A stretch of DNA of 50,687 bases from Rhodovarius lipocyclicus. GTDB lineage: Bacteria > Pseudomonadota > Alphaproteobacteria > Acetobacterales > Acetobacteraceae. The stretch spans positions 1 to 50,687 of the forward strand of contig NZ_JAAABL010000027.1 in assembly GCF_009900765.1 (NCBI RefSeq), read 5' to 3'. Below, in pieces: positions 1 through 50,687 of the stretch; position 1 is the first letter of the stretch, and each line of letters starts with the position of its first letter. The translations under genes were made by a program, and so were the position numbers. The notes beneath the pieces are model-generated. The model searched no databases. It was not told the DNA's origin and worked only from the letters and a program-made list of their open reading frames with translations.

Positions 1-120
1 CGGCGCGGGGGCCGGCGGGGCCGCCACGGGGGCGGGCGGCGCCGGGCGCGGCGGCGGCTCTGGCGCGCAGGCGACGGCCAGAAGGGGCAGCGCCATCGCG
101 GCGGGAAGGATAAAGCGCAT
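1..120 (-). CDS. Putative lipoprotein, N-terminus only
   Basis: The first 40 codons of a minus-strand gene whose remainder lies beyond the window edge. The start ATG is at 120. The N-terminus has a basic MRF, a hydrophobic stretch and LLAVAC, which can serve as a lipobox with Cys18 as the lipidated residue. The sequence after the Cys is almost only Pro and Ala, typical of a flexible linker that tethers an outer-membrane or periplasmic lipoprotein. The functional domain is not visible, so no function can be given. It diverges from bpt across about 118 bases. Confidence 0.55.
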   Translation of the reverse strand, partial: MRFILPAAMALPLLAVACAPEPPPRPAPPAPVAAPPAPAP

Positions 121-238
121 GGGGGAGTCTCCGTTACGTCCGCAACATGAACACCCGCGCGCCCCGCCGGTTGCATCGGAATCGTCGCGAGACGCTTGAT
201 TTTCCGGCCCCAGGCCGCGATGTTCGCAGTCGCACCCC

Positions 239-967
239 ATGACCATTCATCGCACCCGCAGGCCCCAGTTCTTCTACACGACGGCGCCGCTGCCCTGCCC
301 GTACCTGCCCGGACGCACGGAGCGGAAGATCGTGACCGAGCTCTCGGGCCCTGGCGCCGAGACGCTGCACGACCGCCTGTCGCGCGCGGGCTTCCGCCGC
401 AGCCACAACATCGCCTATTCGCCGGTCTGCCCGGGCTGCCAGGCCTGCATCCCTATCCGCATCGTGGTGGCGGAATTCTCGGTCAGCCGCACCCAGCGCA
501 AGCTGCTGCGCCGCTTCCAGGGGGTCACGGCCCACCGCATGGCCGCCCGCGCCACCGCCGAGCAGTTCGCCCTGTTCCAGCGCTATCAGCAGGCCCGCCA
601 TTCGGATGGCGACATGGCGGCGATGGGTTTCTACGACTACCGCGCCATGGTGGAGGACACGCCGATCTCCTCCGGCCTGGTCGAATTCCGCGACGAGGCC
701 GACCAGCTGCTGGGCGCCTGCCTGACGGATTGGCTGAGCGACGGCCTGTCCGCCGTCTATTCCTTCTATGGGCCGGAGCAGGCGGGGCTCGGCACGCTGG
801 CCATCCTGTGGCTGATCGAGGAAGCGCGGCGGATCGGCCTGCCTTACGTCTATCTGGGCTATTGGGTGCCGGGGTCGCGCAAGATGGCCTACAAGGCGGG
901 CTTCCAGCCGGCCGAGATTTTGCAGGGCGGCGGCTGGCGGCGGATGGAACCGCAGGACATAGGCTAA
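239..967 (+). CDS. bpt: Aspartate/glutamate leucyltransferase (Bpt)
   Basis: Transfers Leu from Leu-tRNA to proteins with N-terminal Asp or Glu, making them N-end-rule substrates for ClpS/ClpAP in the cytoplasm. The 242-aa length is normal for bacterial Bpt/ATE1-like proteins. The N-terminal Cys-rich element CPGCQAC (Cys64, 67, 70) is present, as is the C-terminal GNAT-like part with YLGYWVPGS followed by MAYKAGFQP. Both are hallmarks of the family. The 3' end overlaps the end of the convergent phrB by 4 bases. Bpt is distinguished from Aat by length and the Cys motif; the substrate assignment comes from the family. Confidence 0.9.
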   Translation: MTIHRTRRPQFFYTTAPLPCPYLPGRTERKIVTELSGPGAETLHDRLSRAGFRRSHNIAYSPVCPGCQACIPIRIVVAEFSVSRTQRKLLRRFQGVTAHRMAARATAEQFALFQRYQQARHSDGDMAAMGFYDYRAMVEDTPISSGLVEFRDEADQLLGACLTDWLSDGLSAVYSFYGPEQAGLGTLAILWLIEEARRIGLPYVYLGYWVPGSRKMAYKAGFQPAEILQGGGWRRMEPQDIG

Positions 968-2481
968 AGCGCCTCCAGAAACCGCCGCGCTTCCTCCCGC
1001 ATCGCCGCCAGCTTGCCGGGCGCCATCTTCCGCAGCGTGGACAGCGGCATGGCCATGCGCGCGTTGCCCTCGAACCGCGCCGCGTGGCGGGCGATGAAAT
1101 CCCAGTAGAGGAAGTTGAAGGGGCAGGCCCTGGGCCCGGTCTGCGCCTTCACGTCATGCGCGCAGCCCCGGCAATGGTCGCTCATGCGGTTGATATAGGC
1201 GCCGCTGGCCGCGTAGGGCTTGCTGGCCATGATGCCGCCATCGGCCCAGATCGCCATGCCATGGGTGTTGGGCAGTTCCACCCACTCGAAGGCATCGGCA
1301 TAGACGGCCAGATACCACGCATTGACCGCCTCCGGCGCGATGCCGGTCAGCAGGGCGAAATTGCCCGTCACCATCAGGCGCTGAATATGGTGGGCATAGG
1401 CGAGTTCGCGCGTCTGGCGCACCACCGCCGAAACGCAGGCCATCGAGGTGGGCGCGCCCCAGTAGAAACCGGGCAGGGGCCGCCCTGCCCCCAGCGCGTT
1501 CATCTCCCGGTATTCCGGCATTTTCAGCCAATACAGGCCACGCACATATTCCCGCCAACCGAGGATCTGGCGGATGAAGCCCTCCACGGCGTTCAGCGGC
1601 GCATGGCCCTGGCGCCAGGCGCGCTCGGCGGCCTCGCACACCGCGCCCGGCAGCAGCAGCCCCAGGTTCAGGCTGGTGGAGAGCAGGGAATGGAACAGCG
1701 TCGCCTCGCCCTCGGCCATCGCATCCTGCGCCTCGCCGAAATGCGGCAGGCGGGTCTCGATGAAATGCGCCAGGGCGCGTTCGGCATCCCGGGCCGTGAC
1801 GGGCCAGTTGAACCCCTCCAGCGTGCCGAAATTCCCGCCGAACCGCTCCGCGACCAGGGCCAGCACCTCCCGCGTCGTCTCATCGGGGGCGAAGCGCGGG
1901 GGTGCGGGCGGGCGCAGCCCGGGCGCCAGGGGGTTGCGGTTGTCGGCGTCGAAATTCCAGCGGCCGCCGGCGGGTTCGTCGCCCTCCATCAACAGGCCGG
2001 TGCGGCGGCGCATCTCCCGATAGAAGAACTCCATGCGCAGCTGCTTCCGCCCGTCGGCCCATTGCCGGAACCAGGGCAGCGGGCACAGGAAACGGCCATC
2101 CGCGCGGATCTCGACCGGGATGCCCAGGGCCTGCTCCCAGCCCAGCATGGCCTGGCGCACCCGCCATTCGCCGGGCTCGGTGGCGATCACGGCCTCGGGG
2201 CGCAGCTCCGCCACGGCGCGCGCCACCTCGGCACCCAGGCTGCCGGTATTGGCGGGGTCGTCCAGCCGCACATGCCGCACCGTGACACCCCGGACCGCCA
2301 GCGCGCGGGAGAAATGCCGCATCGCCGACAGCACCAGCGCGATCTTCTGCGGGTGATGGGGCACATAGCGGCACTCCTCCATCACCTCGGCCAGCAGCAC
2401 CACGTCATGGGCGGGGTCCAGATCCTCCAGCGCCGACAAGGTGCGGCTGAGCTGGTCCCCCAGGACGAGGCGCAGCCGCAT
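964..2481 (-). CDS. phrB: Iron-sulfur (6-4) photolyase / bacterial cryptochrome (FeS-BCP, PhrB type)
   Basis: Light-driven DNA repair enzyme of the FeS-BCP clade, which repairs (6-4) photoproducts using FAD, a ribolumazine antenna and a [4Fe-4S] cluster. The protein is 505 aa. It has an N-terminal Rossmann-like antenna domain (RLVLGDQLS) and an FAD domain with GWREYVRGLYW. Four Cys at 349, 437, 440 and 453 (the last three in CRGC and ACPFN) have the same spacing as the cluster ligands of Agrobacterium PhrB, offset by one residue. The gene overlaps the upstream DUF6134-like gene by one base (TGATG), so the two are probably co-translated. Confidence 0.93.
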   Translation of the reverse strand: MRLRLVLGDQLSRTLSALEDLDPAHDVVLLAEVMEECRYVPHHPQKIALVLSAMRHFSRALAVRGVTVRHVRLDDPANTGSLGAEVARAVAELRPEAVIATEPGEWRVRQAMLGWEQALGIPVEIRADGRFLCPLPWFRQWADGRKQLRMEFFYREMRRRTGLLMEGDEPAGGRWNFDADNRNPLAPGLRPPAPPRFAPDETTREVLALVAERFGGNFGTLEGFNWPVTARDAERALAHFIETRLPHFGEAQDAMAEGEATLFHSLLSTSLNLGLLLPGAVCEAAERAWRQGHAPLNAVEGFIRQILGWREYVRGLYWLKMPEYREMNALGAGRPLPGFYWGAPTSMACVSAVVRQTRELAYAHHIQRLMVTGNFALLTGIAPEAVNAWYLAVYADAFEWVELPNTHGMAIWADGGIMASKPYAASGAYINRMSDHCRGCAHDVKAQTGPRACPFNFLYWDFIARHAARFEGNARMAMPLSTLRKMAPGKLAAMREEARRFLEAL

Positions 2482-3095
2482 CAGCCGGGCGCGTAGATCA
2501 CGGTGCTGCCGTCATCGCCCTTCACGCGGTATCCCACCCAGCGCCCGGCGGCGTTGTAGTCCAGCACCGCCTCCACCTCGCCCGTCGTGGACCAGCGCGC
2601 GCCCCCGCCCGGCCGGCTTTCCTGGCGGAAGGTCACGTCCATCAGCTTGCCGGTGGTGGTGCCGAAGATCGGCACGCGGGTGTAGCGCTGGGGCTCCCAC
2701 CAGGACAGCGGCGCGGCGTTGGCGGCCAGGCGCTGCGGCCCGTCCGGGCCGCCCTGCAGCAGCACGGCGTCGGCCCTGGCCTCGCCGCGCACATCCACGA
2801 TCTGGCCGTTGCGGTTCAGATGGCTTTCCACAGAGACGAAACGCCCATCGCGCGTGACCTCGGTGTAGCGGTGCTCGAACCGGTACACGACCACCCCCAG
2901 CACCCGGGGCGTGACCGAGACATCGGAGACCGCCACCAGATCCCCGCCCCGGCGGGAAAAGGTGACGGTATGGCTGCCGATCTCGGTGCCATTGCGCATC
3001 ACCTTCCACAGATAGGCCGGCGGCACGTCCTGGGCATGCGCGCCTGCGGGCAGGGCCATGGCCAGGGCAGGCAGGGCGCGGCGGGGCAGGTTCAT
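2481..3095 (-). CDS. Secreted DUF6134-like protein
   Basis: About 204 aa starting at the ATG at 3095, which has GGAG eight bases upstream; an in-frame ATG 81 bases earlier lacks a signal-peptide context. Residues 1-21 form a Sec signal (basic, then Ala/Leu-rich, ending AGAHA). The mature part has WKVMRNGTEIGSH, repeated beta-strand-like segments and a central SWWEPQ, matching my recollection of DUF6134 periplasmic proteins of unknown function. It is directly upstream of, and coupled to, phrB. A link to photolyase function is not established; the pair may simply share a promoter. Confidence 0.65.
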   Translation of the reverse strand: MNLPRRALPALAMALPAGAHAQDVPPAYLWKVMRNGTEIGSHTVTFSRRGGDLVAVSDVSVTPRVLGVVVYRFEHRYTEVTRDGRFVSVESHLNRNGQIVDVRGEARADAVLLQGGPDGPQRLAANAAPLSWWEPQRYTRVPIFGTTTGKLMDVTFRQESRPGGGARWSTTGEVEAVLDYNAAGRWVGYRVKGDDGSTVIYAPG

Positions 3096-3254
3096 GGGCG
3101 ACTCCAACAGGCTCATCCCCTCCCTTTCACCCCCGCGCGACGGCCGGCAAGTCCGCGCATCGGCCATTTCCTGCAATCGTCATGCGCCCGGGACAGTTGG
3201 CACCGCCTTGCGAGATGGCAAGCGGCGCGGGGCCATGCCATGATGTTCGCAGAG

Positions 3255-3803
3255 ATGCGACAACTTCTTTTGCTCCGTCACGCCAAGTCTTCCTGGGATG
3301 ATCCGGCCCTGCCCGACCATGCCCGGCCGCTGAACGCGCGCGGGCGCCGGGCGGCCCAGGCGATGGCGGCCGAGATGCAGCGGCTGGGCCTGTCGCCCGA
3401 TGTGGTGCTCGTCAGCTCCGCCCGCCGCACGCTGCAAACCATGGAAGCGCTGCATCCCTTCGAGGGCAGCCCGATCGTGAACGTCATGGATGGGCTTTAC
3501 CTGGCCCCCTGGCGCGGCATGCTGGAGACCCTGAACGCCGTGCCCGACACCGCGCGCTCCGTGCTCGTGATCGGCCACAACCCCGGGCTGCACGAACTGG
3601 CGCTGGAACTGCTGACACCCGACCACCCGCAAACCCGCGCCCTGGGCCGCCTGCGGGAAGCATACCCGACCGGCAGCCTGGCGGAATTCAGCCTGGCCGC
3701 GCCCTGGCACGGGCTCTCACCCGGGGGCGCGCGGCTGGTGCGCTATGTGGTGCCACGCGACCTGCCGGAAGCCGCGGCGCTCGCCAATGAGGGCGAAGGC
3801 TAG
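3255..3803 (+). CDS. SixA-type histidine phosphatase
   Basis: Histidine-phosphatase (phosphoglycerate mutase-like) protein of about 182 aa. The catalytic LLRHAKSSW at the N-terminus, the Arg in SSARRTLQT and the second His in VIGHNPGLH are all present. SixA proteins dephosphorylate phosphohistidine on Hpt domains or on nitrogen-PTS proteins. I chose the ATG at 3255 because homologues begin right before the RHA motif; ATGs at 3240 and 3243 are in frame and possible. The gene ends four bases before a CHAD-domain gene, and SixA-CHAD pairs often occur with polyphosphate-related genes. The substrate is unproven. Confidence 0.82.
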   Translation: MRQLLLLRHAKSSWDDPALPDHARPLNARGRRAAQAMAAEMQRLGLSPDVVLVSSARRTLQTMEALHPFEGSPIVNVMDGLYLAPWRGMLETLNAVPDTARSVLVIGHNPGLHELALELLTPDHPQTRALGRLREAYPTGSLAEFSLAAPWHGLSPGGARLVRYVVPRDLPEAAALANEGEG

Positions 3804-3807
3804 TCCC

Positions 3808-5007
3808 ATGGAGATCTCCCTGCCGCCAGGCTATCTGGCGCGCTTGCGGCGCAACCCGGCGCTGGCCGGCTTCACCCCCGCGCGCCCGGCCTGGCACCCG
3901 CTGGAACAAGGCAGCTTCCGGGGCCGCAGCGCGGAGGTCGCGCGCGATGGCCTGCACCTAACCTATATAGAAGGCGGCCTGCCCACCGAGGGCCGCGCCA
4001 CCCCGGTGCTGCGCCTGCGGCTGGAAGGCGAGGGCGCGGCCGAACTCGGCGCCCGGCTGGCCGAAACCGCCCCCGCCCTGCCCGCTTTCTGGAGCCTGGA
4101 GCAGGAGGCCGATGTGGCCTCGGGCTTCGCCCTACCCGACCCGCCCTCGATCGCCGAGGAAACCTCCCTGCCCCACGCGCTGGCGGCGGCCTTGCGCGGG
4201 GGGCTGGCGCTGCTGCTGCACCACGCGCCCAGCTGTCGGCCGGATGCCCCGGCCCATGGCGTGCATCAGACGCGCGTGGCCACCCGGCGCATGCGCAGCA
4301 TCATCAAGCTGATGCGCCCCGGCCTGCCCGACCCCGGCCTGCCGGAACGCTTCGAGCGGGAATTGCGCGACCTGGCCGCGGCCCTGGGCCCGGCCCGGGA
4401 CTGGGACGTGTTCACGGGCGGCATCGGCGCCCAGCTTGCGGCCGCCATGCCCGGGGAAAAGCGCCTGCGCCCCCTGCTGCGCCGCGCCGAGGCCACCCGG
4501 CGGGACGCCTATGCCCAGTTGATGCCGCATCTGGCGGGCCCGGGCTTCCGCGCCATGGCCTGGCAGGGCGTGGCGCTGATCGAGACGCTGGAGGCCCTGC
4601 CCCGCGCCGACGACCTGCACGGCTTCGCGGCCCAGGTGCTGACGCGCCGGCACCGCCGCCTGAAGCGCGCGGGCGAGCACATCGAGGCCCTGCCGCCTGA
4701 GGAACTGCACGCGCTGCGCCTGCTGGCCAAGCGCCTGCGCTACGCGGCGGAGCTGCTGGCCCCGCTGTGGCCGGGCCAGGCCACCAAACGCTACACCCGC
4801 CGCCTGTCGCGCCTGCAGGATGCGCTGGGGCTGGCCAATGATGCCTCCGTGGCGGCGGCGCTGGTGCGCAGCCTGGGCGTGCGCAACTGGGCCGGGGGTG
4901 CCGCGGAGGGTTTCGCCCTCGCGCGCGGGGCCGGCAGCCGCGATCTGGCGCTGGAAAGCTGGGCCGGCTGGCGCAAGTGCAAGCGGTTTTGGCCCAGCGA
5001 GGGTTGA
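3808..5007 (+). CDS. CHAD domain protein with degenerate N-terminal CYTH-like region
   Basis: 399 aa. The C-terminal two thirds is a CHAD alpha-helical domain, with HGVHQTRVATRRMRS and later LRLLAKRLRYAAELL supplying the conserved His and basic residues used by CHAD proteins to bind polyphosphate. The first roughly 110 residues sit where a CYTH (triphosphate tunnel) domain would be, but the usual ExExK strand is replaced by MEISLPPG, so triphosphatase activity is doubtful. The ATG at 3808 lies four bases after the sixA-like stop, suggesting translational coupling. Probable role: polyphosphate binding or granule association (inference from the family). Confidence 0.75.
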   Translation: MEISLPPGYLARLRRNPALAGFTPARPAWHPLEQGSFRGRSAEVARDGLHLTYIEGGLPTEGRATPVLRLRLEGEGAAELGARLAETAPALPAFWSLEQEADVASGFALPDPPSIAEETSLPHALAAALRGGLALLLHHAPSCRPDAPAHGVHQTRVATRRMRSIIKLMRPGLPDPGLPERFERELRDLAAALGPARDWDVFTGGIGAQLAAAMPGEKRLRPLLRRAEATRRDAYAQLMPHLAGPGFRAMAWQGVALIETLEALPRADDLHGFAAQVLTRRHRRLKRAGEHIEALPPEELHALRLLAKRLRYAAELLAPLWPGQATKRYTRRLSRLQDALGLANDASVAAALVRSLGVRNWAGGAAEGFALARGAGSRDLALESWAGWRKCKRFWPSEG

Positions 5008-5016
5008 ACTTGCTGT

Positions 5017-5036
5017 GATGAAGTCTGAGCTTCATC
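5017..5036. other. Small inverted repeat after the CHAD gene
   Basis: A perfect 7-base stem (GATGAAG / CTTCATC) with a six-base loop, ten bases after the CHAD stop. No T-run follows, so it is at best a weak mRNA 3'-end structure. The rest of the gap up to 5123 shows no other feature. Confidence 0.3.
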
Positions 5037-5123
5037 CCCTAAATGGTTGATTGCTCACAGCTTTGAAATATGACGAAACAAGCGGGTTGCCAGCCCTGCC
5101 GAGGCTGGGTTAACCGGTGCCCT

Positions 5124-5648
5124 ATGCGTCGTCGCCGCATCTTCAAGCCCGCGAAAACCCCGCGCCGTATGGGCGGAGCTTTTGCGATTCTCGCCACCGC
5201 AGCCACCCTCGCGGTGCTGACTGCGGCCCTGCGCCCGAGCGACCTGTTCGGTTCCGCCCCACGCACCCAGGATTGGCGGGCCCTGCCCGCCGAAGTGGCG
5301 GTGGTGGATGGCGAAACCCTGCGGCTCGGTGATCGCGTCATCCGGCTGTTCGGCGTGAACACGCCGCCGCGCGGCACCCCCTGCGGGGCCGTCAGCGATT
5401 GCGGCGCGGCCGCGACCGCCGAACTGGCCAGGCTGACGCGCGATCGCGCGCTGGAATGCCGTATCCATGGCCGGGACAATTTCGGCCGTGGCCTGGGCAT
5501 CTGCCGCGCCGAAGGGGTGGAGGTGAACGCCTCCCTCATCGCCGCGGGCTGGGGCAGCGCCGATGCGTCGGCGGTGCCGGCCCTTGGCCCGCTGGAAGCG
5601 TCCGCCCGCCAGGGCCGGCGCGGCATGTGGGCCGAACCTTCCCGCTGA
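5124..5648 (+). CDS. Membrane-anchored thermonuclease-family (SNase-like) protein
   Basis: 174 aa from the ATG at 5124. A very basic N-terminus (MRRRR) precedes a hydrophobic segment at about residues 17-36, consistent with a signal anchor or uncleaved signal. The rest is an SNase (OB-fold) domain: VVDGETLRLGDRVIRLFGVNTP carries strand and Arg positions of the family, followed by a region with RDNFGRGLGIC and a C-terminal ASARQGRRGMW. SNase domains cleave DNA or RNA with Ca2+. The catalytic pattern looks looser than in staphylococcal nuclease, so activity is not certain. An in-frame upstream ATG at 5070 is less likely because it would put 18 unrelated residues before the anchor. Confidence 0.78.
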   Translation: MRRRRIFKPAKTPRRMGGAFAILATAATLAVLTAALRPSDLFGSAPRTQDWRALPAEVAVVDGETLRLGDRVIRLFGVNTPPRGTPCGAVSDCGAAATAELARLTRDRALECRIHGRDNFGRGLGICRAEGVEVNASLIAAGWGSADASAVPALGPLEASARQGRRGMWAEPSR

Positions 5649-5663
5649 CAGCAAATTTGTTCG

Positions 5664-5686
5664 CCTCCCGGGCCATTCCCGGGGGG
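5664..5686 (+). terminator. Hairpin after the nuclease gene
   Basis: A nine-base-pair GC-rich stem (one T-G pair) around a five-base loop, 15 bases after the nuclease stop. It lacks a following T-run, so intrinsic termination is uncertain. It separates the nuclease from gltA. Confidence 0.4.
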
Positions 5687-5734
5687 TGATGGACAAGGTC
5701 GCGCCAAGGACTAAGGTGCGTCGCAACATGGTTT

Positions 5735-5754
5735 CGCGCCGGTTGTTCGGCGCG
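5735..5754 (+). promoter_or_regulatory. 5' leader hairpin and RBS of gltA
   Basis: CGCGCCG and CGGCGCG form a perfect seven-base-pair stem with a six-base loop ending 22 bases before the gltA ATG. Directly after it lies AAGGA (5756-5760), followed by AGGA (5763-5766). The structure could stabilise the leader or insulate the ribosome site. No known regulator is recognised. Confidence 0.4.
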
Positions 5755-5776
5755 CAAGGAATAGGACCAGGGCCGC

Positions 5777-7084
5777 ATGAGCATGCAGAAAACCGGGAGC
5801 GTGACTGTCACCCTCGATGGGTCGAACAAGACGGCAAGCCTGCCGCTGTACGAAGGTAGCGCCGGCACGCCAGTGGCCGATATCCGCAAGATCTACAACG
5901 ATCTCGGCATCTTCACCTTCGATCCCGGCTATGGCGAGACGGCCAGCTGCGAGAGCAAGATCACCTACATCGACGGCGACGCCGGCGTGCTGCAGTACCG
6001 GGGCTACCCGATCGAGCAGCTGGCCGAGAAGAGCGACTTCGTCGAGGTCTGCTACCTGCTGATGTACGGCGAGCTGCCGACCCAGGCGCAGCTGGAAGCC
6101 TATCGCGCCGGCGTCACGCGCCACACCATGGTGCATGAGCAGATCCGCCGCTTCTTCGACGGTTTCCGCCGCGACGCCCACCCGATGGCGATCATGTGCG
6201 GCGTGGTGGGCGCGCTCGCCGCCTTCTATCATGACAACCTGGACATCAACGACGCCAAGCAGCGTGAGATCGCGGCCTTCCGCCTGGTGGCGAAGGTGCC
6301 GACGATCGCGGCGATGGCCTACAAGTACTCGCAGGGCCAGCCCTTCGTGTACCCGCGCAACGACCTCTCCTACGCCGGCAACTTCCTCTACATGCTGAAC
6401 TCGGTCCCGGCCGAGGAATACAAGGTGAGCCCGACGCTGGAAAAGGCGATGGACCTCATCCTGATCCTGCATGCGGATCACGAGCAGAACGCCTCCACCT
6501 CCACGGTGCGGCTGGTCGGCTCGACCGGCGCCAACCCGTTCGCCTGCATCGCGGCCGGCATCGCGGCGCTGTGGGGCCCCAGCCATGGCGGCGCCAATGA
6601 GGCCGTGCTGAAGATGCTGGCCGAGATCGGCGATGTGAAGAACATTCCGCAGTTCATCAGCGAGGTGAAGGACAAGAACTCCCACACCAAGCTGATGGGC
6701 TTCGGCCACCGAGTGTACAAGAACTTCGACCCGCGCGCGAAGATCATGAAGGAAACCTGCCACAAGGTGCTGGCGGAGCTGGGCGTGAAGAACGAGCCGC
6801 TGCTCGAACTCGCGATGGCGCTGGAGAAGATCGCGCTGGAGGACGAGTACTTCGTCTCCCGCAAGCTGTACCCGAATGTGGATTTCTATTCGGGCATCAT
6901 CCAGAAGGCGATGGGCATCCCGACCAGCATGTTCACGGTGATCTTCGCCGTGGCCCGCACCATCGGCTGGATCAGCCAGTGGAAGGAACTGATCGAGGAT
7001 CCGGCGCAGCGCATCGGCCGCCCCCGTCAGGTCTACACGGGCGGCGTGGACCGCCAGTACACGGACATCGCCACCCGCGGCTGA
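5777..7084 (+). CDS. gltA: Citrate synthase (hexameric type II)
   Basis: Condenses oxaloacetate and acetyl-CoA into citrate, the entry step of the TCA cycle in the cytoplasm. 435 aa is the usual length for Gram-negative type II enzymes. The catalytic His regions SHGGANEA and [14 protein letters not shown] and the Asp region PNVDFYSGI are all present. The start ATG at 5777 is preceded by AGGA-rich sequence; a second ATG two codons later is possible. Codon use is strongly biased, as expected for a highly expressed gene. It is monocistronic, with its own terminator. Confidence 0.97.
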
Positions 7085-7109
7085 ACCGCCCTGCGATGAT
7101 GTCGATGAG

Positions 7110-7143
7110 ACGGCGTGGCCCACCGGCCGCGCCGTTTTCGTTT
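7110..7143 (+). terminator. Rho-independent terminator of gltA
   Basis: An 11-base-pair stem (ACGGCGTGGCC with GGCCGCGCCGT, one T-G pair), a four-base loop CACC, and then TTTCGTTTG. It begins 26 bases after the gltA stop and has all parts of an intrinsic terminator. Confidence 0.85.
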
Positions 7144-7387
7144 GTGCGCCACCCCGTCCGCCAACCAGAACAAATACGGGGCAATGCTTAACTCATCTCT
7201 AAAGATGGATGCGGCCATTTTATGCCAAAGCATTAAATTTTACCCAGTTAGCGGGCATCTGGCTTTGATATGCAACTTTTAAGGGTAATTCTTAACCTGC
7301 AGTAGCAAACTTTGCTTCTCAGCAGGAGGTCGTTGTGATCATCTCGCGCATAGGTTGTGTTGAACAGGCAGAGCACTCGTAGATCGC
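7144..7387. promoter_or_regulatory. AT-rich leader region before an unknown gene
   Basis: The gene-free stretch between gltA and the gene at 7388 is about 300 bases. From about 7185 to 7320 it is much more AT-rich than its surroundings. It contains a small inverted repeat TTAAG-N7-CTTAA (7279-7295), TTGATA at 7265-7270 that could act as a -35 element without a convincing -10 element, and a perfect Shine-Dalgarno AGGAGG at 7324-7329 serving a 15-codon reading frame. It looks like a regulated leader; nothing else was seen. Confidence 0.4.
7335..7382 (+). CDS. Possible 15-codon leader ORF
   Basis: GTG start at 7335, five bases after AGGAGG, the best ribosome site in this neighbourhood. It encodes 15 residues beginning MIISRIGC and stops with TAG at 7380-7382, five bases before the ATG of the next gene. 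The two frames differ. The position suggests translational coupling: ribosomes ending here could restart at 7388, which has no good site of its own. No known leader-peptide pattern (amino-acid runs, drug-leader motif) is seen. Confidence 0.3.
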   Translation: MIISRIGCVEQAEHS

Positions 7388-8179
7388 ATGCGCGATATCC
7401 CCCCGCCCCCCAATGCCCTCTCGATGGATGCCCGTGTCCGTCGATCCCTCTCGGCCTGGCCACAGCGCCCGCCGGGGATGCCGCGCACGATCAAGCAGCC
7501 CGGCACCTGGTTGCGCGCAAGGCCGGACAATTGGGTCGAGGGCACCCAGCCCTTCATCAAGCTGCCGGGCAGCCGCCACTTGCGCACCCTGCCCGATGGG
7601 CTTTGGCTGCATTTCTCGACGGACCCGGAAGACCCCTACGCGGACATCCTGTGCGTGGAGGCCTGTTCCTCCCTGTCGAACCTGCTGGACAAGCGCAGCC
7701 GCTTCGCGCCTTCCACCGGCAGCCTGCAAGTGTTCTGCCCCCTGCCCTGGCTGCTGGCCCCGGCGCTGCCGGAAACCCACCTGCCGCGCTGGCGCCTGAT
7801 CACCATGTTCCAGACTGAACCGACCGCCGCCGTGGTGCTCTCGGTGCGCGACGTGCGCGTGCTGTATGGGCTGCGGAATGAGCATTATCGGGGCTTCTGC
7901 GAGACCCAGATGCCGGCCCCGCATGAGTTCTTCTACCCCATGGAGGCCCTGATGGACGAGGAAGGCCACCAGAACCCCGCCATGCAGGCGCTGGTGGCGC
8001 GCACCAGCGCCGCCGCCAATTTCATGCAGTTACCAGAACCCATTGAAGTGCCTTCTGAGCAAGCGCGCCCCGCAGCCCCCAGCCCGGCCAGCACCATCCG
8101 GCGCAAGCGGCGGCTTTCGGCGGAGCCACCCTCCATGCGCTTCATCGACAGCATGTACCAGGAAAAACGTAAGGCCTGA
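7388..8179 (+). CDS. Hypothetical protein, 263 aa
   Basis: I do not recognise this protein by function. The central 80-200 region looks folded, with a compact stretch DPYADILCVEACSS followed by LLDKRSRFAPS, then CPLPWLL and VLSVRDVRVLYGL. The C-terminal 60 residues are Pro/Ala-rich and then basic (IRRKRRLS), likely flexible. There is no signal peptide or membrane segment, so it is presumably cytoplasmic. Codon use is like its neighbours although the upstream leader is AT-rich. The Asp/Glu pattern in the core weakly recalls nuclease-like folds, but the key Lys is absent at the expected place and I do not claim this. Confidence 0.6.
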   Translation: MRDIPPPPNALSMDARVRRSLSAWPQRPPGMPRTIKQPGTWLRARPDNWVEGTQPFIKLPGSRHLRTLPDGLWLHFSTDPEDPYADILCVEACSSLSNLLDKRSRFAPSTGSLQVFCPLPWLLAPALPETHLPRWRLITMFQTEPTAAVVLSVRDVRVLYGLRNEHYRGFCETQMPAPHEFFYPMEALMDEEGHQNPAMQALVARTSAAANFMQLPEPIEVPSEQARPAAPSPASTIRRKRRLSAEPPSMRFIDSMYQEKRKA

Positions 8180-8195
8180 CTTTAGAAAAGCCCCA

Positions 8196-8885
8196 TTAGT
8201 TACTGAAATACCCAGGAAACCTTGCCTGCAGCCGCGGCGCTTCCGCCAGGCTGCCTGACAGGTGGCGGCGCATCGCCGCCTCCGCCGCCGCGGTATCCCC
8301 CGCGGCGATCGCCGCGATCACCGCGCCATGCTCGGCCAGGATCGCTTCCGGCTTGCCTTGCTCCGGCAGGTGCAGCCGCCGCAGCCGGTCCAGATGGCCC
8401 GAGCGGCTGGCCACCAGCGCCCGCAGCCCGCCCACCCCGGCCGCCTCATGCAGCAGGGCGTGGAAAGTCTCATCCCCCGCGCTGAAACCGGCCATGTCGT
8501 CCGCCAGGAATTCACCGCGCATCCGGGCCAGGTCGCCCTCCAGCCGCGCCGGCAGGCCGGGGTCGGCCTTTTCCGCCAGCCGGCGCACCACCGCGCATTC
8601 CACCGCCATGCGCAGGAAGGCGGCCTCCCGGCACTGATGCAGGTCGATCCGCGCAACGCGGGTGGCCGATTGCGGCACCACCTCCACCAGCCCTTCCTCC
8701 CCCAGGCGGATCAGCGCCTCCCGCACCGGGGTCTGGCTCACGCCCAGGGAGGTTGCCAGTTCCTGCCGCGACAGCCGCGCGCCCGGCAGCAGTTCCAGCG
8801 CCACGATGGCGCGGCGCAGGGCCTGATACGCGCCCTCGGCGGCCGAGGGGCGGGCGGGGATCGGGGGAAGTGCGCTGCCATCCAT
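8196..8885 (-). CDS. GntR family regulator (FadR/FCD subfamily)
   Basis: 229 aa. The N-terminal winged HTH (about residues 15-80) contains LSRQELATSLGVSQTPVREAL, the GntR signature. The C-terminal helical FCD domain (about 90-220) has Asp/His-rich positions that bind small carboxylates. The ATG at 8885 follows AGGCGAG; an in-frame TTG 48 bases upstream is less likely. It diverges from a Bug receptor, dehydratase and RraA-family genes, so it probably represses that catabolic operon and releases DNA on binding a sugar acid or related acid (inference). Confidence 0.88.
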   Translation of the reverse strand: MDGSALPPIPARPSAAEGAYQALRRAIVALELLPGARLSRQELATSLGVSQTPVREALIRLGEEGLVEVVPQSATRVARIDLHQCREAAFLRMAVECAVVRRLAEKADPGLPARLEGDLARMRGEFLADDMAGFSAGDETFHALLHEAAGVGGLRALVASRSGHLDRLRRLHLPEQGKPEAILAEHGAVIAAIAAGDTAAAEAAMRRHLSGSLAEAPRLQARFPGYFSN

Positions 8886-8914
8886 CACGGAAAACTCGCC
8901 TTGCGACTGAGAAA

Positions 8915-8926
8915 CTGATATATTAG
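8915..8926. promoter_or_regulatory. Likely GntR operator (near-palindrome)
   Basis: CTGATATATTAG matches its own reverse complement at 10 of 12 positions and is flanked by GAAA and TTTC, which extend the symmetry. It sits in the only AT-rich part of the 82-base gap between the divergent gntR and Bug genes, where FCD-type repressors usually bind. The site is inferred. Confidence 0.5.
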
Positions 8927-8967
8927 ATTTCAAACCATAAAATCAAACGTCCAGGACACCCCATATC

Positions 8968-9918
8968 ATGCGCCTGCCTCGCCGCAGCCTTTTTGCCATC
9001 GGCCTAGCCGCGCCCGCCGCCGCGCAGGGCTGGCCCAGCCAGCCCGTGCGCCTGCTGATCCCCTTCGCCGCCGGCACCACCGACACGGTCGCCCGCCTGG
9101 TCACGGCCGAGATGGCCAAGACCCTGCCCGCCACCATCGTGGCCGAGAATCGCCCCGGCGCCGGCGGCGCGCTGGGGGCCGAGGCCTGCGCCCGCGCGGC
9201 CCCCGATGGCTACACCCTGTGCATGGGCACCATTTCCAGCCACGCCATCAACCCGGCGATCATGGCCCGCCTGCCCTATGACGTGGCGCGGGATTTCGCG
9301 CCGGTCACCCAATTGGCGGCCCAACCCAACGCCATCGCGGTCAGCAACAATTTCCCCGCGCGCGACATCCCCACCCTGATCGCCCGGCTGCGGGAACGCG
9401 GCGATGAGGCCTTCGGCACCTCGGGCGTCGGCACCTCCGTGCATCTGGCGGGCGCGCTGTTCGCGCAGATGGCGGGCGTCAGCCTGACCCATGTGCCCTA
9501 TCGCGGCAGCGCGGGCGTCGCCACCGCGCTGATGTCGGGCGAATTGCCCATGGCCTTCGACAACCTCTCCTCCGTGCTGCCCCTGGCGCAGGAGGGCAAG
9601 CTGCGCGTGCTGGCCGTCACCTCCACCACCCGCAACCCGGCCGCCCCCGGCATCCCGGCCCTGGCCGAGACCCTGCCGGGTTTCGAGAGTGTCTCCTGGC
9701 ACGGGCTGTTCGCGCCCGCGGCCGTGCCCGCGCCGATCATCGCCCGGCTGCACCAGTCGGCCGTGGCCGCGCTGGCCACCCCGGCGGTGCGGGACCGCTT
9801 CGCGGCGCTCGGCATCACGCCCGTGGGCAGCACGCCCGCCGACTTCACCCGCTTCATCGCCGCCGAGACCACCCGTTGGGGTGGGGTTGCGCGCGCGGCC
9901 AACATCCGCCTGGATTGA
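8968..9918 (+). CDS. Bug/TctC-family periplasmic solute receptor
   Basis: 316 aa. A short signal peptide ends near APAAAQG. The mature protein starts WPSQPVRLLIPFAAGTTDT and has the Bug landmarks ENRPGAGG, APDGYTL and VPYRGS. These receptors bind carboxylates or related small acids in the periplasm for tripartite tricarboxylate transporters. No TctA or TctB gene is adjacent, which is common for orphan Bug proteins that share a distant transporter or act as sensors. It is first in a likely operon with the dehydratase and RraA genes, whose substrate it may capture. Confidence 0.9.
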   Translation: MRLPRRSLFAIGLAAPAAAQGWPSQPVRLLIPFAAGTTDTVARLVTAEMAKTLPATIVAENRPGAGGALGAEACARAAPDGYTLCMGTISSHAINPAIMARLPYDVARDFAPVTQLAAQPNAIAVSNNFPARDIPTLIARLRERGDEAFGTSGVGTSVHLAGALFAQMAGVSLTHVPYRGSAGVATALMSGELPMAFDNLSSVLPLAQEGKLRVLAVTSTTRNPAAPGIPALAETLPGFESVSWHGLFAPAAVPAPIIARLHQSAVAALATPAVRDRFAALGITPVGSTPADFTRFIAAETTRWGGVARAANIRLD

Positions 9919-9940
9919 ACCCATGAGGAAAAGTCCACCA

Positions 9941-11671
9941 ATGAGAAAAAGCCCGGGGGAGCTCCGCTCCGCCCGCTGGTTCGGACCTGCCGATCTGCGC
10001 AGCTTCGGCCACCGCTCCCGCGCCATGCAGATGGGCCTGTCGCCCGAGGAATGGCGCGGCAAGCCCATCATCGGCATCGTCAACACCTGGTCGGACATCA
10101 ACCCGTGCCACACCCATCTGCGCGCCCGCGCGGAGGACGTGAAGCGCGGCATCCTGATGGCCGGCGGCCTGCCGATCGAACTGCCGGCGATCTCGGTTTC
10201 CGAGAGCTTCCAGAAGCCCACGACCATGCTCTACCGCAACTTCCTGGCGATGGAGACGGAGGAGCTGTTGCGCTCCCACCCCATCGACGGCGCGGTGCTG
10301 CTGGGCGGCTGCGACAAATCCACGCCGGGCCTGACCATGGGCGCCATCAGCATGGACATCCCCACCATCTTCGTGCCCGCGGGCCCGATGCTGCGCGGGC
10401 ATTTCCAGGGCAAGACGCTGGGCTCGGGCTCCGACAGCTGGAAATACTGGGATGAGCTGCGCGCCGGCACCATCACGGAGGCCGATTGGGCGGGTGTGGA
10501 GGCCGGCATCGCCCGCAGCCACGGCACCTGCATGACCATGGGCACGGCCAGCACCATGACGGCCATCGCCGAATCGGTCGGCCTGACCCTGCCGGGCGGC
10601 AGCTCCATCCCGGCCGCCGATTCGGGCCATATCCGCCTGTGCTCGGAATCCGGGCGGCGGATCGTGGAGATGGTGTGGGAGGATCTGAAGCCCTCGAAGA
10701 TCCTGACCAAGCAATCCTTCGAGAACGCCATCGCGGTGGCCATGGCCATGGGCTGTTCGACCAACGCCATCATCCATCTGATCGCCATGGGCCGGCGTGC
10801 CGGGCTCGATGTCAGCCTGGATGACTTCGAGAACTATTCCCGCCGGGTGCCGGTCATCGGCAATGTGCGCCCCACCGGCAGCCAGTATCTGATGGAGGAT
10901 TTCTTCTACGCCGGCGGCATCCGCGCCCTGATGGGCAATATCCGCGAGCATCTGCACCTGGATTGCCTGACCGTGACCGGCAAGACGGTGGCCGAGAACA
11001 TCGAGGGTGCGCGCGTCTACAACGACGACGTGATCCGCACCCAGGACCGCGCGATCTACCGCGAGGGGTCGCTGGCGGTGCTGAAGGGCAATCTCTCGCC
11101 CGATGGCTGCGTGATCAAGCCGGGGGCGATGGACCAGAAGTTCCTGAAGCACAGCGGCCCGGCGCTCGTTTTCGACGACTACCCCAGCATGAAGAAGGCG
11201 GTGGAGGACGAGAACCTCGACATCACGCCCGACCATGTGCTGGTGCTGCGCAACGCGGGCCCGCAGGGCGGCCCCGGCATGCCCGAATGGGGCATGCTGC
11301 CCATGCCGAAGAAGCTGCTAAAGATGGGCATCCGCGACATGCTGCGGCTGTCGGATGCGCGGATGTCCGGCACCTCCTATGGCGCCTGCGTGCTGCATGT
11401 CTCGCCCGAGAGCTATGTGGGCGGCCCCCTCGCGCTGCTGCGCACGGGCGACATCATCACCATCGATGTGGATGCCCGCCGCATCGACATGGAGGTGAGC
11501 GAGGAAGAGCTCGCCGCCCGCCGTGCCGCCTGGACGCCCCCACCGAAGCGCTATGAGCGCGGCTATGGCTGGATGTTCAGCCAGCACATCCAACAGGCGC
11601 ATATCGGCGCCGATTTCGACTTCCTGCGCACCGATTTCGGCGCGCCGGTCTCCGAACCCGTCATTTATTGA
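9941..11671 (+). CDS. IlvD/Edd-family dehydratase (sugar-acid type)
   Basis: 576 aa. Iron-sulfur dehydratase that removes water from a 2,3-dihydroxy acid to give a 2-keto-3-deoxy acid. The cluster Cys are visible as Cys56 (NPCHTH), Cys124 (GGCDKSTPG, with the Mg-binding Lys126) and Cys197 (GTCMTMG). Spacing is that of the L-arabinonate/D-xylonate branch rather than IlvD itself. Two near-identical starts exist, ATG 9923 and ATG 9941; AGGA at 9926-9929 favours 9941. Grouping with a GntR regulator, a Bug receptor and an RraA protein suggests catabolism of an aldonic acid. The exact substrate cannot be read. Confidence 0.9.
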   Translation: MRKSPGELRSARWFGPADLRSFGHRSRAMQMGLSPEEWRGKPIIGIVNTWSDINPCHTHLRARAEDVKRGILMAGGLPIELPAISVSESFQKPTTMLYRNFLAMETEELLRSHPIDGAVLLGGCDKSTPGLTMGAISMDIPTIFVPAGPMLRGHFQGKTLGSGSDSWKYWDELRAGTITEADWAGVEAGIARSHGTCMTMGTASTMTAIAESVGLTLPGGSSIPAADSGHIRLCSESGRRIVEMVWEDLKPSKILTKQSFENAIAVAMAMGCSTNAIIHLIAMGRRAGLDVSLDDFENYSRRVPVIGNVRPTGSQYLMEDFFYAGGIRALMGNIREHLHLDCLTVTGKTVAENIEGARVYNDDVIRTQDRAIYREGSLAVLKGNLSPDGCVIKPGAMDQKFLKHSGPALVFDDYPSMKKAVEDENLDITPDHVLVLRNAGPQGGPGMPEWGMLPMPKKLLKMGIRDMLRLSDARMSGTSYGACVLHVSPESYVGGPLALLRTGDIITIDVDARRIDMEVSEEELAARRAAWTPPPKRYERGYGWMFSQHIQQAHIGADFDFLRTDFGAPVSEPVIY

Positions 11672-11679
11672 GGGCCGCG

Positions 11680-12390
11680 ATGAACCCCGAAACCCGCGCG
11701 AAGCTGAAGCGCGTCTCCACCGCCACGCTGGCGACCGCGCTGTTCAAGCGCGGCCTGCGCCAGCAGATGATCCAGGGCGTGCAGCCGCTGCGCACCTTCG
11801 GCGAGAGCATGGTCGGCCCCGCCTTCACCCTGCGCTATATCCCCGCGCGGGAGGATCTGAACACGCTGGATGCCTTCCGCGACCCCAACCATCCCCAACG
11901 CCTGGGGGTGGAAACCTGCCCCGCCGGCCATGTGATGGTGATGGACAGCCGCAAGGACGCCCGGGCGGCCAGCGCCGGGGGCATCCTCGTCACCCGCCTG
12001 ATGGCGCGGGGCGTGGAGGGTGTCGTCACCGATGGCGGCTTCCGCGACAGCGCGGAGATCGCGGGGCTCGATATCTGGGCCTTCCACACCCGGCCCTCGG
12101 CGCCCACGAACCTGACGCTGAACCACGCCATCGCGCTGAATGAGCCGATCGCCTGCGGCGACGCGCCGGTCTTTCCGGGCGACATCCTGGTGGGCGACGC
12201 CGATGGCGTGATCGTGCTGCCCGCGCATCTGGCCGAGCAACTGGCCGAGGAAGCCACTGAAATGACGGCCTATGAGGATTTCGCCACGGAGCGGGTGCGG
12301 GCGGGCCATACCATCCGCGGCCTGTATCCGGCGACGGACCCGGCCAACCTGGAACTGTTCAAGGAATGGCGTATGGCGAACGGGCGCTGA
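11680..12390 (+). CDS. RraA/HMG-aldolase-family protein
   Basis: 236 aa. The family fold includes regulators of RNase E and 4-hydroxy-4-methyl-2-oxoglutarate/oxaloacetate aldolases. TDGGFRD carries the metal-site Arg-Asp, and GDILVGDADGVIVLP is the conserved C-terminal motif. The ATG at 11680 lies eight bases after the dehydratase stop, with GAGGG overlapping that stop. A product of the upstream dehydratase, or a later retro-aldol step, is the likely substrate. It is too long, and in the wrong context, for the true RNase E regulator. Confidence 0.85.
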   Translation: MNPETRAKLKRVSTATLATALFKRGLRQQMIQGVQPLRTFGESMVGPAFTLRYIPAREDLNTLDAFRDPNHPQRLGVETCPAGHVMVMDSRKDARAASAGGILVTRLMARGVEGVVTDGGFRDSAEIAGLDIWAFHTRPSAPTNLTLNHAIALNEPIACGDAPVFPGDILVGDADGVIVLPAHLAEQLAEEATEMTAYEDFATERVRAGHTIRGLYPATDPANLELFKEWRMANGR

Positions 12391-12459
12391 ACGCGGGGTT
12401 ACACACTCTCAATATCCATCCCCTGGCAAGTGCTGGGGGAGTGCGTGCATCATAGGCGC

Positions 12460-13191
12460 ATGAATCGTCGCCTGCTGATGGTCGGCCTGCCGGCCCTCAT
12501 CCTGTCGCGTGGGGGCTCGGCCAGCCCCACGCCGCAGTCCACGCTGCGCAACCTACGCCTGCTGCCCGGCGACGAGGCGGGTGTCAGTTGCCGCGCGCAG
12601 ATGGTCAGCGAACCCAACGGGGCGCTGTGCCTGCGCATCCGCCTGCGGGATGTGGGGCAGGTCGTCCTGCCCTCGCACTATGGCAATGCCCGGATCGTCG
12701 GCCGCCTGACCGCCCAGGGGCGGGAGGTGCTGCTGGCCAGCTTCGAGGGCAACCACGGCACCGGCGTGTCCCAGCGCCTCGGCGCGCTGATCGGCATGGA
12801 TGACAAGCGCCGCCTGCGCGTGCTGGGCATCGAGACGTTGGAAGCGCAGGACAGCCAGATCACCAGCGCCAACCGCAGCGTGCTGGGTGCCGTGACCGGC
12901 ACGCCACGCGGCTTTGCCGTCAGTGTCGTGGTCCGCACGGATCTGGACCATCCCAACCACCGGGTGCCCAGCCGCGTCGCGCGCTGGCGCACGGAGCTGC
13001 CCTGGAGCGGCTGCGGCGCGATCCCCGCCCCGCCCGCCCCCGCTGGCGCGCAGGAAGAACACGAGCGCATCGACCGCGCCCGCACGGCCGCCGCCGCCTG
13101 GCTGGCCGAGGCACCGCGCACCGATTTGCGCGAGGCCCCCTTCGAGGATTGGGGGCTGTGGAATGTCGGGCTGATCGAGCAGCCCGCTTAA
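12460..13191 (+). CDS. Secreted hypothetical protein, 243 aa
   Basis: I do not recognise this family. Residues 1-23 (MNRRLLMVGLPALILSRGGSAS) look like a Sec signal. The mature part has a beta-rich region (LRIRLRDVGQVVLPSHYGNARIVG), a Gly-rich middle and an Ala/Glu-rich helical stretch near residue 200. Four Cys are present, so disulfides are possible. The ATG at 12460 has no strong ribosome site; an upstream ATG (12430) would add residues before the signal. It converges with hupE and the two stops share the palindrome TTAA. Confidence 0.55.
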   Translation: MNRRLLMVGLPALILSRGGSASPTPQSTLRNLRLLPGDEAGVSCRAQMVSEPNGALCLRIRLRDVGQVVLPSHYGNARIVGRLTAQGREVLLASFEGNHGTGVSQRLGALIGMDDKRRLRVLGIETLEAQDSQITSANRSVLGAVTGTPRGFAVSVVVRTDLDHPNHRVPSRVARWRTELPWSGCGAIPAPPAPAGAQEEHERIDRARTAAAAWLAEAPRTDLREAPFEDWGLWNVGLIEQPA

Positions 13192-13751
13192 CCCAGCAGC
13201 AGCACAACCCCGGTCAGCGCCGCAGCACCCCCGGCCACGCGCAGCACCGCGGGCCGGAACCGCCCGGCCAGCAGGCCCGCCGCATGCAGCAGCGCGGTCG
13301 CCGCCAGGAAGCCCGCCGCATAGGCCAGGCCGCCCGCATTCTCCGGGATCTCGGCGCCATGGGCATGGCCGTGGAACAGGGCGAACAGCCCGGCCAGCCC
13401 CATCGCGGCGGCCACCGGCGCCCGGGCGCCCAGCGCCACCACGGCACCCAGCACCAGCACGGACAGCGCGATGCCCGTCTCGACATAAGGCAGCGCCACG
13501 CCGGCCGCGCCCAGTGCGCCGCCCACGGCCATCACCGCCAGGAAGCTGCCGGGCACCAGCCACAGCGCCCGCCCACCCAACTGCGCCGCGAACACGCCCA
13601 CCAGCACCATGGCCAGCACATGGTCCAGCCCCAGCATGGGGTGCGCGAAGCCATGCTCCAGACCGGCCGCGCCCAACCCCGGATGGGCCATCGCCGCGCT
13701 GGGCAGCAACGCCGCCATCGTGAACATCACCGCCCGCCACATGCCGCTCAT
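13188..13751 (-). CDS. HupE/UreJ-family metal transporter
   Basis: 187 aa. Signal sequence ends near SAAMAHP; the mature N-terminus begins HPGLG. The family signature GFAHPMLGLDHVLAMVLVG follows, then about six hydrophobic segments with a His-containing FHGHAHG. HupE/UreJ proteins bring Ni2+ or Co2+ across membranes for hydrogenase, urease or cobalamin. No such genes are in the window, so the metal and purpose are unknown. The ATG at 13751 is chosen for GGGGAGAGG upstream. A 120-base gap on its upstream side shows no other feature. Confidence 0.85.
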   Translation of the reverse strand: MSGMWRAVMFTMAALLPSAAMAHPGLGAAGLEHGFAHPMLGLDHVLAMVLVGVFAAQLGGRALWLVPGSFLAVMAVGGALGAAGVALPYVETGIALSVLVLGAVVALGARAPVAAAMGLAGLFALFHGHAHGAEIPENAGGLAYAAGFLAATALLHAAGLLAGRFRPAVLRVAGGAAALTGVVLLLG

Positions 13752-13872
13752 GGCCTCTCCCCGCGCTTCGGATTCCTGAAGGCAGCTTGGCACGGGCGCG
13801 CGCGGGCCGGAACGGCGGAGCGCGCATTTCCGGCCGGGCCGCCGCGCGAAACGCCCAAATTCGCGCCAGCGC

Positions 13873-14517
13873 TCAGCCCGGCAGCAAGGCGGCGATCACC
13901 ACCTCGCGGCTGTCGCGGTCCTCCAGCTCCCGCGTCGTGGCCACGCGGAAGTGGCGCAGGGGGGGCATCCCCTCTCGCGGCAGATAGGCGCGGCCAGGAT
14001 CGGCCAGCAGCACCCGGGCGCCCTGCCCCGCCATGGCGCGCAGCCAGGGCAGGATATGCGCGGTCATCGGCGCCTCGTAGCACACGTCGCCCGCCATGAT
14101 CACATCCCAGCGGCAGGGGCTGCCCACCAGATCCGCATCCAGCGCCGTCACCGCCACGCCATTGGCGCGCGCGTTCAGCGCGGTGGCGGCGACGGCCAGC
14201 GGGTCGATCTCGCTGGCCTCGACTAGCGAGGCACCCGCCATGGCCGCCGCGATGGCCCCGATACCGCAGCCCGAGGCGAAATCCAGCACCCGCTTGCCGC
14301 GCACCAGCTCCGGGTCGTCCAGCAGCATCCGCGCGAGCGCGAGCCCGCCCGGCCAGGCGAAGGCCCAGAAGGGCGGCTCGATGTTGTTCTCGGCCAGCCA
14401 GGTTTCGGTGGCCTGCCAGATGGGCGTGATCTCGCTGGCCAGATGCAGCGTGATCTCGGGCACCAGCGCGTCGTGGCCCGGCACGGTATGGGCCAGGATG
14501 AAGGCTTCGGGCGTCAC
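13873..14517 (-). CDS. EtfB-type protein lysine methyltransferase
   Basis: 214 aa SAM-dependent methyltransferase. PPFWAFAWPGGLALAR, VLDFASGCGIGAIAA (SAM motif I) and GDVCYE match the METTL20/ETFBKMT branch, which methylates lysines of the electron-transfer flavoprotein beta subunit next to the site that docks dehydrogenases. Bacterial members exist in alphaproteobacteria. It starts with GTG overlapping the ubiA stop by four bases (GTGA), so it is co-translated with ubiA. A quinone-linked context would fit ETF, which feeds electrons to ubiquinone; that link is inference. Confidence 0.72.
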   Translation of the reverse strand: MTPEAFILAHTVPGHDALVPEITLHLASEITPIWQATETWLAENNIEPPFWAFAWPGGLALARMLLDDPELVRGKRVLDFASGCGIGAIAAAMAGASLVEASEIDPLAVAATALNARANGVAVTALDADLVGSPCRWDVIMAGDVCYEAPMTAHILPWLRAMAGQGARVLLADPGRAYLPREGMPPLRHFRVATTRELEDRDSREVVIAALLPG

Positions 14518-15410
14518 AACCGCCCGATCAGCACGGCCAGCGTGACCAGCAGCCCGACATCGCGGTTCAGCTTGAACAGGCCTAGGCAGCGCGCGGGGTC
14601 ATGGATATCAACCCGCGCCACCTGCCAGCCCAGCAGCACCGCCGCTGGCACCAGCGCCGGCGCATACAGCCAGGACAACCCGCCCGCCCAGCCGGCCAGG
14701 CTCAGCAGCAGCATCACCAGGGAATAGCAGACGATCAGGAAGGGCCGCGTCGTGTGCTCGAACCGGCGCGCGGTGGAGCGGATGCCCACCAGCACATCGT
14801 CCTCGCGGTCCTGATGGGCATAGATCGTGTCGTAGCCCAGGATCCAGAAGAAGGCCGCCGCGTGCAGCAGGAAGGGCGCCCAGCCATACACGCCGGCCGC
14901 CGCCGTATAGCCCAGCGTGGCGCCCCAGCCGAAGGTAATGCCCAGCACCGCCTGCGGGTAGTCCGTCACGCGCTTCGCCAGCGGATACACCACCACCGGC
15001 CCCAGAGAGGCGACGCCCAGCCAGATGGACAGCCCGTTCAGCTGCACCAGGATGGCCAGCCCCACCAGGCACAGCGCCGCCAGGAACAGCAGCGCCCGCT
15101 TCACCGACACCGCGCCCGAGGCCAAGGGCCGACCACGCGTGCGCTCCACGCTGCGGTCCAGCTCGCGGTCCCACAGGTCATTCACCACGCAGCCCGCGCC
15201 GCGCATGATGATGGCCCCCAGCGCGAACAGCAGCGCCAGCCACAGCGCCTGCCACAGGGCCGAGGCGCCGAGCGCGATCCCCCACCACCCCGGCAGCAGC
15301 AGCAGCCACACCCCGATGGGCCGGTCGAGCCGCATCAGATTGGCATAAGGCCGCGCCGCGGGCGGCAGCCTCGCCATCAGGTCCCAACGGATATCGGTCC
15401 AGCCTTGCAT
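14514..15410 (-). CDS. ubiA: 4-hydroxybenzoate polyprenyltransferase
   Basis: Attaches the polyprenyl tail to 4-hydroxybenzoate, the first membrane step of ubiquinone synthesis. 298 aa with about eight hydrophobic helices. Both Asp-rich Mg/diphosphate motifs are visible: NDLWDRELD (residues 77-85) and YDTIYAHQDREDD. Start ATG at 15410; the divergent rsmE begins only 18 bases away. The gene ends in a four-base overlap with the lysine methyltransferase. Confidence 0.95.
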   Translation of the reverse strand: MQGWTDIRWDLMARLPPAARPYANLMRLDRPIGVWLLLLPGWWGIALGASALWQALWLALLFALGAIIMRGAGCVVNDLWDRELDRSVERTRGRPLASGAVSVKRALLFLAALCLVGLAILVQLNGLSIWLGVASLGPVVVYPLAKRVTDYPQAVLGITFGWGATLGYTAAAGVYGWAPFLLHAAAFFWILGYDTIYAHQDREDDVLVGIRSTARRFEHTTRPFLIVCYSLVMLLLSLAGWAGGLSWLYAPALVPAAVLLGWQVARVDIHDPARCLGLFKLNRDVGLLVTLAVLIGRL

Positions 15411-15428
15411 AAGGACGATGAATCCGTG

Positions 15429-16154
15429 ATGGGTGGCCCCGTGTCCATCCCCCGTCTCTACACCGACGCTCCGCTCGCGCCCGGCGCCGAGCTACCCCTG
15501 ACCCCCGCCCAGGCGCACCACCTGGGCGCCGTGCTGCGGCGCGCCCCCGGCGAGCCCCTGCACGCCTTCAACCCGCGCGACGGCGAATGGGCGGCCGAGA
15601 TCACCGCCCTGCGCAAGGACAAGGGCGCGATGCGCCTGCTGGAGCGCGTGCGCCCCCCCGCGCCGGAGCCCGGCCCCAGCCTGATCGTCGCCGCCCTGAA
15701 GCGCGAGCCCATGGACTGGCTGGTGGAAAAGGCGACGGAGCTGGGGGTGGCGCGCATCCAGCCCGTCCTCACCCGCCGCACGGTCGCCAGCCATGCGAAC
15801 ACCGAGCGCCTGGCCGCCATCGCGCGCGCCGCCGCCGAACAATGCGAACGCCTCTCGGTGCCGGAGGTGAAGGAGACCCAGCCCCTGCACACCGTGCTGG
15901 ACGCCTGGCGCGGCGGGCGCATCCTGGCCGCGGCGGAGCGGCGCGAGTCCGCCCCGATCGCGGCCCTGGCCGTGGGCAGCGAGGCACTGCTCATCGGCCC
16001 CGAAGGCGGCTTCACAGGGGCGGAGCTTGACGACCTTGCCGCCCGCCCCATTGTATCGCTTTGCCAACTTGGCCCGCGTATCCTGCGGGCGGAGACGGCG
16101 GCGGTAGCGGGGCTGGCGGCGCTTCAGGCGCTGGCCGGGGACTGGGCCGGTTAG
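15429..16154 (+). CDS. rsmE: 16S rRNA m3U1498 methyltransferase
   Basis: SPOUT-class enzyme that methylates N3 of U1498 in 16S rRNA. 241 aa, with an N-terminal PUA-like part (residues 1-70) and the C-terminal knot motifs LLIGPEGGFTGAEL and LGPRILRAETA. The start is uncertain: ATG 15429 (used here) has AAGGA 13 bases upstream, and an in-frame GTG at 15441 would fit the shorter N-termini common in homologues. The gene sits 29 bases before gshA, so the two may be co-transcribed. Confidence 0.92.
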   Translation: MGGPVSIPRLYTDAPLAPGAELPLTPAQAHHLGAVLRRAPGEPLHAFNPRDGEWAAEITALRKDKGAMRLLERVRPPAPEPGPSLIVAALKREPMDWLVEKATELGVARIQPVLTRRTVASHANTERLAAIARAAAEQCERLSVPEVKETQPLHTVLDAWRGGRILAAAERRESAPIAALAVGSEALLIGPEGGFTGAELDDLAARPIVSLCQLGPRILRAETAAVAGLAALQALAGDWAG

Positions 16155-16183
16155 TAGTTCAACGTTCTTGCAGGAAGCCAGTC

Positions 16184-17527
16184 ATGTCCAACCCCGGCGA
16201 AGCCGACCCCACGCCGGTCGAGAATGCGCGCCAGCTTGCCGAGTGGTTCGCCGCCGGCGAGAAGCCGCGCAGTGCCTGGAGCATCGGCACCGAGCACGAG
16301 AAGTTCGGCTTCCGCCGCGCGGACCTCACGCCCCCCGCCTATACCCCCCGGGGCATCGAGGCGATGCTGCACGGCCTGATGGGGCTGGGCTGGGAGCCGA
16401 TCGAGGACCAGGGCCATGTCATCGGCCTGAAGCGCAACGGCGCCTCCGTCAGCCTGGAGCCGGGCGGGCAGCTCGAACTCTCGGGCGGGATGATGCCCGA
16501 CCTGCACGCCGCTTGGGATGAGCTGAAGGCGCATCTGCGGGAGGTGCACCAGATCGCGGGGCCGCTCGACCTCGGCTTCTCGCTGCTGGGCTTCCACCCG
16601 CTGGTGACGCGCGACGCGATGCCGTGGATGCCGAAATCCCGCTACAAGATCATGCGCCGCTACATGCCGCTGAAGGGCAAGCTCGGCCTCGACATGATGC
16701 TGCGCACCTGCACCGTTCAGGTGAACCTGGATTTCGGCACCGAGGCCGACATGGCCGAGAAGCTGCGCCTGTCGCTGGCGTTGCAGCCGGTGGCGACCGC
16801 GCTGTTCGCCAATTCCCCCTTCATCGAGGGCAAGCCCTCCGGCCTGCTCTCCGCGCGCGCCAATGTCTGGACGGACACCGACCCCGACCGCACCGGCATC
16901 CCGGCCTGCGTGTTCGAGCCGGGCTTCGGCTTCGAGCGCTTCGTGCAGTATGTGCTGGACGTGCCGATGTATTTCGTGGCGCGCGAGGGCGAATTGATCG
17001 ACGTGGCGGGGCAGAGCTTCCGCGACTTCATGGCGGGCCGCCTGCCCGGCCTGCCCGGCGAGGTCGCCACCATGGGCGACTGGGCCGACCATGTGACCAC
17101 CGTGTTCAGCGATGTGCGGCTGAAGCGCTTCCTGGAGATGCGCGGCTCCGACGCCGGCTCCCCCGCCATGTTGCAGGCCCAGCCCGCGCTGTGGGTGGGG
17201 CTGATCTATGACGACGCCGCCCAGAAGGCCGCCGCGGCGCTCACGCGCGACTGGACGCTGGAGGACGTGCGCCAGCTGCGGCTGGACGCGCCCAAGACCG
17301 GCCTGCAGGCGCGCATCAAGGGCCGTAGCGTGCGGGAAGTGGCGGCCGATGTGCTGGCCATCGCGCGCGATGGGCTGAAGGCGCGCGGCCTGGGCGAGGA
17401 CGTCTATCTGGCGCCGCTGAATGAGATCGTGGCCAGCGGCAAGACCCAGGCCGACCGGCTGCTGGACCTGTTCCACGGTGCCTGGAAGGGCGATGCGGGC
17501 AAGGCGCTGACAGCGACCGAGGCATGA
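16184..17527 (+). CDS. gshA: Glutamate-cysteine ligase, plant/alphaproteobacterial type
   Basis: First step of glutathione synthesis, ATP-dependent joining of Glu and Cys. 447 aa. IGTEHEKFGF near the N-terminus, EPGGQLELSG, and the Cys-containing MMLRTCTVQVNLDF are typical of the GshA group shared by plants and alphaproteobacteria, which has no sequence likeness to the E. coli enzyme. The ATG at 16184 has AGGA eight bases upstream. A strong hairpin terminator follows at once. Confidence 0.95.
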   Translation: MSNPGEADPTPVENARQLAEWFAAGEKPRSAWSIGTEHEKFGFRRADLTPPAYTPRGIEAMLHGLMGLGWEPIEDQGHVIGLKRNGASVSLEPGGQLELSGGMMPDLHAAWDELKAHLREVHQIAGPLDLGFSLLGFHPLVTRDAMPWMPKSRYKIMRRYMPLKGKLGLDMMLRTCTVQVNLDFGTEADMAEKLRLSLALQPVATALFANSPFIEGKPSGLLSARANVWTDTDPDRTGIPACVFEPGFGFERFVQYVLDVPMYFVAREGELIDVAGQSFRDFMAGRLPGLPGEVATMGDWADHVTTVFSDVRLKRFLEMRGSDAGSPAMLQAQPALWVGLIYDDAAQKAAAALTRDWTLEDVRQLRLDAPKTGLQARIKGRSVREVAADVLAIARDGLKARGLGEDVYLAPLNEIVASGKTQADRLLDLFHGAWKGDAGKALTATEA

Positions 17528-17529
17528 AA

Positions 17530-17558
17530 AAGGGGGGCCGGAGCCCCCCTTATTTCTT
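17530..17558. terminator. Bidirectional terminator between gshA and the ferredoxin operon
   Basis: AAGGGGGGC and GCCCCCCTT form a perfect nine-base-pair stem (17530-17551) with loop CGGA. ATTTCTT follows on the plus strand and TTTCAT follows on the minus strand. It begins three bases after the gshA stop, and the last codon of the convergent ferredoxin gene (stop at 17550-17552) lies inside the stem, so one hairpin serves both genes. Confidence 0.85.
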
Positions 17559-17852
17559 CACCCAGCTGATCGTCACATCCCCGCTCACGAAGGTCTGGCA
17601 CGCCATCCGGTATCCGGCGTCCAGGTCTTCCTGGGTCAGGTGCTTCAATTCCTTGGGCTTCACCTTGTCGGCGTGCTCGATGCCGACATCGATATGGCAG
17701 CGGCAGGTGCCGCACAGCCCGCCGCCGCATTTGAACGGCACGCCACCCTTCTCCCGGATCGAGACCCGCAGCAGGTTGGCACCCTTATCCGCCTGCACCA
17801 CCTTGTTGTCGTTGGTGGCGAACGTCACGCTGATCCGCTCGGCAGCCTCCAT
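17550..17852 (-). CDS. [2Fe-2S] ferredoxin (distal gene of the diiron-oxidase operon)
   Basis: 100 aa, plant/adrenodoxin-like fold. Cluster Cys at 42, 47, 50 and 85 give C-x4-C-x2-C-x34-C (KCGGGLCGTC and later MAC). It carries one electron at a time in the cytoplasm. The ATG at 17852 overlaps the stop of the small upstream gene by one base (TGATG). It is the last of four co-oriented genes headed by a diiron oxidase, for which it is a likely electron donor. It differs clearly in sequence from the other ferredoxin of the operon. Confidence 0.9.
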   Translation of the reverse strand: MEAAERISVTFATNDNKVVQADKGANLLRVSIREKGGVPFKCGGGLCGTCRCHIDVGIEHADKVKPKELKHLTQEDLDAGYRMACQTFVSGDVTISWVKK

Positions 17853-18154
17853 CAGGCGGCCGCGGCCTTCAGCTCGGCAGGCATGTTGCCGTAGGTGGTC
17901 AGCGTGCGCAGTTCCTTGCGGGCATCCTCGACACTGTCGAAGCTTTCCAGGAACTTGGTGGGCACGGAGTTCACCGGCCCCGTCTCGTCGATGATCCGCA
18001 CGCGGCTGGCGGCGGATAGTTCGGCGATGACGAATTTCGCACGGATGTTGCCGCAGAACAGATAGTCCCACGCCTCCACCGGCGTCAGGCCCGGCCCGGG
18101 CTCGGTGCGGAACTGGCCGGGCTTGCTGGTCAGGATCACGTACATCGCGCTCAC
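17852..18154 (-). CDS. Small unknown protein between two ferredoxins
   Basis: 100 aa, not recognised. It starts MSAMYVILTSKPGQF with GTG at 18154 overlapping the upstream ferredoxin stop by four bases (GTGA); an internal ATG three codons in is an alternative. It has one Cys, no membrane segment, a beta-strand-like first half (FVIAELSAASRVRIIDET) and a helical C-terminus rich in Glu/Lys. The strict coupling on both sides suggests a partner or scaffold of the oxidase-ferredoxin system rather than an enzyme. No function is proposed beyond that. Confidence 0.7.
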   Translation of the reverse strand: MSAMYVILTSKPGQFRTEPGPGLTPVEAWDYLFCGNIRAKFVIAELSAASRVRIIDETGPVNSVPTKFLESFDSVEDARKELRTLTTYGNMPAELKAAAA

Positions 18155-18441
18155 TCCTGCTCGATCGTCAGGTCATGCGTCAGCCACAGCTGGCACATCA
18201 GCCGATACCCTTCGTCGAGCTTGGCGCCGAGGCGCTCACGCTCCTTCCAGTTGGGTTCCGGCAGATGCTCCGCCCCCGCGATGACGCGCGACGTGCACTT
18301 GGTGCATTTGCCCATGCCGCACCCGTATTTCAGGTGCGGAAACGGGAACTTCTTGATGCCGGCGCGGACGACGAGGTTCGCGTTGTCGGGAACCTCGCCG
18401 GTGTGATCCTCGCCGGCCCTGCGGACAGTGACCTGCGGCAA
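18151..18441 (-). CDS. [2Fe-2S] ferredoxin (proximal gene of the diiron-oxidase operon)
   Basis: 96 aa. Cluster Cys at 41, 46, 49 and 83 (YGCGMGKCTKC and later LMC) give C-x4-C-x2-C-x33-C. The start appears to be TTG at 18441, only three bases after the oxidase stop, with no in-frame ATG until inside the cluster loop. A TTG start between tightly packed genes suggests deliberately lower translation. The protein is more basic near the cluster than the other ferredoxin of the operon, so the two may serve different steps or partners. Confidence 0.88.
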   Translation of the reverse strand: MPQVTVRRAGEDHTGEVPDNANLVVRAGIKKFPFPHLKYGCGMGKCTKCTSRVIAGAEHLPEPNWKERERLGAKLDEGYRLMCQLWLTHDLTIEQE

Positions 18442-18444
18442 GGA

Positions 18445-19170
18445 TCAGGCCGCTTGCGCCACGGTGCCCTGCTCGGGCTCCACGTAATCGCGATACAGCG
18501 CGTTGGTGTAGAGCAGGCGCATCTCGGCGCCGATCTCGCAGATGCGCAGGCACTTCTGCTGCAGCTCCACCGTGGTCGCGTGCTCCAGCACGATCTGGTA
18601 GCCGCGCTCGCCATGGATCTCGTCGGAGACGATGTGCAGGTCGAAGAACTCCACCTCCTCGTCGGTGAAGCCATACTTCTCGCGCAGGGTCGGGGTCTGG
18701 CGGCGATAGATGCTGGGCACCTGGCTTTCCAGGCCCACCACCAAGCCGGCGACGGCCACAATCGGGTGCTCGCGCTGGGCCACCGTGTAGCACCAGGCCT
18801 GCAGGGCGCGGGTGGTGGTGGACATGTTGTCGGGGTCGATCACGCGCTCACGCGTCGTGCCGCAGGCCTCGGCGAAGCGGATCAGCAGGTCGGTGTGGCG
18901 GGTGCCGCCGATCTCTTCCTCATACATGTTGGCCAGCAGGAAGTCCTTGGCCTCCAGATACTCGTGCGGCATGCGGGCATAGACCAGCGCCAGGTATTCG
19001 GCGAAGGGGCCGACATAGTGGTAGTGGTTCTCGGCCCAACGGGAGAGCTGGGCGCGCGTCAGCGTGCCGGAGGCCCAGGCCTTGGAGAAGGGAGAGCCGT
19101 TCGCGCTCTTGCCCTTGATGGCGTTTTCGAGCGCGGTGCGGAACTCGTCGGGATTCATCACTTCGGGCAT
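18445..19170 (-). CDS. Haem-oxygenase-like diiron oxidase (HDO; CADD/TENA-PqqC fold)
   Basis: 241 aa. Helical protein of the iron-containing redox enzyme family. A full set of candidate diiron ligands is visible: Glu85 and His92 (E-x6-H), Glu148 (in GLESQVP), His179, Asp183 and His186 (H-x3-D-x2-H in HIVSDEIHG). The spacing is almost that of Chlamydia CADD. Relatives do N-oxygenation, C-C cleavage or p-aminobenzoate synthesis with O2. CADD's sacrificial Tyr27 aligns with Ser29 here (alignment from memory), so that self-consuming route is unlikely. Two ferredoxins directly downstream point to a catalytic oxygenase fed with electrons. Substrate unknown. Confidence 0.85.
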   Translation of the reverse strand: MPEVMNPDEFRTALENAIKGKSANGSPFSKAWASGTLTRAQLSRWAENHYHYVGPFAEYLALVYARMPHEYLEAKDFLLANMYEEEIGGTRHTDLLIRFAEACGTTRERVIDPDNMSTTTRALQAWCYTVAQREHPIVAVAGLVVGLESQVPSIYRRQTPTLREKYGFTDEEVEFFDLHIVSDEIHGERGYQIVLEHATTVELQQKCLRICEIGAEMRLLYTNALYRDYVEPEQGTVAQAA

Positions 19171-19245
19171 GGCCTGACTCCGGCTGGCTGGTGGCTGCCC
19201 AAACGGTATACAATCTACAAACGGGGCGCAACGGCTTTGTTTGCG
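19171..19245 (-). promoter_or_regulatory. Promoter region of the diiron-oxidase operon with direct repeats
   Basis: CAAACGG occurs twice on the plus strand (19200-19206 and 19218-19224), start to start 18 bases, i.e. CCGTTTG direct repeats reading toward the operon. A TATACC that could be a -10 element lies between and over the repeats on the minus strand. The layout resembles a regulator site overlapping a promoter; the regulator is unknown. Confidence 0.35.
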
Positions 19246-20226
19246 CTATCTCAACTCCTCCAGCGAGAGGTTGGCCTCCCGGATCACCCGCGCCCAGCGG
19301 TCGCTTTCGGTGGCCAGCAGCCCGTCGATCACCCCTTGCGGCTCCGGCTGGCGCACCTGCACGCCGAAATTGGCGAAACGCTGCTGGAAGGCGCTGCCCG
19401 CGGTGGCGTCGGCGATCGCGCCGCGCAGCCGCTCCACCACGGGTTCTGGCGTCGCGCGCGGCACGGCGATGCCGAACCAGGTGCTGGCCTGGATCTGCGG
19501 GAAACCCTGCTCGGCCATGGTGGGCACATCGGGCAGCTGCGGCAGCCGCTCGGCGGAGGTGATGGCAATGGCGCGAAGCTTGCCATCGGCCAGCAAGGGC
19601 CGCACGCTGCCCACCACGTCGAACATCAAATCCGCATCGCCCGATTGCAGCGCCAGATAGCTGGGGGCGGAGCCGTTGTAGATCACGCTCGTCATGTCCA
19701 CGCCGGCAGCCAGGCGGAACATCTCGCCCGAGAGCTGCAAGGGATTGCCGCGGCCCACGGCGGCGAAGGTCAGCCCCTCGCGCTTGGCGCGGCCATGCGC
19801 CACGAGGTCCGCCACGCTGCGGATGGGCGAGGCGCCGTTCACCACCATCACGAAGGGCATGTCCACCAGGATGGCGATGACGCGCAGGTCGCGCCGCACA
19901 TCCACCGGCATGCGGGCGTAGATCAGCGGGTTCACGATATAGCCGGCGCCGCTGGTCATCAGGATGGTGTAGCCATCGGGCGCGGCCTGGGCGGCCAATT
20001 GGCTGGCAATGATGGTGTTGGCGCCGGGGCGGTTCTCGGCCACCACGGCCTGGCCCAGCGGCGCGCCCATGCCCTGGGCCACGCTGCGGGCCAGCACATC
20101 GGTCATGCCGCCGGGGGCATAGGGCACCAGCATCCGCAGCGGGCGCTGCGGGTATTCCTGCTGGGCCAGGGCGGGGCCGGCCGCCAAGGGCAGGGCCAGC
20201 GCCGCGCGGCGGGTGGCGCGGATCAC
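19246..20226 (-). CDS. Bug/TctC-family periplasmic solute receptor
   Basis: 326 aa from GTG 20226, which overlaps the nitronate monooxygenase stop by four bases (GTGA) and gives a clean signal peptide ending GPALAQ. Family landmarks: YPQRPLRMLVPYAPGGMTDV, ENRPGANT, APDGYTI and VIYNGSAPSY. It probably binds the organic acid handled by the coupled flavoenzyme. No membrane components are adjacent. An in-frame ATG 60 bases upstream would bury the signal behind 20 polar residues and was not chosen. Confidence 0.88.
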   Translation of the reverse strand: MIRATRRAALALPLAAGPALAQQEYPQRPLRMLVPYAPGGMTDVLARSVAQGMGAPLGQAVVAENRPGANTIIASQLAAQAAPDGYTILMTSGAGYIVNPLIYARMPVDVRRDLRVIAILVDMPFVMVVNGASPIRSVADLVAHGRAKREGLTFAAVGRGNPLQLSGEMFRLAAGVDMTSVIYNGSAPSYLALQSGDADLMFDVVGSVRPLLADGKLRAIAITSAERLPQLPDVPTMAEQGFPQIQASTWFGIAVPRATPEPVVERLRGAIADATAGSAFQQRFANFGVQVRQPEPQGVIDGLLATESDRWARVIREANLSLEELR

Positions 20227-21155
20227 GCGGCCAACCCCGGCGCCGCGTTCAGCGCCGCGCGGTATTCGGCGCCCATGCGGGCGCACAGATCGGCCATGCT
20301 GGGCACATCCTGGATGGCGCCCACCCCCTGCCCCGCCGACCAGATGTTCTTCCAGGGGCGCTTGTCGTGGTCGCCCACATGCTCGCTGCGGGTTTCTGGC
20401 AGGTGGTCGGGGTCGAGGCCCGCGGCCTCGATGCTGGCGCGCAGGAAATTGGCGGGCACGCCGCTGATGGCGGGCGTGTAGACGATGTCGGCGGCACTGG
20501 CGGCCAGCACCATCTGCTTGTGGCCCTCGGGCGCCATGCTTTCCTTCACGGCGATGAAGCGCGTGCCGATATAGGCCGCATCCGCCCCCAGCAGCCGGGC
20601 GGCCGCGATCTGGCTGCCGGTGGAAATGGCCCCGCCCAGCAGCAGCGGGCCCTGCCAGATCGTCCGCAACTCCGGCACCAGGGCGAAGGCGCTGATGCGC
20701 CCGGCATGCCCGCCCGCCCCGGCGGAGACGGCGATCAGCCCATCCACCCCGGCCTCGATGGCCTTTTCCGCGTGGCGGCGGGTCGTCACATCATGGAACA
20801 CCAGCCCGCCATAGGCCTGGATGGCCTGGATCAGCTCCGGCCGCAGCCCCAGCGAGGTGATGATCAGCGGCACCTTGTGCCGGACCACGGTGGCCAGATC
20901 GGCCTCCAGCCGCGCGTTGGAACGGTGCACGATCAGGTTCACGCCATAGGGCGCGGCGCCGGCGGGCAGGCGGGCCTCGATCTCGGTCAGCCAGGCGTCG
21001 AAGCCTTCATTGGTGCGCTGGTTCAGCGCCGGGAAGGTGCCGACCACCCCGGCCTTGCAGGCCTCCACCACGTAATCGGGGCCGGAGACGAGGAATTGCG
21101 GCGCCGCGACGACAGGCACCGATAGCCTGCCCTGCCAGCTTTGCGGAAGTGGCAT
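20223..21155 (-). CDS. Nitronate monooxygenase-family flavoenzyme
   Basis: 310 aa TIM-barrel FMN protein. AVSAGAGGHAGRIS contains the catalytic His150, and GGAISTGSQIAAARLLGADAAYIGTRF is the FMN phosphate-binding end of the barrel. Family members oxidise nitronates such as propionate 3-nitronate, though many annotated ones have other or unknown substrates (enoyl reductase-like). The ATG at 21155 follows AAAGGG. It is coupled to a Bug receptor and diverges from an IclR regulator and acyl-CoA synthetase. A detoxifying or catabolic role for a nitro or unsaturated acid is inference. Confidence 0.88.
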   Translation of the reverse strand: MPLPQSWQGRLSVPVVAAPQFLVSGPDYVVEACKAGVVGTFPALNQRTNEGFDAWLTEIEARLPAGAAPYGVNLIVHRSNARLEADLATVVRHKVPLIITSLGLRPELIQAIQAYGGLVFHDVTTRRHAEKAIEAGVDGLIAVSAGAGGHAGRISAFALVPELRTIWQGPLLLGGAISTGSQIAAARLLGADAAYIGTRFIAVKESMAPEGHKQMVLAASAADIVYTPAISGVPANFLRASIEAAGLDPDHLPETRSEHVGDHDKRPWKNIWSAGQGVGAIQDVPSMADLCARMGAEYRAALNAAPGLAA

Positions 21156-21287
21156 GGTTTCAACCCTTTGCGTTATGGCGCTGGCTTGCCGCCACGCCTT
21201 GTCCTGGACGTGGGGGCAGCCTACTCCGTCATTTTTGTGTTGCCTAGCGAAACAGCCATGCCACACTCTCAGCCAGAGGAGACAACC
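21156..21287. promoter_or_regulatory. Divergent control region, nitronate monooxygenase / iclR
   Basis: 132 bases between divergent starts. It holds TGGCG-N9-CGCCA (21176-21194), a weak candidate operator, and an AT-rich stretch near 21230-21245. GAGGAGA (21277-21283) is the iclR ribosome site. No clear IclR consensus palindrome was found. Confidence 0.35.
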
Positions 21288-22154
21288 ATGAAGGGTAAGC
21301 CGGGGCGCGCGCTCGCGGTGATGAGCGGGCGTGAGGACAGCACCTCGCGCTCCGCCGTTCCGCTGCTCGATGACGAGGAAGGCATCGGCGCCGCCCATGC
21401 GGAGGACCGGCGCTTCGTCTGGGCGCTGGCCCGGGGCCTGGAGATCCTGCGCGCCTTCGGGCCGGAGCGCACGGCCCTCAGCGTCGGCCGGCTTTCGGCC
21501 ATGACCGGCATGGCCAAGCCCACCGTCTCGCGCCTCACGCACACGCTCGCGGCACTGGGTTATCTGCGCGTGGTGGACAAGCGCGGGCATTACGCGCCCA
21601 CCCCCGCGGTGCTGACGCTGGGCTACCCGGTGCTGTCGGCGCTGAAGGTGCAGGATGTGGCGACCGCCCCCATGCGCGAACTGGCCGAGGCCACGGGCTG
21701 CCTGGTGGGCCTGGGCGCGCGGGACCGCCTTTCGATGGTGTTCGCGGAATGCACGCCGCCCTCCTGGCTGGTCACGCTGCGGCTGGGCACCGGCAGCCGC
21801 GTGCCGATGGCCACCAGCGCGCTGGGCCGCGCCTTCCTGGCGGGGCTGGGTGAGGCGGAGCGCGACTACCTCCTCGGCCGCCTGGCCCTGCGCCATGGCG
21901 CGGAGTGGGAGGCGCTGGGCCCGCGCGTGGCCGATGGCATCGAGCAGGTGCGCGCGCGCGGCTTCTGCATCGTGGACGGCGAATGGCAGCGCGACGTGCG
22001 CACCGCCGCCTGCCCGCTGATCACCGCCGATGGCGTGATGGGCCTGATGGCCGGCGCCCCCGGCTACACCATCACCAACGAGATTCTGGAAAACGAGGTG
22101 GGGCCGCGGCTGGTCGAACTGGCCGCGAAGCTCTCACCCCTGATCGGGAGCTAG
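21288..22154 (+). CDS. IclR family transcriptional regulator
   Basis: 288 aa. Winged HTH at about residues 45-105 (LSVGRLSAMTGMAKPTVSRL) and a C-terminal effector domain with the family's Gly/Ser-rich pocket (LGTGSRVPMATSALGRAFLA). The first 40 residues are an extra polar tail. The ATG at 21288 is preceded by GAGGAGA. It is two bases upstream of the acyl-CoA synthetase gene and divergent from the nitronate monooxygenase operon, so it likely controls both in response to an aromatic or aliphatic acid. Confidence 0.92.
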   Translation: MKGKPGRALAVMSGREDSTSRSAVPLLDDEEGIGAAHAEDRRFVWALARGLEILRAFGPERTALSVGRLSAMTGMAKPTVSRLTHTLAALGYLRVVDKRGHYAPTPAVLTLGYPVLSALKVQDVATAPMRELAEATGCLVGLGARDRLSMVFAECTPPSWLVTLRLGTGSRVPMATSALGRAFLAGLGEAERDYLLGRLALRHGAEWEALGPRVADGIEQVRARGFCIVDGEWQRDVRTAACPLITADGVMGLMAGAPGYTITNEILENEVGPRLVELAAKLSPLIGS

Positions 22155-22156
22155 CG

Positions 22157-23707
22157 ATGCAACACCACGCGCCCAGCTTTCCTTCGCTGGCCATCCGGGC
22201 CTTCACCCGGCACCGGCAGGCACTGGCTTTCGAGGATGGGCGCGGGGGTGTCTCGCATGGCGGGGTGCTGGACCTGCTCGGCCGCTTCCAGGCGGTGCTG
22301 GCCGCGCGCGGCATCGGGCGGGGGCAGCGGGTGGCGCTGCTCTCGGCGAACCGGTGGGAAAGCTGGGTGGCGGGGCTGGCCGCCCAGGCGCTGGGGGCGG
22401 CCACCACCTGGCTGCACCCGATGGGCTCGCTCGATGCCCATGCCTTCCAGATCGAGGATGCCGAGGTCTCGGCGCTGGTGATCGACGCCGACGCCTTCGG
22501 CCCGCGCGGCGCGGAGATCGCGGCGAAGCTGCCCAGCCTGGATGTGCTGACGCTGGGCCGGGCCGCCTATGGCACGCCGCTGCTGGGCCTGGCGGATGCG
22601 GCCGGCAGCCAGACGGCGCGCGACCTGTCGCGGCCCGACGACATCGCGGCGCTGAACTACACCGGCGGCACCACCGGCCGGCCCAAGGGCGTGCTGCGGG
22701 ACAGCGCGGCACTGTCGGCCATGGCGCTGACGATCGGCGAGGCCTTCGAACTGCCCGCCACGCCGCGCTATCTGGCCGCGGCCCCCATCAGCCATGTCAG
22801 CGGCACCAATCTGGTGCCGTGCTTCCTGCGGGGCGGCTCGGCGCATCTGCTGCCCGCCTTCGACCCGGAGGAATTGCTGACCACCATCGAGCGCGCGCGG
22901 ATCAACTTCACCCTGACCGTGCCCACCATGGTCTATCGCCTGCTGGATGACCCGGCGCTGGCGCGGCACGACACCTCTTCGCTGGAATTGCTGCTCTACG
23001 GTGCCTCCCCCATGGCGCCCTCGCGCCTGGCGGAGGCGCTGGAGCGGATCGGGCCGGTCTTCTCCCAATTGTATGGGCAGAGCGAATGCTACCCCATCGC
23101 CGCCCTGCCCCGCGCCGACCATGACCCCGCCCGGCCGGAACTGCTGACCGCCTGCGGCTTCGCCACCGCCGCCAGCCAGGTGGCGCTGCTGGACGAGGAC
23201 GGCCAGGAGGTGCCCCCGGGCGAGCCCGGCGAGATCTGCGTGCGCAGCCCCATCGTGATGCGCGGCTATTGGAAGCAGCCCGAGGCGACCGAGGAAGCCT
23301 TCGCTCATGGCTGGCTGCACACCGGCGACGTGGCCCGCCAGGACGGGCAGGGCCGGCTGTATATCGTGGACCGCAAGAAGGACATGGTGGTGACCGGCGG
23401 CTTCAACGTCTATCCGCGTGAGGTGGAGGACGTGCTGGCCACCCACCCCGCCGTGGCGCTGGCCGCCGTGGTGGGCGTGCCCGATGCCCGCTGGGGAGAG
23501 GCCGTGAAGGCCTATGTCGTGCTGAAGCCCGGCAGCCAGGTGGCCGCCCAGGAGCTGACGGCGCTGGTGCGCAACGCCAAGGGCGCGGTGCATGCGCCCA
23601 AGCAGGTGGAATTCGCCGCCAGCCTGCCGCTGACGCCGCTCGGCAAGCTGGACAAGAAGGCGCTGCGGGCGGCGGCCTGGGCGGGGCAGGCGCGCGGAGT
23701 GGCTTAG
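22157..23707 (+). CDS. AMP-forming acyl-CoA synthetase
   Basis: 516 aa ANL-superfamily enzyme that activates a carboxylic acid to acyl-AMP and then acyl-CoA. ATP-binding loop YTGGTTGRPKG, motif YGQSE, hinge DRKKDMVVTGGFNVYPREVE and the final catalytic Lys in PLGKLDKKAL are all in order. It starts two bases after the iclR stop and overlaps the end of convergent sthA by four bases. The substrate may be the acid imported by, or produced from, the divergent operon (inference). Chain length cannot be told from sequence. Confidence 0.93.
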   Translation: MQHHAPSFPSLAIRAFTRHRQALAFEDGRGGVSHGGVLDLLGRFQAVLAARGIGRGQRVALLSANRWESWVAGLAAQALGAATTWLHPMGSLDAHAFQIEDAEVSALVIDADAFGPRGAEIAAKLPSLDVLTLGRAAYGTPLLGLADAAGSQTARDLSRPDDIAALNYTGGTTGRPKGVLRDSAALSAMALTIGEAFELPATPRYLAAAPISHVSGTNLVPCFLRGGSAHLLPAFDPEELLTTIERARINFTLTVPTMVYRLLDDPALARHDTSSLELLLYGASPMAPSRLAEALERIGPVFSQLYGQSECYPIAALPRADHDPARPELLTACGFATAASQVALLDEDGQEVPPGEPGEICVRSPIVMRGYWKQPEATEEAFAHGWLHTGDVARQDGQGRLYIVDRKKDMVVTGGFNVYPREVEDVLATHPAVALAAVVGVPDARWGEAVKAYVVLKPGSQVAAQELTALVRNAKGAVHAPKQVEFAASLPLTPLGKLDKKALRAAAWAGQARGVA

Positions 23708-25203
23708 TCCTGCTCCTCGTCCTCCTCCGGGTCGCGCAGGGGCGCGATGCTCGGCGGGATGGGCATCTGCGAGCCAGGCTTCGGCGCCACCGCCAGCGCC
23801 TCGGCCTCCGGCTCGCGCCGGGGCGTCATGCGGTTCCAGGCATCCAGCGCCGCGATCTTGTAGGCCTCGGCGAGCGTCGGATAGTTGAAGGTGTTGTCGA
23901 TGAAATAGTCCAGCGTGCCGCCCAGGTTCAGCACCGCCTGGCCGATATGCACGAGTTCCGTCGCGCCCTCGCCCACGATGTGCACGCCCAGCAGCCGCCG
24001 CGTCTCGATCGAGAAGATCATCTTCAGCAGGCCGCCATTGAGGCCCATGATGTGCCCGCGCGAGGTCTCCCGCAGGCGCGCGATGCCGCATTCATAGGGG
24101 GTGCCGGTTTTGCGGACCTCCTCCTCGTTCATGCCGACGGTCGAGATCTCGGGCACCGAATAGATGCCGTAGGGGAAGAAATTGGGCGTCGCCGGCAGCG
24201 GCTGTTCGCAGGCATGGCAGGCCGCGACCCGGCCCTGCTCCATCGACATCGAGGCCAGGCTCGGGAAGCCGATGACATCGCCCGTGGCGTAGATATGCGG
24301 GATCTTGGTCTGGAAGGTGGTGGGGTTCACCGTCAGGCGCCCACGGTCATCGGCGCTGAGCCCCGCATGCTGCAGGTCCAGCGTATCGGTGGCGCCCACG
24401 CGGCCCGCCGCGAATAGCAGCATCTCCGAGCGCACGCGCCGCCCGCCATCCAGGATCGCCACGGGCTGGCCGTTCTCGAACTGGATGTTCTCCACCTTGG
24501 AGCCCATGCGGAAGCCCATGCCGCGATCGCGCAGCTGATGGACGAAATCATCCACCAGCTCCTGGTCGACGAAATCCAGGAAGCGCTCGCGCGGCTCCAC
24601 CAGCGTCACGCGGACATCGAGTGCCGAAAAGATGGTGGCGTATTCCATGCCGATGACGCCGGCCCCCACGACGGTGAGCGAGCGCGGAACCTTCTTCAGC
24701 TCCAGCAATTCGTCGCTATCGACCACGGTTTCCCCGTTGAAGGGGATATGGGCCGGGCGAAGCGGGCGCGTGCCCACGGCGACGACGATGCGCGAGGCCT
24801 CGATGATGCGGGTCTCGCCCGCCTCCAGCTGCACTTCGATGCGGTTCGGGTCCAGGAAGCGCGCGAAGCCGCGCAGCACATGTACCCGGTTGCGGGCGAA
24901 CTGGTGGTCGAGCGTCTCGACCTCATGCTCCAGCGTCTTGTGCAGGCGCGACATCAGGTCGCCCGCAACGATATCGGGCTTCACGCGATAGCCGAGGCCG
25001 TAGAAGCCGCGCTCACGCCAGCCGGTCAGGTTCAGCACCGTCTCGCGCAAGGTCTTGGAAGGAATGGTACCGGTATGGACCGAGACGCCGCCGACGCGGC
25101 GCCCCTTCTCGATCACCAGCACGGAGCGCCCGAATTTGGAGGCCTGCACCGCGGCCCGCCGCCCCGAAGGGCCGCTGCCGATCACCACGAAATCATACCG
25201 CAT
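23704..25203 (-). CDS. sthA: Soluble pyridine nucleotide transhydrogenase (Si-specific)
   Basis: 499 aa FAD protein that exchanges hydride between NADPH and NAD+. IGSGPSGRRAA (FAD site), VVGAGVIGMEYATIF (NAD site) and ATGDVIGFPSLAS are conserved. The usual disulfide motif is replaced by GGVSVHTGTIPSK, lacking both Cys, which separates it from lipoamide dehydrogenase and mercuric reductase and fits SthA. The last about 45 residues are extra and end acidic (EEDEEQD). Role: balancing NADPH pools. Confidence 0.9.
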   Translation of the reverse strand: MRYDFVVIGSGPSGRRAAVQASKFGRSVLVIEKGRRVGGVSVHTGTIPSKTLRETVLNLTGWRERGFYGLGYRVKPDIVAGDLMSRLHKTLEHEVETLDHQFARNRVHVLRGFARFLDPNRIEVQLEAGETRIIEASRIVVAVGTRPLRPAHIPFNGETVVDSDELLELKKVPRSLTVVGAGVIGMEYATIFSALDVRVTLVEPRERFLDFVDQELVDDFVHQLRDRGMGFRMGSKVENIQFENGQPVAILDGGRRVRSEMLLFAAGRVGATDTLDLQHAGLSADDRGRLTVNPTTFQTKIPHIYATGDVIGFPSLASMSMEQGRVAACHACEQPLPATPNFFPYGIYSVPEISTVGMNEEEVRKTGTPYECGIARLRETSRGHIMGLNGGLLKMIFSIETRRLLGVHIVGEGATELVHIGQAVLNLGGTLDYFIDNTFNYPTLAEAYKIAALDAWNRMTPRREPEAEALAVAPKPGSQMPIPPSIAPLRDPEEDEEQD

Positions 25204-25259
25204 TCAGAATGGCGCCTCGTCCTGATCGGGCGAGCTAGATTACCCTGGAGCGGTTCTTG

Positions 25260-26039
25260 TCAAGTGTGGGCCGGCAGTTCGGCGTCTCTCCAGGCCAGGG
25301 CCGCCTGATAGGCCGCCAGATACGGCCCGATCCGCCCCATCAGAGACCCGCCGAAGCGCGGGTTCAACTCGAACACCAGCGGCAGGCCGTCCCGCACGCG
25401 ATAATCGAAGCAGCAGGTGCCGTCGGTGAAGCCCACGGCGCGCAGGATGCGCCGGAAGCAGTCCAGATACGGCACCGGCCCGGCCAGCCATTCCGAGGCC
25501 AGTTCGCCCGTGCGCATGCCCTTCACATGGGGGCCGGGCGGCATCTCGTAGCGGATCGTGGCCTCGAACAGGATCTCGCCATCCCGCAGCAGCAGATGCG
25601 TGGCCCGCTCCTCGCTGCCCGGTACATAGGTCTGGAGGAACTCCAGCTCCGGGTCGATGGGCTGGTCGGGCGGCGCGGCCAGGATGCGGGAATGCGTGCC
25701 CCAGGCATCGCAGCGGCGCTTCAGGATGACGGGAAAGTCGCGCGGCGCCGCCAGCATGGGCGGAATATGCACGCCCAGCCCGGCCGCGATCACCGCCCGA
25801 TTGAAGGCGAGCTTGTCGTGGCACAGCGCTTCGGCCGCGGCGCTGGGGAACAGCGCGTTCCTCGCCCTGGCGCGCTGCAGGATCGGCCGGTCATGCAACG
25901 TCAGCGGCACCACGAGGTCGAAGGCCGTGAGGTCCGTGGCCTCGAACGGCGCCATGCTGGGGCACCAGCCGGCCTCGGCGGCCCCCTCTCGCAGGCGCTC
26001 TTCCCATTCCGGCCGCCCACCGAACAACACACGCCGCAT
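25260..26039 (-). CDS. Small ATP-grasp domain protein
   Basis: 259 aa. ATP-grasp features: Lys76 in CHDKLAFN, Lys107 in FPVILKRR, and the metal/ATP site FELNPRFGGSL (Glu224, Asn226, Arg228). The N-terminal pre-ATP-grasp domain is short. ATP-grasp ligases join a carboxylate to an amine or other nucleophile through an acyl phosphate. The overall layout resembles carbamoyl-phosphate-synthase-like or PylC-like stand-alone ligases, but I do not recognise the subfamily. Start ATG 26039, 18 bases after the alcohol dehydrogenase stop, so it may be co-transcribed with that gene. Confidence 0.75.
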   Translation of the reverse strand: MRRVLFGGRPEWEERLREGAAEAGWCPSMAPFEATDLTAFDLVVPLTLHDRPILQRARARNALFPSAAAEALCHDKLAFNRAVIAAGLGVHIPPMLAAPRDFPVILKRRCDAWGTHSRILAAPPDQPIDPELEFLQTYVPGSEERATHLLLRDGEILFEATIRYEMPPGPHVKGMRTGELASEWLAGPVPYLDCFRRILRAVGFTDGTCCFDYRVRDGLPLVFELNPRFGGSLMGRIGPYLAAYQAALAWRDAELPAHT

Positions 26040-26057
26040 CAGACAGCCCTCGAACGC

Positions 26058-27227
26058 CTAACCACCATAGGCTTCCTGATACAGCGCCATGATCTGTTCC
26101 GCATCCGGCACGGAGGGATTATTGCCCGGGCTGCCGCTGGCCAGCGCCTGCTTGGCCATGGTGGGCAGCAGGCGGTTCCAGGCATCGGCGTCGATGCCAT
26201 AGCCGGCCGGGCTCGGCACCTTCAGCTCCGCGTTCAGGGCGGCGAGTTCGTCCAGCAGCTTGGCGCCGGCCACCTGGTCGGCATCGGTGGGCGCGGCGCA
26301 GCCCATCAGCCGCGCCGCCTGGGCATAGCGCGGCAGCGCGCTGGCCAGGGAGAAGCGCGTGACCGCCGGCAGCAGCATAGCGTTGGACAGCCCGTGCGGC
26401 ACATGGAAATGCGCCCCGATCGGGCGGCTCATGCCATGCACCAGCGCCACCGAGGAATTGCTGAAGGCCAGCCCCGCCAGCGTGGCGCCCAGCATCATCG
26501 CCTCCCGCGCCGCGCGGTCGCCGGGGTTGTGATAGACGGCGCGCAGATGGGGGCCGATCAGCTTCATCGCACGCTCGGCGAACATGTCCGCCACGGGGTT
26601 GGCCCGCTGGGAGACGTAGGCCTCCAGCGCATGGGTGAAGCTGTCGATGCCGGTATCGGCGGTGGTGCGGGGCGGCACGGTCAGGGTCAGCTCGTAATCC
26701 ACCACGGCCGCCAGCGGCAGCGCGCCGAGCCCCGCGATCAGCATCTTCTCGTCGGTCCCGGTGTCGGTGATGACGGTGAAGCGCGTGGCCTCGCTGCCGG
26801 TGCCCGCCGTCGTCGGCACGCAGATGACGGGGGCCGCGGCCAGGTTCGCCGCGTGCGGCACCTTCAGCGCGCGGATATGGGCGGGGGCGTCCGGGTGGGC
26901 CATCAGCGCCACGGCCTTGGCCGTGTCCATCGGGCTGCCGCCGCCGAAGCCGATCAGGCTGTCGTAGTCGCCCGCGCGGAAGGCCTGGGCCGCGGCCATC
27001 ACCACCGTGTCGGTGGGGTCGGGCACTGTCTCGTGGAACACGCCCGCGCGGATGCCGGCCTTGGCCAGCGGGCCCAGCAGCTTCTCCACCGTGCCGGAGG
27101 ACACCATCCAGGGGTCGGTCACCACCAGCGGGCGGGACAGGCCGAGCCCGGCCAGCACCTCCGCCACGCGGGCGACGGTACCGCCCCCGATCAGCAATTG
27201 CCGAGGGGACTGGATGTTCTGGATCAT
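26058..27227 (-). CDS. Iron-containing alcohol dehydrogenase
   Basis: 389 aa group III alcohol dehydrogenase. NAD(P) motif GGGSPMD (95-101), metal ligands Asp and His in DSFTHALEAY, and the second pair in HGMSRPIGAHFHVPHG (14 residues apart). The place of the second His in the usual HGMAH is Arg here, a variant I recall in a large subgroup of these enzymes. The ATG at 27227 follows AGGGA; an earlier in-frame ATG lacks a site. Substrate unknown: short alcohols, hydroxy acids or maleylacetate are all possible. Confidence 0.88.
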   Translation of the reverse strand: MIQNIQSPRQLLIGGGTVARVAEVLAGLGLSRPLVVTDPWMVSSGTVEKLLGPLAKAGIRAGVFHETVPDPTDTVVMAAAQAFRAGDYDSLIGFGGGSPMDTAKAVALMAHPDAPAHIRALKVPHAANLAAAPVICVPTTAGTGSEATRFTVITDTGTDEKMLIAGLGALPLAAVVDYELTLTVPPRTTADTGIDSFTHALEAYVSQRANPVADMFAERAMKLIGPHLRAVYHNPGDRAAREAMMLGATLAGLAFSNSSVALVHGMSRPIGAHFHVPHGLSNAMLLPAVTRFSLASALPRYAQAARLMGCAAPTDADQVAGAKLLDELAALNAELKVPSPAGYGIDADAWNRLLPTMAKQALASGSPGNNPSVPDAEQIMALYQEAYGG

Positions 27228-27270
27228 GGCGTTTCCCTTTTCTGGGGACAGCATCGCAGGGCGATGCGGG

Positions 27271-28011
27271 CTACGCCAAGCCCCCGGCCAGTTCGGACGC
27301 GAGAGGCCCCTCGATCATCGCCTCCATCCCGCGCAGCGTCCGCACGGCCTCGGCCCCATCCATCACCCGGTGGTCGAAGGCGATGACCGCCTCCACCCCG
27401 CCATCCGCGCCGATCGGCCCGAAGCTGAGGAAGACCGGCATCACGCTGGTGCTGTCCAGGATCAGCGCCCCCTGCCCGCCCAGCGCCGACACCACGAAGC
27501 TGCCGCAATAGCGATGCAGCGGCAGCGCCGTCATGATCGCCAGGCGCAGCAGCGGGCGCCGCAGAAACCAGGGCAGCCGCGCGAAGCGCAGCAGGCGGCG
27601 CAGCGCGGGGTCTTCGGCGGGCGGGGCGGTCTTGGCACTGGCCAGCCGGTGCGCGATGGCCGCCAGCGCCTCGCCGCCCGGGTCGCGGATGCGGGCGCTG
27701 CTGACCAGCGTCTCGCCCCCATGCTCGCGCTCGACCAGGATGCAGGCGGCGGCCGAGTTCAGCTCCACCAGCCCCGGCCAGGGCAGCGACGCATACATCC
27801 GCCGCAGCACCGGGCGTTCGCGCGCCAACATGCCGAAAGCCTTGGCGAAGATGACGGGCCAGGGCGGGCGCGGCGCGGCGCAGGCCGCCCGTGCCGCCAG
27901 GGCCTGCGGCAGGTGCAGCCGCACCGTGATGATGGCGCGCGGCATCCGCAGCGAAGCCGAGGACACATCCGCCATCATCCGGCGGCCCGGGGAAAACCTC
28001 ATCCAGCGCAT
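27271..28011 (-). CDS. Stand-alone E2 (2-oxoacid dehydrogenase) catalytic-domain protein
   Basis: 246 aa. The C-terminus carries the E2/CAT active-site motif FDHRVMDGA (His214, Asp218), and upstream segments (SFVVSALGGQGALILDS) match the E2 core. There is no lipoyl domain and no peripheral-subunit-binding domain, and no E1 or E3 gene is near. It therefore cannot act as a normal dehydrogenase core. It may be a free acyltransferase using CoA thioesters. It starts five bases after the ABC ATPase stop, so it is probably transcribed with the dipeptide-type transporter operon. Confidence 0.75.
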   Translation of the reverse strand: MRWMRFSPGRRMMADVSSASLRMPRAIITVRLHLPQALAARAACAAPRPPWPVIFAKAFGMLARERPVLRRMYASLPWPGLVELNSAAACILVEREHGGETLVSSARIRDPGGEALAAIAHRLASAKTAPPAEDPALRRLLRFARLPWFLRRPLLRLAIMTALPLHRYCGSFVVSALGGQGALILDSTSVMPVFLSFGPIGADGGVEAVIAFDHRVMDGAEAVRTLRGMEAMIEGPLASELAGGLA

Positions 28012-28016
28012 GCGGG

Positions 28017-29056
28017 CTATTCGGCCCCGGCGCGTGCCGCTGAGGCCTCCGCGTACAGTGCCAGCCGCCGCACCGCGGTCTCGCTGATATGGCCCTGATA
28101 GGCGGCACCCATCGGCGGCAACGTGTCCGCGTGGTGGCAGGTGACGCTGTGCGCGCCGCCGGTCGGCACCGGGTCGTCCTTGCGGCAGATCTCGGTGGCG
28201 AAGGGGCAGCGGGTGTGGAAATGGCAGCCCGGCGGCGGGTTCAGGGGGCTGGGCAGATCCCCGCCCAGCGGCGTCACATGGCCGCGCCGCCCCGGATCGG
28301 GGTGCGGAATGGCGGCCAGCAGGGCGCGGGTGTAGGGGTGACGCGGGTTGTCGAACAGGGCGTTCTTCTCCGCGACCTCCACGATGCGGCCCAGGTACAT
28401 GACCGCCACACGGTCCGCCATGTGCTTCACCACCGCCAGGTCATGCGCGATGAACAGGAAGGACAGGCCGAAGCGCGCCTGCAGATCCTTCAGCAAATTC
28501 ACCACCTGCGCCTGGATCGACACATCCAGCGCCGAGACCGGCTCATCGCACACCACCAGCTCCGGCTGCACGGCCAGGGCGCGGGCGATGCCGATGCGCT
28601 GGCGCTGCCCGCCCGAGAATTCATGCGGGTAGCGCTGCGCGTGATAGGGCGCCAGGCCCACCAGCCCCAGCAATTCCTCCATCCGGGCACGGCGCTCGGC
28701 GGGGGTGCCGATGCCATGCACCTCCATGGGCTCCATGATGGTGTCGCCCACCCGCAGGCGCGGGTTCAGGCTGGCATAGGGGTCCTGGAAGATGATCTGC
28801 GCCTTGCGGCGGAAGCGGCGCAACTCGGCGGGGGAAAGGGCCGTGATGTCCTCTCCGTTGAAGCGCACGGTCCCGCCCGACAATTCGATCAGCCGCAGCA
28901 CCAGCCGCGCGGTGGTGGATTTGCCGCAGCCCGATTCCCCCACCAGCGCCAGCGTCTCGCCGCGCTCCAGGGTGAAGGAGACCCCATCGACCGCCTTCAC
29001 CGCGCCCTTGCCGGCCGGATAGTGCTTGGCGATGTCGATGACTTCCAGCAGATGCG

Positions 29057-29060
<4 letters not shown>
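28017..29060 (-). CDS. Dipeptide-type ABC transporter ATP-binding protein (DppF-like)
   Basis: 347 aa. Walker [10 protein letters not shown], signature [10 protein letters not shown], Walker B LVVCDEP and a C-terminal oligopeptide-transporter extension with the two Cys in RCPFATEIC. It pairs with the neighbouring ATPase to drive import. Starts with GTG at 29060 overlapping the previous gene by four bases (GTGA). Part of the order permease B, permease C, receptor, amidohydrolase, ATPase D, ATPase F. Confidence 0.93.
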
Positions 29061-30018
<958 letters not shown>

Positions 30019-30022
<4 letters not shown>

Positions 30023-31452
30023 AGCCAGGCGAAGGTCGGCGGAGAGATCTTCTCCGTGGGCCGGTGCGCCCAATCCTGTTCGGGGGCCTTCGCCACGACG
30101 CGCTTCTGCGCTTCGGACAGGTTGGCGGCGGCGGCGGCGAAATCCATGGTCAGGACCTTTCCGTCGCCCACCACCTTCTCGCCATCCACATATACATCCT
30201 TCACCGCCCGGTCGCCGGCGGCATAGATCAGCGCGCGCACCGGGTCGTAATTGGGCTGCATGCGCGGGTGGGTGGCATCGACCACCACGAAATCCGCCCG
30301 GCACCCCGGGGCCAGCTTGCCGATATCGTCACGGCCCAGCGCGCGGGCGCCGCCGATGGTGGCCGCGTTGAAGATATCGGTGGTGCTGGTGGTGCGCGGG
30401 TCGCCCGCCTGGGTGCGGGCCAGATAGGCCACCAGGCGCAGCTCATCCAGCATGTTGTGGGGATAGGTGTCGGTGCCCACGCCCATGTTCACGCCACTGC
30501 GGTGATAGCGGCCGAAATCCTTCATGGTGATGCCGCGCCGGGCGAACACGGTCGGGCAATGCGCCACCGTGGTGCCGGTATCGGCCAGGATGTCCATGTC
30601 GCGGCGCGTGTGCCAGGGCGTGGAGGGATGGTCGTCCAGAAAGATGCCATGGCCGATCACCGCGCGCTCATCCAGCAAGCCCATTTCATGCAGCCACTGG
30701 ATGGGGGTGAAGCCGTGGCGGCGGGTGATCTCGTGGAATTCCACCACCGATTGCGCGGCGTGGATCTGCCAGGAAATGCCGCGCGCCCGCGCCTCGGCGC
30801 GGCTGTCGCGCAGCAGGCCGGGGGCGCAGGTGTCGATCTGGGCGGGGCAGGCCATGCCGAACAGCCGCCCCGAAGGGTGCTGCTCCGCGCGCTGGATGAG
30901 GGTGAACGCCTCCTCCATCGCCTTCTCGCCGGCCTTTTCGTCCCATTCGTATTCGACGACATGGCCATTCTTGGTGAACCAGCGGGCGGATTTGAACATG
31001 GGCGCGATGCACACGCGCATCCCCGCCTCCGCCAGCAGATCGAGCCAGCCGGGATGCGCCATGGACAGGTCAGCGAGCGTGGTGACACCGGAGAGCAGCA
31101 GCTCGCTCAGCGCCACCCGCACGCAATCCTGCACCGCCGAGGCATCGCCCCGGAAGATCGGCATGTATTCGTACAGCGAGGAATTATACAGGCCCGGGCT
31201 GCCCAGCTCATCGAGCAGCCCCTTGTTCATCGGCTCGCTGGTGGGGTGGGAATGGATGTTCACCATCCCCGGCATCACCAGCAGCCCCTTGCCGGAGATG
31301 ATGGTGTCGGCCGGCCCCTCATAGCCCCGGCCGACGAAGCGCAGCACGCCGCCCTCGAAGGCCACGTCTCCACCGGGCAGATAGGCATGCCGCTTTTCGC
31401 CCGCGTCCCAGGCAACGACGAGATCAGCCTCTCGGATCAGCGTGATGGCCAT
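30019..31452 (-). CDS. Metal-dependent amidohydrolase (AtzA/TrzN-like, subtype III)
   Basis: 477 aa. Metal site HSH in VNIHSHP (His67, His69), further His in WQIHAAQ and VIGHGIF, and the Asp in [11 protein letters not shown]. The layout is that of the chlorohydrolase/deaminase group (triazine hydrolases, guanine or S-adenosylhomocysteine deaminases). It lies inside the transporter operon, three bases after the receptor stop, so it likely hydrolyses or deaminates the imported compound in the cytoplasm. The exact substrate cannot be read from sequence. Confidence 0.88.
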
Positions 31453-31455
31453 GGC

Positions 31456-33060
31456 TCAGCGCACCACCCGCAGGTCGAGCCCGCGATAGATGCCGATGCC
31501 GTACAGGCCATGGGCCCGCGCGCCTTCCACCCGCTGGGTGGAGAACACCGCGAGCTGGTTGCGCGCCAGCGTCAGCCAGGGGGCCTGCTCGGCCAGGCGG
31601 CGCTGGATATTGGCGGTCGCCTGGGCGCGCGCCTCCGGCGTCACGCCACGGCGGGCTTCCTCCAGCCAGGCATCCGTCTCAGGATCGTTCCAGTTCATCC
31701 GGTTGGGCGAGGGCCGGTTGCGGCTGTGCCAGTACAGCGACAGTGCGTCTGTGGCCGAGATGTAGGGATAGCTGAGGATGTAGGCGTCGAATTCCTGCGT
31801 GGCCAGGCGGCCCCAGGCGACGGTCGCGTCGAACATCTGCACGCGCATCTCGATGCCGACCTGGCGCAGGCCCTGCTGGATGATTTCGGCCGCGCGCTGA
31901 TTGGCCAGGTTGTTGATGGCATACATCAGGAAGGTGGCACGCTGGCCATCCTTCACGCGCACGCCGTCGGAGCCCATGCGCCAGCCAGCCTCGTCCAGCA
32001 GCCGACGGGCGGCGGCGGGATCATAATTCGGCACCATCGCATCGGACTGCGCATCGTAATCCAGCGCGTTCGGGTTCACGATGTTGCGCGCCGGCAGGGC
32101 GTGGCCCGACCACACGGCGCGCGCCAGACCCACGCGGTCCACGGCCATATGCGCGGCGCGGCGGATGGCCACGTCGCTGACCACGGGCTTGTCCACCTTG
32201 AAGCCCATGAACACGTCCCAGAAATAGTTCTCCTGGGTGGAGGTGCGGATGGTGGGCACGCGGCGCAGCGCATCCCAGAAGGCCTCGGGAATGTACTGTG
32301 CGACATCGGCCTGCCCGGCCTGCAGCGCCGCGACGCGGGCGGCCGCTTCAGGGATCACACGCCACACGACGCGCTCCACATGGGCGGGGCCCTGGTTCTG
32401 CAGCACCGGCGGGCCCCAGCGATAGGTGGGGTGGCGCGTCAGCACCAGTTCGCTGCGCGGCGTCCAGCTGGCCCAGCAATAGGGGCCGGTGCCGTTGAAG
32501 CCCTGCACCCCAAAATTGTCGCCCAGGCGCTCGACCGTGGCACGGTCCACGATAGAGCCGAAAAACTGCGTCAGCTGCGACAGCAGTTCGCCGAAGGGCT
32601 CGTTCAGCTCATACTCGACCGTATAGGGATCGACGGCGCGCACTTCCTTCACATTGCCCGCGCGCCAGGCGACCGGAGAGGTCACGCGCGGCGTGGTGCG
32701 GCCGATCCAGCGGTTGATGGAATAGACCACATCCTCCGCGGTCAGCGGCTTGCCGTCGCAGAAGGTGACATCGCGGCGCAGATGGAAGGTGTAGGTCTTG
32801 CCGTCCGGGCTCACCTCCCACCGCTCGGCCAGGCCGGGGCGGATGGTGCGCATGTCGAAGTCCATGCTCACCAGCGTATCGGACAGCATGGTCAGCACCT
32901 CGCCGCCCGCCAGCGCGGTGGTGCGGTGCGGGTCGTAGCGGTCGCTGTCGATCTCACGCATGATGGTGATCTGGTTGCGCGGCTGCTGCTGAGCCGCCGC
33001 CGGCAGCGCCACGGCCAGGCCGATGGCCGCCGCGGCAAGGGTCTTCCAACGCATTGTCAT
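31456..33060 (-). CDS. ABC transporter substrate-binding protein, family 5 (DppA-like)
   Basis: About 534 aa. Several ATGs are clustered at the start; 33060 has GGGAG at the best spacing, 33063 and 33054 are alternatives. Signal peptide ends ALPAAAQ. The mature protein shows the SBP family-5 pattern: GLAERWEVSPDGKTYTF, LRRDVTFCDGKPLTAEDV and later FNGTGPYCWASW. It binds peptides or other amide compounds in the periplasm for the adjacent permeases. Its place beside two amidohydrolases suggests a non-peptide amide ligand. Confidence 0.93.
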   Translation of the reverse strand: MTMRWKTLAAAAIGLAVALPAAAQQQPRNQITIMREIDSDRYDPHRTTALAGGEVLTMLSDTLVSMDFDMRTIRPGLAERWEVSPDGKTYTFHLRRDVTFCDGKPLTAEDVVYSINRWIGRTTPRVTSPVAWRAGNVKEVRAVDPYTVEYELNEPFGELLSQLTQFFGSIVDRATVERLGDNFGVQGFNGTGPYCWASWTPRSELVLTRHPTYRWGPPVLQNQGPAHVERVVWRVIPEAAARVAALQAGQADVAQYIPEAFWDALRRVPTIRTSTQENYFWDVFMGFKVDKPVVSDVAIRRAAHMAVDRVGLARAVWSGHALPARNIVNPNALDYDAQSDAMVPNYDPAAARRLLDEAGWRMGSDGVRVKDGQRATFLMYAINNLANQRAAEIIQQGLRQVGIEMRVQMFDATVAWGRLATQEFDAYILSYPYISATDALSLYWHSRNRPSPNRMNWNDPETDAWLEEARRGVTPEARAQATANIQRRLAEQAPWLTLARNQLAVFSTQRVEGARAHGLYGIGIYRGLDLRVVR

Positions 33061-33095
33061 CATTCTCTCCCAGAAGTTCCCGGACATAAGGGGGG

Positions 33096-33950
33096 TCAGA
33101 TACGCAGGCGCGGGTCGAGCGCGTCGCGCAACGCATCGCCCAGCACATTGAAGGCGAGCACCACCAGGAAGATGGCGACCGACGGTATCACGCTGATATG
33201 CGGCGCGATGAACAGGAAGTTGCGCCCCTGCGAGGCCATCGCTCCCAGCTCAGCCACCGGCGGCTGCGCGCCGAGGCCGAGGAAGGACAGCGCCGAGCCT
33301 AGCAGGATCACCTGCCCCAGCCGCAGCGTGGCGAAGACGAAGATGGGCGACAGGCAGTTGGGCGCCAGATGCCGCAGGATCAGCCGCGCATCCTTCATGC
33401 CGATGGCCCGCGCGGCCTCGATGTAGTCCAGGCCCATCACCACCACGGCCGCGCCGCGCACGATGCGCGCCATCAGCGGGATGGTGGCGATGGACAGCGC
33501 GAAGATCACGCTGGTCAGGCCCGGGCCGAAGATGGCCGCCAGCGCCAGGCCGAACAGGATGGCCGGAAAGGACAGCAGGATGTCCATCAGTCGCATCAGC
33601 AGCCCGTCCAGCCTGCGGTAATAGGCGGCGAGGAAGCCCACCACCGCGCCGATCACCCCGCCCACGATCAGGGAGGCGAGGCCCATGAACAGCGTCACCT
33701 GCAAGCCGTACAGGGTGCGCGCGAACAGGTCCCTGCCCTGCCCGTCCGTGCCGAACCAGTATTCGGCCGAGGGCGGCTGCATGATGGCCATCAGATCCGT
33801 CTCATACGGGTCCTTCGGCGCCAGGAAGGGGGCGAAGATCGCGGCCAGCACGATCAGCACGACAAAGACCAGGGACACGGCGGCCCCCGTGTCGCGCAGC
33901 ATCATGCGCAGGGCCGAGGGGCGGCGCGGGGCGGCCACGGTCGCGCTCAT
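33096..33950 (-). CDS. Dipeptide-type ABC permease (DppC-like)
   Basis: 284 aa inner-membrane permease with about six helices. N-terminal OppC region (RDTGAAVSLVFVVLIVLA), YWFGTDGQGRDLFAR, and the EAA loop YIEAARAIGMKDARLI that contacts the ATPases. ATG at 33950 overlaps the DppB stop by four bases. Ends 35 bases before the receptor start. Confidence 0.93.
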   Translation of the reverse strand: MSATVAAPRRPSALRMMLRDTGAAVSLVFVVLIVLAAIFAPFLAPKDPYETDLMAIMQPPSAEYWFGTDGQGRDLFARTLYGLQVTLFMGLASLIVGGVIGAVVGFLAAYYRRLDGLLMRLMDILLSFPAILFGLALAAIFGPGLTSVIFALSIATIPLMARIVRGAAVVVMGLDYIEAARAIGMKDARLILRHLAPNCLSPIFVFATLRLGQVILLGSALSFLGLGAQPPVAELGAMASQGRNFLFIAPHISVIPSVAIFLVVLAFNVLGDALRDALDPRLRI

Positions 33951-34888
33951 GACAGCCTCACGCGCGGGTCGAGCACCGCATAGAGCAGATCGACGCCCAG
34001 ATTGATCAGGATGAAGCCGGCCGAGAGCACGATGATGGTCCCCTGCGCCATCGGGAAATCGGAGGACAGGATGGCCCCCACCGCCAGCCGGCCCACGCCG
34101 GGCCAGGAGAAGATGGTCTCCGTCACCACGGCACCGCCCAGCAGGAAGCCGATCTGCAGGCCGATCAGGGTGATGACCGGGATCAGCGCGTTGCGCAGCG
34201 CGTGGCGCAGCACCACCAGGAATTCGCTCAGGCCCTTGGCGCGGGCGGTGCGCACATGGTCGGCGGTCAACATGTCCACCACGGCCGTGCGCGTCATGCG
34301 CGCCACCGGCCCCACGAACACGCCGCCCAGCGTGACCGCGGGCAGGATCACGGCCTGGATGCCGTCCCATGTCCACAACGGCCCGCCACGCCCGGTGAAG
34401 GGCAGCAACTGCCACTGGAAGCCCACCAGCCAGATCAGCAGCAGCCCCAGGAAGAACACCGGCACCGACACGCCGCCCACGCTGACCGCCATGATGCAGC
34501 GGTCGATCATCGACCCCCGCCAATAGGCCGCCAGCGTGCCGAGCCCGATGCCCAGCGGAATGGACCAGAACAGGGAGGCGAACATCAGCTCCAGCGTCGG
34601 GCCGATGGTGTCGCTCAGTTCCTGCGTCACCGCCATGTTGTTGATGATGGACACGCCCAGATCACCCTGCAGCAGCCGCCACAGATAAAAGCCGAACTGT
34701 GCCCAGAGCGGGCGGTTCAGGCCCAGCTCCTCACGGATCGCATCGACGACTTCCTGGGTGGCCTGGGGCCCCGCGCGGATCACGGCGGGGTCCGTCGGCA
34801 CCACCTGCATCAGGAAAAAGCCGATCAGCAGCACGCCCAGCAGCACCGGCACCGCCAGCAGAACGCGCCGAAGGGCGTATCGCGCCAT
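33947..34888 (-). CDS. Dipeptide-type ABC permease (DppB-like)
   Basis: 313 aa with about six membrane helices. Starts MARYALRRVLLAVPVLLGV at ATG 34888, which overlaps the upstream amidohydrolase stop by one base (TGATG). Typical DppB features: VPTDPA near the N-terminus, a long periplasmic loop, and the EAA loop HVRTARAKGLSEFLVV. Forms the channel with DppC. Confidence 0.93.
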   Translation of the reverse strand: MARYALRRVLLAVPVLLGVLLIGFFLMQVVPTDPAVIRAGPQATQEVVDAIREELGLNRPLWAQFGFYLWRLLQGDLGVSIINNMAVTQELSDTIGPTLELMFASLFWSIPLGIGLGTLAAYWRGSMIDRCIMAVSVGGVSVPVFFLGLLLIWLVGFQWQLLPFTGRGGPLWTWDGIQAVILPAVTLGGVFVGPVARMTRTAVVDMLTADHVRTARAKGLSEFLVVLRHALRNALIPVITLIGLQIGFLLGGAVVTETIFSWPGVGRLAVGAILSSDFPMAQGTIIVLSAGFILINLGVDLLYAVLDPRVRLS

Positions 34889-36513
34889 CAGCCAAACTCC
34901 GCGTGGCGGTCGAAGATCACCTGGCCGCCACGCAGGGTGATGTGGCAACTGGTGGTCAGCAGCTCCTCGGGCGTGCCCTGGAAGATATCGCGCGACAGCA
35001 CGGCGATATCGGCATCCATCCCCGGCTCCAACGTGCCGCGCGCACCCTCGGCGAAGGTGCTGTAGGCCCCGTTCACCGTGTAGCAGTGCAGCGCCTGTTC
35101 CAGCGTCAGCGCCTCATGCCCGCCCAGCACCGTGCCCTTGTTGGTGCGGCGCGTGGTCATGGTGAACAGGTTGATGAACGGGTCATAGCTGGAGACCGGC
35201 GCGTCGGAGGACGCGCTCGGCATCGCCCCTTCCTCGAACCAGGTCTTCATCGGATAGGCGTTCTCGGCGCGCGGCAGGCCGAGGTTCTCCACGTACAGGT
35301 CGCCGAACTCATACATGAACACCGGCTGCGGCACGGGCAGGATGCCGTGGGCCTTCATGCGGCGGCGCTGGTCGCGCGTGACGAAGCCGCAGTGTTCGAT
35401 CCGGTGCCGCCGCGCGGGAGAGGCCCCCGCCTCCTCCATGCCCACCAGCACCTGCTCGATCGCGGCGTCGCCGATGGCGTGGATGTCCAGCTGCCAGCCC
35501 TGGCCGTGATAATGCGAGAGCAGGTCGTGGATGGTCTCGGTGGGGAAGGTGAAGACGCCGGTTCCGCCACCGGCGCTTTCCAGATACGGGTCGAAGAAGG
35601 CGGCGGTCAGCCCGCCGGCGCTGCCATCGGCGAAGACCTTCACCGCGCCCCAGCGCAGCATGGCGGCGGTGTCGTCGCCCGGCATCCAGGGGCGCATGCC
35701 GGCGTCCCAGGCCTTCTTGGCGATGCCTTCCGGGTTGCCGGCCAGCACCTGCCACATGCGCTGCTTCAGGCGGCCCTGGGCCAGGCAATCCTCATAGGCC
35801 GCGATCTCCTCCAGATCGGCGGTCATGCCCACATTCATGTCGGTGGCCGACGCGAAGCCGTAGCTGGCCAGGTGCTGGCCAGCGGCCTCGATCGCATCGA
35901 CCATGCGCGCGCGGTCCGGGCGCGGCATCGCCACCTTGATCAGGTGCATGGCGCGTTCCTGGATCAGGCCCGTCAGCTGCCCGCCCTTGCGCTCGATCAC
36001 CCCGCCCTCGGGCGTGGGGGTGTTGTGGCCCACACCCGCGGCCCGCAGCGCCGCGCTGTTGGCCACGCCCATATGCCCGCAGGTGCGCACGATGAAGACA
36101 GGATTGTCGGGCGCCGCCGCGTCCAGCTCACCGATGGTCGGGTGGCGGTTCACATCCAGCGCGCCGTGGTCATAGCCCCGGCCCAGCACCCACTGGCCCT
36201 TCTGCGCAGCATCGGCGCCAGCCTTGATGCGGCCCAGCAGCGTGTCGAGGCTGCGCACTTCCTCCGCGCGCAGATTCACCTGCGTCAGGCCGAGGCCCAC
36301 CGGCAGAAGATGCATATGCGCTTCGTTGAAGGCTGGAATGGCGAGACGGCCGGCCAGATCGATTCGCTTCGTGTCGGGGCCGGCGACGTGTTCCACCTCC
36401 GCCAGGCTGCCAACTGCCAGCACCTTGCCGCCGGCGATCGCCAGGGATTCCGCGGTTCCGGCGCCCAGGCCCCGAAACACGCTTCCCCCCTGCAGTATAA
36501 TTTCTGCTGTCAT
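34888..36513 (-). CDS. YtcJ-like metal-dependent amidohydrolase
   Basis: 541 aa, amidohydrolase family 3. The first metal motif reads FNEAHMH (His66, His68) where many relatives have Asp in place of Glu64. Later ligands are the Lys in VKVFADGS, His in LDIHAIGD, His in HRIEHCGF and Asp in SASSDAP. These enzymes hydrolyse amides or formamides; in this position it may act on the transported substrate. First gene of the dipeptide-type operon, 31 bases after the PotC-like stop, so transcription may also come from the upstream operon. Confidence 0.88.
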   Translation of the reverse strand: MTAEIILQGGSVFRGLGAGTAESLAIAGGKVLAVGSLAEVEHVAGPDTKRIDLAGRLAIPAFNEAHMHLLPVGLGLTQVNLRAEEVRSLDTLLGRIKAGADAAQKGQWVLGRGYDHGALDVNRHPTIGELDAAAPDNPVFIVRTCGHMGVANSAALRAAGVGHNTPTPEGGVIERKGGQLTGLIQERAMHLIKVAMPRPDRARMVDAIEAAGQHLASYGFASATDMNVGMTADLEEIAAYEDCLAQGRLKQRMWQVLAGNPEGIAKKAWDAGMRPWMPGDDTAAMLRWGAVKVFADGSAGGLTAAFFDPYLESAGGGTGVFTFPTETIHDLLSHYHGQGWQLDIHAIGDAAIEQVLVGMEEAGASPARRHRIEHCGFVTRDQRRRMKAHGILPVPQPVFMYEFGDLYVENLGLPRAENAYPMKTWFEEGAMPSASSDAPVSSYDPFINLFTMTTRRTNKGTVLGGHEALTLEQALHCYTVNGAYSTFAEGARGTLEPGMDADIAVLSRDIFQGTPEELLTTSCHITLRGGQVIFDRHAEFG

Positions 36514-36544
36514 ATCACCATGCTCATGCGTGAATCATGCATCG

Positions 36545-37333
36545 TCAACTGTCGCGCTTTTTCCGAACCGTCAGGTCGGCCAGCAGCAGCAGCACCGTGA
36601 AGACCACCAGCAGCACCGCCACGGCGGCCATGGTGGGGTCCACATTCTCGTTGATGCCGTCCCAGATCCGGCGCGGCAGGGTGAACACGTCGCGGCTGGC
36701 GATGAACAGCACGATCACCAGCTCATCCCAGCTGTGGATGAAGGCGAAGATCGCCCCCGAGACGATGCCCGGCATGATGCGCGGCAGGATCACCCAGCGC
36801 AGCAGCTGCGGCAGGCTGGCGCCCATGCCGCGCGCCGCCTGTTCCAGCCGCGGGTCGAAGGCCGCCAGCGCGGTGGAGACGGTGATCACCACATAGGGAA
36901 TGGCCGTGACGCCATGGGCGATGATCACGCCCAGCACGCGGTCCAGCAGGTCCCACCAGCGGAAATACCGGTACAGGCCGATGGCGTAGACGATGCTGGG
37001 CACGATCAGCGGCAGCAGCATCAGCGCCCGCATCAAGTTCACCAGCCGCCGGTCCAGCCGCCAGGCCGCGATGGCGAACAGCGTGCCCGCCACCACCGCC
37101 AGCGTGGTCGACCCCAGCGCGATCCAGAAGGATTGCAGGATGGAGCTGAACCATTCGGGCGAACTGAACAGGTTGCGGTAATACTGCAGCGACAGCGTCT
37201 CACGCGGCAGCGACAGGAAGCGCTGGTCGGTGAGCGACACCGGCAGCACGATCAGGATCGGCAGCACCAGATACAGCGCCACGATCAGCCCGGTGGAGCG
37301 CGCGAACCAGCCGGGTTTATAGGCCCCTTCCAT
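36545..37333 (-). CDS. Spermidine/putrescine-type ABC permease (PotC-like)
   Basis: 262 aa, about six helices. N-terminal FDQ-like start replaced by PVSLTDQRFLSLP, then SLQYYRNLF, and the EAA loop EQAARGMGASLPQLLRW. Ends with a basic RKKRDS tail. It starts three bases after the PotB-like stop. Imports a polyamine-like or other small amino compound. Confidence 0.9.
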   Translation of the reverse strand: MEGAYKPGWFARSTGLIVALYLVLPILIVLPVSLTDQRFLSLPRETLSLQYYRNLFSSPEWFSSILQSFWIALGSTTLAVVAGTLFAIAAWRLDRRLVNLMRALMLLPLIVPSIVYAIGLYRYFRWWDLLDRVLGVIIAHGVTAIPYVVITVSTALAAFDPRLEQAARGMGASLPQLLRWVILPRIMPGIVSGAIFAFIHSWDELVIVLFIASRDVFTLPRRIWDGINENVDPTMAAVAVLLVVFTVLLLLADLTVRKKRDS

Positions 37334-37336
37334 CGC

Positions 37337-38174
37337 TCAGCCCCCTCCGCCGAACAGCTTGCGCATGTTCACCACGCGCGAGAAACCGCCGAGCGTGACC
37401 AGGATGGTCACGACCAGCACCGTCGCCATCATGGTGCCGAAGCCCCAGCGGATGAGGTCGAGGATCTGCACGCTGATCCATTCGGCCACCATCAGCGTCT
37501 TGCCGCCGCCCAGGATGGCGGGCGTGACGTAGAAACCCAGCGAGAAGATGAAGACCAGCACCGCCGCCGCCACCACGCCCGGCAGGGACAGCGGCAGGAA
37601 CACGCGGGAAAACACCACCCAGCGGGAGGCCCCCATGCCGCGCGCGGCCGTCATCAGGCGCGGGTCGATCTCCCGCATCGTGGAGAGCATGGGCAGCACC
37701 GCATAGGGCACCATGTAGTGCACCATGCCCACGATGATGCCGAACTCGTTCCAGACCAGCTCCAGCGGCTCCTGGATCACGCCGGCGCCCATCAGCGCGT
37801 CGTTGATCAGCCCCTGGCGGCGCAGCAGCGTGACCCAGGCGAAGGCCCGCACCAACACCGAGATCCACAGCGGCACCAGCACGCACAAAATCCACCAGCG
37901 CCGCGCGCGCTCGCTGGCCATGGTCACGGAATAGGCCACCGCATAGCCCAGCAGCAGCGCCAGCACCGTGGTGATGCCCGCGATCCGCCCGGTGGTCATC
38001 AGCGTGCGCTGCACCGAGCGGTTGGTCAGGATGCGCTCGTAATTGCCGAAGCCGAGTTCCGGCTCGGTGAAGGAGATGGACAGCACCTGCAGGATCGGCG
38101 CGACGTAGAACACCGTCAGCAGCAGGAAGGCGGGCATCAGCAACGCCCACCAGCCGGCATTGCGCGGCATTCCC

Positions 38175-38185
<11 letters not shown>
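37337..38185 (-). CDS. Spermidine/putrescine-type ABC permease (PotB-like)
   Basis: 282 aa, about six helices. ATG at 38185 has GGAGG seven bases upstream and overlaps the end of the ATPase gene by 11 bases. PILQVLSISFTEPELGFGNY and the EAA loop MTAARGMGASRWVVFSRV are typical. Partner of the PotC-like permease. Confidence 0.9.
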
Positions 38186-39250
<1,065 letters not shown>

Positions 39251-39254
<4 letters not shown>

Positions 39255-40015
39255 GCCTTGTAGTCCGGCTGGGTGCGGTCGAGCATGCGGCGCAGCGCCT
39301 GCCAGGGCAGCCAGCCCTTGGTCGGGCCGGTGCTGAACTGGGCCGCGGTGCGCGCGACCACCTGGTCCGACGGGACCAGCAGCTTGCCGCCGGTGGACAT
39401 GGCCGAGACCTGGATCCGGCAGCTCATCTCCAGGTAATACAGCCAGTAGAACGCCTCGGCGACGGTGCGGCCTGCCGTCATCAACCCGTGATGCTTCAGG
39501 ATCATGCAGGGCTTGTCGCCCATGTCGTGAACGAAGCGGTCGCGCTCGGACATGTTGTCGGTGTCGGCCACGCCTTCGTAGTCGTGGTAGGCGACCTTGC
39601 CCGGGAACTCCATGCTCATCTGGTTCAGCGGCAGCAGGCCGCCTTCCAGCGCCGCCACGGTCATGCCCGCCAGCGTGTGGGTGTGCATGACGCAGGCGGC
39701 GTCCGGCCGGCCGCGATGCAGCGCGGAATGGATGACGAAGCCGGCCGGGTTCACCGGCCAGCTCGTCTCCTGCAACGGCTCTCCATCCGCATCCACCACC
39801 ACCAGGGAGGAGGCGGTGATCTCATCGAACAGCATGCCATAGGGGTTCACCAGAAAGCGGTGCCCCTCACCCGGCAGGCGCACGGAGAGATGGGTGAAGA
39901 CCAGGTCGGTCATGCCGAAATGCGCCACCAGCCGATAGGCGGCGGCCAGATCCTCGCGCAGTTCCTGCTCGGTCTGCACGCGGTTCGGGTCGGGTTTGAC
40001 GGGAGGCGGGAGCAT
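39251..40015 (-). CDS. Class II aldolase/adducin-family protein
   Basis: 254 aa. Zinc-type site: His111 and His113 in MHTHTLAG and His175/176 in LKHHGLMT. Family members are fuculose-phosphate aldolases, ribulose-phosphate epimerases or decarboxylase-like enzymes acting on hydroxy acids. It sits between a GhrA-like dehydrogenase and the transporter ATPase, one base after the dehydrogenase stop. A role in breaking down the transported hydroxy compound is likely but the substrate is unknown. Confidence 0.88.
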
Positions 40016-40016
40016 G

Positions 40017-40955
40017 TCAGTAACCGATCTCTGGGTTATAGCGGTTGGGCGGCTCGCGCCCCGCCTCGATCTCGCGGATCAGGCCGAGCACATGGACCGC
40101 GCGCTCCCGGCGGGAGGGGATGCTGGCGATGTGCGGCGTCACCACCAGGCGCGGGTGCGACCAGACGGGGCTGTCGGCCGGCAGGGGCTCGGTCTCATAC
40201 ACGTCGATCAGCGCGGCGCTCAGCGTGCCGTCGTCCAGCGCGGCCAGCACATCCCCGATCTTCTGGTGCGCGCCACGGGCCACATTGACCAGCATGGCAC
40301 CCCGGGGCAGCTGCGCGAACAGCGGCGCCGACAGGATATGCCGCGTGGCCGGCGTGCTGGGCAGCAGGCAGACCAGCACATCCGTGCGCGCCAGGAAGGC
40401 CGGAAGCTCCGCCTCGCCGGCATAGCTTTTGACGCCCGGGATATCCTTGGCCGAACGCGACCAGCCCGCGACCTGGAAGCCGAGGCCGGCCAGCATCTCC
40501 GCCGCCCGGGCGCCCAGCGCGCCGAGGCCCATCACCCCCACCCGCAGCTCATTCGCCGCGGGGTGGGTGAATTCCTGCCAGACATGGTCGCGCTGCTGGG
40601 CTGTGATGCGCGGGCCGTCGCGCATCAGGTGCAGCACGGCCCAGCAGACGAATTCGCCCATGCGCTGGGCGGCCCCGCCCGGCGTCATGCGATACAGGGG
40701 TATGTGCTTCGGGAAGGCGGGATCATGCACCACATGATCCACGCCCGCGCCGGTGCTGAAGATACAGCGCAGGCCCGGCATGGCGGCCAGCGCGCCAGGC
40801 TCGGGTTCCCACACCAAGGCGTAATCCGCCTGGGCGCGATCGATGTTCGGATCGTCCCAGAACTGCGTCGTCAGGCCCGGGGCCAGTTCGGCGAAGTGGC
40901 GCTGCCACTCCGCGAAACCCTTCTCCCCGCCCGACTTGATAACGAGCGTGCTCAA
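40017..40955 (-). CDS. D-2-hydroxyacid dehydrogenase, GhrA-like
   Basis: 312 aa. Rossmann motif VGVMGLGALGARAAEML followed by GWSRSAKD, where SRS in place of an acidic residue suggests NADPH. Catalytic Arg (VNVARG), Glu (YETEP) and His (TPHIAS) are present. GhrA reduces glyoxylate and hydroxypyruvate. The start is TTG at 40955, overlapping the receptor stop by four bases (TTGA), giving LSTLVIKSGG; no ATG fits. It may reduce a 2-oxo product of the neighbouring aldolase. Confidence 0.87.
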   Translation of the reverse strand: MSTLVIKSGGEKGFAEWQRHFAELAPGLTTQFWDDPNIDRAQADYALVWEPEPGALAAMPGLRCIFSTGAGVDHVVHDPAFPKHIPLYRMTPGGAAQRMGEFVCWAVLHLMRDGPRITAQQRDHVWQEFTHPAANELRVGVMGLGALGARAAEMLAGLGFQVAGWSRSAKDIPGVKSYAGEAELPAFLARTDVLVCLLPSTPATRHILSAPLFAQLPRGAMLVNVARGAHQKIGDVLAALDDGTLSAALIDVYETEPLPADSPVWSHPRLVVTPHIASIPSRRERAVHVLGLIREIEAGREPPNRYNPEIGY

Positions 40956-42055
40956 CCCGTCACGGTGTCCAGGAAGTCCTGGTTCACGCGCTGGTAGTTG
41001 GCACCCCACCAGTTGCCGTCCAACGGCAGCTGCACGCGCACGTTCTCGGGGTCGGTCGGGTTGAACATCTTCAGCTCGGGCGGGACCCTGCCGGCGGCGG
41101 CCGGGTTGGTCGGGCCGTTGCCCAGCAGGCCCAGCAGGCCCACCTGGCCATCGGCGTTCGCCATCATGCTGGCCAGCAGGCGCTGGGCCGCGACACCGCC
41201 CGGATTGCCCTTCGGGATCACCTGGATGCCGGGCTGCAGGATGCCCTGGTTCCAGATGAACTTGAACCGGCCATTGCTCTCGCGCTGCAGGACGGAGGCG
41301 CGGGTGTGCCAGATCTGGCCCATCACCGCCTCACCGGTGCGGATGAACTGCTCGCTCTCGGCGCCACCGTTCCAATAGACGGTGTCGCGGCGCGTGCGCT
41401 CGATCAGGCCCAGCGCCGCGCGGGTGTCGATCGGATAGACGCTGCCCATCGGCTTGCCGAGCGCCATGGAGGCGGCCTCCAGCACGCAGGTCGCGTCCCG
41501 GCGCAGCAGGCGCTTGCCCGGGAACTTCCGCAGGTCAAAGAAATCCGCCCAGCTGGTCGGCGCCGTGGGGAATTTGGAGCTGTCATAGACCAGCACCGAG
41601 GAGAAGGAGTACGGCGCCGCGCCGTATTCCATGGTGAAGGTGTCGCCGATGGCGTCCGCACGCTTCACGATGGAATAGTCGATCTTCTCCGCCATCCCGA
41701 GCCCACCCAGCAGCACCGCGCCGGTGGCCGAACTGTCGCACATGTCCCAGGTCACACGGCGGCTCTCGACCATGGAGCGGATGCGCCCGATGGAGGGGCC
41801 GGTGCTGTCCTGCACCACGCGATAGCCCGGGTTCGCGGCCACGAACGGGTCGCCGTAGAACTGGCCGAAGCCCTGGTTGGCCAGGCCACCCCAATTGACC
41901 ATCACCAGGTCACGCGTGCCTTGTGCTTGGGCACCGGCGGCGGGCGCCACGCCCAGCGCCGCGAGGCCGGCCAGAAGCTGGCGGCGGTCGATCTGCCCCT
42001 TGGCCAGCCTCTCGCGCAGCAGCGCGACGCAATCCTGCTGGAAACTCTGCAACAT
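40952..42055 (-). CDS. ABC transporter substrate-binding protein, PotD-like
   Basis: 367 aa. ATG at 42055 follows GGGGAG. The N-terminal 45 residues carry DRRQLLAGLAALGVAPAAGAQA, a twin-arginine-like export signal, preceded by a short polar lead. The mature part has WGGLANQGFGQFYGDPFVAANPGY, typical of family-1 polyamine receptors. It heads the run PotD, dehydrogenase, aldolase, PotA, PotB, PotC. The ligand is likely an amino or polyamine-type compound. Confidence 0.9.
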   Translation of the reverse strand: MLQSFQQDCVALLRERLAKGQIDRRQLLAGLAALGVAPAAGAQAQGTRDLVMVNWGGLANQGFGQFYGDPFVAANPGYRVVQDSTGPSIGRIRSMVESRRVTWDMCDSSATGAVLLGGLGMAEKIDYSIVKRADAIGDTFTMEYGAAPYSFSSVLVYDSSKFPTAPTSWADFFDLRKFPGKRLLRRDATCVLEAASMALGKPMGSVYPIDTRAALGLIERTRRDTVYWNGGAESEQFIRTGEAVMGQIWHTRASVLQRESNGRFKFIWNQGILQPGIQVIPKGNPGGVAAQRLLASMMANADGQVGLLGLLGNGPTNPAAAGRVPPELKMFNPTDPENVRVQLPLDGNWWGANYQRVNQDFLDTVTG

Positions 42056-42110
42056 GAAAACTCTCCCCTGCTCCCGACGAGCTGTGGCGCCGCTCATGCA
42101 AAAACCACGC

Positions 42111-42130
42111 CAACCCGCATTGGAGGGTTG
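42111..42130. promoter_or_regulatory. Inverted repeat in the divergent potD / amine-oxidase promoter region
   Basis: CAACCC-N8-GGGTTG, a perfect six-base inverted repeat, lies midway in the 131-base gap between divergent starts 42055 and 42187. The region is more AT-rich than the genes. It is a candidate operator for joint control of both directions; no regulator gene is next to it. Confidence 0.4.
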
Positions 42131-42186
42131 CACGAATTGCATCACCGCGGAAATGCTCCACCGTGGAATTTTCAGCGGACAGCACC

Positions 42187-43509
42187 ATGAGCAGCGACAT
42201 CTTCGCCCCGGGCTTCAAGACCACCCCCTATTGGTGGGAAGCGGCGGAGCCCGCGGAACGGCCCTCCGACCTGCCGGCGGAAACCCAGGTCGCGGTGGTG
42301 GGCGGGGGCTATGCCGGGCTGAACGCGGCCCTCACCCTCGCGCGGCTCGGCCATGACGTGACGGTGCTGGATGCCGAGCGCATCGGCTGGGGCGCGTCCT
42401 CGCGTTCGGGCGGCATGGTCTCGGGCGGCATGAAGCTGTCCCTGGCCGAGGCGCGCGCCGCCTTCGGCGAGGAAAAGGCCGAGGAGATCGCCGCCGCCTG
42501 CAACGCCAGCTTCCCCTTCATCGAGGAATTGCTGACCCGCGAGGGGATCGACGCCGATTATGTGCGCTGCGGCCGTTTCACCGCCGCCTGGACGCCCAAG
42601 CACTACAGCGCGCAGGAAGCGGGCGCCGCCACGCTGGCGCGCATCACCGGCATGCCCACCCGCATGCTGCCCAAGGCGCGCCAGCGGGAGGCGCTGGGCA
42701 GCGACTACTATCACGGCGGCATGATCGCCGAGGCCAGCGGCAGCCTGCACCCGGCGAAATACGCGCGCGGCCTGGCCGCCGCCGCCGAGCGCGCGGGCGT
42801 TCGGCTGGTGGACCGCGCCCGAGTGCATTCCTGGAAGCCCGAGGGCAGCGGCTGGCGCCTGGTGACCAGCCGGGGCGAGATGCGCGCGGCCAAGATCCTG
42901 ACATCGACCAACGGCTACAGCCTGTCGCCCGAGGGCAAGACCCCCAACCCCTGGTTCGCGCGCCGGATGGTCCCGCTCGCCAGCTTCATCATCGCCACCG
43001 AGGAGCTGGACCCCGCGCTGATCGAGCGCCTGTTCCCGGGCAAGCGCATGATCGGCGACACGCGCCGGGTGCTCAGCTATTTCCGCCCCTCGCCGGACGG
43101 CAAGCGCGTGCTGTATGGCGGGCGCGTCAGCTTCTCTCCCATGAAGCCGGAGGAAGCCGCCCCCGGCCTGTACCGCATGATGACCAGCGTCTTCCCGGAG
43201 CTTGTGGGCACGAAGATCACCCATGCCTGGACCGGCAATGTCTCCTTCACCTTCGACGGGCTGCGCCATATCGGTGAGCATGAAGGCGTGTTCTACGCCG
43301 GCGGCTGCCAGGGCAATGGCGTGGCCATGGCCAGCTGGATCGGCCATCAGGTGGGGCTGAAGATCGCGGGGGCGGCCAATGCCCCCTTCGCGCTGGACGG
43401 CATGCCCTTTCCCACCCGCCCGCTGTACCGAGGCAACCCGAACCTGGTGCTGCCCTTCGTGGGCAACTGGTACCGCCTGCTGGACCGGCTGGAGCGCATG
43501 GCCGCCTGA
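42187..43509 (+). CDS. FAD-dependent amine/amino-acid oxidoreductase (DAO family, PuuB/DadA-like)
   Basis: 440 aa. FAD-binding VVGGGYAGLNAA (about residues 37-48), then LDAERIGWGASSRSGGMVSGG, and the C-terminal FAD element YAGGCQGNGVAMA. The layout matches gamma-glutamylputrescine oxidase and related DAO enzymes that oxidise a secondary amine. It diverges from a PotD-type importer, so it probably oxidises the imported amine. ATG 42187 is used; an in-frame GTG at 42163 is less likely. Confidence 0.9.
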   Translation: MSSDIFAPGFKTTPYWWEAAEPAERPSDLPAETQVAVVGGGYAGLNAALTLARLGHDVTVLDAERIGWGASSRSGGMVSGGMKLSLAEARAAFGEEKAEEIAAACNASFPFIEELLTREGIDADYVRCGRFTAAWTPKHYSAQEAGAATLARITGMPTRMLPKARQREALGSDYYHGGMIAEASGSLHPAKYARGLAAAAERAGVRLVDRARVHSWKPEGSGWRLVTSRGEMRAAKILTSTNGYSLSPEGKTPNPWFARRMVPLASFIIATEELDPALIERLFPGKRMIGDTRRVLSYFRPSPDGKRVLYGGRVSFSPMKPEEAAPGLYRMMTSVFPELVGTKITHAWTGNVSFTFDGLRHIGEHEGVFYAGGCQGNGVAMASWIGHQVGLKIAGAANAPFALDGMPFPTRPLYRGNPNLVLPFVGNWYRLLDRLERMAA

Positions 43510-43519
43510 TATCTCGCAT

Positions 43520-43547
43520 GCGGGCGAGGCATGGCTGCCTTGCCCGC
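43520..43547 (+). terminator. Hairpin after the amine oxidase gene
   Basis: A 12-base-pair stem (one G-T pair) with loop TGGC, ten bases after the stop. No T-run follows. The rest of the 254-base gap up to 43763 shows only the ribosome site GGGAG of the next gene and no other feature. Confidence 0.45.
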
Positions 43548-43763
43548 CGCCCCGCATATGCCATCGCTTGCGCAGCGCAGCATGGCTGAAATCCGGGCAA
43601 GGCATGATGCGGCCGAGCCTTTTGCTGCATCGCAACATTGGGCATGCGGAGCCCCCCTTCACCGCAATATCCTGTCTTGCCTGCCCTGGTGGATTGCTGC
43701 AACGAGTGCGCATGGGCTGGCCCGCAACGGCGGTGCCGGCCGCCACCGTTTGGGAGCCTCCGC

Positions 43764-44753
43764 ATGCAACGCCGCAGCGTCATCGCAGCAGCCACCGCCC
43801 TGCCCTTCTCGGCGCCCGCGCTGGTCGCGGCGCAAGGCTTCTCGCCGCAGAACCCCGAATGCATCGCCCCGGCCGCCCCGGGCGGCGGCTTCGACATCAC
43901 CTGCCGCTTGACCACCCGCGTGCTGCAGGAAACCGGCATCTCCCCCGTGCCCATCCGCACGCAGAACATGCCCGGCGGCATCGGTGCCGTGGCCATCAAC
44001 AACATCAACGCCCAGCGCCGCGCCGACCCGAACGTGATCGTGGCCTTCTCCACCGGTTCCTGGCTGAACATGGCCCAGGGCCGCTTCGGCCGCTTCGGCG
44101 AGAATGACGTGCGCTGGATCGGCGCGATCGGCGCCGACTACGGCGTGATCGCGGTGAAGCGCGACAGCCCGATGAACTCCCTGCAGGATCTGGTGGCGGC
44201 GTTCCGGCAGAATGTGGCGGGCATCCCCGTGGGTTCCTCCGGCGCCGTGGGCAGCCAGGACTGGACCAAGGTGGCGCTGATCGCGCGCGCCGCCGGCCAG
44301 GACCCGCGCCGCATGCGCTATGTGCCCTTCGAGGGCGGCGGCCAGGCGATGGCCGCGCTGCTGGGCGGCCATATCCAGGTCTTCCCCGGCGATGCCTCCG
44401 AGATCCGCGGCCAGGTGGAGGCGCGCGAGATCAAGCTGCTCGCCGTGCTTTCCCCCAACCGCCTGCCCGGCGTGCTGGCCGATGTGCCGACCGCCAAGGA
44501 ACAGGGCGTGAATGTGGAATGGCCCATCGTGCGCGGCTTCTACGGCCCGCCGCAGATGCCCGACGCCGCCTATAACTGGTGGGTCGATGCGATCCGGCGC
44601 CTGCAGGCCAACCCCGTCTGGGCCGAGCAGCGCAATGCCCAGGGCCTGTTCGAGTTCACGATGGTGGGCGAGGAATTCTCCCGCTTCGCCAAGGCACGCA
44701 CGGCGGAATACCGCCAGCTGGCGCGCGACGTGGGCCTGATCCAACCGCAATGA
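43764..44753 (+). CDS. Tricarboxylate-type solute receptor (TctC)
   Basis: 329 aa. Signal MQRRSVIAAATALPFSAPALVAA with a twin Arg. Mature landmarks: CIAPAAPGGGFDITCR, NMPGGIGAVAINN and VPFEGGGQAMAALLGG. Binds citrate-like carboxylates in the periplasm. ATG 43764 follows GGGAG. First gene of a complete tctCBA set, overlapping tctB by four bases. Confidence 0.93.
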   Translation: MQRRSVIAAATALPFSAPALVAAQGFSPQNPECIAPAAPGGGFDITCRLTTRVLQETGISPVPIRTQNMPGGIGAVAINNINAQRRADPNVIVAFSTGSWLNMAQGRFGRFGENDVRWIGAIGADYGVIAVKRDSPMNSLQDLVAAFRQNVAGIPVGSSGAVGSQDWTKVALIARAAGQDPRRMRYVPFEGGGQAMAALLGGHIQVFPGDASEIRGQVEAREIKLLAVLSPNRLPGVLADVPTAKEQGVNVEWPIVRGFYGPPQMPDAAYNWWVDAIRRLQANPVWAEQRNAQGLFEFTMVGEEFSRFAKARTAEYRQLARDVGLIQPQ

Positions 44754-45193
44754 GCAGCAAGGGCTTGATCGCCGACCGCGTGCTCGGCCTGGGTTTCATG
44801 GTGTTGGGGGTTCTGGCGGCCTATTCCGCCTGGACCCTGCAGGTGCCCTTCGCGGCGGACCCGCTGGGGCCCACCCCCTTCCCCGTCACCGTGGCGCTGA
44901 TCCTGCTGGTCTGCGGCGGGCTGCTGGTGCTGAAGCCGGTGCACCGGTTCGAACCGATCGAGCGCCCGGCCGCGCCCCCGCTGATGGTGGTGGCCATGGC
45001 GGCCTATGCGCTGCTGATGGAGCCGCTGGGCTTCATGCCGGCCACCGCGCTGATGGCCTGTGCCGTGGCGCTGCTGTTCGGCGCGCGCATCGTGTTCTCA
45101 GGCGGGGTGGGCATCATCACCGCCGTGGCGCTGTGGCTGCTGTTCGACAAGCTGCTGGACCTGCCGCTGCCCAAGGGGATTTTGCCGCTGTGA
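44750..45193 (+). CDS. Tricarboxylate transporter small membrane protein (TctB)
   Basis: 147 aa with four hydrophobic segments, the normal TctB layout. ATG 44750 overlaps the tctC stop (ATGA); the stop overlaps tctA by one base (TGATG). It assists TctA in sodium-coupled uptake from the receptor. Confidence 0.9.
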   Translation: MSSKGLIADRVLGLGFMVLGVLAAYSAWTLQVPFAADPLGPTPFPVTVALILLVCGGLLVLKPVHRFEPIERPAAPPLMVVAMAAYALLMEPLGFMPATALMACAVALLFGARIVFSGGVGIITAVALWLLFDKLLDLPLPKGILPL

Positions 45194-46677
45194 TGGAAAC
45201 CTTCTCGGCGCTGGGCGGCGGCTTCGCGGTCGCGCTCACGCCCTTCAACATCATGCTGGCCCTGATGGGCTGCATCGTGGGTACGGCCATCGGCGTGCTG
45301 CCGGGCATTGGCCCGCTGAACGCCATCGCGTTGCTGCTGCCCTTCTGCCTGGCGCTGCGGCTGCCGCCCGAAAGCGCGCTGATCCTGCTGACGGCGGTCT
45401 ATTACGGTTCGGGCTATGGCGGGCGGATCACCGCGATCCTGCTGAACATGCCGGGCGAGCCATCGGCCGTGCTGACCACGCTGGACGGCCACCCGCTGGC
45501 CAAGCAGGGGCGCGGCGGGGCGGCTCTGGCGATTTCGGGCATCGGCAGCTTCATCGGCGCTACGCTCTCGGTCGTGGCGATGACCTTCATGTCGGTGCCG
45601 CTGGCGCGCGTGGCGGTGGCGTTTTCGCCGGCCGACTATGTGGCGCTGATCGCCTTCGCGCTGTCCCTGCTGGGGGCGGTGGGCGGCGTTTCGGCCCCCA
45701 AGGCCTGGGGGGCGGGCTGCTTCGGCATCATGCTGGCGCTGGTGGGCGTGGACAGCGGCACGGGGGTGGAGCGCTTCACCCTGGGCAGCCTGGAGTTGCT
45801 GGGCGGCATCGACTTCACCGTGCTGGCGATCGGCCTGTTCGCCATCGGCGAGATCCTGCTGCTGGTGGAGACCACCATGCGGGCCGAGGCCGCCAAGATC
45901 GGCGGCGGCCAGCGGCTGACGCTGAAGGAAGTGGCCTTCTGCCTGCCCGCGATGATGCGGGCGACGGGCATCGGCTTCGTCATCGGCGTGCTGCCGGGTG
46001 CGGGGGCCTCGGTCGCCTCCGCGCTCTCCTACACCGCCGAGAAGCGGCTGAACGAGAGCAACGGCAAGTTCGGCCAGGGCGACATCCGCGGTGTCGCGGC
46101 GCCCGAAACCGCCGACAATGCGGCCCAGATCGGCAATCTGGTGCCCATGCTCAGCCTGGGCATCCCGGGTTCGGGCACCACGGCCGTGCTGCTGGGCGCG
46201 CTGCTGATGTACAACATCACCCCCGGCCCTCTGCTGTTCGAGCAGCGGCCGGAGGTGGCCTGGGGCCTGATCGCCTCGATGTATGTGGGCAATGTGCTGC
46301 TGCTGGCGCTGAACCTGCCGCTGGTGGGGGTGTTCGCGCGCCTGCTGAGCGTGCCGGCCAGCGTGCTGTATCCGGGCGTGCTGGCGCTGTCCTTCGCGGG
46401 TGTCTACGCCGCCTCCAACTCCGCCTTCGACCTGCTGATGGCCATCGTCTTCGGCGTGCTGGGCTGGCTGTTCCGCAAGACGGACATCCCCCTGGTGCCG
46501 ATCATCCTGGGCTTCGTGCTGGGCCGCATGCTGGAGGACAACCTGCGCCGCGCGCTCTCGCTCTCGGGCGGGGATGTGGTGGCGCTGGTGGAAAGCCCGG
46601 TCTCGATCGGGCTGTGGGTGCTGACGGCGGGCGCGCTGGTGTGGCCGCTGATCATGGTTCTGCGGCGGCGGGGGTAG
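45193..46677 (+). CDS. Tricarboxylate transporter large membrane protein (TctA)
   Basis: 494 aa with about 12 helices. Conserved TctA stretches GTAIGVLPGIGPLNAIALLLP near the N-terminus, YYGSGYGGRITAILLNMPGEP and LGIPGSGTTAVLLGA. It imports the carboxylate delivered by TctC. ATG 45193 overlaps tctB; an earlier in-frame start would lie in tctB and lacks a ribosome site. Confidence 0.95.
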   Translation: METFSALGGGFAVALTPFNIMLALMGCIVGTAIGVLPGIGPLNAIALLLPFCLALRLPPESALILLTAVYYGSGYGGRITAILLNMPGEPSAVLTTLDGHPLAKQGRGGAALAISGIGSFIGATLSVVAMTFMSVPLARVAVAFSPADYVALIAFALSLLGAVGGVSAPKAWGAGCFGIMLALVGVDSGTGVERFTLGSLELLGGIDFTVLAIGLFAIGEILLLVETTMRAEAAKIGGGQRLTLKEVAFCLPAMMRATGIGFVIGVLPGAGASVASALSYTAEKRLNESNGKFGQGDIRGVAAPETADNAAQIGNLVPMLSLGIPGSGTTAVLLGALLMYNITPGPLLFEQRPEVAWGLIASMYVGNVLLLALNLPLVGVFARLLSVPASVLYPGVLALSFAGVYAASNSAFDLLMAIVFGVLGWLFRKTDIPLVPIILGFVLGRMLEDNLRRALSLSGGDVVALVESPVSIGLWVLTAGALVWPLIMVLRRRG

Positions 46678-46693
46678 CTTGGTCGCGCGGATC

Positions 46694-46724
46694 GCCCCCC
46701 AGGGTCAATCGATTCCCGGGGGGC
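46694..46724 (+). terminator. Hairpin after tctA
   Basis: A seven-base-pair stem of six G-C pairs plus one, a bulged A and three more pairs, with a ten-base loop, 16 bases after the tctA stop. There is no T-run, so termination strength is uncertain. The remaining gap up to 46795 holds the pyrG leader. Confidence 0.5.
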
Positions 46725-46777
46725 GGGGCCGCATGGCTGCCATGGTGCACTCAGGGGGTTCCTGGACCCTGTCTTGA

Positions 46778-48427
<1,650 letters not shown>

Positions 48428-48471
48428 CAGCGGCTTCCCATGCTGGGGAAACCACCGCAAATCTTCATGTT

Positions 48472-48504
48472 GCCCACAGCCTTTCATCGTTTAAGGCTGT
48501 GGGC
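48472..48504 (+). promoter_or_regulatory. Perfect hairpin abutting the start codon of the next gene
   Basis: GCCCACAGCCTT and AAGGCTGTGGGC form a perfect 12-base-pair stem with a nine-base loop. The stem ends at 48504 and the ATG begins at 48505. The only Shine-Dalgarno-like AAGG lies inside the stem. It could end pyrG transcription (though no T-run follows) or hide the ribosome site of the downstream gene. Confidence 0.6.
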
Positions 48505-49125
48505 ATGATCATTCTTTCGCATCGCGGTTACTGGCTTTCTCCTCAGGAGAAAAACACGCGCGCGGCCTTCGAGCGTTCCTTCGGGTTTGGTTTCGGAACC
48601 GAGACGGATGTGCGGGACGCCGGCGGCCGGCTGGTGATCTCCCACGACCCGCCCACCGGCGGCGAGATGAGCCTGGAGGAATTCCTGGCCCTGCTGCCGG
48701 ACCCGGAATTGCCCCTGGCGATGAACGTGAAGGCGGACGGGCTGGCCAAGCCCCTGCTGGCCGCCATGCAGGCGGCGGGGCACCGCCACTGGTTCGCCTT
48801 CGACATGTCCATCCCCGACACCATCATGCAGCTGCGGGCCGGGGTGCCGGTCTATACCCGCCTGTCGGACCATGAGCCCGAGGCGCTGCTGCTGGACCAG
48901 GCCCAGGGCATTTGGCTGGACAGTTTCGGCCCGGAGTGGTGGGATCGCCAGACTGTCGAACACCTCCTCGCCACCGGCAAGCGGGTGTGTGTCGTCTCCT
49001 CGGAACTGCATGGCCGGGACACGACGGCGGCGTGGCAGGTGCTGCGGCCCCTGGCCGGGCATCCGAACCTGATGCTGTGCACCGACGTGCCGGAAAAGGC
49101 GCAAGCGTATTTCAAGGAGGCATGA
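48505..49125 (+). CDS. GDPD-like phosphodiesterase
   Basis: 206 aa, short for a glycerophosphodiester phosphodiesterase but with the family catalytic set at the start: SHRGYW, TETDVRDAGG and VISHDP. The TIM-barrel end IWLDSFGPEWW and CTDVPEKA are also present. It would cleave a glycerol- or sugar-phosphate diester. ATG 48505 is chosen; GTG at 48499 lies in the hairpin. First of a coupled cluster with a HAD phosphatase and a nucleotidyltransferase-like protein, which suggests an envelope or glycan-precursor pathway. Confidence 0.82.
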   Translation: MIILSHRGYWLSPQEKNTRAAFERSFGFGFGTETDVRDAGGRLVISHDPPTGGEMSLEEFLALLPDPELPLAMNVKADGLAKPLLAAMQAAGHRHWFAFDMSIPDTIMQLRAGVPVYTRLSDHEPEALLLDQAQGIWLDSFGPEWWDRQTVEHLLATGKRVCVVSSELHGRDTTAAWQVLRPLAGHPNLMLCTDVPEKAQAYFKEA

Positions 49126-49129
49126 AGGC

Positions 49130-49768
49130 ATGATCCGAGGCGTCGTCTTCGACATGGATGGCGTGCTGATCGAGGCGAAGGACTGGCATTACGCCGCGCT
49201 GAACCGCGCCCTTCGCCTGTTCGGGCACGAGATCAGCCGCCACGAACACCTGACCACCTTCGATGGCCTGCCGACCAAGAAGAAGCTGGAAATGCTGTCG
49301 GTGGACCGGGGGCTGCCCCAGGAACTGCACAGCTTCATCAATGAAATGAAGCAGATCTACACGATGGAGCTGGTGCACCAGCTCTGCCGCCCGCGCTTCA
49401 CCCATGAATACGCCCTGTCGCGGCCGAAGCAGGCGGGCATGAAGCTCGCCGTCGCCTCCAACTCCGTGCGCAATACGGTGGAGGTGATGATGCAGAAGGC
49501 GAGCCTGGCCGGATACCTGGATGCCATGCTCTCCAACGAGGATGTCTCCCGCGCGAAGCCGGACCCGGAGATCTATCTGAAATCCATGACCCTGCTGGGC
49601 CTGGCCCCGCATGAGACACTGATCGTCGAGGACAACGAGAACGGCATCCGCGCCGCCCGGGCCTCGGGCGCGCATGTGCTGGTGGTGGGTTCGGTCGATG
49701 AGGTGAACCTGCAGGCCATCCAGCAGCGGATCGCGGAATGCAACGCCCAGGGGGATGTCGCGGCATGA
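49130..49768 (+). CDS. HAD-family phosphatase/phosphomutase
   Basis: 212 aa. Catalytic FDMDGVL (Asp8 and Asp10), cap domain at about 16-90, Lys in AKPDPEIYL and VEDNENGI. Closest in layout to beta-phosphoglucomutase and sugar-phosphate phosphatases. Starts four bases after the GDPD-like stop and overlaps the next gene by four bases. Confidence 0.9.
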   Translation: MIRGVVFDMDGVLIEAKDWHYAALNRALRLFGHEISRHEHLTTFDGLPTKKKLEMLSVDRGLPQELHSFINEMKQIYTMELVHQLCRPRFTHEYALSRPKQAGMKLAVASNSVRNTVEVMMQKASLAGYLDAMLSNEDVSRAKPDPEIYLKSMTLLGLAPHETLIVEDNENGIRAARASGAHVLVVGSVDEVNLQAIQQRIAECNAQGDVAA

Positions 49769-50508
49769 AGGTCCTGATCCTGGCGGCGGCCCCGCTGGAG
49801 CGCCAAGCCGATAGCGATGATGGCGGCTACCCCGTGCTGCTGGCCGAACTCGGCAAGGAATTGCTGCTGGAGCGCATGGTCCGGTCCTGCGGCGACGCGC
49901 AGGTGATCTTCGCCATCCAGGAGGCCGAGGTCCGGCGCTTCCGGCTGGACAGCGTGATCGCCCAGGTGGCCCCGGATGCCGAGCTGGTGCAGGTGCATGG
50001 CCAGACGGCCGGTGCCGCCTGCACCGCGCTGCTCGCCGCCCCGCATATCAGCGGGGATGAGGAGCTGCTGATCCTGAACGCCAATGAGGTGCTGGATTTC
50101 GATTTCGCCGCGGTGCTGGCGGGATTCCGCGCCCAGGGGCTGGATGCGGGGGTGGCGGCCTTCCCCTCCGTGCATCCGCGCTATTCCTATGTGCGGCTGG
50201 ATGCCGAGGGGATGGTGATCGAGGCGGCCGAGAAGAACCCCATCAGCCGCAACGCCACGGTGGGCTTCTACTGGTTCCGCCACGGCCGGGATTTCCGCCG
50301 CGCGGCGGAGGGCATGATCCGCAAGGACGGCCATCTGGACGGCGTCTTCTACATCTGCCCCGCCTTGAACGAGTTGGTGCTGGAAGGCGCGCGGATCGGC
50401 ATGCACGCCATCTCCGCCGAGCAGTATTACCCGGTGAAATCCGCCCGCCAGCTGGAACAGTTCGAGGTGACGGCGCAGAGCCGCTTCCCCGCCCGGGTGC
50501 CGGCATGA
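49765..50508 (+). CDS. Nucleotidyltransferase / glycosyltransferase-A-like protein
   Basis: 247 aa. Alpha/beta GT-A-type fold: MKVLILAAAPLER at the N-terminus, PVLLAELGKELLLERMV (the Lys region of sugar-nucleotide transferases) and LLILNANEVLDFDF in the place of the metal-binding Asp pair. Asn-rich NANE differs from the usual DGD, so activity is uncertain. ATG 49765 overlaps the HAD stop (ATGA). With the HAD and GDPD proteins it suggests synthesis of an activated sugar or polyol phosphate. Confidence 0.75.
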   Translation: MKVLILAAAPLERQADSDDGGYPVLLAELGKELLLERMVRSCGDAQVIFAIQEAEVRRFRLDSVIAQVAPDAELVQVHGQTAGAACTALLAAPHISGDEELLILNANEVLDFDFAAVLAGFRAQGLDAGVAAFPSVHPRYSYVRLDAEGMVIEAAEKNPISRNATVGFYWFRHGRDFRRAAEGMIRKDGHLDGVFYICPALNELVLEGARIGMHAISAEQYYPVKSARQLEQFEVTAQSRFPARVPA

Positions 50509-50563
50509 AGACCGCGCGGATCGAGGACATGGTGCGGGGCTGGTTCGTGGGGGCTTTCAACCC
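50505..50563 (+). pseudogene. Fragment of a fourth cluster gene, cut by an insertion sequence
   Basis: ATG 50505 overlaps the previous stop by four bases. The frame MKTARIEDMVRGWFVGAF continues for about 19 codons and then runs into insertion-sequence DNA at about 50564, ending at TGA 50589-50591. From memory, the start resembles small cupin-like proteins with RGWFVG near the N-terminus found in sugar and envelope clusters, but the identity is not certain. The 3' part should lie beyond the window, past the insertion. Confidence 0.6.
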
Positions 50564-50687
50564 TGTTCAGACCGGACACATCCCTGACTGATGTTCGGAG
50601 AGATGGTTGACGGTTTTTGGGTGAGAGTTTCGCGGGAGCGGAGCGATGCCCTGGAAGCCTGTATCGATCATGGACAGTCGCCGAGAG
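50564..50687 (+). mobile_element. Left end of an IS481-like insertion sequence (incomplete)
   Basis: Begins TGTTCAGACCGGACAC, a plausible terminal inverted repeat starting with TGT, followed by a short non-coding lead and a transposase start at 50646. Composition is less GC-rich than the neighbouring genes. The right end and target duplication are outside the window. Confidence 0.7.
50646..50687 (+). CDS. IS481-like transposase, N-terminus only
   Basis: Only 14 codons are present before the window ends. They read MPWKPVSIMDSRRE, the very characteristic start of IS481-family DDE transposases, in which a DNA-binding HTH follows. GGAG lies eight bases upstream. It is the only mobile-element gene seen in the window. 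Confidence 0.75.
   Translation, partial: MPWKPVSIMDSRRE

Follow-up and report, generated by a model that had tools for sequence, protein, structure and literature searches.

A four-gene operon of the alphaproteobacterium Rhodovarius lipocyclicus encodes a haem-oxygenase-like diiron oxidase (HDO), two [2Fe-2S] ferredoxins (Fd1 and Fd2) and a small protein, and we propose, with a probability of roughly 0.6, that these make up a multicomponent HDO oxygenase with a ferredoxin electron chain, controlled by a GntR-type regulator and opening a catabolic route, probably via an aldehyde. The set occupies the minus strand between 19170 and 17550 of the window, i.e. the whole 50,687-nucleotide stretch of contig NZ_JAAABL010000027.1 that was analysed, in the order HDO, Fd1, small protein, Fd2, terminator (Table 1). 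That its genes recur in 79 relative loci, or 78 for Fd2, is more than chance.

Table 1. Features of the HDO operon in the window.
Feature	Coordinates	Strand	Remarks
HDO, haem-oxygenase-like diiron oxidase	18445..19170	-	241 aa; PF14518
Fd1, [2Fe-2S] ferredoxin	18151..18441	-	96 aa, TTG start; PF00111
Small protein	17852..18145	-	97 aa counted from ATG; without known family
Fd2, [2Fe-2S] ferredoxin	17550..17852	-	100 aa; PF00111
Intrinsic terminator, predicted	17533..17549	-	GGGGGGCTCCGGCCCCC then CTTTTT
GTATAC core, probable GntR/FadR-type operator	19206..19211	.	context ACGGTATACAAT; 35 bases upstream of HDO start codon

An earlier, sequence-only reading of this DNA had described these four genes with a closing terminator, and this description was borne out. 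Two of the three junctions that it gave also stand, a gap of 3 bases between HDO and Fd1 and a 1-base overlap of the Fd2 start with the small gene; the third, a 4-base overlap between Fd1 and the small gene, holds only for a start at GTG 18154. The likelier start, judging from sequence context, is ATG 18145, which leaves a 5-base gap, is preceded by GGAG at a distance of 8 bases and falls within 3 residues of the relatives' protein starts in an alignment in which those starts were chosen by a nearest-start rule. The terminator consists of a GC-rich hairpin and a T run; a matching hairpin is predicted on the plus strand for the convergent gene ending at 17527, and the terminator is apparently common to this gene and the HDO operon. 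The scan for such structures found 5 terminator-like sites, compared to 1.8 in shuffled sequences, and a scan for sigma-70 promoters found no promoter-like site.

Relatives of the unit were taken as the best 80 of 491 matches from one scan of genome contigs, which gave 79 loci, including loci from Acetobacteraceae, Hyphomicrobiales and Burkholderiales. This top-scoring sample favours close relatives, with HDOs 81-96% identical to that of the window, and its loci are not independent because 25 of the 79 are from Achromobacter. HDO, Fd1 and the small protein were each detected by tblastn in all 79 of these best-matching loci, and Fd2 in 78; the single locus without a full Fd2 (L036) lies on a contig that ends inside this gene. 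The order Fd1-small protein-Fd2 on a single strand is kept in all 78 loci with the four genes, HDO being located directly upstream of this trio (gap below 400 bases) in 57, divergent from and adjacent to it in 5, and apart within the same locus in 16. Both ferredoxin genes are also present in all three regions that were read among six plasmid or megaplasmid matches with an HDO of 79% identity or more (the surroundings of plasmid matches H3, H4 and H6 lie outside the ferredoxin count). The records of two Cupriavidus plasmids show no annotated genes in the region concerned. The gene-neighbourhood search across Acetobacteraceae and other bacteria that had been recommended as a check thus finds HDO and both ferredoxins co-located in close relatives. 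The fear that relatives of the oxidase would usually occur without the ferredoxins proved unfounded for every HDO of at least 79% identity whose surroundings were read (Fd2 being cut in L036). Recurrence in close-relative loci supports a dedicated unit of HDO and two ferredoxins.

Several further genes recur around this unit. The 79 loci contain genes for an HbpS-like (DUF336) protein in 73 cases, a GntR regulator in 68 (at least 30% identity), a permease in 51, a BenC-like reductase and a TauE-like protein in 47 each, an aldehyde dehydrogenase in 46, an ornithine-cyclodeaminase/mu-crystallin protein (OCD) in 26 and a GGT-like protein in 9, with families assigned on representatives from loci L043 and L079. 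These counts are lower bounds, since ten of the 79 loci span less than 12 kb, and they depend on the identity thresholds chosen (for the aldehyde dehydrogenase, 46 loci with a minimum of 60% identity versus 50 by looser clustering). The operon itself was previously taken for a system that looks self-contained, a reading that finds no support: it contains no NAD(P)H reductase gene, a BenC-like reductase is absent from the window, the best matches in the window's genome to the reductase, the aldehyde dehydrogenase and OCD reach 26%, 37% and 35%, none of them a close relative, and the genes for GntR (44%), HbpS-like (75%) and permease (64%) relatives lie together on another contig (C1:1028-3766).

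Fd1 and Fd2 both match PF00111 (5.6e-8 and 3.2e-12, respectively), and each features four invariant cysteines: C41, C46, C49 and C83 in 18/18 Fd1 sequences, and C42, C47, C50 and C85 in 19/19 Fd2 sequences, at mean column identities of 63% (18 rows) and 55% (19 rows). The window's proteins have calculated pI values of 7.7 (Fd1; family median 8.3, range 6.1-9.0) and 8.3 (Fd2; family median 8.7, range 5.4-9.4). Members of both families are not always basic, as the lower ends of these ranges (6.1 and 5.4) indicate. The window's genome contains ten Fer2 places, of which Fd1 and Fd2 are two.

We propose that single electrons would pass from an NAD(P)H reductase to the mostly basic [2Fe-2S] ferredoxins and from these to HDO, which would bind a diiron centre and activate O2 on a small polar substrate. 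In many relatives the reductase may be the BenC-like flavin/2Fe-2S protein, with Fer2, FAD and NAD domains (family from one representative), whose gene is a neighbour of HDO in many betaproteobacteria as well as in some alphaproteobacteria; a different reductase would have to serve in the window's genome. By median pI, oxidase (5.1) and ferredoxin carriers (8.3 and 8.7) are oppositely charged, the reductase having a median of 4.9. The two ferredoxins could dock at different faces, act in series, or suit different reductases.

The nearest precedent for the unit is MboA/MboB of mangotoxin biosynthesis, described in 2026, an HDO acetylenase with a dedicated flavin/2Fe-2S reductase which, according to the accessible part of that report, may be the first characterised pair of an HDO and a dedicated redox partner, and for which the authors report an acidic region of MboA and a complementary basic patch of MboB (PMC13185094). 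Both systems would join an HDO to a dedicated, NAD(P)H-fed redox partner, a reductase gene being present in 47/79 relatives of the window unit. MboAB differs in being biosynthetic and in consisting of one HDO and one reductase, with no separate ferredoxins or small protein described in the accessible text. In the window-type loci redox-partner genes are likewise linked to HDO, but the constant partners are two separate ferredoxins, found in each complete close-relative locus, rather than a single flavin/2Fe-2S reductase. An HDO with a dedicated redox partner is already known from MboAB, whereas the set with two ferredoxins and a small protein looks undescribed: no published description of an HDO and two-ferredoxin gene set was found in a search that mostly covered literature outside subscription.

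Alternatively, the ferredoxins could have a maintenance function only, occasionally reducing or assembling the metal centre of an HDO otherwise fed by general reductants. Most known HDOs are fed by general reductants, and YfaE does such maintenance for class I ribonucleotide reductase. The window, with no local reductase, and a weak NCBIfam match of Fd2 to YfaE (3.4e-4) are in line with this scenario, as is the formation of a two-electron product, in trace amounts, by MboA and Fe(II) alone (PMC13185094, accessible part). According to the accessible part of a 2026 review, which names MboB as a redox partner, no protein effector is required by the HDOs studied to date (PMC13108848). Nevertheless, Fd2 matches PaaE, NqrF and BenC far more strongly than YfaE, and two distinct ferredoxins in every complete locus together with a BenC-like reductase in 47/79 resemble a turnover chain, and we consider a maintenance function unlikely.

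Whole-genome samples, which overlap the 79 loci and in several cases contain the same assemblies, show the ferredoxins to be invariably present with the closely related HDOs, and the small protein almost invariably. Among 200 Acetobacteraceae genomes, 17 encode an HDO of at least 81% identity, with a 31% relative in G082, and these 17 also have the small protein, of which G172 in addition holds a 26-residue fragment. Among 398 genomes of the phylum, an HDO of at least 81% was found in four (and a 48% relative in G337), with the small protein in exactly these four. In 250 Burkholderiales genomes, an HDO of at least 79% was found in six, five of which also encode the small protein. All sampled genomes with an HDO of at least 79% carry Fd1 and Fd2. 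The sixth Burkholderiales genome (G752, HDO 79%) has adjacent Fd1 and Fd2 genes and an HbpS-like gene beside HDO, and lacks the small protein, which is thus not strictly required; this suggests that it may tune rather than enable the reaction. More distant HDOs had no such ferredoxins within the stretches read, namely L102 (45% identity, 19 kb read), L111 (33%, 3.7 kb) and L018 (29%, 3.6 kb).

The last observation is relevant to another scenario, in which the ferredoxins serve a different enzyme, such as an unlinked oxygenase, and HDO works alone. Indeed, the distant HDO of L102 is accompanied by its own HbpS-like and GntR genes in the absence of the trio, and the trio is not directly behind HDO in 21 of the 78 complete loci. 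This scenario appears improbable given the 57 loci in which the trio does follow HDO directly, the restriction of the small protein in the genome samples to genomes with HDO (save the fragment in G172), and the lack of a second oxygenase among those recurrent neighbours that were annotated, which are a subset.

The small protein of the dedicated unit matches no Pfam family at cut-off, nor any NCBIfam family. Its AF2 model (pLDDT 89) is beta-rich with one helix, and a Foldseek search of this model against the PDB gave no match below E 0.58. A profile from a 46-row alignment (mean column identity 50%) gave no solved relative in the PDB, with a best E of 0.62. No family or fold match links the small protein to effectors of the MmoB/DmpM kind, although a missing match, here from an alignment of 46 rows, does not amount to a different fold. 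Its probable role is that of a coupling factor, an effector or an assembly factor bound to HDO or to one of the ferredoxins.

Bacterial multicomponent monooxygenases are composed of a ferritin-like diiron hydroxylase with a reductase, and a ferredoxin and/or an effector. This make-up is also drawn from the accessible part of the HDO review (PMC13108848). The window-type loci resemble such enzymes in that a single locus encodes a diiron oxygenase and iron-sulfur carriers along with a small accessory protein, joined in many relatives by a reductase. They differ in that the oxygenase has a haem-oxygenase-like rather than a ferritin-like fold, that there are two ferredoxins, and that the small protein lacks a Pfam or solved-structure match. 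It is tempting to speculate that this is the first HDO equipped with the parts of a multicomponent monooxygenase, i.e. a reductase, two ferredoxins dividing the labour and a redox-inactive effector of new fold, feeding a catabolic aldehyde pathway with a DUF336 sensor. We regard this full version as possible but doubtful. If true, protein-gated O2 activation would have arisen in HDOs separately from its origin in the ferritin-like diiron enzymes, and a protein-gated HDO would operate in catabolism rather than in natural-product synthesis. With HDO, two ferredoxins, small protein, permease and operator in hand, protein-gated O2 activation in the HDO fold becomes testable, and regulator, permease and aldehyde dehydrogenase provide handles on the HDO substrate.

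The haem-oxygenase fold of the oxidase is apparent from its family matches (PF14518, 1e-35; PF03070, 4e-13) and from its AF2 model (pLDDT 92), which is closest to CADD (TM 0.82/0.92), followed by PqqC, TenA-like chains, UndA, HrmI and FlcD; query-normalised TM scores against CADD, UndA, HrmI and FlcD range from 0.70 to 0.82. By sequence, the nearest solved relatives are 4-aminobenzoate synthases, and CADD and its kin (PDB 1rcw, 8va9, 9pj4) share the fold and an aligned metal motif with the window's HDO at about 27% identity in the structural match. A set of three histidines and three carboxylates (E85, H92, E148, H179, D183, H186) aligns with the CADD residues that we take to bind metal. These putative ligands are invariant in 35/35 sequences, including a 46% relative (L101), in an alignment with a mean column identity of 79%. 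HDO is predicted to bind two metals and to consume O2. An HDO acting as a CADD-like, self-sacrificing p-aminobenzoate synthase, or as a relative of PqqC or TenA in cofactor synthesis, would accord with these nearest neighbours in sequence and fold, but we reject the former and hold the whole proposal very improbable, because the sacrificial residues of CADD, Tyr27 and Lys152 (PMC11965152, accessible part), are replaced by an invariant Ser29 and by Gln158 (90% or more), respectively, and because all scores fall below the curated NCBIfam cut-offs (95.3 bits versus 200 for CADD, TIGR04305; 54.5 versus 240 for PqqC; 17.8 versus 130 for TenA).

The four-gene unit belongs to a wider regulon with GntR, HbpS-like and permease genes. 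The window holds a single GTATAC, at 19206; as 0.61 are expected in shuffled windows, its presence alone is not unusual, whereas its position upstream of HDO is. This core is found no more than 160 bp upstream of HDO in 69/79 loci and upstream of a permease gene preceding HDO in 8 more, i.e. at the HDO operon in 77/79 loci, compared to 136/15,800 windows of 160 bp drawn at random from these loci; loci L061 and L092 have none at HDO or permease. Within 220 bp upstream, where one site can serve two divergent genes, GTATAC occurs at 50/51 permease, 35/47 TauE, 31/46 aldehyde dehydrogenase and 28/68 GntR genes, at 12/79 Fd1, 3/9 GGT, 5/73 HbpS and 2/26 OCD genes, and at none of the reductase (0/47), small protein (0/79) and Fd2 (0/78) genes. 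The place of HbpS, OCD and reductase in the regulon is therefore based on operon position, few or none of them having such a site. The exact core is absent from C1:1028-3766 in the window's genome and from the HbpS-GntR regions of L020 and L023.

The GTATAC core fits the operator consensus of the FadR subfamily, GTM-N0-1-KAC (PMC4494728, accessible part), and the GntR representative (L043) carries PF00392 and the FCD domain PF07729. A FadR-type GntR protein would control the unit via this operator, together with the permease, and its control may extend by linkage to the HbpS-like protein and, in many relatives, to the aldehyde dehydrogenase and a TauE-type exporter. The permease has no Pfam or NCBIfam family, and its profile gave no lead against the PDB.

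The companions also provide clues on the pathway. The HbpS-like protein (73/79) belongs to PF03928 and matches PDB chains of EfgA, the PduO C-domain, NahX and HbpS; it differs from these in forming a conserved subgroup (mean column identity 85%, 9 sequences) tied to the window-type HDO. Some DUF336 proteins occur in pathways that generate toxic aldehydes, and one of them, EfgA, senses formaldehyde, as stated in the accessible part of PMC8153426. The route may comprise uptake, hydrolysis of an amide-type bond in some lineages, oxidation by HDO to an aldehyde, and conversion to the acid, the linked dehydrogenase presumably removing the aldehyde made by HDO in many relatives. Its later steps, which derive from other lineages, may not apply to the window's genome, since close relatives of reductase, aldehyde dehydrogenase and OCD were not found there. 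The hydrolases vary by lineage (GGT-like in 9/79 loci, amidase in 8, isochorismatase-like in 5, and an alpha/beta hydrolase on a Caballeronia plasmid), and their recurrence hints at an amide-type substrate. Carboxylic acids are among the small molecules bound by FadR-type regulators (PMC4494728, accessible part); taken with the recurring amide hydrolases, this points weakly to a substrate that is a small acid, an amide or an amine.

The TauE/SafE-like genes (47/79), an SsuA-family binding protein near the L043 cluster and a SorA-like molybdoenzyme suggested sulfite release from a sulfonate. A sulfonate substrate was not adopted, the SorA-like gene being confined among the loci examined to Achromobacter (15 loci, all of this genus); within Achromobacter itself a sulfonate is possible. 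In favour of it, the SorA-like gene of L035 lies 193 bases behind a small open reading frame divergent from HDO, which could share the HDO operator, and a related reading frame of Cupriavidus is preceded in five loci by a GTATAC of its own, at a distance of 31-39 bases.

The haem-oxygenase-like diiron oxidase (HDO) encoded at locus L102, with about 45% identity, is more distant than the close relatives, and it is accompanied by HbpS-like (DUF336) and GntR genes of its own, with no ferredoxins of the Fd1 or Fd2 kind across the 19 kb around it. This suggests that the association of HDO with HbpS-like and GntR genes may predate the association with ferredoxins, which is possibly the younger of the two. 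The L102 HDO gene is divergently oriented from a gene for a Rieske-like protein, named by eye.

Further features of the window, its genome and related HDO loci
Feature	Location	Strand	Context
Distant HDO locus	L102 8829-10590 (genome G337)		own HbpS-like and GntR genes
Permease, ~510 aa	L117 2264-3763 (contig C1 of the window's own genome)		counterparts in 51 loci
TctC-type binding protein and nitronate-monooxygenase-like gene	window 19249-21194	-	directly upstream of HDO operon
Small ORF, ~63-99 codons	L035 7556-7852; L082 12967-13155		adjoins GTATAC sites

Two HDO copies, each 84% identical to that of the window, occur in a single locus of Cupriavidus basilensis (L070), one adjoining the ferredoxin trio (Fd1, small protein, Fd2) and the other dehydrogenase, HbpS-like and reductase genes. 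In genome G172, where the HDO search gave no match, a stretch of 26 residues on contig C71 (12415-12492) matches the small protein at 81% and is perhaps the remnant of a lost unit.

Directly upstream of the window operon, the nitronate-monooxygenase-like gene is retained in Rhodovarius crocodyli (L019) at 90%, with a different ORF in between; the TctC gene was not found there. The permease is well conserved (mean column identity 71% in an alignment of 16 sequences), matched no Pfam or NCBIfam family and had no detected relative in the PDB; it perhaps represents an undescribed transporter family.

The small ORF, whose Achromobacter and Cupriavidus versions are related, matched no Pfam family; at a threshold of E 1e-3 it was detected in 35 of 97 loci. 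It adjoins GTATAC sites and may belong to the regulon as well. A GTATAC core also occurs at position 11070 in L026 and L027, 116 bases upstream of an apparently BchE-like radical-SAM gene adjoining the HDO regulon; its occurrence there may be due to chance. Within the window, 8196-12390 presumably encodes a GntR-type regulator, a TctC-type binding protein, an IlvD/Edd-type dehydratase and an RraA-like protein, and may constitute another catabolic cluster.
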